From NCBI RefSeq assembly GCF_022788655.1, contig NZ_CP084951.1, forward strand, positions 1 to 64,000: a stretch of DNA of 64,000 nt. The letters run 5' to 3'. The notes beneath the pieces were generated by a model. That model made no database searches, was not told where the DNA came from, and saw only the letters and a program-made list of their open reading frames with translations. This DNA is from Sulfitobacter indolifex. GTDB taxonomy: Bacteria > Pseudomonadota > Alphaproteobacteria > Rhodobacterales > Rhodobacteraceae. The translations under genes were made by a program, and so were the position numbers. Within the stretch, counting starts at the first letter, position 1; the number at the start of each line of letters is the position of its first letter. This document shows, one piece after another, positions 1-64,000 of this stretch.

Positions 1-1362
1 ATGACATTAGATCACTGGGGCGAGATCAAAGAGCGGCTGTTGAAGACAGTGGGGCAGAACAACTACACCACCTGGATTGAGCCGCTTGTGCCCGGCGATG
101 TCGAAGACGGAATCGTGACACTCAAGGTGCCCACGAACTTCTTCGGCAATTACGTCAGTCAGAATTTCTCGGATCTGATTCTGCATGAGATCAACGCGGC
201 CGGCACCGATGCCACGCGATTGAACTTTGCGCTGAACCAGCAGCCCGCCAATGCCGCCGACAAGCCCGCCCCGGCTGCGCGACAGACCACGGCGGCCGTG
301 AAACCCACCGCCAACAGCCAGCTAAGCACCGCCCCGCTCGACCCGCGCTTTAGCTTTGACAATTTCGTCGTTGGTAAGCCCAACGAACTGGCCCATGCCG
401 CCGCGCGCCGTGTCGCCGAAGGTGGTCCGGTCACCTTTAACCCGCTGTTCCTTTATGGTGGCGTTGGTTTGGGTAAGACCCACTTGATGCACGCCATTGC
501 CCGCGAGCTGCATGAGCGCCGCCCGGATATGAATGTGCTGTACCTTTCGGCAGAACAATTCATGTACCGCTTCGTGCAAGCGCTGCGTGACCGCAAGATG
601 ATGGACTTCAAAGAGATCTTCCGTTCGGTCGACGTGCTGATGGTCGATGACGTGCAGTTCATCGCCGGCAAGGATTCGACTCAGGAAGAGTTCTTCCACA
701 CGTTCAATGCGCTGGTTGATCAGCACAAACAGATCATCATTTCGGCCGACCGCGCACCGGGTGAGATCAAAGACCTCGAAGACCGCGTGAAGTCGCGTCT
801 GCAGTGCGGCTTAATCGTTGACCTGCACCCGACAGACTATGAACTTCGCCTCGGCATCTTGCAGAGCAAGGTCGAAGTGCAGCGCAAGACCTACCCTGAC
901 CTCGAAGTCGCCGATGGCGTGTTGGAATTTCTGGCCCACCGCATCACCTCCAACGTGCGTGTTCTTGAAGGCGCGTTGACCCGTCTGTTTGCGTTCGCCT
1001 CGCTCGTCGGTCGTGAGATCGACATGGGCCTGACCCAGGATTGTCTGGCCGACGTGCTGCGCGCATCTGAGCGCAAAATCTCGGTCGAGGAAATCCAGCG
1101 GAAAGTGTCGGATCATTACAACATCCGTCTGAGCGATATGATCGGCCCCAAGCGTCTGCGCAGCTATGCGCGCCCGCGTCAGGTGGCGATGTATCTGTGC
1201 AAACAGATGACCAGCCGCTCTCTGCCCGAGATTGGCCGTCGCTTTGGCGGGCGCGATCACACCACCGTCATGCACGGAGTGCGCCGCATCGAAGAGCTCA
1301 AGGTTTCGGACGGTCAGATCGCCGAGGATCTGGAACTGCTGCGCCGGGCGCTCGAATCTTGA
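1..1362 (+). CDS. dnaA: Chromosomal replication initiator protein DnaA
   Basis: DnaA binds DnaA boxes at oriC, melts the origin and helps load the replicative helicase. The 453-residue protein has the N-terminal helicase-interaction domain (about 1-75), a low-complexity linker (about 76-115), an AAA+ core with Walker A GGVGLGKT at 153-160 and Walker B LMVDD near 213-217, and a C-terminal DNA-binding domain with the DHTTV signature at 419-423. The length is normal for the family. The start codon is base 1 of the window, so upstream control sequence and any origin to the left cannot be seen. It is followed by dnaN and recF, the classic bacterial order. Very secure call. Confidence 0.98.
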   Translation: MTLDHWGEIKERLLKTVGQNNYTTWIEPLVPGDVEDGIVTLKVPTNFFGNYVSQNFSDLILHEINAAGTDATRLNFALNQQPANAADKPAPAARQTTAAVKPTANSQLSTAPLDPRFSFDNFVVGKPNELAHAAARRVAEGGPVTFNPLFLYGGVGLGKTHLMHAIARELHERRPDMNVLYLSAEQFMYRFVQALRDRKMMDFKEIFRSVDVLMVDDVQFIAGKDSTQEEFFHTFNALVDQHKQIIISADRAPGEIKDLEDRVKSRLQCGLIVDLHPTDYELRLGILQSKVEVQRKTYPDLEVADGVLEFLAHRITSNVRVLEGALTRLFAFASLVGREIDMGLTQDCLADVLRASERKISVEEIQRKVSDHYNIRLSDMIGPKRLRSYARPRQVAMYLCKQMTSRSLPEIGRRFGGRDHTTVMHGVRRIEELKVSDGQIAEDLELLRRALES

Positions 1363-1411
1363 TCTGAAGCCCCTGATGGGTTGTGTTGAAGACACGGTTA
1401 AACAGCGATCA

Positions 1412-1430
1412 GGGGCGCAGCTTGCGCCCC
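1412..1430 (+). terminator. Hairpin after dnaA
   Basis: Arms GGGGCGCA and TGCGCCCC form an 8-bp GC-rich stem around a 3-base loop, 50 bases after the dnaA stop. The sequence after it is TCTTGC, so there is no proper U-tract. It may be a weak or factor-assisted terminator that partly insulates dnaN. Confidence 0.4.
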
Positions 1431-1526
1431 TCTTGCAATCGCAGCAACAAAGCCACAAAAGTTCTTGTGTAAGCGTGGGAACCGGGTAGTTTGCCTCTCC
1501 CGGCAATCGGTATTGGGAGAAGGCAT

Positions 1527-2645
1527 ATGAAATTCAGCATCGAACGCGCGGCACTGCTCAAGGCCGTTTCGCAAGCCCAATCCGTGGTCGAGCGCCGCAA
1601 CACCATTCCGATTCTCGCCAACGTGCTGATTGAGGCCGAAGGCAGCGATGTTTCCTTCCGCGCCACCGATCTGGACATTGAAGTGGTCGATAAGGTCGCC
1701 GCTCAGGTTGAGCGCGCTGGTGCCACCACCGTTTCAGCCACGCTGCTGCACGAGATTGTGCGCAAGCTGCCCGATGGCGCGCTGATCAACCTCACCGCCG
1801 ATACCGCTGCGGGCCGCCTTACGGTCGAAGCGGGCCGGTCGAACTTCTCGCTGGCGACCCTGCCGCGCGAAGACTTCCCGGTTATGGCGTCGTCGGAATA
1901 CGCCTCGAACTTCTCGGCCCCTGCCCCAGTGCTGCGCCGCTTGTTCGACAAGTCGAAGTTTGCGATTTCTACAGAAGAGACGCGCTATTACCTCAACGGC
2001 GTTTACCTGCACATCGCGGATGCTGAAAGCGGCAAGGCGCTGCGCTGTGTGGCCACAGACGGCCACCGTCTGGCGCGGATCGACGCCGAAATGCCCGAGG
2101 GTGCGGCCGAGATGCCCGGCGTGATCGTGCCGCGCAAGACCGTGGGCGAGTTGCGCAAGCTGTTGGACGATGACGAGATGGAAATTGCAGTGTCGGTGTC
2201 GGAAACTAAGATCCGCTTCGCCACCCCCGGCATCACGCTGACCTCAAAGGTGATCGACGGCACCTTCCCTGACTACACCCGCGTGATTCCCCAAGGGAAC
2301 ACCCGCAAGATGGAAGTCGACGCCGCCGATTTCGCCCGCGCGGTGGACCGTGTCGCGACCGTTTCTTCGGAGCGTTCGCGCGCCGTGAAATTGCAACTCG
2401 ACGAAGACCGTCTGGTGCTTTCGGTCAATGCGCCTGACAGCGGCGCCGCGGAAGAAGAGCTTGCCGTGGCCTACGCCGATGAGCGGCTTGAGATCGGCTT
2501 TAACGCGAAATACCTGCTGGAGATTGCCAGCCAGGTGGACCGCGAAAACGCTGTGTTCCTGTTCAACTCTTCAGGCGATCCGACCTTGATGCGCGAAGGC
2601 AATGACACATCGGCGGTCTATGTCGTCATGCCGATGCGCGTGTGA
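1527..2645 (+). CDS. dnaN: DNA polymerase III beta subunit (sliding clamp)
   Basis: DnaN forms the ring-shaped dimer that tethers DNA polymerase III to the template. The 372-residue product fits the family length and the usual three-fold repeat of clamp folds (about 1-120, 121-245 and 246-372). The C-terminal tail ends VVMPMRV, close to the conserved V-x-PMR ending of clamps. The ATG at 1527, giving MKFSIERAALLKA, is preferred over the longer reading from 1491 because it has GGGAGAAGG just upstream and matches the family N-terminus. The 164-base gap after dnaA holds one hairpin, so dnaN probably has some transcription of its own. Confidence 0.97.
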   Translation: MKFSIERAALLKAVSQAQSVVERRNTIPILANVLIEAEGSDVSFRATDLDIEVVDKVAAQVERAGATTVSATLLHEIVRKLPDGALINLTADTAAGRLTVEAGRSNFSLATLPREDFPVMASSEYASNFSAPAPVLRRLFDKSKFAISTEETRYYLNGVYLHIADAESGKALRCVATDGHRLARIDAEMPEGAAEMPGVIVPRKTVGELRKLLDDDEMEIAVSVSETKIRFATPGITLTSKVIDGTFPDYTRVIPQGNTRKMEVDAADFARAVDRVATVSSERSRAVKLQLDEDRLVLSVNAPDSGAAEEELAVAYADERLEIGFNAKYLLEIASQVDRENAVFLFNSSGDPTLMREGNDTSAVYVVMPMRV

Positions 2646-2650
2646 CGCAG

Positions 2651-2697
2651 CCGGGAATTTTTAAAATTCCCGGACCGTTTTCTTGCAAAGAAAACGG
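2651..2697. repeat. Tandem double-palindrome element, copy 1
   Basis: Two adjacent near-perfect palindromes lie between dnaN and recF. The first (2651-2673) has 11-base arms CCGGGAATTTT and AAAATTCCCGG around one base. The second (2675-2697) has arms CCGTTTTCTT and AAGAAAACGG around GCA. A very similar pair occurs at 25668-25714, with the second palindrome almost identical. The element starts 6 bases after the dnaN stop and ends 6 bases before the recF ATG, so it would fold at the recF translation start. It could terminate transcription, shape the mRNA, or be a dispersed REP-like repeat. Confidence 0.75.
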
Positions 2698-2703
2698 CTT
2701 TCA

Positions 2704-3797
2704 ATGACGCAGTTGTATCTCTCCAACCTAAGCCTTTCGCATTTCCGCTCGCACAGGCGGGCGGTCATCGATGTCGATGTGCGCCCCGTGGCCCTTTACG
2801 GCCCAAACGGCGCGGGCAAGACCAATATCATCGAGGCGATCTCGCTGCTGTCACCGGGCCGCGGGTTACGCCGGACCAGCGCACAAGACATGGCCCGTAG
2901 GCCCGAAGCGTTGGGCTGGAAAATGTCCGGGCTGCTGCATGGCCCGTCAGTGCTCCATGAGATCGAAGTTTGGTCCGAGGCCGGTGCCGCACGGCAAACC
3001 AAAATCGACGGCAAGGCGGCAGCGCAGACCGCTCTTGGCCGTGTGGCGCGGGTGCTGTGGCTGATCCCGGCGATGGACCGGCTGTGGATCGAAGGGGCCG
3101 AAGGGCGGCGGCGGTTTCTGGACCGTGTGACGCTCAGCATGTTGCCCGACCACGCCGAACTGTCACTGAGCTATGAAAAAGCCATGCGCGAGCGCAATCG
3201 GCTGCTCAAGGATATGGTCCGCGAACCTGCGTGGTACGCCGCATTAGAGGCTCGCATGGCCGAGACCGGTGCGCAGATCCACGCCAACCGCCTCCAGGCG
3301 CTTGCAGCACTTGAGGCCGCACAGGAAGAGGCGCAGACCGCCTTCCCCGTCGCCACGCTGGAGCTTCAATGCGCAATGCCGAGTGACGTTGAAGCCCTCC
3401 GCCGAGCCCTATCGGACAATCGGATGCGTGATCTTTCCGCGGGGCGCACGCTGATTGGCCCGCACCGCGCCGATCTGGAAGGCACCTATGCAGCCAAGGG
3501 CGTGGCTGCGCGGGACTGCTCAACCGGAGAGCAAAAGGCGCTTCTTGTCTCACTGATCCTTGCCAATGCCCGCGCCATCGCAGCCGATTTCGGGGCGCCG
3601 CCGCTGCTGCTGCTGGATGAGGTAGCAGCCCATCTTGATGCCACCCGCCGCGCGGCGCTTTACGATGAAATCTGCGCCCTTGGCGCGCAGGCTTGGATGA
3701 CTGGCACCGGGCCTGAGCTGTTTGAAAGCCTCGGCGACCGCGCGCAATATGTCGAAGTGACCGAAGAAGACGGCCTTTCGCGCGTGAAGACCATCGC

Positions 3798-3801
<4 letters not shown>
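2704..3801 (+). CDS. recF: DNA replication and repair protein RecF
   Basis: RecF is an SMC/ABC-like ATPase that helps RecO and RecR load RecA at single-strand gaps and stalled forks. The 365-residue protein shows Walker A GPNGAGKT at 33-40, an ABC signature-like STGEQKALLVSL in the C-terminal part, and Walker B LLLLDE at about 301-306. The ATG at 2704 is chosen over an in-frame TTG at 2683, which lies inside the double-palindrome element; MTQLYLSNLSLSHFRS matches the family N-terminus. Its stop overlaps the next start by 4 bases (ATGA), so the two genes are translationally linked. Confidence 0.96.
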
Positions 3802-6912
<3,111 letters not shown>

Positions 6913-6940
6913 AGGTTTGTTCGGCTGCCTTTAGCCTATT

Positions 6941-6964
6941 ATTCGCGGCATTAGTGCCGCGAAT
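6941..6964 (+). terminator. Hairpin after gyrB
   Basis: Perfect 10-bp arms ATTCGCGGCA and TGCCGCGAAT surround a TTAG loop, 28 bases after the gyrB stop. No T-run follows, so the efficiency is uncertain, but its position fits the end of the gyrB transcript. Confidence 0.5.
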
Positions 6965-7116
6965 TGCACGATAGGTTTCGTGATACGAAAGCCCTTGCGG
7001 CTGATATTCGACGCCGCATTCTACCCTGCGTCGTGGCAAGAAAATCCCAAGCACGTTATTTACTTCTTCTGCGTTCGGATTACCTAAACGACGATTTTTC
7101 GAGCGAAGAAACCATA

Positions 7117-8637
7117 ATGAATAGAACAATTACGACTGAAGCTAAGCAAAGAATATCCACCGGAACATCAGGCCTAGACTCAGTGCTCTGTGGCGGCCTG
7201 ACCCCGGAGAGACTTTATTTGGTCGAAGGCACGCCGGGTTCGGGCAAGACAACGCTTGCTTTAAAGTTCCTTATGGATGGTCGCGCCGCAGGGAGCAAAG
7301 GGCTCTACATCACTCTCTCCGAGACGGTGAATGAGCTAACCGCCGTCGCCCAGTCACATGGTTGGACGTTGGATGACATCGCTTTGTACGAGATGGTCGC
7401 CGAAGACGATTTCAGTGCGGATCACGAACAGTCCCTTCTACATCCAAGCGAGGTAGAGTTGGGCGAAACGGTGCGCGGCATCATTGAACTTGTGGAAAAA
7501 ACCAATCCCGACCGGGTCGTGCTCGACAGCCTCTCCGAACTGCGCCTCTTGGCCCAGAACCCCCTGCGCTACCGCCGGCAAATCCTAGCCCTGAAACACT
7601 TTTTTGCGCGGCGCAAATGCACTGTGCTGATGCTCGACGACCGCACCGCCGAGCCGGGTGATCTGCAGCTCCATTCCATTGCGCATGGCGTCATTTCTCT
7701 GGAGCATCTGGCGAATGACTTCGGCTCGGAGCGACGGCGCTTGAGGGTGATCAAGATGCGTGGTTTGAAATACCACGGGGGCTATCATGACTTTTCCATC
7801 GAAAAGGGCGGCATTTGTGTTTACCCGCGCCTGATCGCGGCAGAGCACCACCGTGTGCATTCCACCGAACCTGTGACCACCGGCCTAAAGGAACTGGACG
7901 CCCTTTTGGGCGATGGGCTGTTTCCAGGAACCAACGCACTGCTGGCCGGCCCCGCTGGCGTAGGCAAGACCACGACGGCGGTACGTTGCATGATTGCAGC
8001 GCTCGAGCGGGGTCAGAAAGCCGCGTATTTCTTGTTCGACGAACGGCTCGCGACGTTGATGATCCGTTCCAAGGCACTTGGGATGGACCTGCAACCCTAT
8101 ATCGACGATGGCTCTTTGCAGATCCGCCAGATCGACCCGGCCGAACTCTCGCCCGGTCAATTCGCCTATGCTGTGCGCGGGGCGGTTGAGGACAATGATG
8201 CAAGCATCGTGGTGATCGACAGCCTAAACGCTTATCTGCATGCCATGCCCAGCGACAACTTCCTCGTGCTGCAAATGCATGAGTTGCTTAGCTACCTGTC
8301 ACAGCAGGGTGTGATTTCGATGATGGTCCTCGGTCAGCACGGCATCACCGGCGAACTGCGTTCAGACATCGACATCAGTTACCTCGCAGATACCGTAATG
8401 ATGCTTCGGTTTTTCGAGGCGGAGGGCGAAATTCGCAAATCCATCTCGGTCATCAAGACACGGACCTCTGACCACGAGCGCAGCATTCGCGAGTTCAAGA
8501 TTGATCGGGACGGCTTGACCGTCGGCGCGCCAATTCGCAATTTCTCTGCTATTCTCTCGGGCAGTCCGGTATATACGCCGTCAAAAGGTGATCTGATGCC
8601 ATTGTCCGCAGATGATGCTGAGGATCGCCAATCGTGA
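7117..8637 (+). CDS. KaiC-like double-domain RecA-fold ATPase
   Basis: This 506-residue protein has the two-domain architecture of circadian KaiC. Domain 1 carries Walker A GTPGSGKTT at 38-46, and domain 2 carries GPAGVGKT at 278-285. The residues normally forming the catalytic Glu-Glu pair read SE in domain 1 (YITLSET) and DE in domain 2 (YFLFDER). The segment matching the KaiC phosphorylation pair Ser-Thr reads DISYLADT, so Ser is kept and Thr is Tyr. The ATG at 7117 is used; an upstream TTG at 6964 sits inside the gyrB hairpin. The stop overlaps the kinase start by 4 bases. No kaiA or kaiB is seen nearby. The role is inferred to be ATP-dependent signalling with the next two genes. Confidence 0.88.
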   Translation: MNRTITTEAKQRISTGTSGLDSVLCGGLTPERLYLVEGTPGSGKTTLALKFLMDGRAAGSKGLYITLSETVNELTAVAQSHGWTLDDIALYEMVAEDDFSADHEQSLLHPSEVELGETVRGIIELVEKTNPDRVVLDSLSELRLLAQNPLRYRRQILALKHFFARRKCTVLMLDDRTAEPGDLQLHSIAHGVISLEHLANDFGSERRRLRVIKMRGLKYHGGYHDFSIEKGGICVYPRLIAAEHHRVHSTEPVTTGLKELDALLGDGLFPGTNALLAGPAGVGKTTTAVRCMIAALERGQKAAYFLFDERLATLMIRSKALGMDLQPYIDDGSLQIRQIDPAELSPGQFAYAVRGAVEDNDASIVVIDSLNAYLHAMPSDNFLVLQMHELLSYLSQQGVISMMVLGQHGITGELRSDIDISYLADTVMMLRFFEAEGEIRKSISVIKTRTSDHERSIREFKIDRDGLTVGAPIRNFSAILSGSPVYTPSKGDLMPLSADDAEDRQS

Positions 8638-10079
8638 CTGGCCTCGCCGCACTTGCTGACACCACGACAGGACCTGGGACAGATATCTTGTCAGCCGTCG
8701 CAGTGGTGGCACCGCGTGGGCGCGACGATGCGGTCGCACGTCAGCTTTTGGCGAAGGACGGGATCGCGACTGTTTCCGCGCCAACGCTCACGACACTATC
8801 GGACCTTATCGCGCAGCATGTCGGGGCCGTGCTCATCACCGAAGAAGCGCTGAACAGCGCGGGGGCCCAAGAACTCGACCATGTGCTGACGTCACAGGCG
8901 GCTTGGTCTGACGTGCCTTTCATCGTGTTGGCCAATGGCACGTCACGCGACCGCAGCGAGCGCGCCACCCAAAAGATCGATACGCTGAGCAACGCCGTCT
9001 TGCTCTCGCGCCCCCTGCACGCCGAAGAGCTTATCCGCGCGGTCCGTTCAGCCCTTGCCGCCCGCGTTCGGCAGCATGAAGCCCGCAAGCAGCTTGAGGA
9101 GCTTCAGTGGCGTGAACGGCAGCTTTTCGAAAGCGAAGCGAAGTTTCAGGCAATCGCGAATTCGGTGGATCAGATGATCTGGTCGACTTTGCCAGATGGG
9201 TACCACGATTATTACAACAACCGCTGGTACGAGTTTACCGGCGTGCCACACGGCAGCACCGATGGTGAATCGTGGAACGGTGTGTTCCACCCAGATGATC
9301 AAGCACGGGCTTGGGATCTCTGGTCTCACAGTCTTACGACCGGCGAAATCTACGAAATCGAATACCGTCTGCGCCATCATTCGGGCGACTACAGATGGGT
9401 CTTGGGGCGGGCGCAGCCGGTGTTGGACAGGTCTGGCACCATTCTGCGCTGGTATGGCAGTTGCACGGACATCCACGAGATCAAGGTTGCCCAAGAACAA
9501 CGCCAGTTGATGCTGGGCGAGATGAACCACCGGGTAAAGAACACGCTGGCTATGGTGAACGTCATGGTCTCGCAAACGCTGCGACTGGCGGACAACTTGC
9601 CTGACGCACAAACCGCGCTGCAATCGCGCATTGCTATGATGGCGCAAGCCCATGATCGGCTGATCGCGGCGTCCTGGGCCGAGGCCCAAATACCAGCTGT
9701 GGTTGATGCTGCACTGGCGCCGCACCGCACTGGCGAGAGCCGTTTTATCATTGATGGGCCAGAGGTAGAGGTGGGATCGAAACAGGCCCTCGCGGTAACG
9801 ATGGCCCTTCATGAGTTATCGACAAACGCTGCGAAATACGGTGCGTTATCGAACAATGCGGGAAAGGTTCTCATCCGTTGGGGTGTCACCGATGATACCT
9901 TTACTTTCACATGGGAGGAAACCGGCGGTCCTCAGGTCGATGCCCCCACAAGGCGTGGCTTTGGCAGTCGAATGATCGAACAGGCACTGGCCAGCTATTT
10001 CCACGGGAACGTAGAGCTATCGTTCAAGCCGAAAGGCTTGTGTTTCACACTTAACGCACCCATGTCCGGTCTGCTTTAA
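8634..10079 (+). CDS. HWE-family sensor histidine kinase with PAS domain
   Basis: This is a predicted cytoplasmic histidine kinase of 481 residues starting at a GTG that overlaps the KaiC-like gene. Residues about 15-145 look like a receiver fold without the usual acidic pocket or phospho-acceptor Asp, hence a pseudo-receiver. A PAS_3-type domain follows at about 165-290 (RWYEFTGVP, GDYRWVLGRAQP). The H box MNHRVKN puts the phospho-accepting His at 299. HELSTNAAKYGALS and the WEE in FTWEETGG are the N-box His and W-x-E features that define the HWE family. No transmembrane segment is seen. It probably phosphorylates the receiver protein encoded next. Confidence 0.9.
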   Translation: MTGLAALADTTTGPGTDILSAVAVVAPRGRDDAVARQLLAKDGIATVSAPTLTTLSDLIAQHVGAVLITEEALNSAGAQELDHVLTSQAAWSDVPFIVLANGTSRDRSERATQKIDTLSNAVLLSRPLHAEELIRAVRSALAARVRQHEARKQLEELQWRERQLFESEAKFQAIANSVDQMIWSTLPDGYHDYYNNRWYEFTGVPHGSTDGESWNGVFHPDDQARAWDLWSHSLTTGEIYEIEYRLRHHSGDYRWVLGRAQPVLDRSGTILRWYGSCTDIHEIKVAQEQRQLMLGEMNHRVKNTLAMVNVMVSQTLRLADNLPDAQTALQSRIAMMAQAHDRLIAASWAEAQIPAVVDAALAPHRTGESRFIIDGPEVEVGSKQALAVTMALHELSTNAAKYGALSNNAGKVLIRWGVTDDTFTFTWEETGGPQVDAPTRRGFGSRMIEQALASYFHGNVELSFKPKGLCFTLNAPMSGLL

Positions 10080-10123
10080 AACCGCCTGACACCCTCTCTT
10101 TTATTCAATGAAAGCGCATTGAT

Positions 10124-10522
10124 ATGCACGCCAAAGACACCAAAAGGCCCGCCGTTCTGATCGTCGAAGACGAGCCGTTGTTGCGCATGGATGCGGTCGA
10201 CATGATACAAGACGCCGGGTTCAAGACCTATGACGCCCCCTCCGCCGATGCGGCGATAGAAATCATCGGCTCTCACGATGACATCGGCATTCTATTTACC
10301 GACATCGACATGCCGGGATCGATGGACGGACTAAAGCTTGCCGAATATGTGCGCGCCGGGTGGCCTTCGGTGAAAATATTGATCGCGTCAGGTGTGATCG
10401 GTGTCGGGGATGAGGAAATGCCCGAAGGATCGAAATTCTATGCCAAGCCCTATGCGACGAGTTTGATCATAGACGATCTGCGCACCTTAATTGCACAGGA
10501 CGAGATCAACAGCAGGTTATGA
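10124..10522 (+). CDS. Single-domain response regulator (CheY-like receiver)
   Basis: This 132-residue protein is a receiver domain alone, with no output domain. VEDEP provides the acidic pocket, Asp60 in FTDIDMPG is the likely phospho-acceptor, and KPY near the C-terminus supplies the conserved Lys. HWE kinases in alphaproteobacteria are often paired with such stand-alone or FAT GUY-like receivers. The gene starts 44 bases after the kinase gene, so the three genes are probably co-transcribed. Output would have to be through protein-protein contact, possibly with the KaiC-like ATPase, but that is inference. Confidence 0.9.
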   Translation: MHAKDTKRPAVLIVEDEPLLRMDAVDMIQDAGFKTYDAPSADAAIEIIGSHDDIGILFTDIDMPGSMDGLKLAEYVRAGWPSVKILIASGVIGVGDEEMPEGSKFYAKPYATSLIIDDLRTLIAQDEINSRL

Positions 10523-10795
10523 CGCGAGGTGCAGTAAGCGCCACGCCAAAGGTTGCTGGAAGGGGGGTGGGTTCCCATGCGATTGAGGTTTAACTGCCAG
10601 ACAGTTGCGAGGCGAAGCATTCGCTGCGCGTCGGTCTTTGTGTCAATCTGAAGTCGTTTCTGCATTCAGCTTCCCTCCGCTTGTCGACGCGGGTTCTGGA
10701 ATGCCAAAGCCTTTTGATCGCCACCAACTAAACCCCAAGAGGTCGCGAACTATTCCGCTTCTGCGCTGGTTTGGTCGCCCCAAACGCGGGACAAA
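10523..10795. other. Intergenic region with no gene recognised
   Basis: About 270 bases between the receiver gene and the icd terminator. Short open frames here (for example 67 codons on the plus strand from 10605) have no recognisable domain and no clear ribosome-binding site. I see no RNA gene and no repeat. Confidence 0.55.
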
Positions 10796-10830
10796 ATACG
10801 CCGCGTAGTTGGAATATCTACGCGGCGTAT
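10796..10830 (-). terminator. Intrinsic terminator of icd
   Basis: 13-bp arms ATACGCCGCGTAG and CTACGCGGCGTAT flank a 9-base loop. Read on the minus strand the hairpin is followed by TTTTGT. It lies 19 bases past the icd stop codon and is a good rho-independent terminator for that gene. Confidence 0.8.
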
Positions 10831-10848
10831 CAATGCATATTCGGCAGT

Positions 10849-13038
10849 TTAGCCGATAATGCTATTCAGCGTTTTAGACGGGCGCATTACGGCGTCTGTC
10901 TTGGCCTCATCCGTGCGATAGTAACCGCCCAGATCAGCCGCAGGGCCCTGAACCGCAGCAAGCTCGGCAAGGATGTCCGCTTCGTTGGTCGCCAATGCTT
11001 CTGCAATCGGCGCAAACTGAGCGGCGAGCTCTGCATCCTTGCCTTGAGCGGCGACCGCTTCGGCCCAATAGCGCGCGAACCAATAGTGGCTGTCGCGGTT
11101 GTCCGGCTCACCCACTTTGCGCGAGGGGGAACGGCCATTGTCGAGAATGCCCTGCGTTGCCACCTCAACCGCTTCGCCCAAGATACGGGCCTTTTCGTTG
11201 CCCTTGGCATCGGCCAAGAACATCAGGCTTTCCCCAAGCGCGCAAAATTCCCCAAGGCTGTCCCACCGCAGGTGGTTCTGCTCGACCAGCTGCTGCACGT
11301 GCTTTGGCGCCGAACCGCCCGCACCTGTTTCAAACAGACCGCCGCCGTTCATCAGCTTGACGATCGACAGCATTTTGGCAGAGGTCGCCAGTTCGAGGAT
11401 GGGGAAGAGATCGGTAAGATAATCGCGCAGCACGTTGCCGGTGATGGCGATGGTGTTCTCGCCTTTGGTGATGGTTTCCAGCGAGGCACGTGTGGCTTCG
11501 CGGGGTGCCATGATCTCGAACTTGTCGGCCACGCCTTGGGCCTCCAAGATCGGCTTCACATAAGAGATCAGCTCAGCGTCATGGGCGCGGGTTTCGTCGA
11601 GCCAGAAAATCGCGCGGCAGCCTTCGGCCTTTTGACGCGAGATGGCGAGGTTGACCCAGTCCTCAATCGGCGCTTTGCGCGCTGAGGACGACCGCCAGAT
11701 GTCACCGGCTTCGACCTTGTGCTGGTGTAGCACGGTGCCGTCGTCGAGGATCATCTTAACGGTGCCCGCCTCCGACATTTCAAATGTAGTCGGGTGGGAG
11801 CCGTATTCCTCGGCCTTTTGCGCCATCAGGCCGATGTTTTGCACGGTGCCAGCGGTCGCCGGGTTCAACTTGCCGTTCTCTTTGAAGAAGTTAATCGCCT
11901 CGTCATAAACCGGCGCATAGGAATTATCGGGGATCACGCAATTCGCGTCATGCTCTTTGCCGTCCGGGCCCCAGCCCTTGCCACCAGCGCGGATCAGCGC
12001 GGGCATAGAGGCGTCGATGATCACGTCCGAAGACACATGCAGGTTGGTGATGCCCTTGTCGGAATCGACCATATACATCGGCGGACGCGCGTCCATGCAG
12101 GCGTTGATGTCGGCCATGATCTCGTCATTGCCCTTCACACGCGCCAACAGATCGCCGAGGCCGGAGTTCGGGTTTACACCCAGCTCTTTCAGCGTCTCAC
12201 CGTGCTTTTCAAACACGGGCTTCAGGAAGGCTTCGACCGCGTGGCCAAAAAGGATCGGGTCAGAGACCTTCATCATCGTCGCTTTGAGGTGCAGCGAGAA
12301 AAGAACGCCGTCTTCTTTGCTCTTTTCAATCTGAGTGGCGAGGAATTCTTTGAGGGCCGCAGCGCTCATAAAGGTCGCATCAACGACAGTGCCTGCAGGG
12401 TAATCAAGGCCGTCTTTCAGCACCTTTTCACCATCCGCGGTCTCTACCACGATTTTCGCGCCAGAAGCTTTGTCGAGCGTGGCCGAAACTTCGTTCGAGA
12501 AGAAGTCGTTGCCAGACATCGACGACACATGCGTCTTGCTGTCGGATGCCCAATCGCCCATCCGGTGCGGGTTCGCTTGCGCAAAGCTTTTCACCGCCTT
12601 GGCGGCGCGACGGTCAGAGTTGCCTTCGCGCAGAACCGGGTTCACAGCCGAGCCTTTGATGGTGTCATACTTAGCACGAACGGCTTTCTCTTCGTCGGTG
12701 CTGGGGGAATCAGGATAATCAGGCAGGGCAAAGCCTTGGGATTGCAGCTCTTTGATGGCACCGACCAATTGCGGCACAGAGGCAGAGATGTTGGGCAGCT
12801 TAATCACATTCGCCTCGGGCGTCTTTACCAGACGGCCCAGTTCGGCCAGATCGTCGGACTGGCGCTGATCTTCGCTCAGGTGCTCTGGGAAGGTTGCCAA
12901 AATACGCCCGGCAAGGCTGATGTCTTTCGTACCGACGCTTACACCAGCAGCTTTGGCGAATTTCTGGATGATCGGCAACAGGGACGCAGAGGCCAGCTCC
13001 GGCGCTTCGTCAACTTTAGTATAAATGATGTCGGACAT
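10849..13038 (-). CDS. icd: Isocitrate dehydrogenase, NADP-dependent, monomeric type
   Basis: The enzyme oxidatively decarboxylates isocitrate to 2-oxoglutarate in the TCA cycle, making NADPH. The 729-residue length and the start [27 protein letters not shown] identify the large monomeric class (about 740 residues), which is unrelated in length to the roughly 400-residue dimeric enzyme. Conserved stretches such as [14 protein letters not shown] and [13 protein letters not shown] are present. The ATG at 13038 is preferred over the in-frame ATG four codons upstream because it gives the usual family start. The gene stands alone, with its own terminator. Confidence 0.95.
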
Positions 13039-13200
13039 GATATGCTCCAAATTGCTGCATTTGCAGCCCTGATAGCTGAAGAGACAGCGAAGGTCGACGG
13101 TATACCGCAGTATGCGGTGGGGTCGGCCCGGGAAAATGCAGCGATCTAGCGGATTTTAGCCTTCGGGCGTGCGGTGCGACCGGGAAGGGCAGCGCTTTCT

Positions 13201-13857
13201 TCAGCGGGTCACGCTGCGCAGCTGTAGGATCTGCATCCCAATCGCCATGGCCGGGCCAATGCCCACCGCAAACAGTAACGTGCCAAGGCCCAAGGTGCCC
13301 CCCAACGCCCAGCCAATCGCGACCACGGTCAACTCAATGCTCATACGCACCAGCGCGATGGGTTTTCCCGTGACCCGCTGCAGCCCCGTCATCAGCCCAT
13401 CCCGCGGGCCGGGGCCGAGGTTTGCCACCAGATAGATCGCGCCGCCAAAACCTGTCACGAAGACCCCTGTTAACGCCAGCAGGGCATTCGCCAGATAGCT
13501 GTCAAACCGTGGCAAGATCGGCAATGCGTATTCCAGCACCAGCGCCACGATCACCGCGTTGAGGATGGTGCCGATACCCGGCGTCTGGCGCAGCGGGATC
13601 CACAGCAGCAGCACCGTCGCACTGATCAGAAAAGTCGCAAGCCCAAGGCTCCACCCTGTGATCTTGGTCACGCCTTCGGCAAAGACGGTCCAAGGGCTGA
13701 CACCCACGCCCGCATTGACCAAAAGCGCTTCGCCCAAGCCGAACATGACCAACCCGAGGATCAAAAACATCATCGAGGCAAAAGGCGGCTTGAGGGTGAA
13801 CGCCTTGGGCGAACTCCAACGCAGCGTGGGGACAGAGGTGACAGACAGGAAACTCAC
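13201..13857 (-). CDS. YczE/YitT-like integral membrane protein
   Basis: This is a predicted inner-membrane protein of about 218 residues with roughly five hydrophobic segments. The stretches GLGEALLVNAGVGVSPWTVF and NLGPGPRDGLMTGL are typical of the YczE/YyaS/YitT family, whose biochemical role is unknown. A GTG at 13857 with AGAGG about 9 bases upstream is preferred over a TTG at 13881. A later Met-Met at about residue 29 of this reading is another possible start. No partner gene indicates a function. Confidence 0.75.
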   Translation of the reverse strand: MSFLSVTSVPTLRWSSPKAFTLKPPFASMMFLILGLVMFGLGEALLVNAGVGVSPWTVFAEGVTKITGWSLGLATFLISATVLLLWIPLRQTPGIGTILNAVIVALVLEYALPILPRFDSYLANALLALTGVFVTGFGGAIYLVANLGPGPRDGLMTGLQRVTGKPIALVRMSIELTVVAIGWALGGTLGLGTLLFAVGIGPAMAIGMQILQLRSVTR

Positions 13858-13941
13858 GGGGCGCGACCTCTGACGATGCAATCTAGATGAGTAGTTGTTC
13901 CAGTTTACGCCAGACCCGGCAAGATCAATCCACCCACAGGC

Positions 13942-15369
13942 TCAGCGCCAACGGGAGAAACCGAAAGTCATGTAATCTTTCTGATAGGCATCCGCGGCGA
14001 GGGCTTCGATCTCATCGTCATAAATGTCGTTGAGCGTGAAAGGGCCGGGTTCTGAGCCCGCTGACACAGCAGGACTGGTGGCATGCCCCTGGGTCGCGGC
14101 CAGTGCAGTCAACTCAGCGGCCAAATCCTCTTCGCGGATGATGCGATCCGGCAGGCAGAACTCCCCAAATCCTGCAATGGCTTGGGCCTGAGAGCACCAT
14201 GCCGCATCCACCCGGATTGAGGTTTGGCCGGCCAGATTACCTTTGAGAAACTTTAGAAAAGACACAAAGGCGGTGCGATGCGCGGCACGGTCATACTCTG
14301 CGTCGGGCCCGTCCTTCGGCAACGGCATTTTGTAACGGCGCATCAGCGTGTTGCGCAGTTGACGATAGCTGCCCTCGCCCGTTGTGAGGATATGGCGGCA
14401 GAAAGCGTCATGCGCCCGCAACGCCGGATGGCGCAGCACGGTGAAGCCGCGATGGCCGGGCGCTTTGCGTTTCCACTGCCGCAATTCCTTTTGGGTCATC
14501 TTATCGCGCAGCGCTTCGCGTGGCACCCCATCGAGGGCGGCAAGCCAATCCAGCACCTGATCCTGCGGCCCGGATTTGATCGGTAGGTAGATTAACCCAC
14601 TCGTCGCGGCGGCCACATAGGAGGGCACATTCGGCCCGCGCCGCGGCTCAAAATTCGGGGTTCGGGTCAGATCAAAGCGGTCCAGCCGGGCCAGCGCCTC
14701 CAACATCTCGTTATAGTTGCTGACCTTGGCGGAGATCGGGCTGGGATTCTGTTTCTTAAGGTTCTTATCCAGCGCCTCTAACTGCTCATCCACACCAAGG
14801 TAGTGCGCAAGCCCGTTCATCACCTCAACGCTTTGCAGGTCTTCGTAAGCTACATAAAATGCCGTCTGCCCCGAGGTCTGCAAACGGTTAAGCAGGGTGA
14901 TCTGAAAGCGCTGCAAGGCGTCCAAATGCGCGCTAAACTCATCAGCGTTAAAAACCACCTGTGCCACCTTCTGCGCTTTCATATCAGTCAGCTTCCACTG
15001 GCCCGTCGCCTGCGCGATCTTCCAGCTGACGTAGCTGTCGACCGGATTACGCGTGAGCACGATCTTGGCGCAGCGCTGATCCTTGATGATGGTATCAAAG
15101 ACGCGCGGATCATGATCGTGGAAATAGCGAAAACCGCCCAGAGCATCCCGCTGCCCCCGGATTACAGCCAGCAGCTTTTTGGGGTTTTCGTCCCGCGTGG
15201 CCTGATCGACGCCAAGGATCGGTTCGCTCTTGGGGTAGCCCATGAAGAAAGGGTTAAACGCCTCTCCATGACAGGCGATCCCCGCAAAAGCATTCAGGTT
15301 TGCTTCGAGAAAGTTAGACCCGGTCCGCATCTCGGCGAAGACCACGAAACTGTCGAATTTGTCGCTCAT
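13942..15369 (-). CDS. Two-part sulfotransferase family protein
   Basis: Sulfotransferases move sulfate from PAPS to a sugar or other acceptor, releasing PAP. In this 475-residue protein the N-terminal half has a PAPS 5'-loop-like FAEMRTGSNFLEANL (residues about 11-25) and a 3'-phosphate motif KIVLTRNPVDSY. The second half restarts like a family-2 sulfotransferase: IYLPIKSG, then FTVLRHPALRAHDAF, ending DYMTFGF. Its P-loop equivalent lacks the usual TAGTT-type residues, so it may be inactive or acceptor-binding. The gene lies 3 bases after the GT14 gene and appears to be the last of that operon. Modification of a surface glycan is inferred. Confidence 0.75.
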   Translation of the reverse strand: MSDKFDSFVVFAEMRTGSNFLEANLNAFAGIACHGEAFNPFFMGYPKSEPILGVDQATRDENPKKLLAVIRGQRDALGGFRYFHDHDPRVFDTIIKDQRCAKIVLTRNPVDSYVSWKIAQATGQWKLTDMKAQKVAQVVFNADEFSAHLDALQRFQITLLNRLQTSGQTAFYVAYEDLQSVEVMNGLAHYLGVDEQLEALDKNLKKQNPSPISAKVSNYNEMLEALARLDRFDLTRTPNFEPRRGPNVPSYVAAATSGLIYLPIKSGPQDQVLDWLAALDGVPREALRDKMTQKELRQWKRKAPGHRGFTVLRHPALRAHDAFCRHILTTGEGSYRQLRNTLMRRYKMPLPKDGPDAEYDRAAHRTAFVSFLKFLKGNLAGQTSIRVDAAWCSQAQAIAGFGEFCLPDRIIREEDLAAELTALAATQGHATSPAVSAGSEPGPFTLNDIYDDEIEALAADAYQKDYMTFGFSRWR

Positions 15370-15372
15370 GGG

Positions 15373-17070
15373 TTATTTCACCAGATAGGGTTTCGGGGAA
15401 GGCTTGGCATCACCAGTCACACCTTGGGCGACCGGAAAATCACCCATCAGATAGGGGTGCATGCCTTGGTTCTTGAGGTTTTGCAGAAACTGGCCGAAAC
15501 CGTTCAGGTCCACCATGCGCGGCGCCTCTGACAGGCGGCGCAGGCGGGTGGGGCCAATCTCATCCAATATCAACTGCAAAGGCTCCATCGGTGCTTCGAT
15601 AAATTCGGCCATGGTCCAGATCCGCACCCGCGCCTTGGCGTAGGGTGACCGCAGAATATCCATATGCTTGCTTTCAACCTGCTGCAGTTTCGCGGCCCGG
15701 CGGCGGATATCGGCAAAATCGAGGTTTGAGCGGAACAGCGGCACCGCCCAAGCGCCAGTGATGACCGAAATCTGCGCATTAGGGTCTTTGGCGACGCGCC
15801 AGTTGATGTCTTGATTGTCCATCGGGCCGAATTGGAAACACTGACGCTCGCCACGCGTGTTCCAGATCAGATTGGCTAGAAATGCGCTGCTATTATGATC
15901 CCGCAGCACCGGATTATCCGACAACGCCCCGCTCAACGCCGTCTGCCCATCAGCGAAATGCGCACGATCGGGCGCAAAGAGATGGCCATGCACCCGCGCT
16001 TCGGTGGCGCGGCTCAGCCAATGCTCGAAATCTTCAAAGATCTCGGCAAAGCCCTGAAACATCGAATAGGGCGCGGCGGTGACACCATTCTCCCAATCTT
16101 CATTGGGAAAGCGGCTTTGCATATAGAGCCCGGCGCGGCCACGCGTCCGCCGTTCCACCGCCTTGGCAAAAATGCGGTCGATCTTACCGGGGTTCGGTTC
16201 GGTCCTTTTCATCGCACCGGCAGAGTCAGTCAAAAACGCATCATAGAGCCGGTCTGCGTGCGGCCAAATCTTGCGGGCGACAAAACAGTCTGAGCGGCGC
16301 AAAAGCTGGAGGTGATCGTCGTAAAAGATATGCGGTTTACCCTGAAAATCGAACTTCGATAGGGTCAGCGACCGGCTTTCGATCTTGCTGGAATAGAGCC
16401 GCGCAAGGGTCTGGAAATAGCTCTCATCAGGAATCCAGACACGGCGAAAGAACTTGTCATATGTTGGCCGGTCAGGGTCTTGCAGGATTGCCGACAGGGT
16501 GCGCCGGGTCAGGCACCACCACTGCGACCCCATATGCGGCACAATTCCACGCGGCATTCGGCGTTTAAGGGGCAGCAGGCGCTGTACCTCTACCGCGCGG
16601 TCAAACAAATAGCGATTGCGCCGCCACGAGAAAGGGAAGCGCAGGGTGAACCGCTCTTCATCCAGCCCGCCTACGGTCCAAGGCACATCTCCCGTGGTGG
16701 CGCTTTCGATGAAATCGGTCTGGGGGCGCGCCTCGAGATAGTCGATCAATTCCTGCACCGGGCGCAGCGGCAGACAAGAGCCGGAGGCCAGATAGACATG
16801 GCGCACTTTGGGAAAGCTCGACAGCATGACCTCCGCCGCGCCTTGGGAGGCGGCGACTATGCCCCAAGTGCCCCACTCGCAACGCTTGCGCGGGCAAAAC
16901 CGTACATCTTTCAGGTCGGATAATGACGCCACAAAGGCATCATGCGCGCGCCGGGGCACGGCCTTGTCGATATGGATCACCACCGGGCAGCCCGCCGCGG
17001 CCCAATGCCGGGCGACCTGCTCGGCGCGGTCCCATGCGTTGTGCACCAACATGACGATCCCGATGCTCAT
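15373..17070 (-). CDS. GT14-type beta-1,6-N-acetylglucosaminyltransferase-like protein with DUF5927
   Basis: The N-terminal 300 residues resemble core-2/I-branching (GT14) enzymes, with MSIGIVMLVHNAWDRAEQVARH, HIDKAVP, ASGSCLPLRP and GSQWWCLTRR. The remaining roughly 265 residues form a separate domain which, from memory, is named DUF5927 in Rhodobacterales proteins of this layout. The 565-residue length fits that fusion. It probably adds a branching GlcNAc-like sugar to a surface glycan. The start overlaps the upstream glycosyltransferase stop by 4 bases, and the sulfotransferase follows after 3 bases, so the three are co-translated. The substrate is unknown. Confidence 0.8.
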   Translation of the reverse strand: MSIGIVMLVHNAWDRAEQVARHWAAAGCPVVIHIDKAVPRRAHDAFVASLSDLKDVRFCPRKRCEWGTWGIVAASQGAAEVMLSSFPKVRHVYLASGSCLPLRPVQELIDYLEARPQTDFIESATTGDVPWTVGGLDEERFTLRFPFSWRRNRYLFDRAVEVQRLLPLKRRMPRGIVPHMGSQWWCLTRRTLSAILQDPDRPTYDKFFRRVWIPDESYFQTLARLYSSKIESRSLTLSKFDFQGKPHIFYDDHLQLLRRSDCFVARKIWPHADRLYDAFLTDSAGAMKRTEPNPGKIDRIFAKAVERRTRGRAGLYMQSRFPNEDWENGVTAAPYSMFQGFAEIFEDFEHWLSRATEARVHGHLFAPDRAHFADGQTALSGALSDNPVLRDHNSSAFLANLIWNTRGERQCFQFGPMDNQDINWRVAKDPNAQISVITGAWAVPLFRSNLDFADIRRRAAKLQQVESKHMDILRSPYAKARVRIWTMAEFIEAPMEPLQLILDEIGPTRLRRLSEAPRMVDLNGFGQFLQNLKNQGMHPYLMGDFPVAQGVTGDAKPSPKPYLVK

Positions 17071-18077
17071 GCCCAGTTCCCTTTTGACATGAGCCCGAGA
17101 ATCTCAAGCTGGCGCCAGTTGATGTACCGCTCCGACCATTTGCACCACAGTTGGGGGTCGTCCTTTAAGCGGTCGGCGTAGGCTTTGTATTCAACCGACG
17201 CCGCGTAATGCTCGCTGCGCTGCAATTCCTCTGCCGCTTTGGCGCCAAAAGTGTCTAGGAACTTGGCATGGAGCAGCACGCCCGAGGCTTTCTCTCCGCC
17301 GCCTTCTTCGTAAACGCGGTTCAGCCCGCGCGGCAAAAGCATGTGGGTGGAACTGACATAGGCATAGCGCCGGTCCCATTTGACCAAGGGGATCTTGTTC
17401 AAAGCAGGCGCCTTTTCAGGCTCATCGGGAAAGAAGCCCCGCGACCGCGGCCCGCCTTGGATCCAAAGGTTGGTATATTTTTGATTGCGCGTGATCGTGT
17501 AGTTGCCGCTGTCAAACCAATGCGCGATCTCAAGCGGGTCTTGCCCTGCCTGATACGGTTCCGCATCGATCCGCCCCTTGGGATAGACATCAATCAGCAT
17601 CGCGCCAAAGCTGCGGATTTCGCTGTTGTCGAGCCAGTCCGTCAGCGCGCGGATCGGTCTTGTGTCGCTGAACGGGTAGACAAAGAATTCGTCCGGGTCG
17701 GCTACCAGCACCCAATGGCCATGGGCGTATTTGCGTTTGAGGTAATTCATCCAGTCGACGCCGAAACCAGCCCGCCGATAGCTGGCATTGGTCTGCCAGA
17801 TCGACACATCCTTCATGCCGCGCAAGTAGTCGACACTGCCATCGTCTGACCCATTGTCCACAAAGAGAAAATGGCCGATCCCCATGTCGCGGTAATACTG
17901 CAAGAAAAAGGGCAGCCGGATCTGCTCGTTGCGCATTGTGCAGACCAAAAGAATATCATCGCGGGCGATGGCACGGGTGTGGTCCTGCACCGACGTCAGC
18001 TCGGTGGATTTGCGCACGGCCCGGATCAAGAGCCTCTTGCGCCGCAACCGCATCCGGTAAGAGTCCCAAAGCCTCAC
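17067..18077 (-). CDS. GT2-like glycosyltransferase
   Basis: This 336-residue protein has a basic N-terminus and a GT-A fold with LLVCTMRNEQIRLPFFLQYYRDMG, the FLFVDNGSDDGS nucleotide-sugar motif and VADPDEFFVYP carrying the DxD-like metal site. It is a clear paralogue of the protein encoded at 18234-19277. The GTG at 18077 has GGAG five bases upstream. The 3' end overlaps the GT14 gene by 4 bases. The family is annotated as Glyco_tranf_2_4 or GT92-like. The sugar and acceptor are not known. Confidence 0.85.
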   Translation of the reverse strand: MRLWDSYRMRLRRKRLLIRAVRKSTELTSVQDHTRAIARDDILLVCTMRNEQIRLPFFLQYYRDMGIGHFLFVDNGSDDGSVDYLRGMKDVSIWQTNASYRRAGFGVDWMNYLKRKYAHGHWVLVADPDEFFVYPFSDTRPIRALTDWLDNSEIRSFGAMLIDVYPKGRIDAEPYQAGQDPLEIAHWFDSGNYTITRNQKYTNLWIQGGPRSRGFFPDEPEKAPALNKIPLVKWDRRYAYVSSTHMLLPRGLNRVYEEGGGEKASGVLLHAKFLDTFGAKAAEELQRSEHYAASVEYKAYADRLKDDPQLWCKWSERYINWRQLEILGLMSKGNWA

Positions 18078-18233
18078 GTCTACTCCATATCCTGCCCAAG
18101 GAAGCGCTGGTGAGGCTCGGATGGGCCTCTGTCTTCCTCGCCACTTTTTTGGTCAATATGTCATGGGTGGTGTTTACGAACAACGCATTTAGAAAGCGTT
18201 AGGCGCGTTCAAAGCGCTACCGCCCCCCTAATT

Positions 18234-19277
18234 TCAAAGCGGGCGCATCAACCCGATCTCGACCAGTCGCTCGGGCCCAGTGTAGCGTTCCGAGCCGTCG
18301 TGCCACATATCAGGCGCCGCGCCGATTTGGTCGTAATAGCTGTCGAACTGTTCGGGCGTGTGAAAATGCTGCTGGCGGGTCTTTTCTTCGCGCGACTTTA
18401 CGATTATCTCTGGCAGGAATTTCGTATGCAGCAAGACGCCCGAGGGCGCCGCCCCGCCCGGCCCGTCATAGAGCCTGTTTAGGCTCGGCGGCAACAGCGA
18501 ATGGGTCGAATTGACATAGACGTAGCGCCGGTTCCAGCGGATCAGCGGGATCTTGTTCAGGGTCGGAGAACGCTCCGGCCTGTCGGCAAAAAACACCCGT
18601 TCTCGTGCCCCGCCCTGCACCCAAAGATTGCCCATCGGGTCCTGCCGCTGCGCGCGATAGGGGCCGGGATCGAACCAGGGCAGCACGGTGCTGGGGTCTT
18701 GTCCCGGCGCATAGTCCTGCGCCCCCAGCGGCCCTTTGGGATAGATATCGAGCATCAGCGCGCCAAACCCCCTGCGGCCCTTTTGCTCCAATTGGCGGGT
18801 CAGCGCCCCCAGTCCGTGCTCTTTCATCCCGGTATAGACCAGCAATTCGTCTGCATCCACTGTCAGGCACCAGCGCCCGTGCCCATAGCGGATCAACAGC
18901 CACCCCAGCCAATCCAACCCAAAACGGGCCTCGCGGTAACTGGCGCGCGTGTGCCACAGGGTGACATCTGGCGCCGCCGATAGCATCTCTACGCTGCCGT
19001 CATCACTGCCATTGTCCACGACCAGAAAATGCGCCACGCCCATCTTGCGGTAGTGGTCTAGAAAGTACGGCAACCGCGCGGCTTCGTTGCGCAGCACCAC
19101 AAAGGCCAACACGCCCTGATCGGGGATTTGCGGGCCGCCGTCTTGCTGAAGGGTCAGCTTGTGACGCGCACGCCACGCACGCCACAACAGCCGCCGACGT
19201 TTCCAGCGCATCCGAAAGGCCCCCATCAAACCACGCGGCTTTCGGCCGGGTTTGGGGGGCTGTGCCTTCGTGCTCAC
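18234..19277 (-). CDS. GT2-like glycosyltransferase, paralogue of the downstream gene
   Basis: This 347-residue protein is laid out like its neighbour at 17067-18077: a very basic Pro/Lys/Arg N-terminus, then LAFVVLRNEAARLPYFLDHYRKMG, FLVVDNGSDDGS and TVDADELLVY for metal and nucleotide-sugar binding, and a shared C-terminal region (LNKIPLIRWNRRYVYVNSTHSLLP). A GTG at 19277 overlapping the galE stop (GTGA) is chosen over the ATG at 19310, which lies deeper within galE. The 156-base gap downstream contains nothing recognised. The pair looks like a local duplication that has diverged. Confidence 0.83.
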   Translation of the reverse strand: MSTKAQPPKPGRKPRGLMGAFRMRWKRRRLLWRAWRARHKLTLQQDGGPQIPDQGVLAFVVLRNEAARLPYFLDHYRKMGVAHFLVVDNGSDDGSVEMLSAAPDVTLWHTRASYREARFGLDWLGWLLIRYGHGRWCLTVDADELLVYTGMKEHGLGALTRQLEQKGRRGFGALMLDIYPKGPLGAQDYAPGQDPSTVLPWFDPGPYRAQRQDPMGNLWVQGGARERVFFADRPERSPTLNKIPLIRWNRRYVYVNSTHSLLPPSLNRLYDGPGGAAPSGVLLHTKFLPEIIVKSREEKTRQQHFHTPEQFDSYYDQIGAAPDMWHDGSERYTGPERLVEIGLMRPL

Positions 19278-20257
19278 TTTGCGTAATGGCCGGTTTGGTG
19301 CCAGTTCCAAGCGTCGGAAATCATCTGTTGCAGGGTCGAGCGTTCGGGCCGCCAGCCCAATTCCTCAACCGCGCGGGAAGAGCCCGAAACCAGCTTGGTA
19401 CAATCACCCGGCCGGCGTGGGCCGATCTCATGCGGGACTCTCTGGTTGGTCACGGCGCGACTGTGGTCCAGCACCTCGCGCACCGAAAACCCGCTGCCAG
19501 TGCCAAGGTTGAACACCCGGCTGCCCTTGTCGGCCTGCAGCCATTTCAGACCCAAAACATGGGCATCGACCAGATCGCAGACATGCACATAGTCTCGAAT
19601 GCAGGTGCCGTCCGGGGTTGGATAGTCATCGCCAAAGACGGTCAGCGCCGCCCGTTTCCCGGAGATTGCGTCAAGCATGAGGGGGATCAAATGCGTTTCC
19701 GGTTGATGGAATTCGCCCACCTCACCTTCAGGATCTGCACCAGCCACGTTGAAATAGCGGAAAATGACGTGCTGCAGACCGTGCGCCGCTTCGAAATCGC
19801 GCAGAATGTCTTCGATCGCACGCTTGGATGCCCCATAGGCGTTAATTGGATATTGCGCGCTGCTTTCGTTTAAAACAACATTGTCCTGATCACCGTAGGT
19901 CGCGCAGGTGGACGAAAAGACGAACCGCTTGCAGCCTGCAGCCACCGCCGCCTCAATGAGGGTAAGTGAACCGCTGACGTTGTTACGCCAGTAGAGACCA
20001 GGCTCTGCCATGCTCTCACCCACTTGGCTGAGCGCCGCGAAATGCATGACGCCAATGGGACGATATTTGTCAAAGACCTCATCAAGCCGCGCCCGATCTT
20101 GCAAATCGCCTTGCTCAAACGGGCCGAATTTAACCGCATCGCGCCAGCCGGTCGCAAGATTATCGAAAGTCACGGGTGTGAAACCCGCCGTCTTCAACGC
20201 CTTACAGGCATGCGAGCCGATATAGCCCGCACCCCCGGTTACCAGTACGTTTTCCAT
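19274..20257 (-). CDS. galE: UDP-glucose 4-epimerase
   Basis: GalE interconverts UDP-glucose and UDP-galactose with bound NAD. This 327-residue SDR enzyme has the dinucleotide motif TGGAGYIGSH at 7-16, the SST near 115-117 and the catalytic YGASK with Tyr141 and Lys145. EIGPRRPGDCTKLV near the C-terminus is typical. It follows galU with a 17-base gap and overlaps the next glycosyltransferase start, so UDP-sugar supply and use are encoded in one unit. Confidence 0.95.
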   Translation of the reverse strand: MENVLVTGGAGYIGSHACKALKTAGFTPVTFDNLATGWRDAVKFGPFEQGDLQDRARLDEVFDKYRPIGVMHFAALSQVGESMAEPGLYWRNNVSGSLTLIEAAVAAGCKRFVFSSTCATYGDQDNVVLNESSAQYPINAYGASKRAIEDILRDFEAAHGLQHVIFRYFNVAGADPEGEVGEFHQPETHLIPLMLDAISGKRAALTVFGDDYPTPDGTCIRDYVHVCDLVDAHVLGLKWLQADKGSRVFNLGTGSGFSVREVLDHSRAVTNQRVPHEIGPRRPGDCTKLVSGSSRAVEELGWRPERSTLQQMISDAWNWHQTGHYAK

Positions 20258-20274
20258 GTCGCGCCTTCCTGAAC

Positions 20275-21168
20275 TTACTGCGCCGCCCGATCGATTTGAG
20301 CGATGCTTTGCAGGTAGGCCGATAGGTCGTCGCGCAGTTCCTCACGGGCAAGCCCAAAGGCCACAGTCGCCTGCAAAAATCCAGCTTTAGAGCCACAATC
20401 AAACCGTTGACCACGGAAGCGGAACCCATAAACCTCGCGGTCTTGCTCAATTTCTTGGGCAATCGCATCGGTCAGCTGGATCTCTCCACCGGAGCCAGAT
20501 TTCAGCTTATTGAGATTTTTCAGGACATTTGGCGACAGAATATAACGCCCGATCACCGCAAGGTTCGAAGGTGCCTCATCAGCGGCTGGTTTCTCAACCA
20601 TGCCTTTGACCTTCACCAGATCGCCGCGCTCTTCACTTGTATCGAGGATGCCGTAGGAGGAGGCACGAGACGGTTCAACTTCCATCGCGGCGACCATGCT
20701 GCCGCCGGTTTCCTCATAGGCTTCGACCATCTGCTGCAAGCAGGGTTTCTCAGCCGCGATAACGTCATCGGGCAGCATCACGGCAAAGGGTTCGTTGCCG
20801 ATTAGACGGCGGGCGCACCAAACTGCGTGACCAAGACCAAGTGCTTTGTGCTGACGGATATAGGCAATCGCACCACTGTCCATATTGGTGTCTTGTAGAA
20901 TCTGAAGAAGCTCGGTTTTCCCCTTCTTGCGCAACTCCTGTTCAAGCTGCGGCGCATGGTCGAAATAATCCTCCAACGCGCCTTTGCCGCGCGAGGTCAC
21001 GAAAATGAATTCCTTGATCCCAGCAGCCCGCGCTTCGTCAATTGCATATTGAACCAGCGGCCGATCTACGAGAGTCATAATCTCCTTCGGCACCGACTTG
21101 GTGGCAGGCAGAAAGCGTGTTCCTAATCCAGCAACGGGGAAGATCGCCTTTGTTACCTTCTTGCGCAT
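20275..21168 (-). CDS. galU: UTP-glucose-1-phosphate uridylyltransferase
   Basis: GalU makes UDP-glucose from UTP and glucose-1-phosphate, the feedstock for surface polysaccharides and for GalE. The 297-residue protein starts MRKKVTKAIFPVAGLGTRFLP, with the nucleotide loop AGLGTRFLPATKS and VPKEIMTLVDRPLVQYA directly after it, and has the GLGHAVWCA and MLPDDVI motifs. The length is normal. The gene appears to begin the galU-galE-glycosyltransferase unit and is preceded by a 68-base gap. Confidence 0.95.
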   Translation of the reverse strand: MRKKVTKAIFPVAGLGTRFLPATKSVPKEIMTLVDRPLVQYAIDEARAAGIKEFIFVTSRGKGALEDYFDHAPQLEQELRKKGKTELLQILQDTNMDSGAIAYIRQHKALGLGHAVWCARRLIGNEPFAVMLPDDVIAAEKPCLQQMVEAYEETGGSMVAAMEVEPSRASSYGILDTSEERGDLVKVKGMVEKPAADEAPSNLAVIGRYILSPNVLKNLNKLKSGSGGEIQLTDAIAQEIEQDREVYGFRFRGQRFDCGSKAGFLQATVAFGLAREELRDDLSAYLQSIAQIDRAAQ

Positions 21169-21236
21169 GTTAATCCTTACAAATTATTCGAAATATACAG
21201 AGCGCCACGGTCAATCTTACCGACGCTTTTCTACCG

Positions 21237-22523
21237 CTAACAATCATCGCTGAAACCACGCTGCCTGGCAACTCGCCTGACTTCGGTTTTCAGCCTATCC
21301 CGCCGCCGGTTTAAGCGAAAAACCGCCTCATTCCGCGCAGATTTTCCATATATTCCACCAGTTTGCAGCCAGATAGCGTTAGCGGGGTCGAAGACAACAT
21401 GGTGATACAAAGCCGTAGGCGAAAGACTGATTAAAGTTACGATTTCGCCGGAATCGACGCGCTTTGCAGCATTGGCGCGGTCTTTGGCCAGCTTTATGGG
21501 CCGCGTGAACATCGCCACGCTGCGGCGCGGACGGGCCGGAAATATGCGAAATGCACTGGCAGGCTCTTGCGCGATCATTCCTGCGCCGAGGGGGCGCTCA
21601 ACTCCTTTTGCGTGTCCCTGATCCAGCCTGTGCAGCAGCCGGGCAACATCACGCGGCTCCAGTCCGCCACTCACCATATGACGCAATAACCGTCGGCGTT
21701 CATCTGCGCGCAAACGCGCCCACTGGGCAGCGCGCTCTGTCTGGGGCAAATGTTTGCGGTGAAACACCGCCCAGCTGGCGCCGATGTCAAAAAGGTCACG
21801 GGGGACCCGGTTGGCACTGCGCATGTGGTTGGCGGCAAAGCCATGATGGACCTCGGCCAAGGGGGCAATCGCGGTAGCATGGCCCGCCCGCGCGAGACGC
21901 ATGTTTAAATCGGTTTCGTCTAAGTAGTAGTGAAAGGCAGGATCAAAGCCGCCTAAGCTGACCAAGACCTCACGGCGAAAGGCCATATTCGTGCCTTCAG
22001 TCTTGATCGCTCCGCCTTGCGGGGGCAGCAGAACGCTGAAGTTTTCAGGGTCAACGTCCAACTTTTCCGGCGTACCTTGTGCGTTTAGTTGGCGCGCGCG
22101 ATACTGGAAGGATATTCCATTTCGCCCCCGGACAAAGCCAGTCATGGCCGCGACTTCGAGCTGCTGCGCTGGCGCCATTAAATGGCGCAACCACTGCGGC
22201 TCTGGCACCGCATCATCGTCGATGAAGGCCACCACCTCTCCCGCCGCCTGAGCGACCCCAAGGTTGCGCGCGGCAGAGATATTGGGCGTGTCAAACGCCA
22301 CCAATTTCAATGCATCCGCAAAAGGCATGTCGCGGGCCACAGCCGCCCCCGTAGGATCGGCCACGACGATAACTTCAAAAGGCGCATATTGAAGCTGCCC
22401 CACCCCCGTCAGGCAACGCCGCAATGCTTCAGGTCGATTTCGGCTGACAATCACGATGCTTACAGGCACGCCGCTTTCCAGTGCAGCGCTTTCCGGTGCA
22501 GCACTGCCGGGGGTGGTTGTCAT
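21237..22523 (-). CDS. Glycosyltransferase family 2 protein
   Basis: This 428-residue protein has a canonical GT2 domain in its first 250 residues: VSIVIVSRNRPEALRRCL, FDTPNISAARNLGVAQA, and FIDDDAVPEPQWL with the DxD metal site. NMAFRREVLVSLGGFD and YLDETDLNMRLARAGH mark the acceptor side. The C-terminal 150 residues are basic and have no recognised domain. The N-terminus holds a short alternating run, AAPESAALESGVP. It overlaps kdsB by 4 bases, suggesting a role in KDO-containing lipopolysaccharide or capsule, though the sugar is unknown. Confidence 0.85.
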   Translation of the reverse strand: MTTTPGSAAPESAALESGVPVSIVIVSRNRPEALRRCLTGVGQLQYAPFEVIVVADPTGAAVARDMPFADALKLVAFDTPNISAARNLGVAQAAGEVVAFIDDDAVPEPQWLRHLMAPAQQLEVAAMTGFVRGRNGISFQYRARQLNAQGTPEKLDVDPENFSVLLPPQGGAIKTEGTNMAFRREVLVSLGGFDPAFHYYLDETDLNMRLARAGHATAIAPLAEVHHGFAANHMRSANRVPRDLFDIGASWAVFHRKHLPQTERAAQWARLRADERRRLLRHMVSGGLEPRDVARLLHRLDQGHAKGVERPLGAGMIAQEPASAFRIFPARPRRSVAMFTRPIKLAKDRANAAKRVDSGEIVTLISLSPTALYHHVVFDPANAIWLQTGGIYGKSARNEAVFRLNRRRDRLKTEVRRVARQRGFSDDC

Positions 22524-23320
22524 TCCAATCCCATTTTCGCCATCATAGCTTCGAGCTTTGGAACGTCTTCGGGGTTGTTCAGCTCCCAGAATTCGCGCCC
22601 CTTGGCCTCAACCTCGGCACAGAGCACCGAACGGCCATTCTCAAGGAAGCGAAGCTGCTCCAATCCTTCCAATTGCTCCAGCGGGCCCACAGGCCAGCTT
22701 GGATATTCCGCCAAGGCTTCGGGGCGATAGGCATAGACACCGACATGGTGGAAAACCGGGGTCGCATCTGTGTCACCATAGGTCTTGCCAGTGTAAGGAA
22801 CGACCTCTTTCGAGAAATAGAGCGCCTGATTGTCGGCACCAAAAACCGCCGTGGTGCCGCCGACCCGGCCTGCTTTGCGGTCGCCCAACAGACTGTTCAG
22901 CGTGGCGCCATCACAGCGCAGCACCGGGGTGGCGATCTCGGCGTCAGATTTGTCTTTTAGCCCCTGTACCAGCCCTTCGACAAACCAATGCGGCGTCAAT
23001 GGCGCGTCGCCTTGCAGGTTCACCACGATGTCATACCCCCCGCCCAGCGCGGCATGGGCCTCAGCGCAGCGCTCGGTGCCATTGGCGCAGGCCTCCGAAG
23101 TCATCACCACCTCGGCACCAAAACCTTCGGCAGCTTCGCGGATGCGGGCATCATCGGTGGCCACGACAACGCGGTCCACACCTGATACGGCGCAGGCCGC
23201 ACGCCAACTGCGTTCGATTAGGGTCTGTTTCTTGCCTGACGCACCGGTCAGCGCGACAAGCGGCTTGCCTGGATAACGGGTCGAGGCGTAGCGGGCGGGA
23301 ATAACAATAAGTACTGACAT
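22520..23320 (-). CDS. kdsB: 3-deoxy-manno-octulosonate cytidylyltransferase
   Basis: KdsB activates KDO as CMP-KDO for lipopolysaccharide or capsule assembly. The 266-residue protein opens MSVLIVIPARYASTRYPGKPL and has the family motifs VVATDDARI and VNLQGDAPL. Its start codon overlaps the cysQ stop by one base, and its end overlaps the glycosyltransferase gene, so cysQ-kdsB-glycosyltransferase read as one operon. Length is normal. Confidence 0.93.
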   Translation of the reverse strand: MSVLIVIPARYASTRYPGKPLVALTGASGKKQTLIERSWRAACAVSGVDRVVVATDDARIREAAEGFGAEVVMTSEACANGTERCAEAHAALGGGYDIVVNLQGDAPLTPHWFVEGLVQGLKDKSDAEIATPVLRCDGATLNSLLGDRKAGRVGGTTAVFGADNQALYFSKEVVPYTGKTYGDTDATPVFHHVGVYAYRPEALAEYPSWPVGPLEQLEGLEQLRFLENGRSVLCAEVEAKGREFWELNNPEDVPKLEAMMAKMGLE

Positions 23321-24117
23321 CAGCCCGCTTTCAGATCAACGCCCGGCGCATGGGCGATAAAGTAAGGGTTGGCGAAATCTTCTTTGCCGTAGGTCAGCGG
23401 TGTAAGGTCGTCAAAACGCACCACCGCGCCCCCAGCGCCATTCAATACGGCATGACCTGCGGCAGTGTCCCATTCCATCGTGCGGCCCAGACGCGGGTAG
23501 AGATCAGCCTCGCCCGTGGCCACAAGACAGAACTTCAGCGAAGACCCTGCGGAGGTCATGTCGCGGACGCCGTATTTGCCAATGTAGTCGTCGGTCGCCT
23601 GATCGCGGTGCGATTTGGAGGCGACAACCATAAGGGCCGAATTGTCTGGGTTAGAGACGGAAATCGCCTTGGTCTCACCCAGTTGATCCTTGGCGAAATC
23701 GCCAATTTCCTCAACCGATTGCCCATCGGCTTGGGTAAAGAACATCCGCGATTTGGCAGGGGCGTAGACAACACCGCGGGTCGGGATGCCCTTTTCAACC
23801 AGTGCGATGTTCACCGTGAAATCACCCCGGCGGTGGACAAACTCTTTCGTCCCGTCCAACGGATCGACGATCAGGAATGTGTCGCCCTTGGCAGAATGGG
23901 TCGCAGATTGCTCTTCTGTCACCAACATCATGTCGGGGAATGCGGCGCGCAGTCCTTCGGAAATGATCGCGTCGGCGGCTTCGTCAGCAGCAGTAACGGG
24001 GCTATCGTCAGACTTTGATTTCACCTCAAAATCGTCTTGACCGTAGATCTCCATGATCTTGTCCCCGGCTTCCAATGCCAGCCGCCGCATTTCTACGACC
24101 AAGTTCTCGTAATCCAT
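23320..24117 (-). CDS. cysQ: 3'(2'),5'-bisphosphate nucleotidase CysQ
   Basis: CysQ hydrolyses PAP to AMP and phosphate, removing the by-product of sulfotransferases and PAPS reduction. This 265-residue inositol-monophosphatase-fold enzyme has the metal-binding TEEQS, DPLDGTKEF and WDTAAGHAV motifs. It is the first gene of a unit with kdsB and a glycosyltransferase. Its presence near the sulfotransferase gene at 13942 fits local PAP recycling, although they are not in the same operon. Confidence 0.92.
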   Translation of the reverse strand: MDYENLVVEMRRLALEAGDKIMEIYGQDDFEVKSKSDDSPVTAADEAADAIISEGLRAAFPDMMLVTEEQSATHSAKGDTFLIVDPLDGTKEFVHRRGDFTVNIALVEKGIPTRGVVYAPAKSRMFFTQADGQSVEEIGDFAKDQLGETKAISVSNPDNSALMVVASKSHRDQATDDYIGKYGVRDMTSAGSSLKFCLVATGEADLYPRLGRTMEWDTAAGHAVLNGAGGAVVRFDDLTPLTYGKEDFANPYFIAHAPGVDLKAG

Positions 24118-24233
24118 TTCGCCTCCGGCCCTGCGGGCTGTCGTTGCTTCAATTAATCATTTCCCTTATGCTTTGCAGCTAACGGAACAGCAAGAATTCC
24201 GTGCCACGTTAGGGCTTCGTCAAGGACGCGCGC

Positions 24234-25058
24234 ATGTTCCAATCTAATAGAAAGCCGAAATCCGGCATCGGGACCGCCATTGCTATGGCGGAGCTTATCT
24301 ATCACTCCGTCGTGCGCAATGTGCGCAAGCAGCACAACAATGCCCTGATCGCCATCGCCATGAACATGTTGCAGACGGTGATGTTTGTGGTCGCGTTCTA
24401 TGTGATGTTCTCAATCCTTGGTATGCGCGGGTCTGCCGTGCGGGGTGATTTCCTTGTTTATCTAATGTCGGGGATCTTCCTTTATCTGACGCATGTGAAA
24501 GCCCTGGGCGCGGTTGCAGCTTCAGAAGGGCCAGCAAGCCCGATGATGCAGCACGCCCCTATGAATACGATCATCGCCATCGCCTCGGCAGCGGTTGGGT
24601 CGCTTTATATTCAGGTGCTGTCGCTCTTTGCGATCCTTTTCATCTACCATGTCGCTGTCACCCCAATAACCATTGACCAGCCAATCGCTGCCTTTGGCAT
24701 GTTGCTGACGGCGTGGTTTACCGGTTGCGCGCTTGGGCTGGTGATGCTGGCGATTAAACCGTGGTTTCCCTCTTTCGTGACGATCTTTTCGACAATCTAT
24801 CAGCGGGCCAATATGATCGCCTCGGGCAAGATGTTTCTGGCCAACTCCCTGCCCGGCTATATGCTGGCGATGTTCGACTGGAATCCGCTGTTTCACAGCA
24901 TTGACCAAGCGCGCGGCTTTGCCTTCATCAACTACAACCCACGCTTCAGCAATTGGGAGTATCCGCTTTGGGTGGGGCTTGTCCTGTTGATGATCGGGTT
25001 GATGGGTGAATTCTATACCCGCCGACATGCCTCTATCAGCTGGAATGCTCGGCGGTGA
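24234..25058 (+). CDS. ABC-2 type polysaccharide export permease (KpsM/Wzm-like)
   Basis: This 274-residue inner-membrane protein has about six hydrophobic segments and the layout of capsule or O-antigen export permeases, with NMLQTVMFVVAFYVMFSILG, FLVYLMSGIFLYLTHVKA and the NPLFHSIDQARGFAF stretch near the C-terminus. The usual ATPase partner (KpsT/Wzt) is not next to it or anywhere seen in this window. It is divergent from the cysQ-kdsB unit, so a link with surface polysaccharide is likely. Its stop overlaps the SH3 gene start by 4 bases. Confidence 0.8.
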   Translation: MFQSNRKPKSGIGTAIAMAELIYHSVVRNVRKQHNNALIAIAMNMLQTVMFVVAFYVMFSILGMRGSAVRGDFLVYLMSGIFLYLTHVKALGAVAASEGPASPMMQHAPMNTIIAIASAAVGSLYIQVLSLFAILFIYHVAVTPITIDQPIAAFGMLLTAWFTGCALGLVMLAIKPWFPSFVTIFSTIYQRANMIASGKMFLANSLPGYMLAMFDWNPLFHSIDQARGFAFINYNPRFSNWEYPLWVGLVLLMIGLMGEFYTRRHASISWNARR

Positions 25059-25663
25059 GGCTGCTCGCAGTCCTCTTTTGTTTCTGGGCGCTTCCCGCTT
25101 TAGCGACACAGGATGCATGGCCCGCACTTTATGACGTAAGCGATGTGGCGACTGATGATGTACTGAACGTTCGCCAAGCCCCCGATGCCGGCGCGCCAAT
25201 CATTGGCAGCTTCGCGCCTGATGCCGAAGACATCGAAGTGATCCGCCCTGATGACCGTTATGTCTGGGGATTGGTGAACACCAGTGAGGGCAGCGGCTGG
25301 GTCTCTCTGCGCTATCTGGCGCGGACCCCCGGTCAATGGCAGGGCGCGATGCCTGCTGTGGCACGATGCGCCGGGACAGAGCCGTTTTGGTCGCTGGAGG
25401 TGGCAGGTGAGGCGCTGATTTACACCGCGATTTCTGATACTGCGCGAGACTATCGCCATACGCAATCTGGTCCCGCACAGGGGCGGCGGGACAGTTTTCA
25501 CTTGATTGCAGAGGGACCAAACGGCACGGCCATCGCCACAGTGTCGGCCCGCGCCTGTAGCGATGGCATGTCAGACCGCGCCTATGGGTTGGCGGTCGAT
25601 CTCCTTTTGCAGGGGGGTGACGGTTGGCAACATCAGACGGGGTGCTGTTCGCTCGGCCGCTAA
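25055..25663 (+). CDS. Exported SH3 domain protein with COG3650-like C-terminus
   Basis: This 202-residue protein begins at a GTG that overlaps the permease stop. A signal peptide is likely at 1-18 (LLAVLFCFWALPALA). Residues about 25-90 form a bacterial SH3 domain (DVLNVRQAPDAGAPIIGSF, WVSLRYLA). The second half has C-x-GTEPFW, which is characteristic of small COG3650-type envelope proteins. The four cysteines in the second half could form disulfides in the periplasm. A cell-wall or envelope role is inferred, with no substrate known. Confidence 0.75.
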   Translation: MRLLAVLFCFWALPALATQDAWPALYDVSDVATDDVLNVRQAPDAGAPIIGSFAPDAEDIEVIRPDDRYVWGLVNTSEGSGWVSLRYLARTPGQWQGAMPAVARCAGTEPFWSLEVAGEALIYTAISDTARDYRHTQSGPAQGRRDSFHLIAEGPNGTAIATVSARACSDGMSDRAYGLAVDLLLQGGDGWQHQTGCCSLGR

Positions 25664-25667
25664 TGCC

Positions 25668-25714
25668 CGGACTTTTTTAAAAAAGTCCGCAACCGTTTTC
25701 TTTTAAAGAAAACG
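25668..25714. repeat. Tandem double-palindrome element, copy 2
   Basis: The first palindrome (25668-25689) is perfect, with arms CGGACTTTTTT and AAAAAAGTCCG. The second (25694-25714) has arms CGTTTTCTTT and AAAGAAAACG around one base. The layout and the second palindrome match copy 1 at 2651-2697. Here the element fills nearly the whole gap between two convergent genes (SH3 protein and alkB), where it could stop transcription from both sides. Confidence 0.78.
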
Positions 25715-26317
25715 TCACTCCACCACCCGCAGCGTCAGATTGATCCGCCCCCCTTTGGGCAGCAGCGTCGATGTGCCGGACTTGATCCGATCGACCCCAT
25801 GATAGGTCAGCCGCGCGTCGCCGCCCATCACCACCACATCCCCCGATTGCAGCCAGATCGATTCCGTCTTGCCGCCTCGGGTCAGGTTGCCAATGCGGAA
25901 CAGCCCGTCGTCCCCTAAAGACACCGACACCACGGGCCACTGAAAATCGGCCTCATCCCGGTCCTGATGCAGCCCCATGCGCGCATCTGCGTCATAGTAG
26001 TTGATCAGACAACATTCGGGCCGCCGCTCTAGACCCGTCAATTGATCCCAGATCGCCAGTATCGGCGCGGGGATCTCTGGCCAAGTCTGACCGTCAGGGT
26101 GTTCGGCAACATAGCGATAGCCGCGCCGATCCGAAAACCAGCCATAGCGCCCGGCGGCTGTCATACGGACAGACATACGCCCACCGCGCGGCACCTCAGG
26201 GCGAAAGAACGGCGCTTGTCGCACCACGCCGCGCACCGCCTCCAGCACCTCCTGCTGGGCGGCCCTTCCCAGAAACTCCTTGTGAATATTAAAGCCGCGC
26301 AGGCGCAAAGCAGTCAT
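25715..26317 (-). CDS. alkB: Alpha-ketoglutarate-dependent dioxygenase AlkB
   Basis: AlkB oxidatively removes methyl groups from 1-methyladenine and 3-methylcytosine in DNA or RNA using Fe(II), oxygen and 2-oxoglutarate. This 200-residue protein has the iron ligands His117 and Asp119 (HQDRDE) and His173, and the RINLTLR motif with Arg191 and Arg197 for 2-oxoglutarate. [19 protein letters not shown] matches the family core. It is a single gene on the strand opposite to dnaK. Confidence 0.93.
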
Positions 26318-26383
26318 TCTTCGTTCTTCCTCACTCGTTTGGCAAAAACATCACGGAATCGCGACCATCCTGACCAGCCAATG

Positions 26384-26412
26384 GTTGCAGGGTGCAAATA
26401 CCCTCCCTATAT
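26384..26412 (+). promoter_or_regulatory. Putative heat-shock (RpoH-type) promoter of dnaK
   Basis: GTTG at 26384-26387 and CCTATAT at 26406-26412, 18 bases apart, resemble the alphaproteobacterial RpoH pattern CTTG-N17/18-CYTAT. The site lies about 113 bases upstream of the dnaK ATG. The first base of the -35 differs from consensus, so this is a by-eye candidate only. Confidence 0.45.
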
Positions 26413-26524
26413 ACGCTCCGAACCGTCGAAGGCACGTGGTCTTCGATGTCATCAGATCGGGGCAGGATGCCGAAACGGGTCCGCGCCTCGTGTCATCGCC
26501 TTAGATTCAAAGAGGGATCGAAAT

Positions 26525-28444
26525 ATGTCCAAAGTAATCGGTATTGACCTTGGCACCACCAACAGCTGTATCGCCATCATGGATGGCAGTCAGCCTCGTG
26601 TGATCGAAAACGCCGAAGGCGCGCGCACAACGCCGTCGATCGTTGCTTTCACCGACGATGAGCGCCTTGTCGGCCAGCCGGCGAAACGCCAGGCGGTCAC
26701 CAACCCAGAAAACACTGTCTTTGGTGTTAAGCGCCTGATCGGCCGCCGCAACGACGATGCGGATCTGGCCAAAGACAAAAAGAACATGCCGTTCAACGTC
26801 ATTGATGGCGGCAACGGCGACGCATGGGTGCAAGCCCGTGGTGAGAAATACTCCCCCAGCCAAATCTCGGCCTTCATCCTCGGTAAGATGAAAGAAACCG
26901 CAGAAAGCTATCTGGGTGAGGAAGTCACGCAGGCGGTTATCACCGTGCCCGCATATTTCAACGACGCCCAGCGTCAGGCCACCAAAGATGCAGGCAAAAT
27001 TGCCGGCCTCGAAGTTCTGCGGATCATCAACGAGCCGACAGCCGCCGCGCTGGCCTATGGTCTCGACAAAGAGAACACGCAAACCATCGCGGTCTATGAC
27101 CTCGGCGGCGGTACATTCGACGTGACCATCCTTGAGATCGACGACGGCCTGTTCGAAGTGAAATCCACCAACGGCGACACGTTCCTTGGCGGTGAAGACT
27201 TTGACATGCGCATCGTCAACTACCTTGCGGATGAGTTCAAAAAGGCCAACGGCGTTGACCTGACGCAAGACAAGATGGCGCTGCAGCGTCTGAAAGAAGC
27301 TGCCGAGAAAGCCAAGATTGAGCTTTCCTCGTCCAGCCAGACCGAGATCAACCAGCCCTTCATCTCGATGGGCAAGGACGGCTCGCCGCTGCACATGGTC
27401 ATGAAGCTGACCCGCGCCAAGCTGGAAAGCCTTGTGGGTGATCTGATCAAAGCCTCCATGAAGCCCTGCGCCGCAGCGCTGAAGGATGCGGGCCTCTCGG
27501 CTTCCGACATCGACGAAGTCGTGCTGGTCGGTGGTATGACCCGTATGCCGAAAGTCGCAGAAGAAGTGACGAAGTTCTTCGGTAAGGAGCCACACAAGGG
27601 TGTGAACCCTGACGAAGTTGTGGCCCTTGGTGCTGCCATTCAGGCCGGTGTTCTGCAAGGCGACGTGAAAGACGTGGTTCTGCTGGACGTGACACCGCTG
27701 TCCTTGGGTATTGAAACCCTTGGTGGCGTCTTCACCCGCTTGATCGACCGTAACACCACGATCCCGACGAAGAAGTCTCAGGTCTTCTCGACCGCCGAAG
27801 ACAACCAGAACGCTGTGACCATTCGGGTTTTCCAAGGTGAGCGTGAGATGGCTGCCGACAACAAGATGCTCGGTGCTTTCAATCTTGAGAACATCCCGCC
27901 TGCCCCGCGCGGCATGCCACAGATCGAAGTGACCTTTGACATCGACGCCAACGGCATCGTGTCCGTGGGCGCGCTCGACAAAGGCACCGGCAAAGAGCAG
28001 AAGATCACGATCCAAGCGTCGGGTGGTCTGTCGGATGCGGATATCGACAAGATGGTCAAGGACGCGGAAGAGAATGCCGAGGCGGACAAATCCCGTCGCG
28101 AGCTGATCGAAGCGAAAAACCAAGCGGAATCGCTGATCCACTCGACCGAAAAGTCGCTGGAAGAGCATTCCGACAAGGTTGACCCAACCACCGTCGAAGC
28201 GATCGAGCTGGCCATTGCCGCGCTGAAAGACGAACTGGAAACCGACAACGCCGACAAGATCAAATCCGGCATCCAGAACGTCACCGAAGCGGCCATGAAA
28301 CTGGGCGAAGCGATCTACAAAAACGCTCAGGATGAAGGCAACGACGACACCGCACGGCCTTCGGACGCTCAGCAATCGCAGGGTGGCGACGACGACATCC
28401 TCGACGCCGAGTTCGAAGATCTGGACGACGACAAGCGCGCGTAA
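26525..28444 (+). CDS. dnaK: Molecular chaperone DnaK (Hsp70)
   Basis: DnaK is the ATP-driven Hsp70 chaperone that works with DnaJ and GrpE. The 639-residue protein opens [18 protein letters not shown] and keeps the phosphate loops [11 protein letters not shown] and [12 protein letters not shown], the linker [14 protein letters not shown], the substrate-binding domain and an acidic C-terminal tail ([15 protein letters not shown]). The ATG at 26525 has an AGAGGGA ribosome-binding site; the frame remains open far upstream but that part is not Hsp70. dnaJ follows after 80 bases. Confidence 0.98.
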
Positions 28445-28466
28445 GCGTGAAACGGAACCTGTGAAA

Positions 28467-28493
28467 GGGCCGGTCCGTCAGACGGGCCGGCCC
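28467..28493 (+). terminator. Strong hairpin between dnaK and dnaJ
   Basis: Arms GGGCCGGTCCGTC and GACGGGCCGGCCC can form a 13-bp stem with one G-U pair and a one-base loop (about three in practice). No T-run follows. It may lower dnaJ expression relative to dnaK or protect the dnaK mRNA 3' end, rather than stop transcription fully. Confidence 0.5.
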
Positions 28494-28524
28494 ATCACGT
28501 TCCAGCGCAGGAGCATGATAACCC

Positions 28525-29676
28525 ATGGCAAAACGTGACTACTACGAGGTGCTTGGCGTTGCCAAAGGGGCCTCTGCCGACGAGATTAAGAAGGCCTACC
28601 GCAGCAAGGTCAAAGACCTTCACCCCGACCGCAACAAAGACAACCCAAACGCCGAAGCCCAGTTTAAAGAAGTGGGCGAAGCGTATGACGTGTTGAAAAC
28701 CGACGACAAGAAAGCGGCTTATGATCGCTACGGCCACGCCGCCTTTGAAGGTGGTATGGGCGGCGGTCGTCCCGGCGGCGGCATGGGCGGCGGTCAGGGC
28801 GATTTCTCTTCGGCCTTTTCCGATGTATTCGACGATCTCTTCGGTGACTTTATGGGTCAGCGCGGGGGTGGCGGCGGTGGCCGCCGTGCCGCGCGCGGCG
28901 CTGATTTGCGCTACAATCTGCGCATCTCCCTCGAAGATGCCTTTTCGGGCATGCAAAAGTCGATCACCGTTCCGGCCTCTGTCCAGTGCGATTCATGTGA
29001 CGGCAGCGGCGCCGAGGGCGGCGCAGAGCCTTCAACCTGTCCGACCTGTTCGGGCATGGGCAAGGTGCGCGCCCAGCAGGGTTTCTTCACTGTTGAACGC
29101 ACCTGTCCCACCTGTTCCGGCATGGGTCAGATCGTCAAGAATCCTTGCAAGAAATGCCGCGGCGCGGGCCGTGTTGAGAAAGAGCGCACGCTCTCGGTTA
29201 ATATCCCCGCAGGCGTTGAGACCGGCACCCGTATCCGGCTTGCCGGTGAGGGCGAAGCGGGCATGCGCGGCGGACCGTCGGGCGACCTCTATATCTTTAT
29301 CGAGGTGGCTGATCATGAGCTCTTTGAGCGTGACGGGCCGAACCTGTTCTGCCGTGTCCCCGTGTCGATGAGCACCGCCGCCTTGGGTGGTAATATCGAA
29401 GTGCCCACCATCGACGGTGGCCGTGGCCGCGTGCAGATCCCCGCAGGCAGCCAATCGGGTCGCCAGATGCGCCTGCGTGGCAAGGGCATGCCGCCGCTGC
29501 GTGGCGGTGGGGTCGGTGATATGATCATCGAACTGGCGGTTGAAACCCCAGTGAACTTGACCAGCCGTCAGAAAGAACTGCTTCAGGAGTTTGCGGGCGA
29601 AGCCCAGAACAACAATCCCGAAAGCAGCAATTTCTTCTCTTCTGTCAAATCCTTCTGGGATTCGATGAAGGGCTAA
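28525..29676 (+). CDS. dnaJ: Molecular chaperone DnaJ (Hsp40)
   Basis: DnaJ stimulates DnaK ATPase and delivers unfolded substrates. The 383-residue type I protein has the J domain with HPD (LHPDRN), a Gly-rich region about 72-125, four zinc-binding CxxCxGxG repeats ([16 protein letters not shown] twice, CKKCRGAG), and the C-terminal beta domains. GCAGGAG lies upstream of the ATG. The same strand and 80-base spacing indicate co-transcription with dnaK. Confidence 0.98.
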
Positions 29677-29682
29677 ATCCGT

Positions 29683-29711
29683 CGGGCAAGGCGTGTCGCG
29701 CGCCTTGCCCG
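29683..29711 (+). terminator. Hairpin after dnaJ
   Basis: 11-bp arms CGGGCAAGGCG and CGCCTTGCCCG flank a 7-base loop, starting 7 bases after the dnaJ stop. No T-run follows. The position fits the end of the dnaKJ transcript. Confidence 0.55.
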
Positions 29712-29791
29712 CAACCATGGATGGAGAAGGTAAATAGCACGTGAAAACGCTGTTAACCGAATCCTAACCACCTTCGCGCAAAATTCTGGGC

Positions 29792-30553
29792 ATGACCCGT
29801 ATTCCGAGAACCCTTGCTGATCAGCCCCTTCCCTTCCTCATGGACGAAGCGCGCAAACCGCCGTCCAACACGGGCAAGCAACCCTCTTATATCGCAGATC
29901 ATCGACAGCGTCTGCGCAGCCGTTTCATCGACGGCGGCGCAGCGGCCATGCCGGATTATGAGATGCTGGAACTCGTTCTTTTCCGCGCGATTCCGCGCCG
30001 GGACGTCAAACCGCTCGCGCGCGAATTGCTGGACAGGTTCGGCGATTTTAACCGCGTTATCACAGCCCCTGCCGCGCGCTTGCGGGATGTCAAAGGCATC
30101 GGAGAGGCGGTAATCGTCGAGCTTAAGATCGTTGAGGCCGCGGCCCAAAGGCTGGCCCGCGCCAAGGTTCTCAAGCGGCATGTCGTGGCCTCTTGGGACG
30201 CCTTGCTGGACTACTGTCACACCACCATGGCCCATCTGGAGACAGAGCAGTTTCGCGTTCTATATCTCGACCGGAAAAACATTCTCATCGCGGATGAAGA
30301 ACAGGCCAAAGGCACGGTCGACCATGTGCCGGTCTACCCCCGCGAAGTTGCCAAACGCGCGCTAGAATTGAATGCCAGCGCGATTATCCTCGTGCATAAC
30401 CACCCGTCTGGGGATCCCAGCCCGTCACGTTCGGATATCGACATGACACATCAGGTCGCCACTGCCTGCGACGCATTGGGGCTTACACTGCATGACCACC
30501 TAATCATCGGCAAATCACGCGAGTTGAGCTTTCGGAACGAGGGTCATCTTTAG
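29792..30553 (+). CDS. radC: RadC/JAB-domain family protein
   Basis: This 253-residue protein has a helix-hairpin-helix-like N-terminal region (DVKGIGEAVIVELK) and a C-terminal JAMM metalloprotease-like domain with HNHPSGDPSPSRSD supplying the zinc ligands. The biological role of RadC proteins is not settled despite the historical link to DNA repair. An in-frame ATG at 29840 is an alternative start. It converges on the PstS-OmpA gene with a 19-base gap. Confidence 0.9.
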   Translation: MTRIPRTLADQPLPFLMDEARKPPSNTGKQPSYIADHRQRLRSRFIDGGAAAMPDYEMLELVLFRAIPRRDVKPLARELLDRFGDFNRVITAPAARLRDVKGIGEAVIVELKIVEAAAQRLARAKVLKRHVVASWDALLDYCHTTMAHLETEQFRVLYLDRKNILIADEEQAKGTVDHVPVYPREVAKRALELNASAIILVHNHPSGDPSPSRSDIDMTHQVATACDALGLTLHDHLIIGKSRELSFRNEGHL

Positions 30554-30572
30554 GACGGCGCGCTGCATCCCC

Positions 30573-32135
30573 TTAACGCACCCAAACCTCTACCCGACGG
30601 TTGGCCTGACGGCCCCACTCACTGTCATCACAGGCAATCGGCATGGCCTCACCAAAGGCATCCACCCGCAGATCGATGCGCGACAGATTGGCGGTTACCG
30701 CAGCGGCACTTACGGCGCGTTGCACAGCCTCGGCACGGCGCAGGGCGATCTCGCGATTAGCCCTTGCTGCGCCCTCACCATCGCTAAACCCTACAAACAT
30801 CAGCCTCCGCGCGTCATACTGCCCCTGCTCAAGCGCGCGCGCCAACTGTTGAACGTTGGACCGTGACTGCGCATCCAGCCGGATCGAGCCTGCCTCAAAC
30901 CGGAACGAAGTCGTCAGCCGGGCCATGGGCACCAACGTCGCCGTCATGCGCTGCAACTCTCCCAATGGCGTTTCGATACCGGCGGTGATGATCGCATTGG
31001 CAAAACGGTTGCCCTGCTCCTCCACCGGTATTTCTTCGGGTGTTTGATCCACAAAACCGGCACGCCGAATAACAATCTGCGCCGAAGGGCTGCGGGTAAA
31101 GGCCAGAAACTCTCGCGTGATGAGGGGCAATCGGCGGGCGGGGAAGTAAAGGAACATCGGCGCGGTCAGCGGGTAATCTTCGGTTTTGATCGTGCGCCGC
31201 GCGGCATCCAGCGCAAATCCGCAGTCGCCGCCGAGGGTCAGCACCTCTGTTCCGCCCTGCTCGGCATAGCTGGTGATGCCAAGGGCAAAGACATCCTGCG
31301 CCACGGCATCGGCAAGGCTTTCGGGCATCGCGTGACGGATTACATCCGCGCTCAGTTCCAGTCCCGCAGGGGTCAACACCTGATCGACGATGGCTTGGCT
31401 AAGCCCGCCATTCGCTGTCGGCATGTGCAGCTCAATGGGGGCATCCGGCCCGCCAAGACGCTGCCAGTTCTTAATCTCACCCGCAAAGACCCGCGCCAAA
31501 GTGAGCGGGGAAATTTGTTTCACCGGGTTGGACGGTGCCACCACCGGTACCACGGCATCCAAGGCCAGAACCCGGCTGCGGTTGGCCCCTGTCAAATCGC
31601 CCAAACCGGCCTCTCGTGCGTTGATCCGCTCTTCCCGGCGCACCTCGCGCAAGGCCATAACCACATCAGCTTCGTCCGCCAAAAGATCGGCAAAACCCTC
31701 GTTGGTGTTGGTCGCCCGAAAGTCAAAACGCGCAGCCAGCTTGCTGTCGTCCTTACGTGTAAGCAGCAGCGCGAAACGCCCGCCTTCACCCTCTTCGCGG
31801 CCGACCGAATAGCCTTGCCGCTCTGCGAAGGCGTCGATCAGCGCGGGCATCAACAAGGCCCCCATCGTGGCGGAACCCGAAAAGCGTACTTCGGCGACGA
31901 AGTCCTCAAGGTTGGGGCATCCCGGCCCGGTGCAGGACACGCCGCTGCTGTCGACGGTCAGCTCACCATAGTCGGTGTCGACCCGATAGAATTCGCCATC
32001 AAAGCCCAGCATAGTGCCGCTAATCTCGACACTGCCATCGCGTGAGGTGAGCGCGACATCCTGTGCCGCCAGCGTTCCCGCAGTAAAAAGCAAAAGTGCG
32101 GCGCTGATCGCCGCACGTTTTAACCCGTTCATCAA
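30573..32135 (-). CDS. PstS-like substrate-binding protein fused to an OmpA C-terminal domain
   Basis: This 520-residue exported protein has a signal peptide (about 1-24, ending GTLAAQ). Residues about 80-360 form a phosphate-type periplasmic binding fold (VRFSGSATMGALLMPALIDAFAE, PLTLARVFAGEIKNWQRLGG). The last 120 residues are an OmpA-type peptidoglycan-binding domain (SFRFEAGSIRLDAQSRSNVQQLA, FSDGEGAARANREIALRRAE, NRRVEVWV). Such a fusion would hold a solute-binding domain at the cell wall. No pst transporter genes are nearby, so the ligand may not be phosphate. Confidence 0.8.
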   Translation of the reverse strand: MMNGLKRAAISAALLLFTAGTLAAQDVALTSRDGSVEISGTMLGFDGEFYRVDTDYGELTVDSSGVSCTGPGCPNLEDFVAEVRFSGSATMGALLMPALIDAFAERQGYSVGREEGEGGRFALLLTRKDDSKLAARFDFRATNTNEGFADLLADEADVVMALREVRREERINAREAGLGDLTGANRSRVLALDAVVPVVAPSNPVKQISPLTLARVFAGEIKNWQRLGGPDAPIELHMPTANGGLSQAIVDQVLTPAGLELSADVIRHAMPESLADAVAQDVFALGITSYAEQGGTEVLTLGGDCGFALDAARRTIKTEDYPLTAPMFLYFPARRLPLITREFLAFTRSPSAQIVIRRAGFVDQTPEEIPVEEQGNRFANAIITAGIETPLGELQRMTATLVPMARLTTSFRFEAGSIRLDAQSRSNVQQLARALEQGQYDARRLMFVGFSDGEGAARANREIALRRAEAVQRAVSAAAVTANLSRIDLRVDAFGEAMPIACDDSEWGRQANRRVEVWVR

Positions 32136-32151
32136 GACCTACCCGGTTGCG

Positions 32152-33123
32152 TTAGTTCTGCGCGACTTTCAGGTCTTGGAGCAAATTATTCAACACCAGA
32201 AAGTTGCCAACCGCATCACAGTCCGGCACGGCGAGGGTCAGGTTCTGAGTTTTCACCTGATCGCTGCCGCGCAATTCCAGCGCTTGCGCTTCGATCTCAA
32301 GGCCGCAATTGGCCTCGCTGACCTCAGCCTCAACACTGAGCGCGACATCGCCTTCCTGCCCCGCTGCGGCGACCGGGAAACTATAGACCTCGGCCATCAG
32401 AGGGTCGGAAGTGTCGGTGTCACCGTTACGCGTCATGAAGCCCCCTTCGCCAAGCACGGCTGCCGTCATATCGCGCGGCGCGCCGGACCAGACATGGCCC
32501 GCATCGCCGTAATCGGCGCCAAACTCACGGGCATGAAGCTCAAAGCCCGCAGCACCTTTCCACTGCAGCACGATACGGTTGAAGCCAGACAATTCTGACA
32601 CCGAAGTTTGCGCCACAGCGCCGTCGCCATTGCCAAAGGCAAGGATGAAGACAGCCTCTTCGGCCAAGGCGGGCACGGTGACGTTCAACTGGCCTTTGTC
32701 GTCGGTCACTTCGGTAAAGATCATCCCGTTATGATGCACGGTCAGCCGCTCATTGGGCAAGCACGCGGCGTCTAGCGTCAGTTTTACCATCGCTGCAGCC
32801 ACGGCTTCGGCCTCGGCGGTGATATCGCAAGCCGCGGTGATTGCCGTGCTGTGGCTATCTGGCGCGGGCGGCAGGCTTTGTGGCGCCGCAGCCTTGATCA
32901 CCTGATTATCCAGCGCGGGAAGTGCAATGGGACTGTCGAGTGCTGCCGAGGTCAGGGTGATGCCCTCAACCTCTAACAAAGCGCCATTGTCGGCCACGGG
33001 GTGTGCCGCTTCAGCCGACCCATAGCGTTGTTGCGCCGTGTCGGAGCTTTGCATGACAAAGCCGATACCCACGGCACAGGCCAAAGTGCCGACAGCCGTC
33101 AGAATTTCTTTAGTGCGCCGCAT
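32152..33123 (-). CDS. Membrane-anchored protein of unknown function
   Basis: I do not recognise this 323-residue protein. It has a short basic start, one hydrophobic segment at about 8-26 (LTAVGTLACAVGIGFVM) that could be an uncleaved anchor or signal, then a long, acidic, beta-rich region with five or so cysteines that would sit in the periplasm. It is encoded 16 bases upstream of the PstS-OmpA gene and is probably co-transcribed with it. secA lies just upstream on the same strand, so an automatic label of translocase would be neighbour-derived, not sequence-based. Confidence 0.7.
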   Translation of the reverse strand: MRRTKEILTAVGTLACAVGIGFVMQSSDTAQQRYGSAEAAHPVADNGALLEVEGITLTSAALDSPIALPALDNQVIKAAAPQSLPPAPDSHSTAITAACDITAEAEAVAAAMVKLTLDAACLPNERLTVHHNGMIFTEVTDDKGQLNVTVPALAEEAVFILAFGNGDGAVAQTSVSELSGFNRIVLQWKGAAGFELHAREFGADYGDAGHVWSGAPRDMTAAVLGEGGFMTRNGDTDTSDPLMAEVYSFPVAAAGQEGDVALSVEAEVSEANCGLEIEAQALELRGSDQVKTQNLTLAVPDCDAVGNFLVLNNLLQDLKVAQN

Positions 33124-33169
33124 AACAAGTCCCCTTCAACGGATTCGTTGGAGACTTTATGCGCGGAGA

Positions 33170-33192
33170 TCAGGGCCGAGGTATGGCCCTGA
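33170..33192 (-). terminator. Hairpin after secA
   Basis: 8-bp arms TCAGGGCC and GGCCCTGA flank a 7-base loop in the gap between the secA stop and the next minus-strand gene. No T-run follows on the minus strand, so termination would be partial. Confidence 0.45.
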
Positions 33193-33225
33193 CAAGCCAA
33201 GTTATGGGCGAAAAGGTGGCGCCGC

Positions 33226-35928
33226 TTATTTGATCTCGCCGTGGCAATGTTTGAACTTTTTGCCAGAGCCACAGGGGCAGAGATCGTTCCGCCCTGGGTT
33301 GCCCCATGTGGCGGGGTCGTTCTCATCAAAGCCCGGCGCAGCCGCTTCGGCCTGCTCAGAGGCCTCATCGGCAGCCTCGGTCGCGGCGGCTTGCATGGCG
33401 GCCTGACGGTCGGCCATTTCCTGCATCATCTCGCGGCGCTGCTCTTCGCTCATCGGTTGGATCTGACCCAGCTTTTGGGTCACGTCCTGCCGCAGACTAT
33501 CAAGCATCGTCTCAAACAGCTGGAAAGCTTCGTTCTTGTACTCGTTCAGCGGATCACGCTGCGCGTAGCTGCGGAACCCGACGACCGACCGCAGATGCTC
33601 CAACGTCAGCAGGTGGTCGCGCCATTTGGTATCGATGGCCTGCAACAACAGCTGCTTTTCAATGTTGCGCATGTTTTCTTCGCCAAAGGCGGCAGCCTTT
33701 TTGGCCATAAGCTCATCCGTGGCCTTCATCAGACGTTCGCGGATCACCTCATCATCCACGCCGTCTTCTTCGCACCACGCGATGATCGGCACGTCGACGT
33801 TCAACTGCTCGATCACCGCAGCATAAAACCCTTGGGTGTCCCACTGATCGGCGTAGGTCTTGGGCGGCATATATGTGTCGATCAGATCGTCGATCACCTG
33901 CTCGCGCATATCGGTGACGATCTCATTGAGGTTGTCGGCTTCCATGATCTCGCGACGCTGGCCAAAGATCACTTTGCGCTGCTCGTTCATCACGTCGTCG
34001 AACTTCAACAGCTGCTTACGGATGTCAAAGTTGCGGCCTTCGACCTTCGCCTGCGCACGCTCCAGCGATTTGTTCACCCAAGGGTGCACAATCGCTTCGC
34101 CTTCTTTCAGGCCCAGCGTGGTCAGAACTTTCTCAAGCCGCTCAGAGCCAAAAATGCGCATCAGGTCGTCTTCGAGCGACAGGAAGAAAGAAGTGCGGCC
34201 CGGATCACCCTGACGGCCCGAACGGCCGCGCAGCTGGTTGTCGATCCGGCGGCTCTCGTGACGCTCAGACGCCAGTACATAAAGGCCACCGGCCTCTAGC
34301 ACCTTTTGCTTTTCCTCGGCGTGCTGTGCTTCGATCTGCGCACGGATGTTCGCCGGGTCCGCATCTGGGTCGGCGTCCAGCGCTTCAAGCACTTTCAACT
34401 CGACGTTGCCGCCCAGCTGAATGTCGGTGCCACGGCCTGCCATGTTGGTGGCGATGGTAACTGCACCCAACTTGCCGGCATCGGCGATGATCTGTGCTTC
34501 TTGCTCGTGCTGACGGGCGTTAAGCACGTTATGCGCGACCCCGTCGGCGGTCAGCATGGTGCTCAGCTGTTCGGACTTTTCGATTGAGGTGGTGCCGACA
34601 AGGCAAGGCTGACCCTTGGCGTGGGCTTCCTTCACCTTTTCGATCATCGCCTCGTATTTTTCACGCGCGGTGCGGTAGACGGCATCGTCCTCGTCCACAC
34701 GTGCAATTGGCACGTTGGTCGGCACTTCGACCACGCCAAGGCCGTAGATCTCGGCAAACTCCTCGGCTTCGGTCAGGGCCGTACCGGTCATACCGCCCAG
34801 CTTGTCGTAAAGGCGGAAGTAGTTTTGGAAGGTGACAGAGGCGAGCGTGATGTTCTCTGGCTGAATCTCGACGCCTTCTTTGGCCTCGATCGCCTGGTGC
34901 AGGCCGTCCGAAAGACGGCGGCCCGGCATCATGCGGCCCGTAAATTCGTCAATCAACGTCACGGAACCATCGCGAACGATGTAATCCTTGTCGCGCTGGA
35001 ACAGCTTATGCGCGCGCAGACCTTGGTTGACGTGATGCACGATGGTTGTGCTTTCGGGATCATAAAGGGTCATGCCCTCTTCGATCAGATCTCGGGCGCG
35101 CAACTGCTCTTCAAGGAACTCGTTGCCGTCATCGGTGAAGGTGACGTTGCGGGTTTTCTCATCCAGCTCGTAATGCTCTTCTGTCAGCGAAGGGATCAGC
35201 GCGTCAATGATCTGATACATCTCGGAACGGTCCTGCGAGGGACCGGAGATGATCAGCGGCGTCCGCGCCTCGTCGATCAGGATGCTGTCAACTTCATCCA
35301 CAACAGCAAAGTTATGCCCGCGTTGCAGCATGTCCGACAGGCTCGACTTCATGTTGTCGCGCAGATAGTCGAAACCCAACTCGTTGTTGGTGGCATAGGT
35401 GATGTCGCAAGCATAAGCCGCGCGTTTCTGGTCTTCGGGCATGCCGGAATAGGCGACACCTGTGGTCAGCCCCAAAGCGCCAAAGACTTTGCCCATCCAC
35501 TCAGCGTCACGCTGGGCGAGGTATTCGTTAACGGTGACGATATGCACGCCCTTATGGGTCAGCCCGTTCAGATAGGCGGCAAAGGTCGCGGTTAGGGTCT
35601 TGCCCTCACCGGTTTTCTGTTCGGCGATATTGCCCTGGTGCAAGAAAATCCCGCCCAAAAGCTGCGTGTCAAAGGCGCGCAGGCCCAATGTGCGGCGCGC
35701 AGCCTCCCGGCAGTTTGCAAAAGCTTCGGGCAGCAGATCATCAAGGCTTTCGCCCGCATCGGCGCGCTTGCCAAGCTCGGCTGTGCGCATCTTGATCTCG
35801 TCATCGCTCAGCTTTTCGAACTCGGGCTCCAGCGCATTGATCTGTGCCACAAGTGGACGGGTCGCCTTGATCTTCCGGTCGTTTGGCGTGCCAAAGACCT
35901 TTTTGGCGATTGTTCCGATACCCAGCAT
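33226..35928 (-). CDS. secA: Protein translocase subunit SecA
   Basis: SecA is the ATPase motor that drives preproteins through SecYEG. The 900-residue protein has the DEAD-like motor with [10 protein letters not shown] (Walker A), [30 protein letters not shown] and [11 protein letters not shown], and a C-terminal zinc-binding tail [14 protein letters not shown]. The ATG at 35928 gives the expected [14 protein letters not shown] start with GGGAGA before it; upstream open frame is not SecA-like. It is divergent from the parvulin gene. Confidence 0.97.
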
Positions 35929-36102
35929 GTAATCTCCCGCCGAAGTTATGATGTCTTGCGCCGACCTGCTTGCCGAGCGCCATAGCAGCCCATAGATAGT
36001 GGATGAGCCCGCGCCTCTTAGCGCCATAAGGCGATGTAAGGGGCGTGCCATACACTGTCAATGTAGCAGCCTTGCTACGAACGAAGCGATTGGACCCCAA
36101 CC

Positions 36103-36951
36103 ATGCAAAAACCCCTCACTTTTCTGTCGTCTTTGGCGCTTGCCGCCGCTGTGGCGCTGCCTGTAGCTGCCCAAGACGAGCCGGGTGTCGACACGGTTGT
36201 TGCCACAGTCAACGACACCGAAATCACGCTTGGGCATATGCTCGTGGCGCGTGCCACTCTGCCCCAGCAGTATCAGCAGTTGCCTGATGACGTGCTGTTC
36301 CAAGGCATCCTTGATCAGCTTGTGCAGCAGACAGCCCTTGCCGACAGCTTTACCGGCGAATTGCCGCCGCGCGTGACACTGTCGATCGAAAACGAGACCC
36401 GCTCGCTCACCGCGGGCGAGGCAATCGAAGGCGTTATGGCCGAAGATGTCAGCGACGAAGAACTGCAAGCCGCCTATGACGCGCAGTACAAAGACGCCGA
36501 GCCTGAGCAGGAATTCAACGCCTCGCATATCCTTGTTGAGACCAAGGAAGAAGCCGACGCGATCAAGGCTGAACTCGAAGGCGGTGCGGACTTTGCCGAA
36601 GTTGCCAAAGAAAAGTCGACCGGCCCCTCCGGCCCCGGTGGCGGCTCATTGGGCTGGTTTGGCCCCGGCATGATGGTTCCCGAGTTTGAAGAAGCCGTCG
36701 CCGGCATGGAAGCAGGTGGCGTGTCTGAGCCGGTGGAAACTCAGTTTGGCTGGCATGTTATCAAGCTGAACGAGACCCGCACCGGTGAAGCGCCCGCGCT
36801 TGAAGACGTGCGCGAAGAGCTTGAAACCCAAGTGCGCCAAACCAAGGTGCAGACAGCCATCGAAAGCCTGACTGAGGCCGCCAAGGTTGACCGCAGCGCC
36901 GCAGAAGGCATCGACCCCACTGTTCTCAAAAACACAGAATGGCTGAACTGA
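36103..36951 (+). CDS. Periplasmic parvulin-type peptidyl-prolyl isomerase
   Basis: This 282-residue exported protein has a signal peptide ending in VAAQ (about 1-24) and a SurA/PrsA-like N-terminal helical region. A parvulin domain spans about 138-225, with ASHILVETKEEAD, GGSLGWFGPG, MVPEFEEAV and QFGWHVIKL. It helps fold exported proteins in the periplasm. It is divergently transcribed from secA, which is a reasonable functional neighbour, and lies 3 bases before argJ. Confidence 0.9.
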   Translation: MQKPLTFLSSLALAAAVALPVAAQDEPGVDTVVATVNDTEITLGHMLVARATLPQQYQQLPDDVLFQGILDQLVQQTALADSFTGELPPRVTLSIENETRSLTAGEAIEGVMAEDVSDEELQAAYDAQYKDAEPEQEFNASHILVETKEEADAIKAELEGGADFAEVAKEKSTGPSGPGGGSLGWFGPGMMVPEFEEAVAGMEAGGVSEPVETQFGWHVIKLNETRTGEAPALEDVREELETQVRQTKVQTAIESLTEAAKVDRSAAEGIDPTVLKNTEWLN

Positions 36952-36954
36952 TCC

Positions 36955-38181
36955 ATGGGTAAATCACTGGCTGTCTCGCCGCTCGCCCCGGCCCGTTTTC
37001 CCGACCTTCCGGTCATTGACGGCGTGACATTCGCCACCATCGCCGCTGGCGTGCGCTATCAAGGCCGCACCGATGTGATGTTGGCGAAGCTAGCAGCAGG
37101 CAGCGCTGTGGCGGGGGCGTTCACACGCTCCGCCACCCGCGCGGCCCCGGTGCTGGACTGCCAGGCAAAAATCGGCGGCGCCTCTGACGAGGGCGCCGCC
37201 ATTGTCGTGAACTCTGGCAATGCCAACGCCTTTACCGGGCGTGGCGGCACCGACGCGGTTGAGGCAATCACCGCCGCCGCCGCCGAGACCTGCGGCGTGC
37301 CGCAGTCGCGGGTGTTCACTTCCTCCACTGGGGTTATCGGCGAACCGCTGCCCCATGAGCGCATCACCGCTGTACTTGGCGATCTAAACGGAAAGCTAGA
37401 CCCTGCGGGCATCGAAGACGCCGCACGGGCGATCATGACGACAGACACCTTTCCCAAAGGCGCCAGCGCGACGGTGGAAATCGACGGCAAAACCGTCTCT
37501 ATCGCCGGTATCGCCAAAGGGTCCGGCATGATCGCACCTGATATGGCGACGATGCTGGTCTACATCTTTACCGATGCCGTCATTGCGCAAGACAAGCTCC
37601 AGCAGCGCCTATCGACCCACACAGAGACCACGTTCAACTGCATTACCGTGGATAGCGACACCTCCACCTCGGACGCGCTGATCATGGCCGCGACGGGTGC
37701 CTCTGGGGTTGATGTTTCGGATAACGAAGATTTCGACGCAACGCTGCGCAACCTTATGCTGGATCTGGCACATCAAGTGGTTAAAGACGGCGAAGGCGCG
37801 CAGAAATTCGTCGAAGTAGCGGTGACTGGTGCCTCAAACGATACCGAAGCCAAGGTTCATGCCATGGCCATCGGCAATTCGCCACTGATCAAAACCGCCA
37901 TCGCAGGCCAAGACCCCAACTGGGGCCGCGTCGTTATGGCGATCGGTAAATCCGGCGCTGCAGCAGACCGAGACCGCCTATCGATCCGGTTTGGCGATGT
38001 CGAAGTTGCCCGCGATGGCTGGCGCAGCCCAGACTATTCCGAAGAGGATGCGGCCGCGCATATGAAGGGCCAGAACATCGTCATTGGTGTCGATCTTGGG
38101 CTCGGTGAAGGCGCTTGCACGGTTTGGACCTGTGACCTGACGCACGGCTACATCGACATCAACGCCGACTATCGGTCCTGA
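36955..38181 (+). CDS. argJ: Glutamate N-acetyltransferase / ornithine acetyltransferase ArgJ
   Basis: ArgJ transfers acetyl from N-acetylornithine to glutamate in the recycling arginine pathway, and bifunctional forms also use acetyl-CoA. The 408-residue precursor has the autocleavage site [14 protein letters not shown], where the Thr of ATML becomes the N-terminal nucleophile of the beta chain. GNSPLIKTA and DPNWGRV are also conserved. It starts 3 bases after the parvulin gene and is followed by mutT after 4 bases. Confidence 0.96.
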
Positions 38182-38185
38182 TCTT

Positions 38186-38584
38186 ATGAAGACAGTGCTC
38201 GTGTCTGCCGCTGCGTTGATCGATATCGACGGTCGCGTACTTTTGGCGCAGCGGCCAGAAGGCAAGGCAATGGCTGGCCTCTGGGAATTTCCGGGCGGCA
38301 AAATCGAACCCGGAGAAACGCCAGAGCAGGCATTGATCCGTGAGCTGCACGAAGAACTGGGGATCGAGACATGGGAATCCTGTCTCGCCCCACTGACCTT
38401 TGCCAGCCACAGCTACAGCGATTTTCATCTGCTGATGCCGCTGTTCGCCTGTCGCAAATGGGGCGGCACCCCGGTGTCGCGTGAAGGGCAAACGCTGAAA
38501 TGGGTGCGTCCAAACGAAATGCGCGCCTATCCGATGCCCGAAGCAGATGTGCCACTCATTTCAATTTTACGTGATTGGCTCTAG
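38186..38584 (+). CDS. mutT: 8-oxo-dGTP diphosphatase MutT
   Basis: MutT hydrolyses 8-oxo-dGTP to keep oxidised guanine out of DNA. The 132-residue protein carries a full Nudix box starting [13 protein letters not shown] and ending RELHEELGI, with the preceding [10 protein letters not shown] typical of MutT. It directly follows argJ and is very likely in that transcript. Other small Nudix hydrolases are possible, but the motif context favours MutT. Confidence 0.88.
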
Positions 38585-38699
38585 CGCACAGTGGCTAAAT
38601 TGCACTAGTTATCGGCAAACGCTCAGCATCTTGCGTATAATTTAACCATTAGCGCATCATCCTGAGGCAGAGTTATAACATCTGTATGAAAGTGCCGAC

Positions 38700-38822
38700 A
38701 TGCTGAGAACCATCACGACCGGAAGTTCCATCTACGTTCAGGGTATCTTTGTAAAAATGCTGGCCGGTGGCCGCATGGCCGTTCAAGTTGACGGTAAGAT
38801 TTTCGAAGGCAAACCAGTCTAA
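38700..38822 (+). CDS. 40-residue small protein, function unknown
   Basis: An ATG frame of 40 codons starts MLRTITTGSSIYVQG and ends KIFEGKPV. It has a beta-like, mildly basic composition, with no signal or membrane segment. It sits alone between mutT and a clear terminator at 38834-38869, so the transcript seems designed around it. A 6-codon frame (ATG at 38686, MKVPTC) overlaps its start (ATGCTGA), which could couple translation. I recall similarly small proteins in other Rhodobacteraceae but cannot verify this. No function is assigned. Confidence 0.6.
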   Translation: MLRTITTGSSIYVQGIFVKMLAGGRMAVQVDGKIFEGKPV

Positions 38823-38833
38823 GAAAATCTTGG

Positions 38834-38869
38834 CGGAACGCCTATTTATGTGAACAATTAGGCGTTCCG
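38834..38869 (+). terminator. Intrinsic terminator after the 40-residue ORF
   Basis: 11-bp arms CGGAACGCCTA and TAGGCGTTCCG surround a 14-base loop, followed by GCGCGTTTTCCC. It starts 12 bases after the small ORF stop and separates it from the lipid-kinase gene. Confidence 0.72.
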
Positions 38870-38903
38870 GCGCGTTTTCCCATACCATTTGGTAGGGAAT
38901 ATT

Positions 38904-39821
38904 ATGTCACCGAAACGCGCAATCGTCATCCTGAACCATGGTTCAGGCCGCCAAGACGGTGAACAAGCTGAAGCCACTATCCGAAACGCCTTTGCGCGGC
39001 ACGGGGTAACGGCAAAATTTATCTACATCGACAAACGGAATGTCCCCGCCGATGCCGCGCGGGAGGCTTTGTCGTCGGGCGATGGCCTAATTGCTGTGGC
39101 TGGCGGGGATGGCACGATCTCGGGGGTATCTTCGGCGATGGTCGGCCAAGATCGGCCGCTTGGGATTATCCCTCAGGGCACGTTTAATTACTTTGCGCGT
39201 TCAATGGGCATCCCCGAGGATCTTGAAAAGGCGGTAGACCTTATCGCTACGGGCCAAAGCCGTCCGATACATGTGGCCACCATCAACGGCGAGACCTTTC
39301 TTAATAACGCCAGCATTGGCGCGTATCCCGCGATCTTGAAAACACGGGAAGGGATCTATCGACGTTGGGGCCGCAGCAGGATTGCAGCCTATTGGTCCGT
39401 CATCAAAGCGCTCATGGGGTTTCGTACGACACTCAAGCTGACCATCGCAGTGGACGGTAAACAACGCACATTACATACGTCCCTCGTCTTTGCGGTGAAC
39501 AATGCCTTTCAACTCGACCAGATGGGCCTGGATGGGCAAGACTGCATCGCACGTGGTGACATGGTGTTGCTTGTCGCCCCTGACACCTACCGTTTTGGCC
39601 TGCTGCGCCATGCCGTGGCACTGGCGATCGGTACCGCCAAACCTCATACCGACTATGAAATGCTCTGTGGGTCCGAAATCGAGATCCACATGAAACAGCG
39701 TAAACGCTATGTCGCACGGGATGGGGAAGTTGCTGTGATGGCCGGCCCCTACCGGCTTGCCCGTGCAACTTCTCCCATCCAGATTTTCGTACCGGATGCT
39801 GCGAAGGAGAGCGTGAGATGA
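38904..39821 (+). CDS. Diacylglycerol/lipid kinase family protein
   Basis: This 305-residue protein belongs to the DAGK catalytic family (YegS, BmrU or DgkB-like), which phosphorylates lipid or sphingoid alcohols. AVAGGDGTISGV is the nucleotide-binding GGDGT motif, and LGIIPQGTFNYFARSMGIP is the conserved follow-on loop. ATG 38904 has GTAGGGA upstream; an in-frame TTG lies five codons earlier. It overlaps the metallophosphoesterase start by 4 bases, so the two are co-translated. The lipid substrate is unknown. Confidence 0.87.
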   Translation: MSPKRAIVILNHGSGRQDGEQAEATIRNAFARHGVTAKFIYIDKRNVPADAAREALSSGDGLIAVAGGDGTISGVSSAMVGQDRPLGIIPQGTFNYFARSMGIPEDLEKAVDLIATGQSRPIHVATINGETFLNNASIGAYPAILKTREGIYRRWGRSRIAAYWSVIKALMGFRTTLKLTIAVDGKQRTLHTSLVFAVNNAFQLDQMGLDGQDCIARGDMVLLVAPDTYRFGLLRHAVALAIGTAKPHTDYEMLCGSEIEIHMKQRKRYVARDGEVAVMAGPYRLARATSPIQIFVPDAAKESVR

Positions 39822-40624
39822 GCCGTTTGATTCACCTTTCTGACCTCCACTTTGGCAAGGACCGGCCTGACCTTTTGGCTCCTCTACTCAGTGCTGTGAA
39901 CGGCTATGACCCTGATCTCGTGATCATTTCAGGCGATCTCACGCAACGCGCACGCGAGAAAGAATACCGCGCGGCGCGGGCGTTTATTGACCGGATAAAT
40001 GCGCCGGTCCTTAGCGTGCCAGGCAACCATGACATCCCGCTGCATCGGCCCTTTACGCGCTTTCTGACGCCGTGGCGCTATTATCGGCACTGGATTGACC
40101 GTGATCTGACCCCGGTACACGAGGGGCCGGATTTTATCGCTGTCGGGATCAACACGGTGGACCGATTTAAATGGCAGACAGGCAAATTGGGTCTCCGCCG
40201 TCTGCGGCGCGCATGCCGCGCCCTTTCAAGAGGGGGCGAGAACACCTTGCGGATTGCGGTCTGTCATCACCCTTTGGACCACCCCACGGAAACACAGAAA
40301 CGCCCGATCCCCGGTGCCAAGCGCGCATTGCGCCGCCTGCTCGACTGCGGTGCTGATCTCATTCTATCGGGTCATTTGCACATCTGGCACGCAGGGACTT
40401 TTGCGCATCCAGCGCCTGAACATGACGGGCATCTCGCGATTCAGTTGCACGCGGGCACCAGCCTTTCCTCCCGCCAGAGGGGGGAACCGAATGATTTCAA
40501 CTTGATCGATATTTCGCCCCTCCACGTCAATCTTTCACGGATCAGCTTTGACGACGCAAAAGGAGCCTTCACAAAAGCAGAGGCCCGGCAATTTGACCGG
40601 GCCTCTGGGGAATTCGTAGTCTAA
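39818..40624 (+). CDS. Calcineurin-like metallophosphoesterase
   Basis: This 268-residue protein shows all metallophosphoesterase motifs: LSDLHFG (D-x-H), SGDLTQ (GD), PGNHDIP (GNHD), CHHPLDH and SGHLHIW (GHxH). Substrates in this family range from cyclic nucleotides to lipids. Co-translation with a lipid kinase suggests phospholipid or lipid-phosphate turnover, which is inference. The last coding bases contain the terminator hairpin of the convergent infB operon. Confidence 0.87.
   Translation: MSRLIHLSDLHFGKDRPDLLAPLLSAVNGYDPDLVIISGDLTQRAREKEYRAARAFIDRINAPVLSVPGNHDIPLHRPFTRFLTPWRYYRHWIDRDLTPVHEGPDFIAVGINTVDRFKWQTGKLGLRRLRRACRALSRGGENTLRIAVCHHPLDHPTETQKRPIPGAKRALRRLLDCGADLILSGHLHIWHAGTFAHPAPEHDGHLAIQLHAGTSLSSRQRGEPNDFNLIDISPLHVNLSRISFDDAKGAFTKAEARQFDRASGEFVV
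40578..40607 (-). terminator. Terminator of the infB operon, inside the convergent gene
   Basis: 11-bp arms CAGAGGCCCGG and CCGGGCCTCTG flank an 8-base loop. On the minus strand the hairpin is followed by CTTTTGTG, and it lies 27 bases past the infB stop. It is located within the last 16 codons of the metallophosphoesterase gene. Confidence 0.72.
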
Positions 40625-40633
40625 GCGTTCAGC

Positions 40634-43102
40634 TTAAGCCAAGGTGCGGGTCACTTCTTCGCGCTCGAAAATCTCGATCACATCGTCAGGACGGATGTCA
40701 TCGTAGTTTTCAAACGCCATGCCGCATTCCTGACCGGACTGAACCTCGGGCACTTCGTCCTTGAAGCGCTTGAGCGTTTTCAGCGTGCCTTCGTGGATCA
40801 CCACGTTGTCGCGCAGCAGACGGACACCGGCGGAGCGGCGTGCCACACCTTCGGTAACCAAGCAGCCCGCAACTTTGCCAACGCCCGTGACCTTGAAGAC
40901 TTCTTTGATATTCGCATACCCGATGAAGTTTTCTTTGATCTCGTTGCTGAGCAGACCAGAAGCAGCCGCTTTCACGTCATCCACAAGGTCATAGATGACC
41001 GAGTAGTAGCGGATTTCCACGCCCTTTTGGTTCGCAGTGTTCCGCGCCGAAGCATTGGCACGCACGTTGAAACCCATGATCGGGGCGCCGGAGGCCTCTG
41101 CCAGACCGACATCCGTCTCGGTGATCGCGCCCACACCGGAGTGCAGAACCCGAACGCGGACTTCGTCGTTGCCGATTTTCTCCATCGCCTGAACGATGGC
41201 TTCGGCAGAACCTTGCACGTCGGCTTTGACCAAGATCGGCAGCTCGCTGACGTCTTCGTTCGCCTTGGCGTTGGCCATCAGCTGTTCCAGCGTCGTGGCA
41301 GCACCGGCAGCGGCACGTTTGTCCTTGGCGGCATTGGCGCGGTATTCAGCAATCTCGCGGGCCTGCGCTTCGGTTTCGGTCACGTTCAATACGTCACCGG
41401 CTTCGGGCGTGCCGTTGATGCCAAGCACTTCGACAGGAACCGAAGGACCGGCTTCTTTGACGCGTTCGCCTTGGTCGTTGATCAGCGCACGGACCTTACC
41501 GTACTGCTCACCCACAACAAAGATATCACCCTGACGCAGCGTGCCGTTCTGAACCAGAACTGTCGCAACAGGGCCACGGCCCACGTCAAGCTGCGCTTCG
41601 ATCACCGCACCTACAGCGGCCCGATCTGGGTTCGCTTTCAGTTCGAGGATCTCAGACTGCAGTGCAATCGCTTCGAGTAGCTCGTCCAGACCTTGGCCCG
41701 TGGCCGCCGAAACTTCGACGTCCTGCACATCGCCAGACATCTTTTCGACGATAACTTCGTGCTGCAGCAGGTCTGTACGGACCTTATCGGGGTTCGCAGC
41801 AGGTTTATCGATCTTGTTGATCGCCACGATCATCGGCACTTTGGCCGCTTTCGCGTGAGCAATCGCTTCGATCGTCTGCGGCATCACGGCGTCATCTGCC
41901 GCGACCACCAAAACCACAATATCCGTCACCTGAGCACCGCGCGAACGCATGGAGGTAAAGGCCGCGTGGCCGGGCGTGTCGAGGAAGGACAAAACCGCGC
42001 CAGTGTCGGTCGTGACCTGATAGGCACCGATGTGCTGGGTGATACCACCGGCTTCGCCAGCAACAACTTTCGCATTCCGGATCGCATCAAGCAGCGATGT
42101 TTTACCGTGGTCAACGTGGCCCATGATCGTGATGACAGGCGGACGACCCTGCAGGTCTTCGGGCTTGTCTACGATCTCTTTGATCACGTCTTCAACGTCA
42201 GAGTCGCTGACGCGCACAACCTTGTGGCCGAACTCTTCGATGATGAGTTCTGCAGTATCCGCGTCGATGGATTCGTTCTGCGTGACCATCATGCCGTTCT
42301 GCATCAACGCCTTCACAACGGCGCCGGTCTTCTCGGCCATACGGTTGGCAAGCTCGGACACGACAATCGCCGGGGGCAGATTGACGTTGCGCACGATCTT
42401 TTCGCGCTCGACCTGACCGCCCATAGCTTTCTGACGCGCACGCTCTTGCTTGCGTTTCATCTGCGCCATGGAACGCTGACGGCCACCTTCACCACCGGTG
42501 AGGGCTTGGTTCACTGTCAGCTTGCCAGAACGGCGGCTATCGGCACCCTTGCTGCGTTTTTTGGTCTCGTCGCGGTCACGATCTGTCGTTTTGCGCGGCG
42601 TTGCGGCGGGCAAAGGCTTGTTGCTCTGCTCACGCGCGGCGGCAGGCTCTGGCGCGGGGGCAGCAGCGGCCGCTTCGGCCTCCGCTTTGCGGCGCGCGTC
42701 TTCCTCGGCTTTCGCCTTGAGGCTTTCCTCGCGCTCACGCTCTTCGCGTTCTTTGGCTTCGATCTCGGCCCGACGGCGCTCACGATCTTCTGCGCGGGCC
42801 TTTTCATCGGCCTCACGTGCTGCGGCTTCCTCAACCTCGCGGGCTTTGGCGGCCTGAACAGCCTTCAGACGACGCTCCATCTCGGCATCGGTGATGCCTG
42901 CGGGACGTTTCTTGGGATCCCCAATCGGCCCGGCACCCGGCCCGGTTGGTTTCTGGCCACCCGGCTTGGGCACCACAACACGCTTGCGCTTGGTTTCGAC
43001 CACAACGTTTTTGGTCCGCCCGTGGCTAAAGCTTTGCTTTACATTCCCCGGACGTGCGCCGCCGCGCAGACCCAATGTTTTCTTGCCGTCACTATCGCTC
43101 AT
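40634..43102 (-). CDS. infB: Translation initiation factor IF-2
   Basis: IF-2 is the GTPase that brings fMet-tRNA to the 30S subunit and promotes subunit joining. The 822-residue protein has a long charged, Lys/Arg/Glu/Ala-rich N-terminal region (about 80-210, likely coiled coil), then G1 [10 protein letters not shown]3 DTPGHAAF and G4 NKIDK, and the C-terminal IF2 domains. It is the last gene of the rimP-nusA-ylxR-infB operon and has a terminator just downstream. Confidence 0.97.
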
Positions 43103-43111
43103 GAAGCTCGT

Positions 43112-43732
43112 CTATCCTTTCGGATGGCCGCTGCCACCCTCGTTTACGCGCACGCCTTTAAGTCGTCCGGCTTCCTCTACAACACGTTGCGTGAGTCCGC
43201 CAGAGGCGAGCGCCCCATGTATCACAGTTTGGCGACCGAATGCCAAACCCAATTCATCGGCGGTTAACCAGCCGATGTAATGACCATAGTGTGGGGTGCT
43301 CAGCTTGGACTTACCGCGCCCTGACCCGTCTACGGCCTGTATCAATACTTCGGCCTCTTCGGATTGCAACCAACCCTTGACCTTTTCGTAGCCGGCGACC
43401 GCCTTGCCTGCTTTACGCTGGAGCGAGATCAAGTCCACCACCCGGCGCGCCAACTGCTGTTCGACTTCGTCGACCAACCCGTCTGGCAGCGTGACCGGCT
43501 GTTTCGCCGACCGAGCAAAGGCCTTTTTCTTTACCGCAAGTTCCAGCGCGGCACGGTCAGCCGAGACATAGATGCCCCGACCCGGCAGTTTACCCAAGAT
43601 GTCTGGGTAAACCTGATTGTCCGGGCCGATCACAAAACGGATCAACCCGTGTTTTGGCTGCACATCACCCGTGGCAATGCACTTGCGTTCTGGACCATCT
43701 TGCTGGTCATTCGAAGCGCCACCGCGTCCCAT
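43112..43732 (-). CDS. ylxR: YlxR family RNA-binding protein with L7Ae-like domain
   Basis: The first 100 residues of this 206-residue protein match the YlxR (DUF448) fold, with ERKCIATGDVQPKHGLIRFV and LPGRGIYVSADRAAL. The second half (LISLQRKAGKAVAGYEKV, ADELGLAFGR) resembles ribosomal protein L7Ae. This fused form is common in alphaproteobacteria. ATG 43732 is used rather than the TTG two codons before it. It lies 20 bases after nusA and 9 bases before infB, in the standard operon position. Confidence 0.9.
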   Translation of the reverse strand: MGRGGASNDQQDGPERKCIATGDVQPKHGLIRFVIGPDNQVYPDILGKLPGRGIYVSADRAALELAVKKKAFARSAKQPVTLPDGLVDEVEQQLARRVVDLISLQRKAGKAVAGYEKVKGWLQSEEAEVLIQAVDGSGRGKSKLSTPHYGHYIGWLTADELGLAFGRQTVIHGALASGGLTQRVVEEAGRLKGVRVNEGGSGHPKG

Positions 43733-43752
43733 GTGCAACCCCCGAGGCCCGA

Positions 43753-45381
43753 TTAGGCCTCGGCCTCCTCGGCGGTCTCGCCGTCTGTTTCTACGTCGTC
43801 TTCATCCGCGTCGCCTTCAAGCTCGGTCGGATCGACCCAGCCCAGCATGACACGGGCGGTCATGATCATAGCCTGCGCATCTTCAAGGCTGACCTCAAAG
43901 GGCTCAAGCGCGCCATCGTCCTTAACACGCTCACCGTTAACCGTGGTCCAACCGCCAGCCAGTTCCCAATCGGCACAGGTGGCGAAATCTTCCAGGGTCT
44001 TTACGTCGTCTTTGGCCAAGGCTTCTAACATTTGGGGGGTCAGACCCTCAAATTCAACTAGGCTGTCTTCGACACCCAAGGCACGGGCATTATCAAGCGC
44101 CGCTTTGTTCTGCGCTTCAAGCACGTCACGGGCACGGGCCTGCAACTCGCCAGCGGTGTCTTCGTCCACACCGTCGATGACCAGCAGCTCGTCAACTTCG
44201 ACATAGGCCACTTCTTCGAGGTTGGAGAAGCCTTCGGAAACCAGAAGCTGGGCAAAGAACTCGTCCAGATCAAGGTTGTCCATGAACAGTTTGGTGCGCA
44301 GTTCAAACTCGGCCTGACGGCGCTGGCTTTCCTGCTCTTCTGTCATGATGTCGATATCGAGGCCGGTCAGCTGGCTGGCCAGACGCACGTTTTGACCACG
44401 ACGGCCAATCGCCAGCGACAGCTGCTCTTCGGGCACGACCACTTCGATCTTGCCGGCTTCTTCGTCCAGAACCACTTTCGACACTTCAGCAGGCTGCAGC
44501 GCGTTCACAAGGAACGTCGGCTGGTCTTCATTCCACGGAATGATGTCGATCTTTTCGCCCTGAAGCTCGTTCACGACGGCCTGAACGCGGCTACCGCGCA
44601 TACCGACACAAGCACCGACAGGGTCGATGGAGCCGTCATGCGAAATCACGGCGATCTTGGCGCGCGAACCGGGGTCACGGGCGACGGCTTTGATCTCGAT
44701 GATGCCATCATAGATCTCTGGCACTTCCATCTTGAACAGCTCGGCCATGAATTCGGGCGCGGTGCGGCTCAGGAAAATCTGCGGGCCACGCTGTTCGCGG
44801 CGCACGTCTTTGATGTAGACGCGGATACGGTCGTTCGGGCGATAGCTTTCGCGGCCGATCTTCTCATTGCGACGCAGGATCGCTTCGCCAGCGCCCACAT
44901 CGACGATGACGTTGCCATATTCTTCGCGCTTGACCAGACCGTTGATGATCGTGCCGGCGCGGTCTTTGAACTCTTCGAACTGGCGGTCACGTTCCGCTTC
45001 GCGGACCTTTTGCAGAATTACCTGCTTGGCCGACTGCGCGGCGATCCGGCCCATCTCAACTGGGGGGACTTCTTCAACGTAAGTATCACCGACCTTAGGC
45101 TCGGCCATGTATTGCTTGGCTTGGTCTACGGTGAACTCAGCCTGATAGTTCTCAAGGTCTTCATCCGCGACCACGGTGCGGACGCGGGTGAATGTCGCCT
45201 TGCCGGTCTTGCGGTTGATATCAACCCGGATGTCCATCTCGGCGCCGTAGCGGGACTTGGCGGCGCGGGCGAGGGATTCTTCCATCGCTTCGACGACCAG
45301 ACCGGGGTCGATCATCTTTTCGCGCGCAACTGCCTCGGCGGTTTGCAACAGCTCAAGCTGGTTTGCAGATGTAATGGCCAT
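43753..45381 (-). CDS. nusA: Transcription termination/antitermination protein NusA
   Basis: NusA binds RNA polymerase and nascent RNA and modulates pausing, termination and antitermination. The 542-residue protein has the N-terminal polymerase-binding domain, an S1 domain (about 135-200), two KH domains ([38 protein letters not shown]) and acidic C-terminal repeats that end in a glutamate-rich tail. Its ATG overlaps the rimP stop by one base. Confidence 0.97.
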
Positions 45382-45959
45382 TAGGTGTCTCCCTCAGCAG
45401 ACTCTTCAGTCTCGATATCATCAAATTCGTTTTCGTCGATCGCGCCAGACGCTTTGCGCTGACGGAGCATTTCTTTGATCAGGTCGTCGGTCAGCAACAG
45501 TTTGGCGTCGCTGAGCCAGTCGAACTGCAGACCGATGGTGCCTTCTTCGACGTTGATCAACACTTCACCACCCTCAACACCGGCCAGCTCGCCCTTAAAG
45601 CGGCGGCGGCCGTCGATCAGCTCGGTTGTTTCGATCTTAGCTTCATAGCCTTCGAAAGCATCGAAATCCTTAAGCCGTGTCAAAGGGCGGTCGATGCCCG
45701 GGCTGGAGACTTCGAGCGCGTATTCGTCGAGGATCGGGTCTTCGACATCCAAGACCGCGCCAATGGCCTGCGAGATCTTGGCGCATTCGTCCACTTCGAT
45801 CCCGCCGTCGGGCCGGTCGGCCATGACTTGGAGGATGGTGGATTTGCCCGACATCAGGCGGACGCGCACCAATTCAAACCCCATGTCCTCGATCACCGGG
45901 GTGATGATCTCGGCCAGGCGGCGGTCAATGGCGGCTTTGGCAATCAGGTCATTCGACAT
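45381..45959 (-). CDS. rimP: Ribosome maturation factor RimP
   Basis: RimP assists 30S subunit maturation. The 192-residue protein starts [21 protein letters not shown] and carries the family core [14 protein letters not shown]. The ATG at 45959 is chosen; the frame stays open 56 codons upstream through a strong terminator, so that extension is not plausible. It is the first gene of the operon with nusA, ylxR and infB. The C-terminal tail is acidic and slightly longer than in E. coli. Confidence 0.95.
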
Positions 45960-46004
45960 GAGACATCCAATTTGAATCTGGCAATTTCGCTCAGGCATAA
46001 AAAA

Positions 46005-46021
46005 ACGGGCGCGCGGCCCGT
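46005..46021 (-). terminator. Intrinsic terminator upstream of rimP
   Basis: On the minus strand, 6-bp arms ACGGGC and GCCCGT around a 5-base loop are followed by an unbroken run of seven T. It lies about 90 bases downstream of the peptide-binding protein gene and 46 bases upstream of the rimP start, so it closes the pip unit and isolates the rimP operon. An 8-bp hairpin (GCTTTCGG/CCGAAGGC) lies just before it. Confidence 0.82.
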
Positions 46022-46111
46022 GTTCAAGATCGGTGGAGCCTTCGGTTTGGACCCGAAAGCGCCGCTGTTGAAATGGGATATAGGCCGGAAAGCCCGAAAC
46101 TGCAACCCCTG

Positions 46112-46975
46112 TTAGCCGAACCACCACCGCTCGGGCGCGCGCAGGTTGTCCATCGGGGCTTGGCGTCCGGTGTTGGGTGGCTGGCGCAGATCGCCCGACA
46201 GGGCACTGACCCCACCGGCGCTGTCGGTCTGAAGCGTCACATCGCCCCGCTCGCGATAACGGGGCCGCGCGGGCAAATCCGCTGCATCAACAAGCCCTTC
46301 GCTCAGCGCCTGCGCCCGCACCTCCCGTGCCGGGATCGAGACGAGTTCAACCGTATCGAACCATCCGGCGGTGCCGTCTTTGTAATGCGTCTCTACCCGC
46401 TCGGCCAAAACCTGACGCCCGGCGGAAAAGCGCCGCAGACGGTAAAGCCCAGTGCCGATCCCCGCCTCAGGGGCATGGGCGGGGCGGATCACGAAATGCG
46501 GCTCTGACAACAGCAGCGGCAGACCAGGATTCGCTTGAGGTAAAGTGATCTGCACTTGAAGGGCACTGCGCGCGGAAATCTCAGCTTGAGGCAATACTCT
46601 TTGCAGACTCGCCACCACATCGCTGGCGGTCAGCGCGCTGCCGTCGTGAAACCGCACATCGGGCCGCAGATCAAACTGCCACTGCCGCGCGCCCTCGCTT
46701 GCTTGCCAGCCCGACGCCAGCTCACCCTTCAGAATTCCGTTGCCCGCCACTTCGGTCAGTGTGTCAAAGATCAGCCCCTGCCGCGCGACCTGCATGAAAA
46801 GCCCGTCACCTTGCAGCCAATCGTCCTGCCGCGTCGCGCCGGAAAGCGCGAGCCGCAGCCGACCACCGCGTCGCGGCGGCTCTCCCGCGCCAGCGCCCGT
46901 TGCGGCCAGCAATGCCGCCGCTGCACCGGTGGTGAACAGCGCCCGGCGATCCAGAAGAGAGTTGCGCCCGCTCAT
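46112..46975 (-). CDS. Short family-5 extracellular solute-binding protein
   Basis: This 287-residue exported protein has a Tat-like signal ([24 protein letters not shown]) and the start of a peptide/opine-type SBP_bac_5 domain ([37 protein letters not shown]). Full-length members are about 500 residues, so the C-terminal lobe is missing or much reduced, yet the frame ends cleanly. It overlaps pip by 4 bases and has no permease neighbours. It may be a shortened binding protein or a remnant. Confidence 0.72.
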
Positions 46976-47943
46976 CGCTGACCAATCCTGTCCATCGTGC
47001 GCACCAATTCGGCGCTGATCCCCGGCTCTGACAGCGCATGACCCGCGTCGCGGATCATCCGCAGATCAGCATTCGGCCAGCGTTCGGCCAGCGCATAAGC
47101 GCCTGCAGGGGGGCAGATCATGTCATAGCGCCCCTGCACAATGACACCGGGGATATGCGCGATGCGGCCCATATGGTCGAGGATCTGACCGTCGAACTCC
47201 AGAAAGCCGTTGTTGGTGAAATAATGGTTCTCCAACCGCGAAAATGCCCGTGCATAGGCCGAAGGACCGCCATGTGACACACCGTCAGACTGCACCGAGG
47301 CCAGCGCATTCTCCCACGCCGCCCAAGCGCGACCGTAGTCTTGTTCGACCCCCAGATCGCCCGAGAACAGCCGCCGGTGATAGGCCGCGATCAGATCATC
47401 GCGCTCGTCTTCGGGGATCAGGTTCACGAACCGCGCCCAAAGCTCAGGCCAGAACCGCCCGGCCCCGCCGCCATAGAACCAATCAAGCTCGGCCTGCGTC
47501 ATAAGGAACACGCCGCGTAGGATCAGATGGCGAACCGCTTCGGGGTGCGCTTGAGCATAGATCAGGGCCAGCGTCGCCCCCCAAGAGCCACCAAAGACCA
47601 TCCATTTATCGATGCTGAGCGTGGTGCGAATCAGCTCGATATCGGCCACCAGATGCCATGTCGTATTGTCCTCGACCGAGGCATGAGGCCGCGAGCGCCC
47701 ACAGCCGCGCTGATCAAACAGCACGATGCGGTAAACCTTAGGATCAAAATATCGCCGCATTGACGGGCTACAGCCACCGCCCGGCCCGCCATGCAGCACC
47801 ACAACGGGAATACCATCCGGGATGCCGCATTGCTCGACATAGACTTGATGGCCCTGCCCAACCGACAGCATCCGCTGGTCGAAAGGCTCAACCGGCGGAT
47901 AAAGATTTGGCGTGCTGCGTTTTTGGTCGGGATACTTGTCCAT
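46972..47943 (-). CDS. pip: Prolyl aminopeptidase
   Basis: Pip releases N-terminal proline from peptides. The 323-residue alpha/beta hydrolase has HGGPGGG (oxyanion hole), the DQRGCGRS motif, nucleophile Ser in GGSWGATLAL, and the typical N-terminus LYPPVEPFDQRMLSV. The catalytic His lies in DAGHALSEPG near the C-terminus. It overlaps the solute-binding gene, which fits a peptide-use unit. It is divergent from ubiG with a 48-base gap. Confidence 0.93.
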   Translation of the reverse strand: MDKYPDQKRSTPNLYPPVEPFDQRMLSVGQGHQVYVEQCGIPDGIPVVVLHGGPGGGCSPSMRRYFDPKVYRIVLFDQRGCGRSRPHASVEDNTTWHLVADIELIRTTLSIDKWMVFGGSWGATLALIYAQAHPEAVRHLILRGVFLMTQAELDWFYGGGAGRFWPELWARFVNLIPEDERDDLIAAYHRRLFSGDLGVEQDYGRAWAAWENALASVQSDGVSHGGPSAYARAFSRLENHYFTNNGFLEFDGQILDHMGRIAHIPGVIVQGRYDMICPPAGAYALAERWPNADLRMIRDAGHALSEPGISAELVRTMDRIGQR

Positions 47944-47991
47944 TGCCGCCCTATATAGTCACTGAACCCAAAAGAGCACAGGGAGATCAGA

Positions 47992-48762
47992 ATGCAAGCG
48001 GATCAATCAACCATCGACCCCGCCGAGATCGCCAAATTCGAGGCGATGGCCGCTGAATGGTGGGATCTGAACGGTAAGTTCAAACCCCTGCATATGCTGA
48101 ACCCCTGCCGGCTGGATTACATCACCAGCCAAATCGCCGGTGAATTTGACCGCGATTTGACGGTGTCTGCCCCCTTTGAAGGTCTGCGTATCCTCGACAT
48201 CGGCTGCGGCGGCGGGCTGCTGTCGGAACCCATGGCGCGTCTTGGGGCCGATGTTGTGGGCGCGGATGCTGCTGCCGGCAATATCCCGGTCGCGCAGGTT
48301 CATGCTCAGCAATCAGGATTAGAGATTGATTACCGCCACACCACAGCCGAGGCGATGGCCGAAGCGGGTGAGAAATTCGACATTGTGCTCAACATGGAGG
48401 TTGTCGAACATGTCGCCTCCCCCATCGACTATCTGATCGCCTGCCGCCGCTTGCTAAAACCGGGCGGGCTGCACATTTGCTCGACCCTGAACCGGAACCC
48501 GAAGTCCTTTATGATGGCAATTGTCGGGGCGGAACATGTGATGCGCTGGCTGCCCAAGGGCACCCATGATTGGAACAAGTTCATCACGCCGGATGAGCTT
48601 TATGATCTGCTGAACCGCGCCGGGTTGGAGCCTGTGGACCGCAAGGGGTTTGTCTTTAATCCCGTCGCGTGGTCTTGGCGTCTGTCGGATCGGGATCTGA
48701 GCGTCAACTACGTGACCGCCAGCCTTAATCCGGGCCTCAATCCTGGTTCAACTGACGCCTAA
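47992..48762 (+). CDS. ubiG: Ubiquinone biosynthesis O-methyltransferase UbiG
   Basis: UbiG carries out the two O-methylation steps in ubiquinone synthesis. The 256-residue protein has the SAM motif [19 protein letters not shown] and the family regions [23 protein letters not shown] and [21 protein letters not shown] sits upstream of the ATG. Its last 26 bases overlap the end of the convergent marR gene. Confidence 0.95.
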
Positions 48763-49177
48763 GGGCGCGAAGGATTGGCAGGGTCGCGCGGACCTGCTCT
48801 TCGCCCAGATCATCCACCACGTTGGAGATCATCGGCGTGATCGCATTTACCGCCGCGTCCCGCGCCTGCCGTCCGGCGGGGCTGATCGCGACCATTTTGC
48901 GCCGCGCATCGTCCCAATCGGGGCGGATATGGACGTAGCCCGCCCATTCCAGCTTGCTCAGCGTGTTGGTCATCGCGCCACGGGTCACGTTGAAGGTCTC
49001 GGCCAGCTGCGCGGGTGAGCGTTCGCCGCCGTGCCATGACAGGGAGTTCAGCACCGAGAAATGCGAAATCTCCATCCCGCGCGGCAGAACCCGTGTGAGC
49101 CGACTGCGCACCGATTGATCGGCGGCCAGCAATTCGCCGAACAGCATGATCGCAAGTGTGTTTTTATCGTCGGTCAT
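48737..49177 (-). CDS. MarR family transcriptional regulator
   Basis: This 146-residue winged-helix protein has a MarR layout: helix-turn-helix region [24 protein letters not shown] and wing [18 protein letters not shown]. Ligand and targets cannot be told. It is encoded 11 bases after the nitrilase gene, at the end of the comF-grx-nitrilase unit, so it may regulate that unit or a distant target. Its 3' end overlaps ubiG by 26 bases in a tail-to-tail arrangement. Confidence 0.87.
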
Positions 49178-49188
49178 CTCGGGTCCGG

Positions 49189-50019
49189 TCAGGGCGCGGC
49201 AAAGGGGCGGCGGTTGGCAAGGCTGGGCACCTTGGCGCGGGCCTTGTCACATTCTTCCATGTCCAAGTCGCAAAAGTAAACGCCGGGGGCCGTTCCGGCG
49301 TCCAGCACCACCTCACCCCACGGGGCCACCACCAGCGAATGCCCATAGGTGTCGCGGGTCTTATGGTCGGCGCTGGCATGGGTGCCGGTCTGGGCCGGGG
49401 CCAGTACATAGCAGCCGTTTTCGATCGCGCGGGCCCGCAGCAGGCTGTGCCAATGCGCGGCGCCTGTGACGGGAGAGAAAGCCGCAGGCATCGTGAGGAT
49501 ACGCGCCCCCGCCTCGGCAAGCGCTTGATAAAGCGCGGGAAAGCGCATGTCGTAGCAGACCGACATGCCGATCTTGGCAAAGGGTGTCTCCGCCGCAACC
49601 GCCTTATCGCCGGGGCGATAGCCTGCGGACTCGCGGTAGGTCTCGGTCGCGCTGATATCCACATCGAACATGTGAATCTTGTCGTAACGCGCCACGATCT
49701 CTCCCTGCGGAGAAATCACGAAAGACCGGTTGGCAAAGCGTCCGTCGCCGCCGCGCGTCTTAAGCGCGAGCGAGCCGATCAGCAGCCAGATGCCCGCCTT
49801 CGCCGCCTCTTCGCGCAGGGCAGCAAGGGTGACGTCGTCTTCCTCATAGGCCAGTACGGCCTGCTGGTGGCTCCGGCTGGTGCTGACGCAATTCGTCACC
49901 TCGGGCGTCAGAACAAACTCCGCCCCGCCCGCCACCGCCTCGCGCAGCAGGGCGCGGGTCTCGATTAGATTGGCGGCGGGATCGTCCGAGGCGTTGAGTT
50001 GCAGCAGCGCGGTTTTCAT
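49189..50019 (-). CDS. Carbon-nitrogen hydrolase (nitrilase superfamily, Nit1-like)
   Basis: This 276-residue protein has the Glu-Lys-Cys triad of the superfamily at Glu40 (VLTPE), Lys112 (ARYDKIHMFD) and Cys153 (MSVCYDMRFP). These contexts best match Nit1-type amidases that repair deaminated glutathione. Overlap by 4 bases with a glutaredoxin gene supports a thiol-related role, though this is inference. Length is normal. Confidence 0.88.
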   Translation of the reverse strand: MKTALLQLNASDDPAANLIETRALLREAVAGGAEFVLTPEVTNCVSTSRSHQQAVLAYEEDDVTLAALREEAAKAGIWLLIGSLALKTRGGDGRFANRSFVISPQGEIVARYDKIHMFDVDISATETYRESAGYRPGDKAVAAETPFAKIGMSVCYDMRFPALYQALAEAGARILTMPAAFSPVTGAAHWHSLLRARAIENGCYVLAPAQTGTHASADHKTRDTYGHSLVVAPWGEVVLDAGTAPGVYFCDLDMEECDKARAKVPSLANRRPFAAP

Positions 50020-50276
50020 GTGTCTTGCAAAAGCGCGTCGAGCTTGCCTGCGCGGTCAAGCGCGTAAAGCTCATCACAGCCGCCCACATGCACGTCACCG
50101 ATAAAGATTTGTGGCACGGTACGGGCGCCGCCGGCGCGTTGAATCATCTCTTTCTTGCGCTCTGGCTCTGACAGAACATCGACCTCATCAAAAGCTGCAC
50201 CCTTTTGGGTCAGCAAACGTTTGGCGGAATGGCAAAAGCCGCAGAGCGGAGACGTATAGATTTCGACAGGTTGCAT
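50016..50276 (-). CDS. grxC: Glutaredoxin 3-type protein
   Basis: Glutaredoxins reduce disulfides using glutathione. This 86-residue protein has the active site C-G-F-C at residues 12-15 in place of the commoner CPYC, then TVPQIFIGDVHVGGCDEL, which holds the cis-Pro and glutathione-binding residues. ATG 50276 gives the expected MQPVEIYTSPLC start. It lies between comF and the nitrilase gene and overlaps the latter. Confidence 0.93.
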   Translation of the reverse strand: MQPVEIYTSPLCGFCHSAKRLLTQKGAAFDEVDVLSEPERKKEMIQRAGGARTVPQIFIGDVHVGGCDELYALDRAGKLDALLQDT

Positions 50277-50313
50277 AGGATCACCCTTTGAACAGTTAAC
50301 GTTGCACAGTGAT

Positions 50314-51045
50314 CTAGGTCTCTTTGGCCACGCGCGCCAGTGCCAGCACAAAAACGGGGCCAGAACCGGCTTCGATACAGGCCTCTGTACAGGATGTCAG
50401 CGTGGCCCCGGAGGTTAAGACATCATCCACCAGAATTACCGGTCGCCTCATGATACGGTGCCGCCGTCGCGGGTGAACACAGATCGCCTTCTGCAGCACG
50501 CTAAACCGTTCCGCCCGGCTTAACCCGTCCAGCGACGGCGTGTGCCGGGTGCGCTGCAACAGGTCGGGGCACCAGCTATGGCCAGTTTGCCCCGCTAAAG
50601 CTTTGGCCAGCAGCGCCGATTGATTGTAGCGCCGTTTGAGCAGCCGCCGCCAATGCAAGGGTACCGGTGCGATTAGCGCTTGTTCTGGCAAGATGTCCTG
50701 CGCCGCATGCACCAACCAGCGTGCAGCGGGGCGGGCAATCTCCTGACGGTCGCCATGTTTCAGCGCCAGCACCAGCTTGCGCCCCATATCCCGGTAAATC
50801 AGCGCCGCGCGCCCCTGCGTCCAAGGGCGCGGCGTGACAAGACAGGCATCACAATGCGGTGAAGCAAGATCACCACCGCCCGGCAGTGGCACCCCGCAAG
50901 CATCGCACACCGTGCCGCCGATAAAACCCGTATCGCGCCAACAGGTGCCGCACAGCCCGAAATCCGCATCGACCAAACCGCCACACCCCAGACAGCGCGG
51001 CGGGTAAATTAATGACACCGCTGTTTGAAGTCCCCGTAGCGGCAT
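50314..51045 (-). CDS. comF: ComF family phosphoribosyltransferase-like protein
   Basis: This 243-residue protein has an N-terminal zinc-finger-like region with paired cysteines (CLGCG, CGTC, CDAC twice) and a C-terminal phosphoribosyltransferase domain with the PRPP loop VILVDDVLTSGAT. ComF is needed for DNA uptake in naturally competent bacteria, but it is widespread and its role here is uncertain. The MPLRGLQTAVSLIYPPRCLGC start fits the family. It begins a minus-strand unit with grxC, nitrilase and marR. Confidence 0.9.
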   Translation of the reverse strand: MPLRGLQTAVSLIYPPRCLGCGGLVDADFGLCGTCWRDTGFIGGTVCDACGVPLPGGGDLASPHCDACLVTPRPWTQGRAALIYRDMGRKLVLALKHGDRQEIARPAARWLVHAAQDILPEQALIAPVPLHWRRLLKRRYNQSALLAKALAGQTGHSWCPDLLQRTRHTPSLDGLSRAERFSVLQKAICVHPRRRHRIMRRPVILVDDVLTSGATLTSCTEACIEAGSGPVFVLALARVAKET

Positions 51046-51059
51046 TCTATGTGTTCCTC

Positions 51060-51878
51060 ATGACAGCACAGCCCCCCCTGATCGACCCTACGGCCCTTGC
51101 CCATCGTCGCGCCCGCGCGACCGAGCGGGGCATGTTCCTGCAGCAAGCAGCTGCGGAAGACGTTCAGGATCGCGTGGGACTGGTTAAAAAGGCGTTTACC
51201 GCGCCGGCAATTGTGACCGCTTTCCCGCAGATCTGGGCGGCGTCCTTTCCTGAGGCCAAGATCATCCCTGAAGCCGAGGTGCTGGCGCTAGAACCGCAGG
51301 CGCATGATCTGGTGATCCACGCCATGGGGCTGCACTGGGCCAATGATCCGATTGGTCAGCTGATCCAATGCCGCCGTGCGCTGCGCCCGGACGGGCTGTT
51401 GCAAGCCGTGGCACTGGGCGGGCAGACCCTGAATGAGTTACGCGCCTGTCTGGGCCAAGCAGAGGCCGAAGTGACCGGCGGCCTGTCACCACGCATCGCG
51501 CCGATGGGCGAGTTGCGCGATCTGGGTGCACTGCTGCAACGGGCCGGGATGGCGCTGCCGGTGGCCGACAGCCAGCCTTTGACCGTAGAATATACCGACG
51601 CATGGGCGTTGATGCGCGACCTGCGCGAGATGGGCGAAGGCAATGCGCTTGAAGCACGCCTGCGCCGCCCAACCCGCCGCGCGGTGCTGCAACGGGCCAC
51701 GGAACTTTATGCCGCGCATTTCACAGCCCCCTCGGGGCGGATCACTGCGACCTTCGACATGATCTTTCTTGCCGGTTGGGCGCCGGACGAAAGTCAGCAA
51801 AAACCACTGCGCCCCGGCTCCGCACAACAACGGCTTGCGGATGCGCTGAATAGTCGCGAAGAGCCTCTCCCTGATTGA
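51060..51878 (+). CDS. Methyltransferase-fold protein related to NDUFAF5/BioC
   Basis: This 272-residue protein aligns by eye with NDUFAF5/BioC-like proteins (MGLHWANDPIGQLIQCRRALRPDGLLQAVALGGQTLNELR), in which the post-motif III region is well conserved. The glycine-rich SAM motif I (D-x-G-x-G) normally near residue 50 is absent: that region reads AIVTAFPQIWAASFPEAKI. It may bind SAM differently or not be a catalytic methyltransferase. ATG 51060 is preferred over 51012, which lies within comF on the other strand. hemH follows after 52 bases. Confidence 0.78.
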   Translation: MTAQPPLIDPTALAHRRARATERGMFLQQAAAEDVQDRVGLVKKAFTAPAIVTAFPQIWAASFPEAKIIPEAEVLALEPQAHDLVIHAMGLHWANDPIGQLIQCRRALRPDGLLQAVALGGQTLNELRACLGQAEAEVTGGLSPRIAPMGELRDLGALLQRAGMALPVADSQPLTVEYTDAWALMRDLREMGEGNALEARLRRPTRRAVLQRATELYAAHFTAPSGRITATFDMIFLAGWAPDESQQKPLRPGSAQQRLADALNSREEPLPD

Positions 51879-51930
51879 CCAAAACTGCAGAGCGGCTATC
51901 TCTGCGCGGACCCATGTGCGAGGAACCCCC

Positions 51931-52989
51931 ATGCAGGCCACCCAGCCCGAGACCGCCCAGCCAGAACACGGCCCTGCCGATCACCCCAAAGTTAAACGGC
52001 CCAAGGTCGGCGTTCTACTTGCCAACCTCGGCACGCCGGACGGCTATGACTATTGGTCGATGCGCCGCTATCTAAGCGAGTTCCTCTCAGATCGCCGGGT
52101 GATCGACTATAGCCCATGGAAATGGCAGCCTCTGCTGCAAACGGTGATCCTGACCAAGCGCCCCTTCACCAGCGGTGCGGCCTATAAGTCTATTTGGAAT
52201 GAAGCCGAGAACGAAAGCCCCTTGGCGACGATCACCAAAGCACAGACCGCAAAGATCAAAGCGGCGTTGCAGGCGCGCTATGGGGCGGATGTGATGGTGG
52301 ATTATGCCATGCGCTACGGCAATCCATCGACCCGGTCCAAGGTCGAAGCGATGGTCGCGGCAGGATGCCAGAAGATCCTATTTTTCCCACTTTATCCTCA
52401 GTATGCCGGAGCCACGACCGCCACGGCGAATGACGCATTCTTTGCCGCATTGGCGAAAGAGAAATGGCAACCCGCCGCGCGCACCGTTGCCCCTTACTTC
52501 GACCGGCCTGACTATATCGATGCGCTGGCACAATCGGTTGAGCGCGCCTATGCCGCGAAAGACAAAAAGCCCGACTTGCTGGTCTGCTCCTACCACGGCC
52601 TGCCGCAGCGCTATTTGATGGAGGGTGATCCCTACCACTGCCAATGTCAGAAAACGACGCGCCTGCTGAAAGAGCGGCTGGGCTGGGCCGACAGTGAGAT
52701 CATGACGACTTTCCAATCCCAATTTGGCCCCGAGGAATGGCTGCAACCCTACACGGTTGAAGAGGTCGCCCGTCAGGCCAAAGCTGGCAACAAGAGCATC
52801 GCCGTCTGTGCGCCTGCCTTCTCATCCGATTGCATTGAAACGCTGGAAGAGATCAACGAAGAGATCAAAGAAAGCTTTGAAGAGGCCGGCGGAGAGGATT
52901 TCACCTATATCCCCTGCCTAAACGATGATGATGCGCATATCGACGCGCTAACCACGATCATCAGCGAGAATCTGGCTGGCTGGGTCTGA
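51931..52989 (+). CDS. hemH: Ferrochelatase
   Basis: HemH inserts ferrous iron into protoporphyrin IX, the last step of heme synthesis. The 352-residue protein has VGVLLANLGTPDGYD, the catalytic His in CSYHGLPQRY and a Cys-rich YHCQCQKTTRLL stretch, followed by TFQSQFGPEEWLQPYT. The ATG at 51931 with AGGA upstream is preferred over the GTG at 51916. A bidirectional terminator follows. Confidence 0.96.
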   Translation: MQATQPETAQPEHGPADHPKVKRPKVGVLLANLGTPDGYDYWSMRRYLSEFLSDRRVIDYSPWKWQPLLQTVILTKRPFTSGAAYKSIWNEAENESPLATITKAQTAKIKAALQARYGADVMVDYAMRYGNPSTRSKVEAMVAAGCQKILFFPLYPQYAGATTATANDAFFAALAKEKWQPAARTVAPYFDRPDYIDALAQSVERAYAAKDKKPDLLVCSYHGLPQRYLMEGDPYHCQCQKTTRLLKERLGWADSEIMTTFQSQFGPEEWLQPYTVEEVARQAKAGNKSIAVCAPAFSSDCIETLEEINEEIKESFEEAGGEDFTYIPCLNDDDAHIDALTTIISENLAGWV

Positions 52990-53045
52990 GCTGAACTTGG
53001 GGTCGCTGCGGCGGCCCCTATTTCAAAGCCTGCCCTAGAATACAA

Positions 53046-53072
53046 AAAAGGCGGTGCATTGCACCGCCTTTT
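53046..53072. terminator. Bidirectional terminator between hemH and a small membrane-protein gene
   Basis: 13-bp arms AAAAGGCGGTGCA and TGCACCGCCTTTT flank a single-base loop (larger in practice). A-run and T-run at both edges make it function in both directions. It lies 57 bases after hemH and 21 bases after the small minus-strand gene. Confidence 0.85.
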
Positions 53073-53093
53073 CCGTTTGATCGTCAGTTCCGA

Positions 53094-53276
53094 TTAGTCG
53101 GAAGCAACAGCTGCGGCAACCAGTGCCAACAGGATCAGGGGAACCAGGATGCCCGCGGACGAACCTGTTGTTTCTTCCACGATGACCGGTGCTTCGACGA
53201 TTGGCTCGGCCAGCGAACCAGCAAAAGCAGTCGATGCAGCAGCGGACAGAGCAGCGGCGAGAACGAGTTTCTTCAT
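53094..53276 (-). CDS. Small exported membrane protein of unknown function
   Basis: This 60-residue protein starts MKKLVLAAALSAAASTAFAG, a clear signal peptide cleaved after AFA, then an acidic/valine stretch and one transmembrane helix (about 40-58). GGAGG lies just upstream of ATG 53276. Similar proteins next to hemH in Roseobacters are often mislabelled ferrochelatase, probably from position. No catalytic residues are present. It is expressed from its own unit and closed by the shared terminator. Confidence 0.72.
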   Translation of the reverse strand: MKKLVLAAALSAAASTAFAGSLAEPIVEAPVIVEETTGSSAGILVPLILLALVAAAVASD

Positions 53277-53417
53277 AACATAACCTCCAGAATAGGCGTG
53301 CTGTATCATATACATACACGCACCCAAGACTTACCTCGTAATCCTGTTCTAAACAGTATCGGCAAAAGTTTGCAAACCCGGAATCAGGTCTTGCAATGAG
53401 GAATCAGGGGGATGTCG

Positions 53418-54029
53418 TCAAATAAGCAACACTTGAGTACCGACCTTCGTGAAGGCAAAAAGTTCGGCGATATGTTCGTTATAGAGCCCAATGCAACCAT
53501 TGGAAGACTTACGACCAATTTTTCTTGTGTCGTGGGTACCGTGGATCCGGTAATAGGTCCAGCTGAGGTAGAGTGCATGGGTGCCCAGAGGGTTGTCTGG
53601 GCCGGGGCCAACGTAAGGCGGCCACTCTGGATTGCGCTTGAGCATTGAAGGTGTCGGGCGCCAGCTTGGCCCCTCGACCTTTTTGATGATGCTGGTACGG
53701 CCACGGCGGGTCAGGTCTTCGGTCAGGGGCACTGACGAGGGGTAGAGCTTGTAGACGCTTTGATCTTCGGACCAGTAATGTACCGCGCGGCTGTCGATAT
53801 CGACCAGCACCGCGCCATTGCGTGTGTTGCTGAAGTAGGGGCGCCAGTCCAGCATGCGGAAACTTGAGACGTTGCGTTTGACCGCATCAGTCAAGTCGCG
53901 CTCTGCTTCTGTGGTCGCGTCGGAGTTGAAAGAAGAGCTATTCTGCGCCAGCGCCGGTGTGGCAAGCATCGCAGCACTGCCAGCGAGGAAGCCACGGCGG
54001 CTCTTTATCGAAAAACGGTGAGCGGACAT
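53418..54029 (-). CDS. L,D-transpeptidase (YkuD) with Tat signal
   Basis: L,D-transpeptidases make 3-3 peptidoglycan cross-links or attach proteins to the wall. The 203-residue protein has a twin-arginine signal (SIKSRRGFLAGSAAMLATPALA) and the active-site motif with His163 (HGTHDTRK) and Cys179 (SSNGC). ATG 54029 with GGAGA upstream is used. It is divergent from the CAP lipoprotein gene with a palindrome between. Confidence 0.9.
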   Translation of the reverse strand: MSAHRFSIKSRRGFLAGSAAMLATPALAQNSSSFNSDATTEAERDLTDAVKRNVSSFRMLDWRPYFSNTRNGAVLVDIDSRAVHYWSEDQSVYKLYPSSVPLTEDLTRRGRTSIIKKVEGPSWRPTPSMLKRNPEWPPYVGPGPDNPLGTHALYLSWTYYRIHGTHDTRKIGRKSSNGCIGLYNEHIAELFAFTKVGTQVLLI

Positions 54030-54089
54030 GGAGCGTCTCCAAACTGAAATTATGCTAATTAATGCCACATATATGGCTTGAAAGACGCA

Positions 54090-54103
54090 GTTTCAATTGA
54101 AAC
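54090..54103. promoter_or_regulatory. Perfect 14-base palindrome between divergent genes
   Basis: GTTTCAATTGAAAC is a perfect palindrome midway between the divergent L,D-transpeptidase and CAP-domain genes. Its size and symmetry suit a dimeric repressor site, but no regulator is known for it. Confidence 0.4.
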
Positions 54104-54196
54104 CGCTGCACGATGGCAGACTCACGCCTATGTGCGTTTGAACTGCAACGCCCCCCGATGTAAGGCAGGAAAAATTTCATTGCGTGGAGCGCTTTC

Positions 54197-54694
54197 ATGA
54201 TCCGTATCCTGTCTATCCTGCTGGCGCTGACGGTTGCGCTATCTGCCTGTGTCCCTGCCAGCACCACCGGTGGCAAAGCCGGCGGTTCTTACCGCATCAG
54301 CAACTCGGACACCGGGACAATCCAATTCCGCATGCTCGACTCGGTGAATGCGCTGCGCAGCTCTGCCGGGGTCACGCCGCTGGCGCTTGACGCGAAGCTG
54401 AACGCTGCCGCCGCCACCCATGCGCGCGATATGTCGGTGCAAAACCGCCCTTGGCACTTCGGATCTGACGGGTCTTCGCCAATCGATCGCATTCAGCGCG
54501 TGGGCTATACCGGCGGTCTGGTCGGCGAAGTCATTTCGGAAACTTACGAGACTGAGCTGGAAACCCTCGCCGCGTGGATGGAACAGCCAGATACGCGCCG
54601 CATCTTGATGGCACCCGATGGCCGTCAAATGGGTTTCTCTTGGTATCAGGAAAACGGCGGCAAGATCTGGTGGACACTGGTTGTCGGCAACTGA
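54197..54694 (+). CDS. CAP-domain lipoprotein
   Basis: This 165-residue protein has a lipoprotein signal with lipobox LSAC (Cys18). The rest is a CAP/SCP (PR-1-like) domain: LDSVNALRSSAGVTPLALDAKLNAAAATHARDM and the HFGSDGSSPIDRIQRVGY and GEVI stretches, with W at the end (KIWWTLVVG). Bacterial CAP proteins are extracytoplasmic and of mixed function. A terminator follows. Confidence 0.85.
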   Translation: MIRILSILLALTVALSACVPASTTGGKAGGSYRISNSDTGTIQFRMLDSVNALRSSAGVTPLALDAKLNAAAATHARDMSVQNRPWHFGSDGSSPIDRIQRVGYTGGLVGEVISETYETELETLAAWMEQPDTRRILMAPDGRQMGFSWYQENGGKIWWTLVVGN

Positions 54695-54718
54695 TCTTGC
54701 ACTGATTTAGACGTACTT

Positions 54719-54738
54719 CCGGCCCCTGCGGGGGCCGG
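54719..54738 (+). terminator. Terminator of the CAP lipoprotein gene
   Basis: 8-bp arms CCGGCCCC and GGGGCCGG flank a TGCG loop and are followed by TTTCGTTT, 25 bases after the stop codon. Confidence 0.75.
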
Positions 54739-54761
54739 TTTCGTTTCTGCCTATATGATTA

Positions 54762-55259
54762 TTAGGGCGTAATCAGGATCGGTGTGCCATCGCGCACCAT
54801 CGCATAGACATCTTCGATCTCCTTGTTGGTGACCGCGATACAGCCCCATGTCCAATCGTTCTTTTCTTTTTGCCGCGGGTCTTTTTGCCCGTGTATAAAG
54901 ATATCACCGCCGGGACTTTTTCCCATCGAGCGCGCGTATTCGACATCGAGTTGGTTCGGGTAATCGATACCAATGGAAAGATGGAAGCGGCTGTTCGGAT
55001 TGCGACGGTCGATTCGATACAGCCCCTCGGGCGTGCGCCCGTCACCTTCGACCGTTTTATGGCCCACCGGAGCGAAGCCCAACTTGATCGGGTAATCTTC
55101 CAACACGCGGTTATGATGCAACAACATCATGCGACGTTGGCTTTTGTTCACAACCACATAGGTCACTTCGGGCCCATTGTAGCGTTTAAATTTACTGCTG
55201 CTGCACGCGCCAAGCGCCACCATAGCAGTGCCGCCAAGTATCATTGTCCTGCGTTTCAT
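54762..55259 (-). CDS. L,D-transpeptidase (YkuD) lipoprotein
   Basis: This 165-residue protein has a lipobox ending ALGAC (Cys19) and a YkuD domain with catalytic His123 (IFIHGQ) and Cys140 (DWTWGCIAV). Residues around 28-45 (VTYVVVNKSQRRMMLLHHNR) are the typical domain start. ATG 55259 is preferred to the GTG one codon earlier. It is the second such enzyme within 1.3 kb and differs in its secretion route from the Tat-type protein at 53418. Confidence 0.9.
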   Translation of the reverse strand: MKRRTMILGGTAMVALGACSSSKFKRYNGPEVTYVVVNKSQRRMMLLHHNRVLEDYPIKLGFAPVGHKTVEGDGRTPEGLYRIDRRNPNSRFHLSIGIDYPNQLDVEYARSMGKSPGGDIFIHGQKDPRQKEKNDWTWGCIAVTNKEIEDVYAMVRDGTPILITP

Positions 55260-55372
55260 CACTGTGCCCTCAATGCCCCGGCCATTCCGGCCTTTTTACC
55301 TGCGGTAGCATATTGAGGGACATATTTCATTCAAAAAGAGGTGATGAGACACTGGAAATACGATACAAACGC

Positions 55373-56596
55373 TTAGCTTTCCGGCGCGGTTAGGCAGGCT
55401 GCAAGTTCCACATGTGAAGACCAGCGGAACTGATCCACGACTTGAATCCAGTCGAGACGATAGCCCGACGCGACCAATTTTTGCACATCCCGGGCAAAGC
55501 TGACCGGGCTGCAGGATACATAGGCCAAACGCGGCACCTGCGCGCGGATGATCTCAGCGACCTGCGCCTCGGCGCCAGCGCGGGGGGGATCAAGTACCAC
55601 AGCATCGACCTTGGCCAGTTCGTCCGGCAACAGCGGACGGCGAAATAGATCGCGCGTCTCAGTCGTCAGAGGTTTGGCACCTTTCGCCCGACGCCAGCCC
55701 CCTTCCAACGCCGCAATCATCTCGGCATCGCCTTCGACCGCATGAACCCGTGCCTTTTGCGCCAATGGCAGCGAAAAGGTGCCGCAACCTGCAAATAGGT
55801 CGACGACAAAGTCCGCCTCTCCCACGGCCTCTGTCACCGCAGCAAGCAACGCCGCTTCACCGTGACGCGTGGCCTGAAGGAAAGCGCCCGGCGGCGGTGT
55901 GACCGGCGCTGTCCCAAAGGTCTGCGCCGGTGGCGCGCGCATGGCGATCACTTCGCCGTCCCACGTTAACCGCGCCAACGCCAGCGCCTCGCAAGTCTGC
56001 GCCAATTGCTGCCGGAGCGGCCCATCAAGGGGTTTTCCCTTGGTTACCGACACGTCGAGCCCTTCGTCGGAAAGCGTTACCGTCACGGCCAGTTCAGCCT
56101 TTCGACTGGTGCCGATCAGGGCCAGCTCCTCGGCCACTTTCAAACCCGGAAGCAATGCAGGATCGACCAACTGACATCCTGGCACTTCAATTAGCACATC
56201 AGAAGCGCGGCCATGGAACCCGGCCATCGCGCCCTTTTTCGTGCGGCGCGCGGCAAAGGTGGCCCGGCGGCGCGACTGCGCAGGTGAGGTTTGGATGGGC
56301 CGAAACTCAGTCTCTAACCCATGCGCCGACAGCGCATTGCGAACGACATCAACCTTCCACGTGGCCACGAAATCATCCGCGGCATGCTGAAGCTGGCAAC
56401 CGCCGCAAGATTTGAAATGACGGCACGGCGGCGCGACGCGCTGCTCGGACGGCGTGATAATACGAACGTCACACAGCTGTTGGCCTTGGACCTCACCGCT
56501 GACGGTTTCCCCCGGCAAGGTCATGGGGGCAAAGATCGGTCCCTCGGCAATGCCGTCGCCGTGGTGGCCCAAACGCAAGATTTTATGTTCTGTCAT
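55373..56596 (-). CDS. RlmD/TrmA-family 23S rRNA or tRNA uracil-5 methyltransferase
   Basis: The enzyme methylates uridine C5 in RNA. This 407-residue protein has an N-terminal TRAM-like region, four cysteines for a [4Fe-4S] cluster (Cys58, Cys64, Cys67 and Cys141), the SAM motif VVDLFAGCGTFSLPLA, DPPRAG, and the catalytic Cys in SCSPVSFARDV. Which RNA position is used cannot be decided from sequence. It lies 37 bases downstream of the ABC exporter gene on the same strand. Confidence 0.9.
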   Translation of the reverse strand: MTEHKILRLGHHGDGIAEGPIFAPMTLPGETVSGEVQGQQLCDVRIITPSEQRVAPPCRHFKSCGGCQLQHAADDFVATWKVDVVRNALSAHGLETEFRPIQTSPAQSRRRATFAARRTKKGAMAGFHGRASDVLIEVPGCQLVDPALLPGLKVAEELALIGTSRKAELAVTVTLSDEGLDVSVTKGKPLDGPLRQQLAQTCEALALARLTWDGEVIAMRAPPAQTFGTAPVTPPPGAFLQATRHGEAALLAAVTEAVGEADFVVDLFAGCGTFSLPLAQKARVHAVEGDAEMIAALEGGWRRAKGAKPLTTETRDLFRRPLLPDELAKVDAVVLDPPRAGAEAQVAEIIRAQVPRLAYVSCSPVSFARDVQKLVASGYRLDWIQVVDQFRWSSHVELAACLTAPES

Positions 56597-56633
56597 AGCC
56601 TGCCCATAGCGCGGCGAAGGCCACAGCGAAAGC

Positions 56634-58466
56634 CTATTCCGCCGCCTTCATATTCAGAAACCCGCCCGACTGCCGGTGCCAATAGCGCGCATAGAGCCCG
56701 TCTTGCGCAAGCAGATCAGCGTGGCTGCCTATCTCTGCAATGCGCCCCGCGTCCAGCACCATGATCCGGTCCATCTCTGTCAGGGTCGACAGCCGGTGCG
56801 CGATGGCCAGCACGGTTTTGCCCTCCATCACCCGGTCCAGGGTCTGCTGAATGGCGGCTTCCACTTCGCTATCAAGCGCGCTTGTCGCCTCATCCAGCAC
56901 CAGAATGGGGGCGTCCTTGAGGATGGCGCGCGCCAAGGCAATGCGCTGGCGCTGCCCGCCCGAAAGCTTCACCCCCCGCTCGCCCAGATGCGCGTCATAG
57001 CCACGACGGCCCTTATAGTCCTCAAGGTCTTGAACGAACTCATGCGCCTCGGCGCGCTTGGCTGCCGCGATGACCTCGGCCTCTGTCGCGTCTGGTCGTC
57101 CATAAAGGATGTTGTCCCGCGCCGAGCGGTTGAACATCGCCGTCTCCTGCGTGACCATACCGATATTGCGCCGCAGGCTCTCTTGGGTGACCTCGGAAGT
57201 GTCCATCCCGTCGATGATAATCTTGCCCTGTTCCGGTTCATAGAGCCGCAAAAGCAGTGCCACGAGGGTCGATTTCCCGGCACCCGACGCACCGACGATC
57301 CCCAGCTTTTCCCCCGGCTGAATGGTCAGCGAGATTTGGTCGATGCCCCCGGTCTGACGGCCATAAGCAAAGCCGACATCACGCAGTTCGATCTGCCCTG
57401 TGTCTACAGACAACGCCTGCGCTTCCGGCCCATCGTCAAGCCGGACGCGCGACGTGAGGGTCCGCATCCCGTCTTCAATCTCACCAATGTTAGAATAGAT
57501 CGCCATCAACGTGAACGAGACCCAACCGGTCATCTGGGCAATGCGGATCGCAATAGCACCAGAGGCGACGATGTCCCCCTCGCTCGCCATACCGCGCTGC
57601 CAGAGCAGGATTGTCCCACCCATCAGCAGCACGGGCAACAGCCCGGCAAGGCTCATCAGCGCCAAACGGAACCCGGCGGCAAGATAGCCAAACTCTAACG
57701 CGCGGCTGCGGAAACTCTGCATGGCATTCAGTGCTGCGCGGTCTTCGTGGTCGGCATGGGCGAACAGTTTTACCGTTTTAATGTTGGTGATGGTATCGAC
57801 CACCTGCCCCGAAACCATCGCCCGCGCCCCAGCACGGCCCGCCGCCCGTTTGCGCACGCGTGGCAGAAACCAGTTGATCAGCGCCAGATACATCACCAGC
57901 CAGATCGAGAACCCAAGCGCCACACGCCAATCGATCGCCAAGAGCAGCACCACCGACCCGACGAGAGAGGCCAGCGCAAAGGCCACCACGTTGATCACCT
58001 CAGCGGCCACATCCGTCACCGCCCGCGCGGCCTGCATCTGCTTTTGCGCGATGCGCCCAGCGAAATCATCTTCAAAGAAATTAACGTTTTGCCCCAACGT
58101 CCAACGGTGCAGACGTGACAACACCAGCGGGTTCACATTGGGCTGCACCATGATCGCATTCGACGCCGAAGACAGACCAAACAGCACCGGTCGCGCAACC
58201 AGGAAAAACGCCACAGCGCCTAGCACGAGCGCCAAACTGCTGCCTTCAAAGAACCGCTCGGGCCCGGCGCTCACCGTCGCGTCGATGACCTTGCCCAATA
58301 TCCACGCCGTGCCGGCCTCCATCGCGCCAGCGGCGGCGGAGAGAAAAGCAGCGAGCCACAGCACCGGCCAAGCACCCGACAGGCACCAACGCATGAACGC
58401 GCCGAGCGTTTGCGGCGGTGGTCCATCAGCGGGGTGAAACGGGTTAATCCAGTCTGAAATACTCAA
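56634..58466 (-). CDS. ABC exporter subunit (fused membrane and ATPase domains), second of a pair
   Basis: This 610-residue half-transporter has six predicted transmembrane helices (about 30-330) and an ATPase domain with Walker A GASGAGKST, signature LSGGQRQRIALARA and Walker B LVLDEATSALDSE. It overlaps the upstream gene by 4 bases, and the two probably form a heterodimer for drug, lipid or peptide export. The substrate is unknown. Both ATPase sites look intact. Confidence 0.9.
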   Translation of the reverse strand: MSISDWINPFHPADGPPPQTLGAFMRWCLSGAWPVLWLAAFLSAAAGAMEAGTAWILGKVIDATVSAGPERFFEGSSLALVLGAVAFFLVARPVLFGLSSASNAIMVQPNVNPLVLSRLHRWTLGQNVNFFEDDFAGRIAQKQMQAARAVTDVAAEVINVVAFALASLVGSVVLLLAIDWRVALGFSIWLVMYLALINWFLPRVRKRAAGRAGARAMVSGQVVDTITNIKTVKLFAHADHEDRAALNAMQSFRSRALEFGYLAAGFRLALMSLAGLLPVLLMGGTILLWQRGMASEGDIVASGAIAIRIAQMTGWVSFTLMAIYSNIGEIEDGMRTLTSRVRLDDGPEAQALSVDTGQIELRDVGFAYGRQTGGIDQISLTIQPGEKLGIVGASGAGKSTLVALLLRLYEPEQGKIIIDGMDTSEVTQESLRRNIGMVTQETAMFNRSARDNILYGRPDATEAEVIAAAKRAEAHEFVQDLEDYKGRRGYDAHLGERGVKLSGGQRQRIALARAILKDAPILVLDEATSALDSEVEAAIQQTLDRVMEGKTVLAIAHRLSTLTEMDRIMVLDAGRIAEIGSHADLLAQDGLYARYWHRQSGGFLNMKAAE

Positions 58467-60301
58467 GTCTTGTCATCCAATGCCAAGAAACCGCCCGTCT
58501 GACGGTGCCAGAGGGCTGCATATAGGCCAGATTTCTGCAAAAGCGCGTCATGGGGGCCTTCTTCGACGATACGCCCCTGATCCAGAACCAAAATTCGGTC
58601 CATTTCAGCAATGGTCGAAAGGCGGTGCGCGATGGCGATGACCGTCTTCCCGGCCATCATCCCATAAAGCGTTTCCTGGATAACCGCCTCTACTTCGCTG
58701 TCGAGTGCGCTGGTCGCCTCATCCAGCAATAGAATGGGCGCGTCCTTCAGGATCACCCGCGCTAAAGTGATGCGTTGCCGTTGCCCACCGGAGAGTTTCA
58801 CCCCCCGCTCACCAACGCGTGCATCATAGCCCGACCTCCCTTCGGGATCGGTCAGATCAAGGATAAACTCATGCGCCTGAGCCTGCTTAGCAGCTGCGAT
58901 CATCTCAGCTTCGCTGGCGTCGGGACGGCCATAGAGAATGTTTTCTCGCACCGACCGATGCAACAAAGAAGAATCTTGCTGCACCACGCCGATATGCCGC
59001 CGCAGACTGTCCTGCCGGACCTGCGAGATGTCTTGTCCATCGATCCGGATTTCGCCTGCTTCGGCGTCATAGAACCGCAGTATCAGCTTCACGAGGGTCG
59101 ATTTGCCCGCGCCAGAGCGGCCAACAAGGCCAATCTTCTCGCCCGGCTGGACAGTGACATCGATACCGTGAACTCCGCCGCTTTCACGTCCGTAATGGTG
59201 GCTTAGCCCTACCATTTCAATCCGGCCTTCGGTAAGTTTTAAGGGCTGTGCATCGCGTCTGTCGGTTAAAGCGAGCGGCTGGGCGATGGTTTCCATCCCT
59301 TCGGCCACAACGCCCAATTCGCGGAAGAAACTCGACAGCGCCCACATGATCCAACCGGTCATTGAGTTGAGCCTCAACGCCAGCGCGGCGGCTGCGGCGA
59401 CGACACCGACACTCGCCTCCCCGCCCATCCAAAGCGCCAGCGCCCAGCCGACTACGCCGACGATCAACATGCCGTTCAGGAAAGTCAGCACCACGTCCAT
59501 GATGGTGAAAATCCGCATTTCGCCCTGAAAGGTGCGCCGGGCTTCCTCAATAGCCTCACCAGCGAAATCCACTTCTAGATCGTGATGCGCGAACATCTTG
59601 ACCGAGTGGATGTTCGTATAGGCATCCACCACCCGCCCGGTCACTTGCGAACGCGCATCCGACGCCGCTTTGGACGCCGGACCGACCCGCTTGATCGTCC
59701 ACGCCACCAAAGCACCATAGAGAAAGAACCACCCCAAAAGCGGCACTAACAAACGGATATCCGATGTAGAAAGCAAGATCGCCGCGCCAATCATATAGGC
59801 AAGCGAGTAGGAGATCGCGTCGAATGCCTGAAACACAACCTCTCCCGCTGCGGGGGGTGTTTGCATGATGCGGTTGGCGATACGTCCGGCGAAATCATTC
59901 TCAAACCAGCCGACAGACTGACGCAACACATGCCGATGGGCCCGCCAGCGGATCAGGGTGCCAAAGTTCGGCAGGATCGCGTTGTTTAGCAGCATGACGT
60001 CAAACGCCTGCACCAAGGGTCGTACAATTAGCACAGCAAGCGCGACGAGGATCAACTCAGTCCCGTAGGTTTCCCACATCTGCGCAGGGTCACTGCCCAG
60101 CAGATCGACCACGCGCCCCATGTAGTAGATCAGACCGATTTCGATCGCAGCCACGAAGATCGCCATCACCCCGGCAAGGACAAAGACCTTTTTGAAGGGC
60201 TGCGCGTAGTCCCATAAAAAGGTCCAAAGCCCCTGCGGGGGATGATCCTTTTCGTGGTACGAAACATAGGGATCAATGAGGTTCTCAAAAAAGCGGAACA
60301 T
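58463..60301 (-). CDS. ABC exporter subunit (fused membrane and ATPase domains), first of a pair
   Basis: This 612-residue half-transporter resembles its neighbour: about six transmembrane helices and an ATPase domain with Walker A GRSGAGKST, signature LSGGQRQRITLARV and Walker B LLLDEATSALDSE. Both start with a short cytoplasmic piece ending before a conserved FLWDYAQPFKKVFVLAG-like segment. The ATG at 60301 is preferred to the ORF start eight codons upstream. Transcription starts here and runs through the second subunit and possibly the RNA methyltransferase. Confidence 0.9.
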   Translation of the reverse strand: MFRFFENLIDPYVSYHEKDHPPQGLWTFLWDYAQPFKKVFVLAGVMAIFVAAIEIGLIYYMGRVVDLLGSDPAQMWETYGTELILVALAVLIVRPLVQAFDVMLLNNAILPNFGTLIRWRAHRHVLRQSVGWFENDFAGRIANRIMQTPPAAGEVVFQAFDAISYSLAYMIGAAILLSTSDIRLLVPLLGWFFLYGALVAWTIKRVGPASKAASDARSQVTGRVVDAYTNIHSVKMFAHHDLEVDFAGEAIEEARRTFQGEMRIFTIMDVVLTFLNGMLIVGVVGWALALWMGGEASVGVVAAAAALALRLNSMTGWIMWALSSFFRELGVVAEGMETIAQPLALTDRRDAQPLKLTEGRIEMVGLSHHYGRESGGVHGIDVTVQPGEKIGLVGRSGAGKSTLVKLILRFYDAEAGEIRIDGQDISQVRQDSLRRHIGVVQQDSSLLHRSVRENILYGRPDASEAEMIAAAKQAQAHEFILDLTDPEGRSGYDARVGERGVKLSGGQRQRITLARVILKDAPILLLDEATSALDSEVEAVIQETLYGMMAGKTVIAIAHRLSTIAEMDRILVLDQGRIVEEGPHDALLQKSGLYAALWHRQTGGFLALDDKT

Positions 60302-60467
60302 GGGGAGACCTTGAAATATAAACAAGCAAAATGACCGACTGCGCCTGGTGGCATAGCCGCAATTGGGTGGTGGTTAAGTTAGCTTAGCTGAACCAGACCC
60401 CGCGGTACATTTCGCACATCCCCCATGACGTGCAGCCTAAATAGCTGAAATTTATCGAAATGTCGAT

Positions 60468-61628
60468 CTAGCTGGATTCGCTTAGCAATTCTGCGCGAGA
60501 CAGGGTGAAACCAGAGGCGATCCAAAGTTGCTCTAACCGGGCAAGCTCACACCCCAATTCCGGACCCTTAAATTTCGGCATCAAATCTTTGGCCGATACG
60601 GGAAACCGCGCTTGTGCCGTGCGACTGATCGTCTCTAACACCGCATTTTCGGGCATCTGCTCTGCCATACATCCCCGCAATAGCGCCGCGGCCTGTGCCA
60701 CTTCTGCCCCATGCCGATACGCAAGCTCTGAGAGTGGCGGTCCCGCAAATCCATGTTCCTGCAGCAACGCGAGCCGCTTCACCTCAACCTTGCTCAGCCG
60801 CAAACGGTCAGTCAGTCCTTCGCCGCCCAACGCAGCCAGACGGACCAGCCAATCTGGGGTAAGACCCAGTGCATGCTCAAAATGAACCAGCATAGATATC
60901 CAGCGGTCATCGCTGCCCGGCAGGAGCACTGGCAAAGCGCCAGTTTGGCGCATTAACGCCAACGCCGGGGCAGGATCAGACGCGCGCAGCAGCTTTCTAA
61001 ATTCCTGCCCCACACGCTCTGCCGAAAGTGTCTCTAACCCGTCCAAATTCGACGCGATTGCGTCGAGTGCATCAGGCTCTGGCCCCACTTGCGGGCTGCC
61101 ATACCAAGCCATGAAACGAAAATAGCGCAGGGTACGCAGATAATCTTCGCGAATACGCTGCTCTGCATTCTCGATAAAGCGCAACCTCCGCGCATGAAGG
61201 TCAGGCAGCCCCCCCAGCGGGTCAAGCACCTGTCCGTCCGGCGTGGCGTAAAGCGCGTTCATTGTGAAATCACGGCGCCGCGCGTCTTCTGCAATATCGG
61301 ATGAGAAGGCAACAACAGCCCGGCGGCCATCCGTCTCGACATCACGGCGAAAAGTGGTGATCTCAAAGGGCTTACCCCCCGCGACAAGCGTCACCGTGCC
61401 ATGATCAATCCCGGTCGGCACGGCCTTGACCCCGGCCGCCCTGGCCAGCGCCATCACCGTTTCAGGGGGGGCGTCCGTGGAGAGATCTACATCGCTGTCC
61501 GGCAGGCCTAGCAGCGCATCACGCACGCAGCCGCCGACAAAATAGATGCGATATCCCCCATCCTGCACGACGCGGCAAACCTGCTGCGCGTCTTCATCAT
61601 GTAACCATCGCGTGTCGGCTGGAATCAT
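60468..61628 (-). CDS. cca: CCA tRNA nucleotidyltransferase / poly(A) polymerase family
   Basis: This family adds CCA to tRNA 3' ends. The 386-residue protein has YFVGGCVRDALLG, then the metal-binding DSDVDLST, FRRDVETDGR, and EDARRRDFTMNALY with RRRDFTMNAL typical of the class II family. The start at 61628 overlaps the Nudix stop (ATGA), which fits this operon; an ATG at 61649 is an alternative. It is the last gene of hslO-Nudix-cca. Confidence 0.9.
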   Translation of the reverse strand: MIPADTRWLHDEDAQQVCRVVQDGGYRIYFVGGCVRDALLGLPDSDVDLSTDAPPETVMALARAAGVKAVPTGIDHGTVTLVAGGKPFEITTFRRDVETDGRRAVVAFSSDIAEDARRRDFTMNALYATPDGQVLDPLGGLPDLHARRLRFIENAEQRIREDYLRTLRYFRFMAWYGSPQVGPEPDALDAIASNLDGLETLSAERVGQEFRKLLRASDPAPALALMRQTGALPVLLPGSDDRWISMLVHFEHALGLTPDWLVRLAALGGEGLTDRLRLSKVEVKRLALLQEHGFAGPPLSELAYRHGAEVAQAAALLRGCMAEQMPENAVLETISRTAQARFPVSAKDLMPKFKGPELGCELARLEQLWIASGFTLSRAELLSESS

Positions 61629-62221
61629 TTGTTCATGCGTGTCGCCCATGCCCGCAACATACGCGCGGTCGCGCCCCAGATGTAATAGGGCCCGTAGGGA
61701 ACGGCATAATAATACCGCCGCTGGCCGCGCCAACGCCGGGAATGGACGATGTAGTTGCTGGGGTTCAGCACATGGTCAAGAGGCACGCGAAACACCTCTT
61801 CGACTTCTCCCGGTTCGGGAACCACCCTGAAGTCCTGAGACACATAGCCGATTACCGGGGTGACACTGAAGCCGGTTACCGTTTCATGCGCAGGCAGCAC
61901 GCCGAGCACGTCCACGATCTCGCTCGGCAGACCGATCTCTTCACGCGCTTCGCGCAGGGCGGCGGCGATCACATCCGCGTCGCCGCCGTCTTGCTTGCCC
62001 CCCGGAAAGGCAATCTGTCCGGGGTGATGTTTCAACGCCGAAGAGCGTTTTGTTAGGATCAGTTCCAGTCGGTTCCCTGTATCGATCACCGGCGCCAGCA
62101 CACCCGCTGGTCGCAAGCTGCGGCCTTCAGGCAAAGTGACCTCTGGGTTCAAGTCAAAGTCAGAGGATTCCACCCCTGTCTGCGCAAGCGCTTCGCGGAA
62201 AGACTGGAACCGGTCGCTCAC
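61625..62221 (-). CDS. Nudix hydrolase, CoA pyrophosphatase-like
   Basis: This 198-residue protein carries the Nudix box GGKQDGGDADVIAAA with REAREEIGL, preceded by LTKRSSALKHHPGQIAFPGGK, which is the UPF0035 pattern of CoA diphosphatases. The chosen GTG at 62221 comes one base after the hslO stop and has AAGG seven bases upstream. The longer reading from 62278 would overlap hslO. Confidence 0.85.
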   Translation of the reverse strand: MSDRFQSFREALAQTGVESSDFDLNPEVTLPEGRSLRPAGVLAPVIDTGNRLELILTKRSSALKHHPGQIAFPGGKQDGGDADVIAAALREAREEIGLPSEIVDVLGVLPAHETVTGFSVTPVIGYVSQDFRVVPEPGEVEEVFRVPLDHVLNPSNYIVHSRRWRGQRRYYYAVPYGPYYIWGATARMLRAWATRMNK

Positions 62222-62222
62222 T

Positions 62223-63197
62223 TTATGCCTTAGCGTCGAAACCGACCGCAGCCGGATCAAGGTCATAGTGCGCACCACAGAACTGGCAATCGGCGGTCAC
62301 TCGGCCATCATCGGTTGTCATCTTTTCGATGTCGCGCGCCGAATAGATCGACAGGCTTTGGCGCACGCGATCTTCTGAACAGGTACAACCAAAACGCACC
62401 GGTTGGGCGTCATAGACCCGCGGTTGTTCCTCGTGAAACAATCGCAACAGCAGGTCGGTCGGTGGCACGCTGGGGCCGATCAGCTCCAAATCCTCAACTG
62501 TGCCGAGCAGAATATTCACACGGTTCCAGTTCTCGGCCTCATCACCCTCAACCAGGTCATCCGCCTTAAGAACATCACCAGTCCCCTCGCCCGATGCAGC
62601 CAATGGCGAGGCTTTGGGCATGTGCTGCAACATGATCCCCCCAGCGCGCCAGTGCTCCGGCTCACCCGGCCCCGACGATTTGCCAAAGCTCAGCGAGAAG
62701 CGGGTCGGCAACTGCTCGGACTGGGCGAAATACGCCTCTGCACAGGATGCCAATGACCCACCGGCCAGCGGCGTGATGCCCTGATAGGGGGTCATGCCCT
62801 GGCCCTGATCGATCATAATGGCGAAATAACCTTCGCCAACCTGTTCAAAGGGCGCATCATCGGTCAACCGGTCTGCGTCATAGCTGGCATAAGCGCGAAT
62901 GCGTGCAGGTTCGCCTTCCTTCGTGGGGCCATAATAGTCGGTTGCGATCATCCGAACGGCACCTTTGGACTGCACCTGCAGCGACAGTTTCCAGCGCAGC
63001 TTGATCGTTTGACCGATCAAAGCGGTCAGCAAGGCCATCTCGGCCACCAAGGCTTCAACCTGCGGCGGGTAGTCGTGCTGCTTCAGAATGCCTTCCAACA
63101 CGCCATCAAGCCGCGCGACGCGGCCGCGCATGTCGACATTATCAAGCTGGAAGGGCAGAACGGTATCGTCCCACGCGATTTTAGTTCCTTGGGTCAT
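62223..63197 (-). CDS. hslO: Redox-regulated chaperone Hsp33
   Basis: Hsp33 is a holdase activated by oxidation of zinc-bound cysteines. The 324-residue protein has the N-terminal chaperone domain and a C-terminal zinc site with C-x-C (FGCTCSED) and C-x2-C (DCQFCGAH). Sequence and length match the family. It begins the operon with the Nudix and cca genes. Confidence 0.93.
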   Translation of the reverse strand: MTQGTKIAWDDTVLPFQLDNVDMRGRVARLDGVLEGILKQHDYPPQVEALVAEMALLTALIGQTIKLRWKLSLQVQSKGAVRMIATDYYGPTKEGEPARIRAYASYDADRLTDDAPFEQVGEGYFAIMIDQGQGMTPYQGITPLAGGSLASCAEAYFAQSEQLPTRFSLSFGKSSGPGEPEHWRAGGIMLQHMPKASPLAASGEGTGDVLKADDLVEGDEAENWNRVNILLGTVEDLELIGPSVPPTDLLLRLFHEEQPRVYDAQPVRFGCTCSEDRVRQSLSIYSARDIEKMTTDDGRVTADCQFCGAHYDLDPAAVGFDAKA

Positions 63198-63273
63198 TGG
63201 GTTTCCTTACCGGGGGCCGCTTGGCATACCGCGTCTATATAGGCGCAGCAACCCATGGAAAAAGGGGCAACAA

Positions 63274-63711
63274 ATGATCCGATGTACAGGCCACGCACCA
63301 CAGCCCGGTCAAACGTATACACCACGCCCCGGTGTCTACGCCATTTTGCCGCTGCAAAGCCGCTTCTTAATGACGCTTGAGATGGGCGATCAAACCGAAG
63401 TGCAGCTGCCCGGTGGCGGCGTTGAGGCCGGTGAATCCCCGCTTCAAGCGCTCCACCGCGAAGTGCTGGAAGAAACCGGTTGGCGTATCGCCCGGCCACG
63501 TCGTCTGGGTGCGTTCCGCCGCTTCACCTATATGAAGGATTACGACCTTTGGGCGCAGAAAATCTGCCATATCTATGTCGCCCACCCCGTACGCCAGATC
63601 GCTGAACCGACCGAGCCGCACCACGCCACATTGGTGCTATCAGCGAGCGAGGCCCTCGCCATCCTCGCGAATGAGGGTGACCGGCTGTTTCTGCAACGTC
63701 ACCTCCGCTAG
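63274..63711 (+). CDS. Nudix hydrolase
   Basis: This 145-residue protein has a Nudix box GGGVEAGESPLQA with REVLEETGW. ATG 63274 has AAAGGGGC upstream; the frame remains open earlier but the N-terminus MIRCTGHAPQPGQTY is a sensible start. The substrate is not identifiable. It is divergent from hslO. Its stop overlaps the minus-strand phosphatase stop by 4 bases. Confidence 0.82.
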   Translation: MIRCTGHAPQPGQTYTPRPGVYAILPLQSRFLMTLEMGDQTEVQLPGGGVEAGESPLQALHREVLEETGWRIARPRRLGAFRRFTYMKDYDLWAQKICHIYVAHPVRQIAEPTEPHHATLVLSASEALAILANEGDRLFLQRHLR

Positions 63712-64000
63712 CTATCGCCAAGGTATTCAAGCAGTATCCCTGAAACATCATCGGGAAAATCGCGCCTGCCTGCGAACTCCGATAGCTTCCAGACCAACGC
63801 GCTCAACAAAGCTGGGCCGCTAAACCGCCGCAACTCATCTAACATGCGCGCCAGCCCATCTTCGCCCAACATCTCCCCCCCCGGATCAGGGCATTCCGTC
63901 ACGCCATCAGATAGGATTAATAACCGATCCCCCGGAGCGAGCTGGAGCTTGTATTGCTCAAATCTTACCCCTGCGAGCAGCCCGACAGGAAAGCCCCCCG
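63708..64000 (-). CDS. C-terminal end of a PP2C/SpoIIE-type serine phosphatase (cut by window edge)
   Basis: Reading in from the window edge, the open frame gives GGFPVGLL, then APGDRLLILSDGVTECPDP, which are the G-x-P-x-G-L and SDGVTE motifs of the RsbU/SpoIIE (PP2C) family. The rest of the protein lies beyond 64000. Related proteins control anti-sigma-factor antagonists in stress responses. The partner cannot be told here. Confidence 0.8.
   Translation of the reverse strand, partial: GGFPVGLLAGVRFEQYKLQLAPGDRLLILSDGVTECPDPGGEMLGEDGLARMLDELRRFSGPALLSALVWKLSEFAGRRDFPDDVSGILLEYLGDS

Follow-up and report, generated by a model that had tools for sequence, protein, structure and literature searches.

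Gene Content of the Locus

The window analyzed here is a stretch of 64,000 nucleotides from Sulfitobacter indolifex (contig NZ_CP084951.1, positions 1 to 64,000). Between gyrB and a gene for a monomeric isocitrate dehydrogenase, its forward strand carries three consecutive genes. The first (7117-8637, + strand) starts with ATG and encodes a KaiC-like ATPase of 506 aa, in which the PF06745 domain was found twice (5.8e-72). The second (8634-10079, + strand) starts with GTG and encodes a sensor kinase of 481 aa with an N-terminal pseudo-receiver, herein referred to as HKN, a PAS domain, and an HWE core; the Pfam models matched are PAS_3 and HWE_HK (4e-22). The third (10124-10522, + strand) encodes a stand-alone receiver of 132 aa (Response_reg, 5.5e-14). 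The stop of the KaiC-like gene and the start of the kinase gene share the four bases GTGA, and a spacer of 44 bases precedes the receiver gene. The gene coordinates thus confirm the three same-strand genes, the first two with a 4-base overlap, described in an earlier note on this DNA. The domain content given there, namely a double-domain KaiC-like ATPase, a kinase with a receiver-like N-terminus, PAS and HWE domains, and a lone receiver, was likewise borne out by the Pfam matches and the predicted folds. The same gene order and spacing were seen again in relatives, so the arrangement is not a chance one.

KaiC-Like ATPase

Two RecA-like domains with Walker motifs place the ATPase in the double-domain KaiC superfamily (PF06745). 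Alignment with KaiC structures, which the earlier note had proposed as a check, gave full-length matches to solved KaiC chains. The best one was 8zn5 (E 1e-59), whose sister entries carry the title "designed" KaiC; natural KaiC chains matched at about 1e-45. The alignment has no gaps within 5 residues of the CII site and a one-residue gap 6-10 residues before it, and the region is equivalent to the KaiC sites. The predicted model (pLDDT 85) matched KaiC with query-normalized TM scores of 0.75-0.80 among the 50 matches listed. Comparisons after the first ones used residues 1-505 of the 506-aa ATPase. Residues 14-482 were aligned with the KaiC of PDB 8db3 and 8dba, which we take to be that of Rhodobacter sphaeroides. 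This KaiC is double-domain like the ATPase of the window but, as described, works with KaiB, has two serines at the phosphosites, and carries a long C-terminal tail.

The clock KaiC model TIGR02655 scored 169 bits against an equivalog cut-off of 546, and PRK09302 scored 275 bits against a cut-off of 408. By the TIGR02655 test, the protein is KaiC-like and no clock KaiC. Clock KaiC proteins have ST or SS phosphosites, whereas the ATPase reads Ser-Tyr. Its key residues were placed by alignment to solved KaiC, using site numbers that we assume for Synechococcus elongatus KaiC. Ser421-Tyr422 (8377-8382, + strand) is the equivalent of S431/T432, the CI catalytic pair Ser68-Glu69 (7318-7323, + strand) of E77/E78, and the CII catalytic pair Asp308-Glu309 (8038-8043, + strand) of E318/E319.

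Residue conservation was counted in 105 aligned sequences including the window, with the short locus L112 excluded; these rows are not independent, many being from Sphingomonas and two (L010 and L028), on contigs of equal length, probably representing the same gene. The CII phosphosite pair is SY in 92 sequences, TY in 11, SF in 1, and TF in 1, that is, Ser/Thr-Tyr in 103 of 105. The CII catalytic pair is DE in all 105. The first position of the CI pair is S in 65 and A in 40 sequences, the second E in 104 and R in 1. The Walker Lys, Walker Asp, and arginine positions are kept in 104 or 105 of the 105 sequences, and the CII Walker Thr position has T in 91 and S in 14. The earlier note had thus read the residues correctly (Ser-Tyr at the phosphorylation pair, SE and DE at the acidic pairs) but had taken for special marks what are class-wide features.

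Tyr at this phosphosite is also described for some cyanobacterial KaiC3 proteins (PMC5520375). A residue of the Tyr422 type is unlikely to be a phosphosite by itself, because the S426A substitution abolished the phosphorylated band of KaiC2 from Methylorubrum extorquens (Iguchi 2018, as described in the review PMC8069551). If KaiC2 belongs to the same class, Ser would be the phosphosite, and Tyr alone would give no detectable phosphorylation. A role of the ATPase in defense was considered and rejected: PADLOC matched only residues 268-310, around the second P-loop, to one model (E 3.5e-11).

N-Terminal Pseudo-Receiver of the Kinase

HKN (8664..9098, + strand; kinase residues 11-155, 145 residues) has no Pfam model. 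Both a confident predicted model and a profile search give receivers, which led us to reject the KaiB/SasA-like fold hinted at by De Luca et al. for such kinase N-termini. No KaiB or SasA chain was found among the structure matches listed, an observation that alone excludes nothing, and one of the 71 HKN members weakly matched the N-terminal domain of KaiA (E 0.033).

The receiver chemistry (acidic pocket, phospho-Asp, and Lys) is absent from HKN. The window has Glu at the Asp site and Arg at the Lys site. Among the 71 sequences, the phospho-Asp site is occupied by Glu (65), Asp (4), or Ile (2), and the Lys site by Arg in every case; the acidic pocket mostly reads Pro followed by Arg or His. 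Nine residues are invariant in all 71: D21, Q78, W81, D83, R116, P117, R134, R136, and Q137 (kinase numbers are higher by 10).

A scan of GTDB genomes confirmed at least 554 relatives of the ATPase, of which the best 80 were kept. In 79 of these 80 loci, an HKN-like domain starts the next same-strand coding stretch after the KaiC-like gene; at the 80th (L018), the contig stops after that gene. The HKN query includes rows from KaiC-like loci, so the presence of HKN at those loci is no independent finding. HKN was also searched in 385 genomes of the same taxonomic class, with up to ten candidates scored per genome. At E 1.9e-37 or better, 22 genomes gave 24 matches, the next one having E 1.3e-9; at E 1e-4, a match, including weak ones, was found in 54 of the 385 genomes. 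The KaiC-like gene has 23 matches in 21 of the 385 genomes (E 1e-90), and all 21 are among the 22 genomes with HKN. HKN follows directly in 22 of these 23 places. The remaining place, in G364, lies at a contig end, and the end of a KaiC-like gene together with HKN is on another contig of this genome. What is informative here is that a single strong HKN match lies away from a KaiC-like gene. This orphan (G645), with no KaiC-like match in 17 kb, counts against the reading of HKN as an adapter to KaiC proposed below, as does the Asp retained at the phospho-site of 4 of the 71 members. A weaker match (E 2e-18) was found at L011, a distant KaiC-HWE locus of G088.

Across 55 loci, thinned from a set of 78, sequence distances of HKN correlate with those of KaiC (r 0.82) more closely than with those of its own HisKA core (0.72), the subsample range of the difference being 0.016 to 0.182. 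At 130 columns each, the values are 0.78 and 0.72, with KaiC higher in 55 of 60 draws. The correlation lends modest support to a coupling of HKN with KaiC, and genes of an operon share their history anyway.

Distribution of KaiB

KaiB (PF07689, E 0.001) was not found in the genome that carries the window (8 contigs, 100% complete), which in this one genome leaves the ATPase without the KaiB partner of a clock KaiC. Among 295 genomes of the family, KaiB was found in one, which has no KaiC-like gene. Among the 385 class genomes, KaiB was found in 13 over the cut-off and in 18 at E 0.001. No KaiB over the cut-off was found in 18 of the 21 class genomes with the KaiC-like gene; in the other three (G338, G364, and G538), it lies beside another KaiC, 26-31% identical to the KaiC-like ATPase. 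The lack of KaiB described in the earlier note is thus supported: none was found in the own genome, and that of the three other carriers adjoins a different KaiC. The claim that output passes through a two-component pair rather than KaiB gains support from this context, with a special kinase next in 79 of 80 loci and 18 of 21 genomes without KaiB. The comparison of kaiB and the triplet across the family, suggested in the same note, has no power, since they occur in only 1 and 4 of the 295 genomes, respectively. Across the class, the association is weakly positive (3 of 21 genomes with the KaiC-like gene vs. 10 of 364 others; Fisher p 0.028). It is thus not an avoidance and counts against the explanation preferred below.

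Kinase Cores and the Separate Receiver

The PAS domain (9099..9503, + strand; kinase residues 156-290) is followed by the HWE histidine kinase core (9498..10076, + strand; residues 289-481), which is the exchanged part of the protein. The model PF07536 places the kinase among HWE kinases with 79.2 bits against a gathering cut-off of 22.8. In the 79 loci with HKN from the best 80 of at least 554 relatives, the core behind it is HisKA in 70 and HWE in 7, and none was found in 2 (L019 and L069), which are truncated frames. A fused receiver is present with 67 of the 70 HisKA cores, and the other 3 end with the sequence. A protein search returned the same two kinase architectures. Judged from these sequences, the constant partner of the KaiC-like gene is the N-terminal pseudo-receiver and not the kinase core, and the domain that probably faces the KaiC-like protein has stayed constant. 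The earlier note contains neither this point nor the description of such a system in 2011. The closest HisKA-type relatives (L021-L025 and L027-L035) have the same PAS domain at 61-76% identity and diverge in sequence beyond it, which places the exchange point after the first PAS and before the phosphoacceptor helices.

A separate receiver, 52-69% identical to that of the window, was found at all eight other Rhodobacterales HWE loci (L006, L013-L017, L020, and L026). At L101 and L111, two HWE loci of other families, a match to this receiver was absent in 10.5 and 11 kb, respectively, which counts against the preferred explanation. The receiver of the window has E15/D16, D60, S89, and K108, which we take to be the usual receiver residues. 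A search for the origin of the HWE core and the accompanying receiver returned 17 HWE kinase matches in the own genome and receiver relatives in 22 of 120 family genomes; no HWE neighbor was found at the two other lone receivers among them, L169 and L190.

Spread and History of the Cluster

Relatives of the ATPase are very common, with at least 7999 candidates at E 0.001 or better. The cluster itself is patchy. At E 1e-100, it was found in 4 of 295 family genomes including the own one, among them G088 at only 41% identity. Plasmid copies were found in Loktanella salsilacus (the same triplet) and Pacificitalea manganoxidans (with a hybrid kinase). The triplet is absent from the congener G055; a clean empty site there was considered and rejected, as the sequence after gyrB is unlike that of the window.

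The history of the cores was analyzed on an unrooted KaiC tree of 70 rows. Left out were L018, L019, L069, L100, L103, and L108 (core unknown or weak, or gene cut), L112 (too short), near-identical rows (>93% by a crude position-by-position count), and two of three rows of the Sphingomonas group. Holding together nine Rhodobacterales HWE rows, a set chosen after seeing a first tree, did not worsen the fit relative to the unconstrained tree (log-likelihood 4.6 higher, AU p 0.64). Joining L101 to the nine costs 129 log-likelihood units (p 3e-55), which rules out a single HWE origin, and joining both L101 and L111 costs 149 units (p 2e-78). The HWE core thus appeared on this KaiC tree at least twice independently. 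Two separate changes of core are firm, and a third is likely, L111 being a long branch. The wide spread of HisKA, the majority state, suggests for this unrooted tree that HisKA came first and HWE later.

Comparison with Known Systems

HKN was also found in the pair of Variovorax, a genus of Comamonadaceae, the family to which Ramlibacter presumably belongs. In Ramlibacter tataouinensis (Rta_04330/Rta_04340), the "dark-blue" kaiC context has, like the window, a KaiC and behind it a kinase whose conserved N-terminus is receiver-like, without kaiB (De Luca et al., 2011; PMC3164672). Such kaiC genes are described as having SY, TY, or SF sites and as being co-transcribed with the special kinase, and an hourglass was proposed for Ramlibacter (PMC3164672). 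The window shares the sites, the kinase directly downstream with a receiver-like N-terminus (likened to RtaNt by description only), and the absence of kaiB from its genome, which class-wide extends to 18 of 21 genomes. The Ramlibacter kinase, however, is described as HisKA with HATPase_c, whereas the window has an HWE core and a separate receiver. The same authors liken the kinase N-terminus also to SasA and KaiB, whereas the model for the window has a receiver fold.

The KaiC2-KaiR2 cluster of M. extorquens AM1 is likewise a KaiC-KaiR cluster without kaiB in it, with one phosphoserine, Ser426. According to the review PMC8069551, KaiC2 is phosphorylated, its phosphorylation drops with growth temperature (a figure legend words the heat effect the opposite way), UV resistance is higher after deletion of kaiC2 when tested at 24 and 28 degrees, and the output is proposed to be LabA. 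Counted from one possible ATG, the SY serine is residue 426 at the loci of Methylorubrum podarium, Methylorubrum salsuginis, and Methylobacterium crusticola. Three further Methylobacterium loci have it at 424 or 419, which counts against equivalence to KaiC2. The relatives found in both genera have HisKA cores rather than HWE. From the numbering and gene order, with the AM1 protein known from its description, KaiC2-KaiR2 probably falls in the class of the window. Pairs of a KaiC-like ATPase and a special kinase are thus of an already known kind, probably serving stress control.

Bradyrhizobium has an operon, BRADO1478-1481, in the order kaiC-kaiB-kinase-receiver (PMC3899966). By description, it resembles the window in having KaiC clustered with a PAS kinase and a CheY-like receiver, but it includes kaiB. 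The operon of the window is real and of a known class. In the open-licence literature, as far as it was covered, no report was found of the HWE-core variant with a separate receiver, of a KaiC-like protein partnered by an HWE kinase, or of core exchange; this does not imply absence from print.

Proposed Mechanism and Alternative Readings

With a probability of about 0.6, we regard the operon as a KaiC-like switch that needs no KaiB and belongs to the class of De Luca et al. (2011), the pseudo-receiver docking on the ATPase and the HWE core signaling to the lone receiver. The ATPase would form a KaiC-type ring and autophosphorylate on Ser421, its state shifting with ATP/ADP or stress. The kinase would dock on it through the N-terminal pseudo-receiver, which would serve as the adapter and presumably cannot take phosphate in the usual way. 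Docking and the PAS domain would set the activity of the HWE core, and the core would phosphorylate the lone receiver on Asp60. In the lineage of the window, an HWE core and a separate receiver would have taken the place of a HisKA engine with a fused one.

Chances seem about even that HKN is a dedicated KaiC-reading adapter that binds one KaiC-like class and was carried onto unrelated engines (HisKA hybrids and, at least twice, HWE). If so, different phosphorelays have been connected to an ancestral ATPase state with no need of KaiA, KaiB, or SasA. The constant pseudo-receiver on exchangeable kinase cores is the most useful new point of this analysis. As HKN marks KaiC-coupled kinases and persists while the cores differ, it offers a direct way into binding and mutation experiments, and it bears on how KaiC signaling can work without KaiB and KaiA.

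The earlier note had left the switch as "timing- or stress-type". A stress or energy-state switch is likely, and a clock is unproven; the review of KaiC2, if that protein is of the same class, favors stress over timing. An hourglass-type day/night timer, in which the kinase reads a ring phosphorylation that rises and falls over hours, appears improbable. Hydroxyl residues at both phosphosites in 103 of 105 sequences would suit such a timer, as would the proposal for Ramlibacter (PMC3164672) and the response of R. sphaeroides KaiBC, which lacks KaiA, to the ATP/ADP ratio. The own genome, however, yielded no KaiB, Tyr stands in place of Thr, and the KaiC2 data concern temperature and UV and not rhythm (PMC8069551). 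Signal flow in the opposite direction, with the pseudo-receiver and PAS domain sensing redox or metabolites to set the ATPase state and the receiver having other partners, is rather unlikely. It has a precedent in the pseudo-receivers of CikA and KaiA, which bind quinones and act as clock inputs (PMC12632262), but the same operon keeps an HWE core that looks complete and a receiver bearing the usual residues, which suggests an outward flow.

It is highly improbable that the kinase and receiver are a plain two-component pair merely traveling with the KaiC-like gene, with no physical contact. Against this stand the differing cores behind an HKN that stays tied to the KaiC-like gene, and the kaiB-kaiC locus with an HWE kinase at L012, the sole such locus searched, where the HKN profile found no HKN. 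In favor of it, the patchy spread of the cluster (4 of 295 family genomes) and its plasmid copies suggest transfer as a unit.

Variants of the KaiC-like/kinase locus in other genomes

The KaiC-like/kinase copy in Sulfitobacter maritimus (L019) looks like one in decay: its KaiC-like match is broken, its kinase frame runs for only 98 residues before a stop, and neither an HWE core nor a receiver was found at the locus. An orphan copy of HKN, the N-terminal pseudo-receiver domain of the window's kinase, is located in genome G645 (L210, 8324-8686), with no KaiC-like match in 17 kb.

HWE kinases were also found near kaiB-kaiC in other Alphaproteobacteria (loci L012, L115, L117, and L119). The only one of these loci searched with the HKN profile, L012, gave no match. 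At locus L011, an HWE kinase comes after a more distant KaiC-like protein (41% identity to that of the window), and the HKN profile search yielded a weaker match on the same strand (E 2e-18). This locus possibly represents a further subclass.

Two minus-strand frames of the window itself, of 226 aa (13201-13881) and 475 aa (13942-15369), have no Pfam match at 1e-5.

Directly upstream of a KaiC-like locus with the alternative HisKA kinase core lies an HWE kinase-receiver pair (L086, 4905-5835), whose kinase and receiver are 38% and 36% identical to those of the window, respectively. This arrangement may picture how an HWE core and a receiver were captured.
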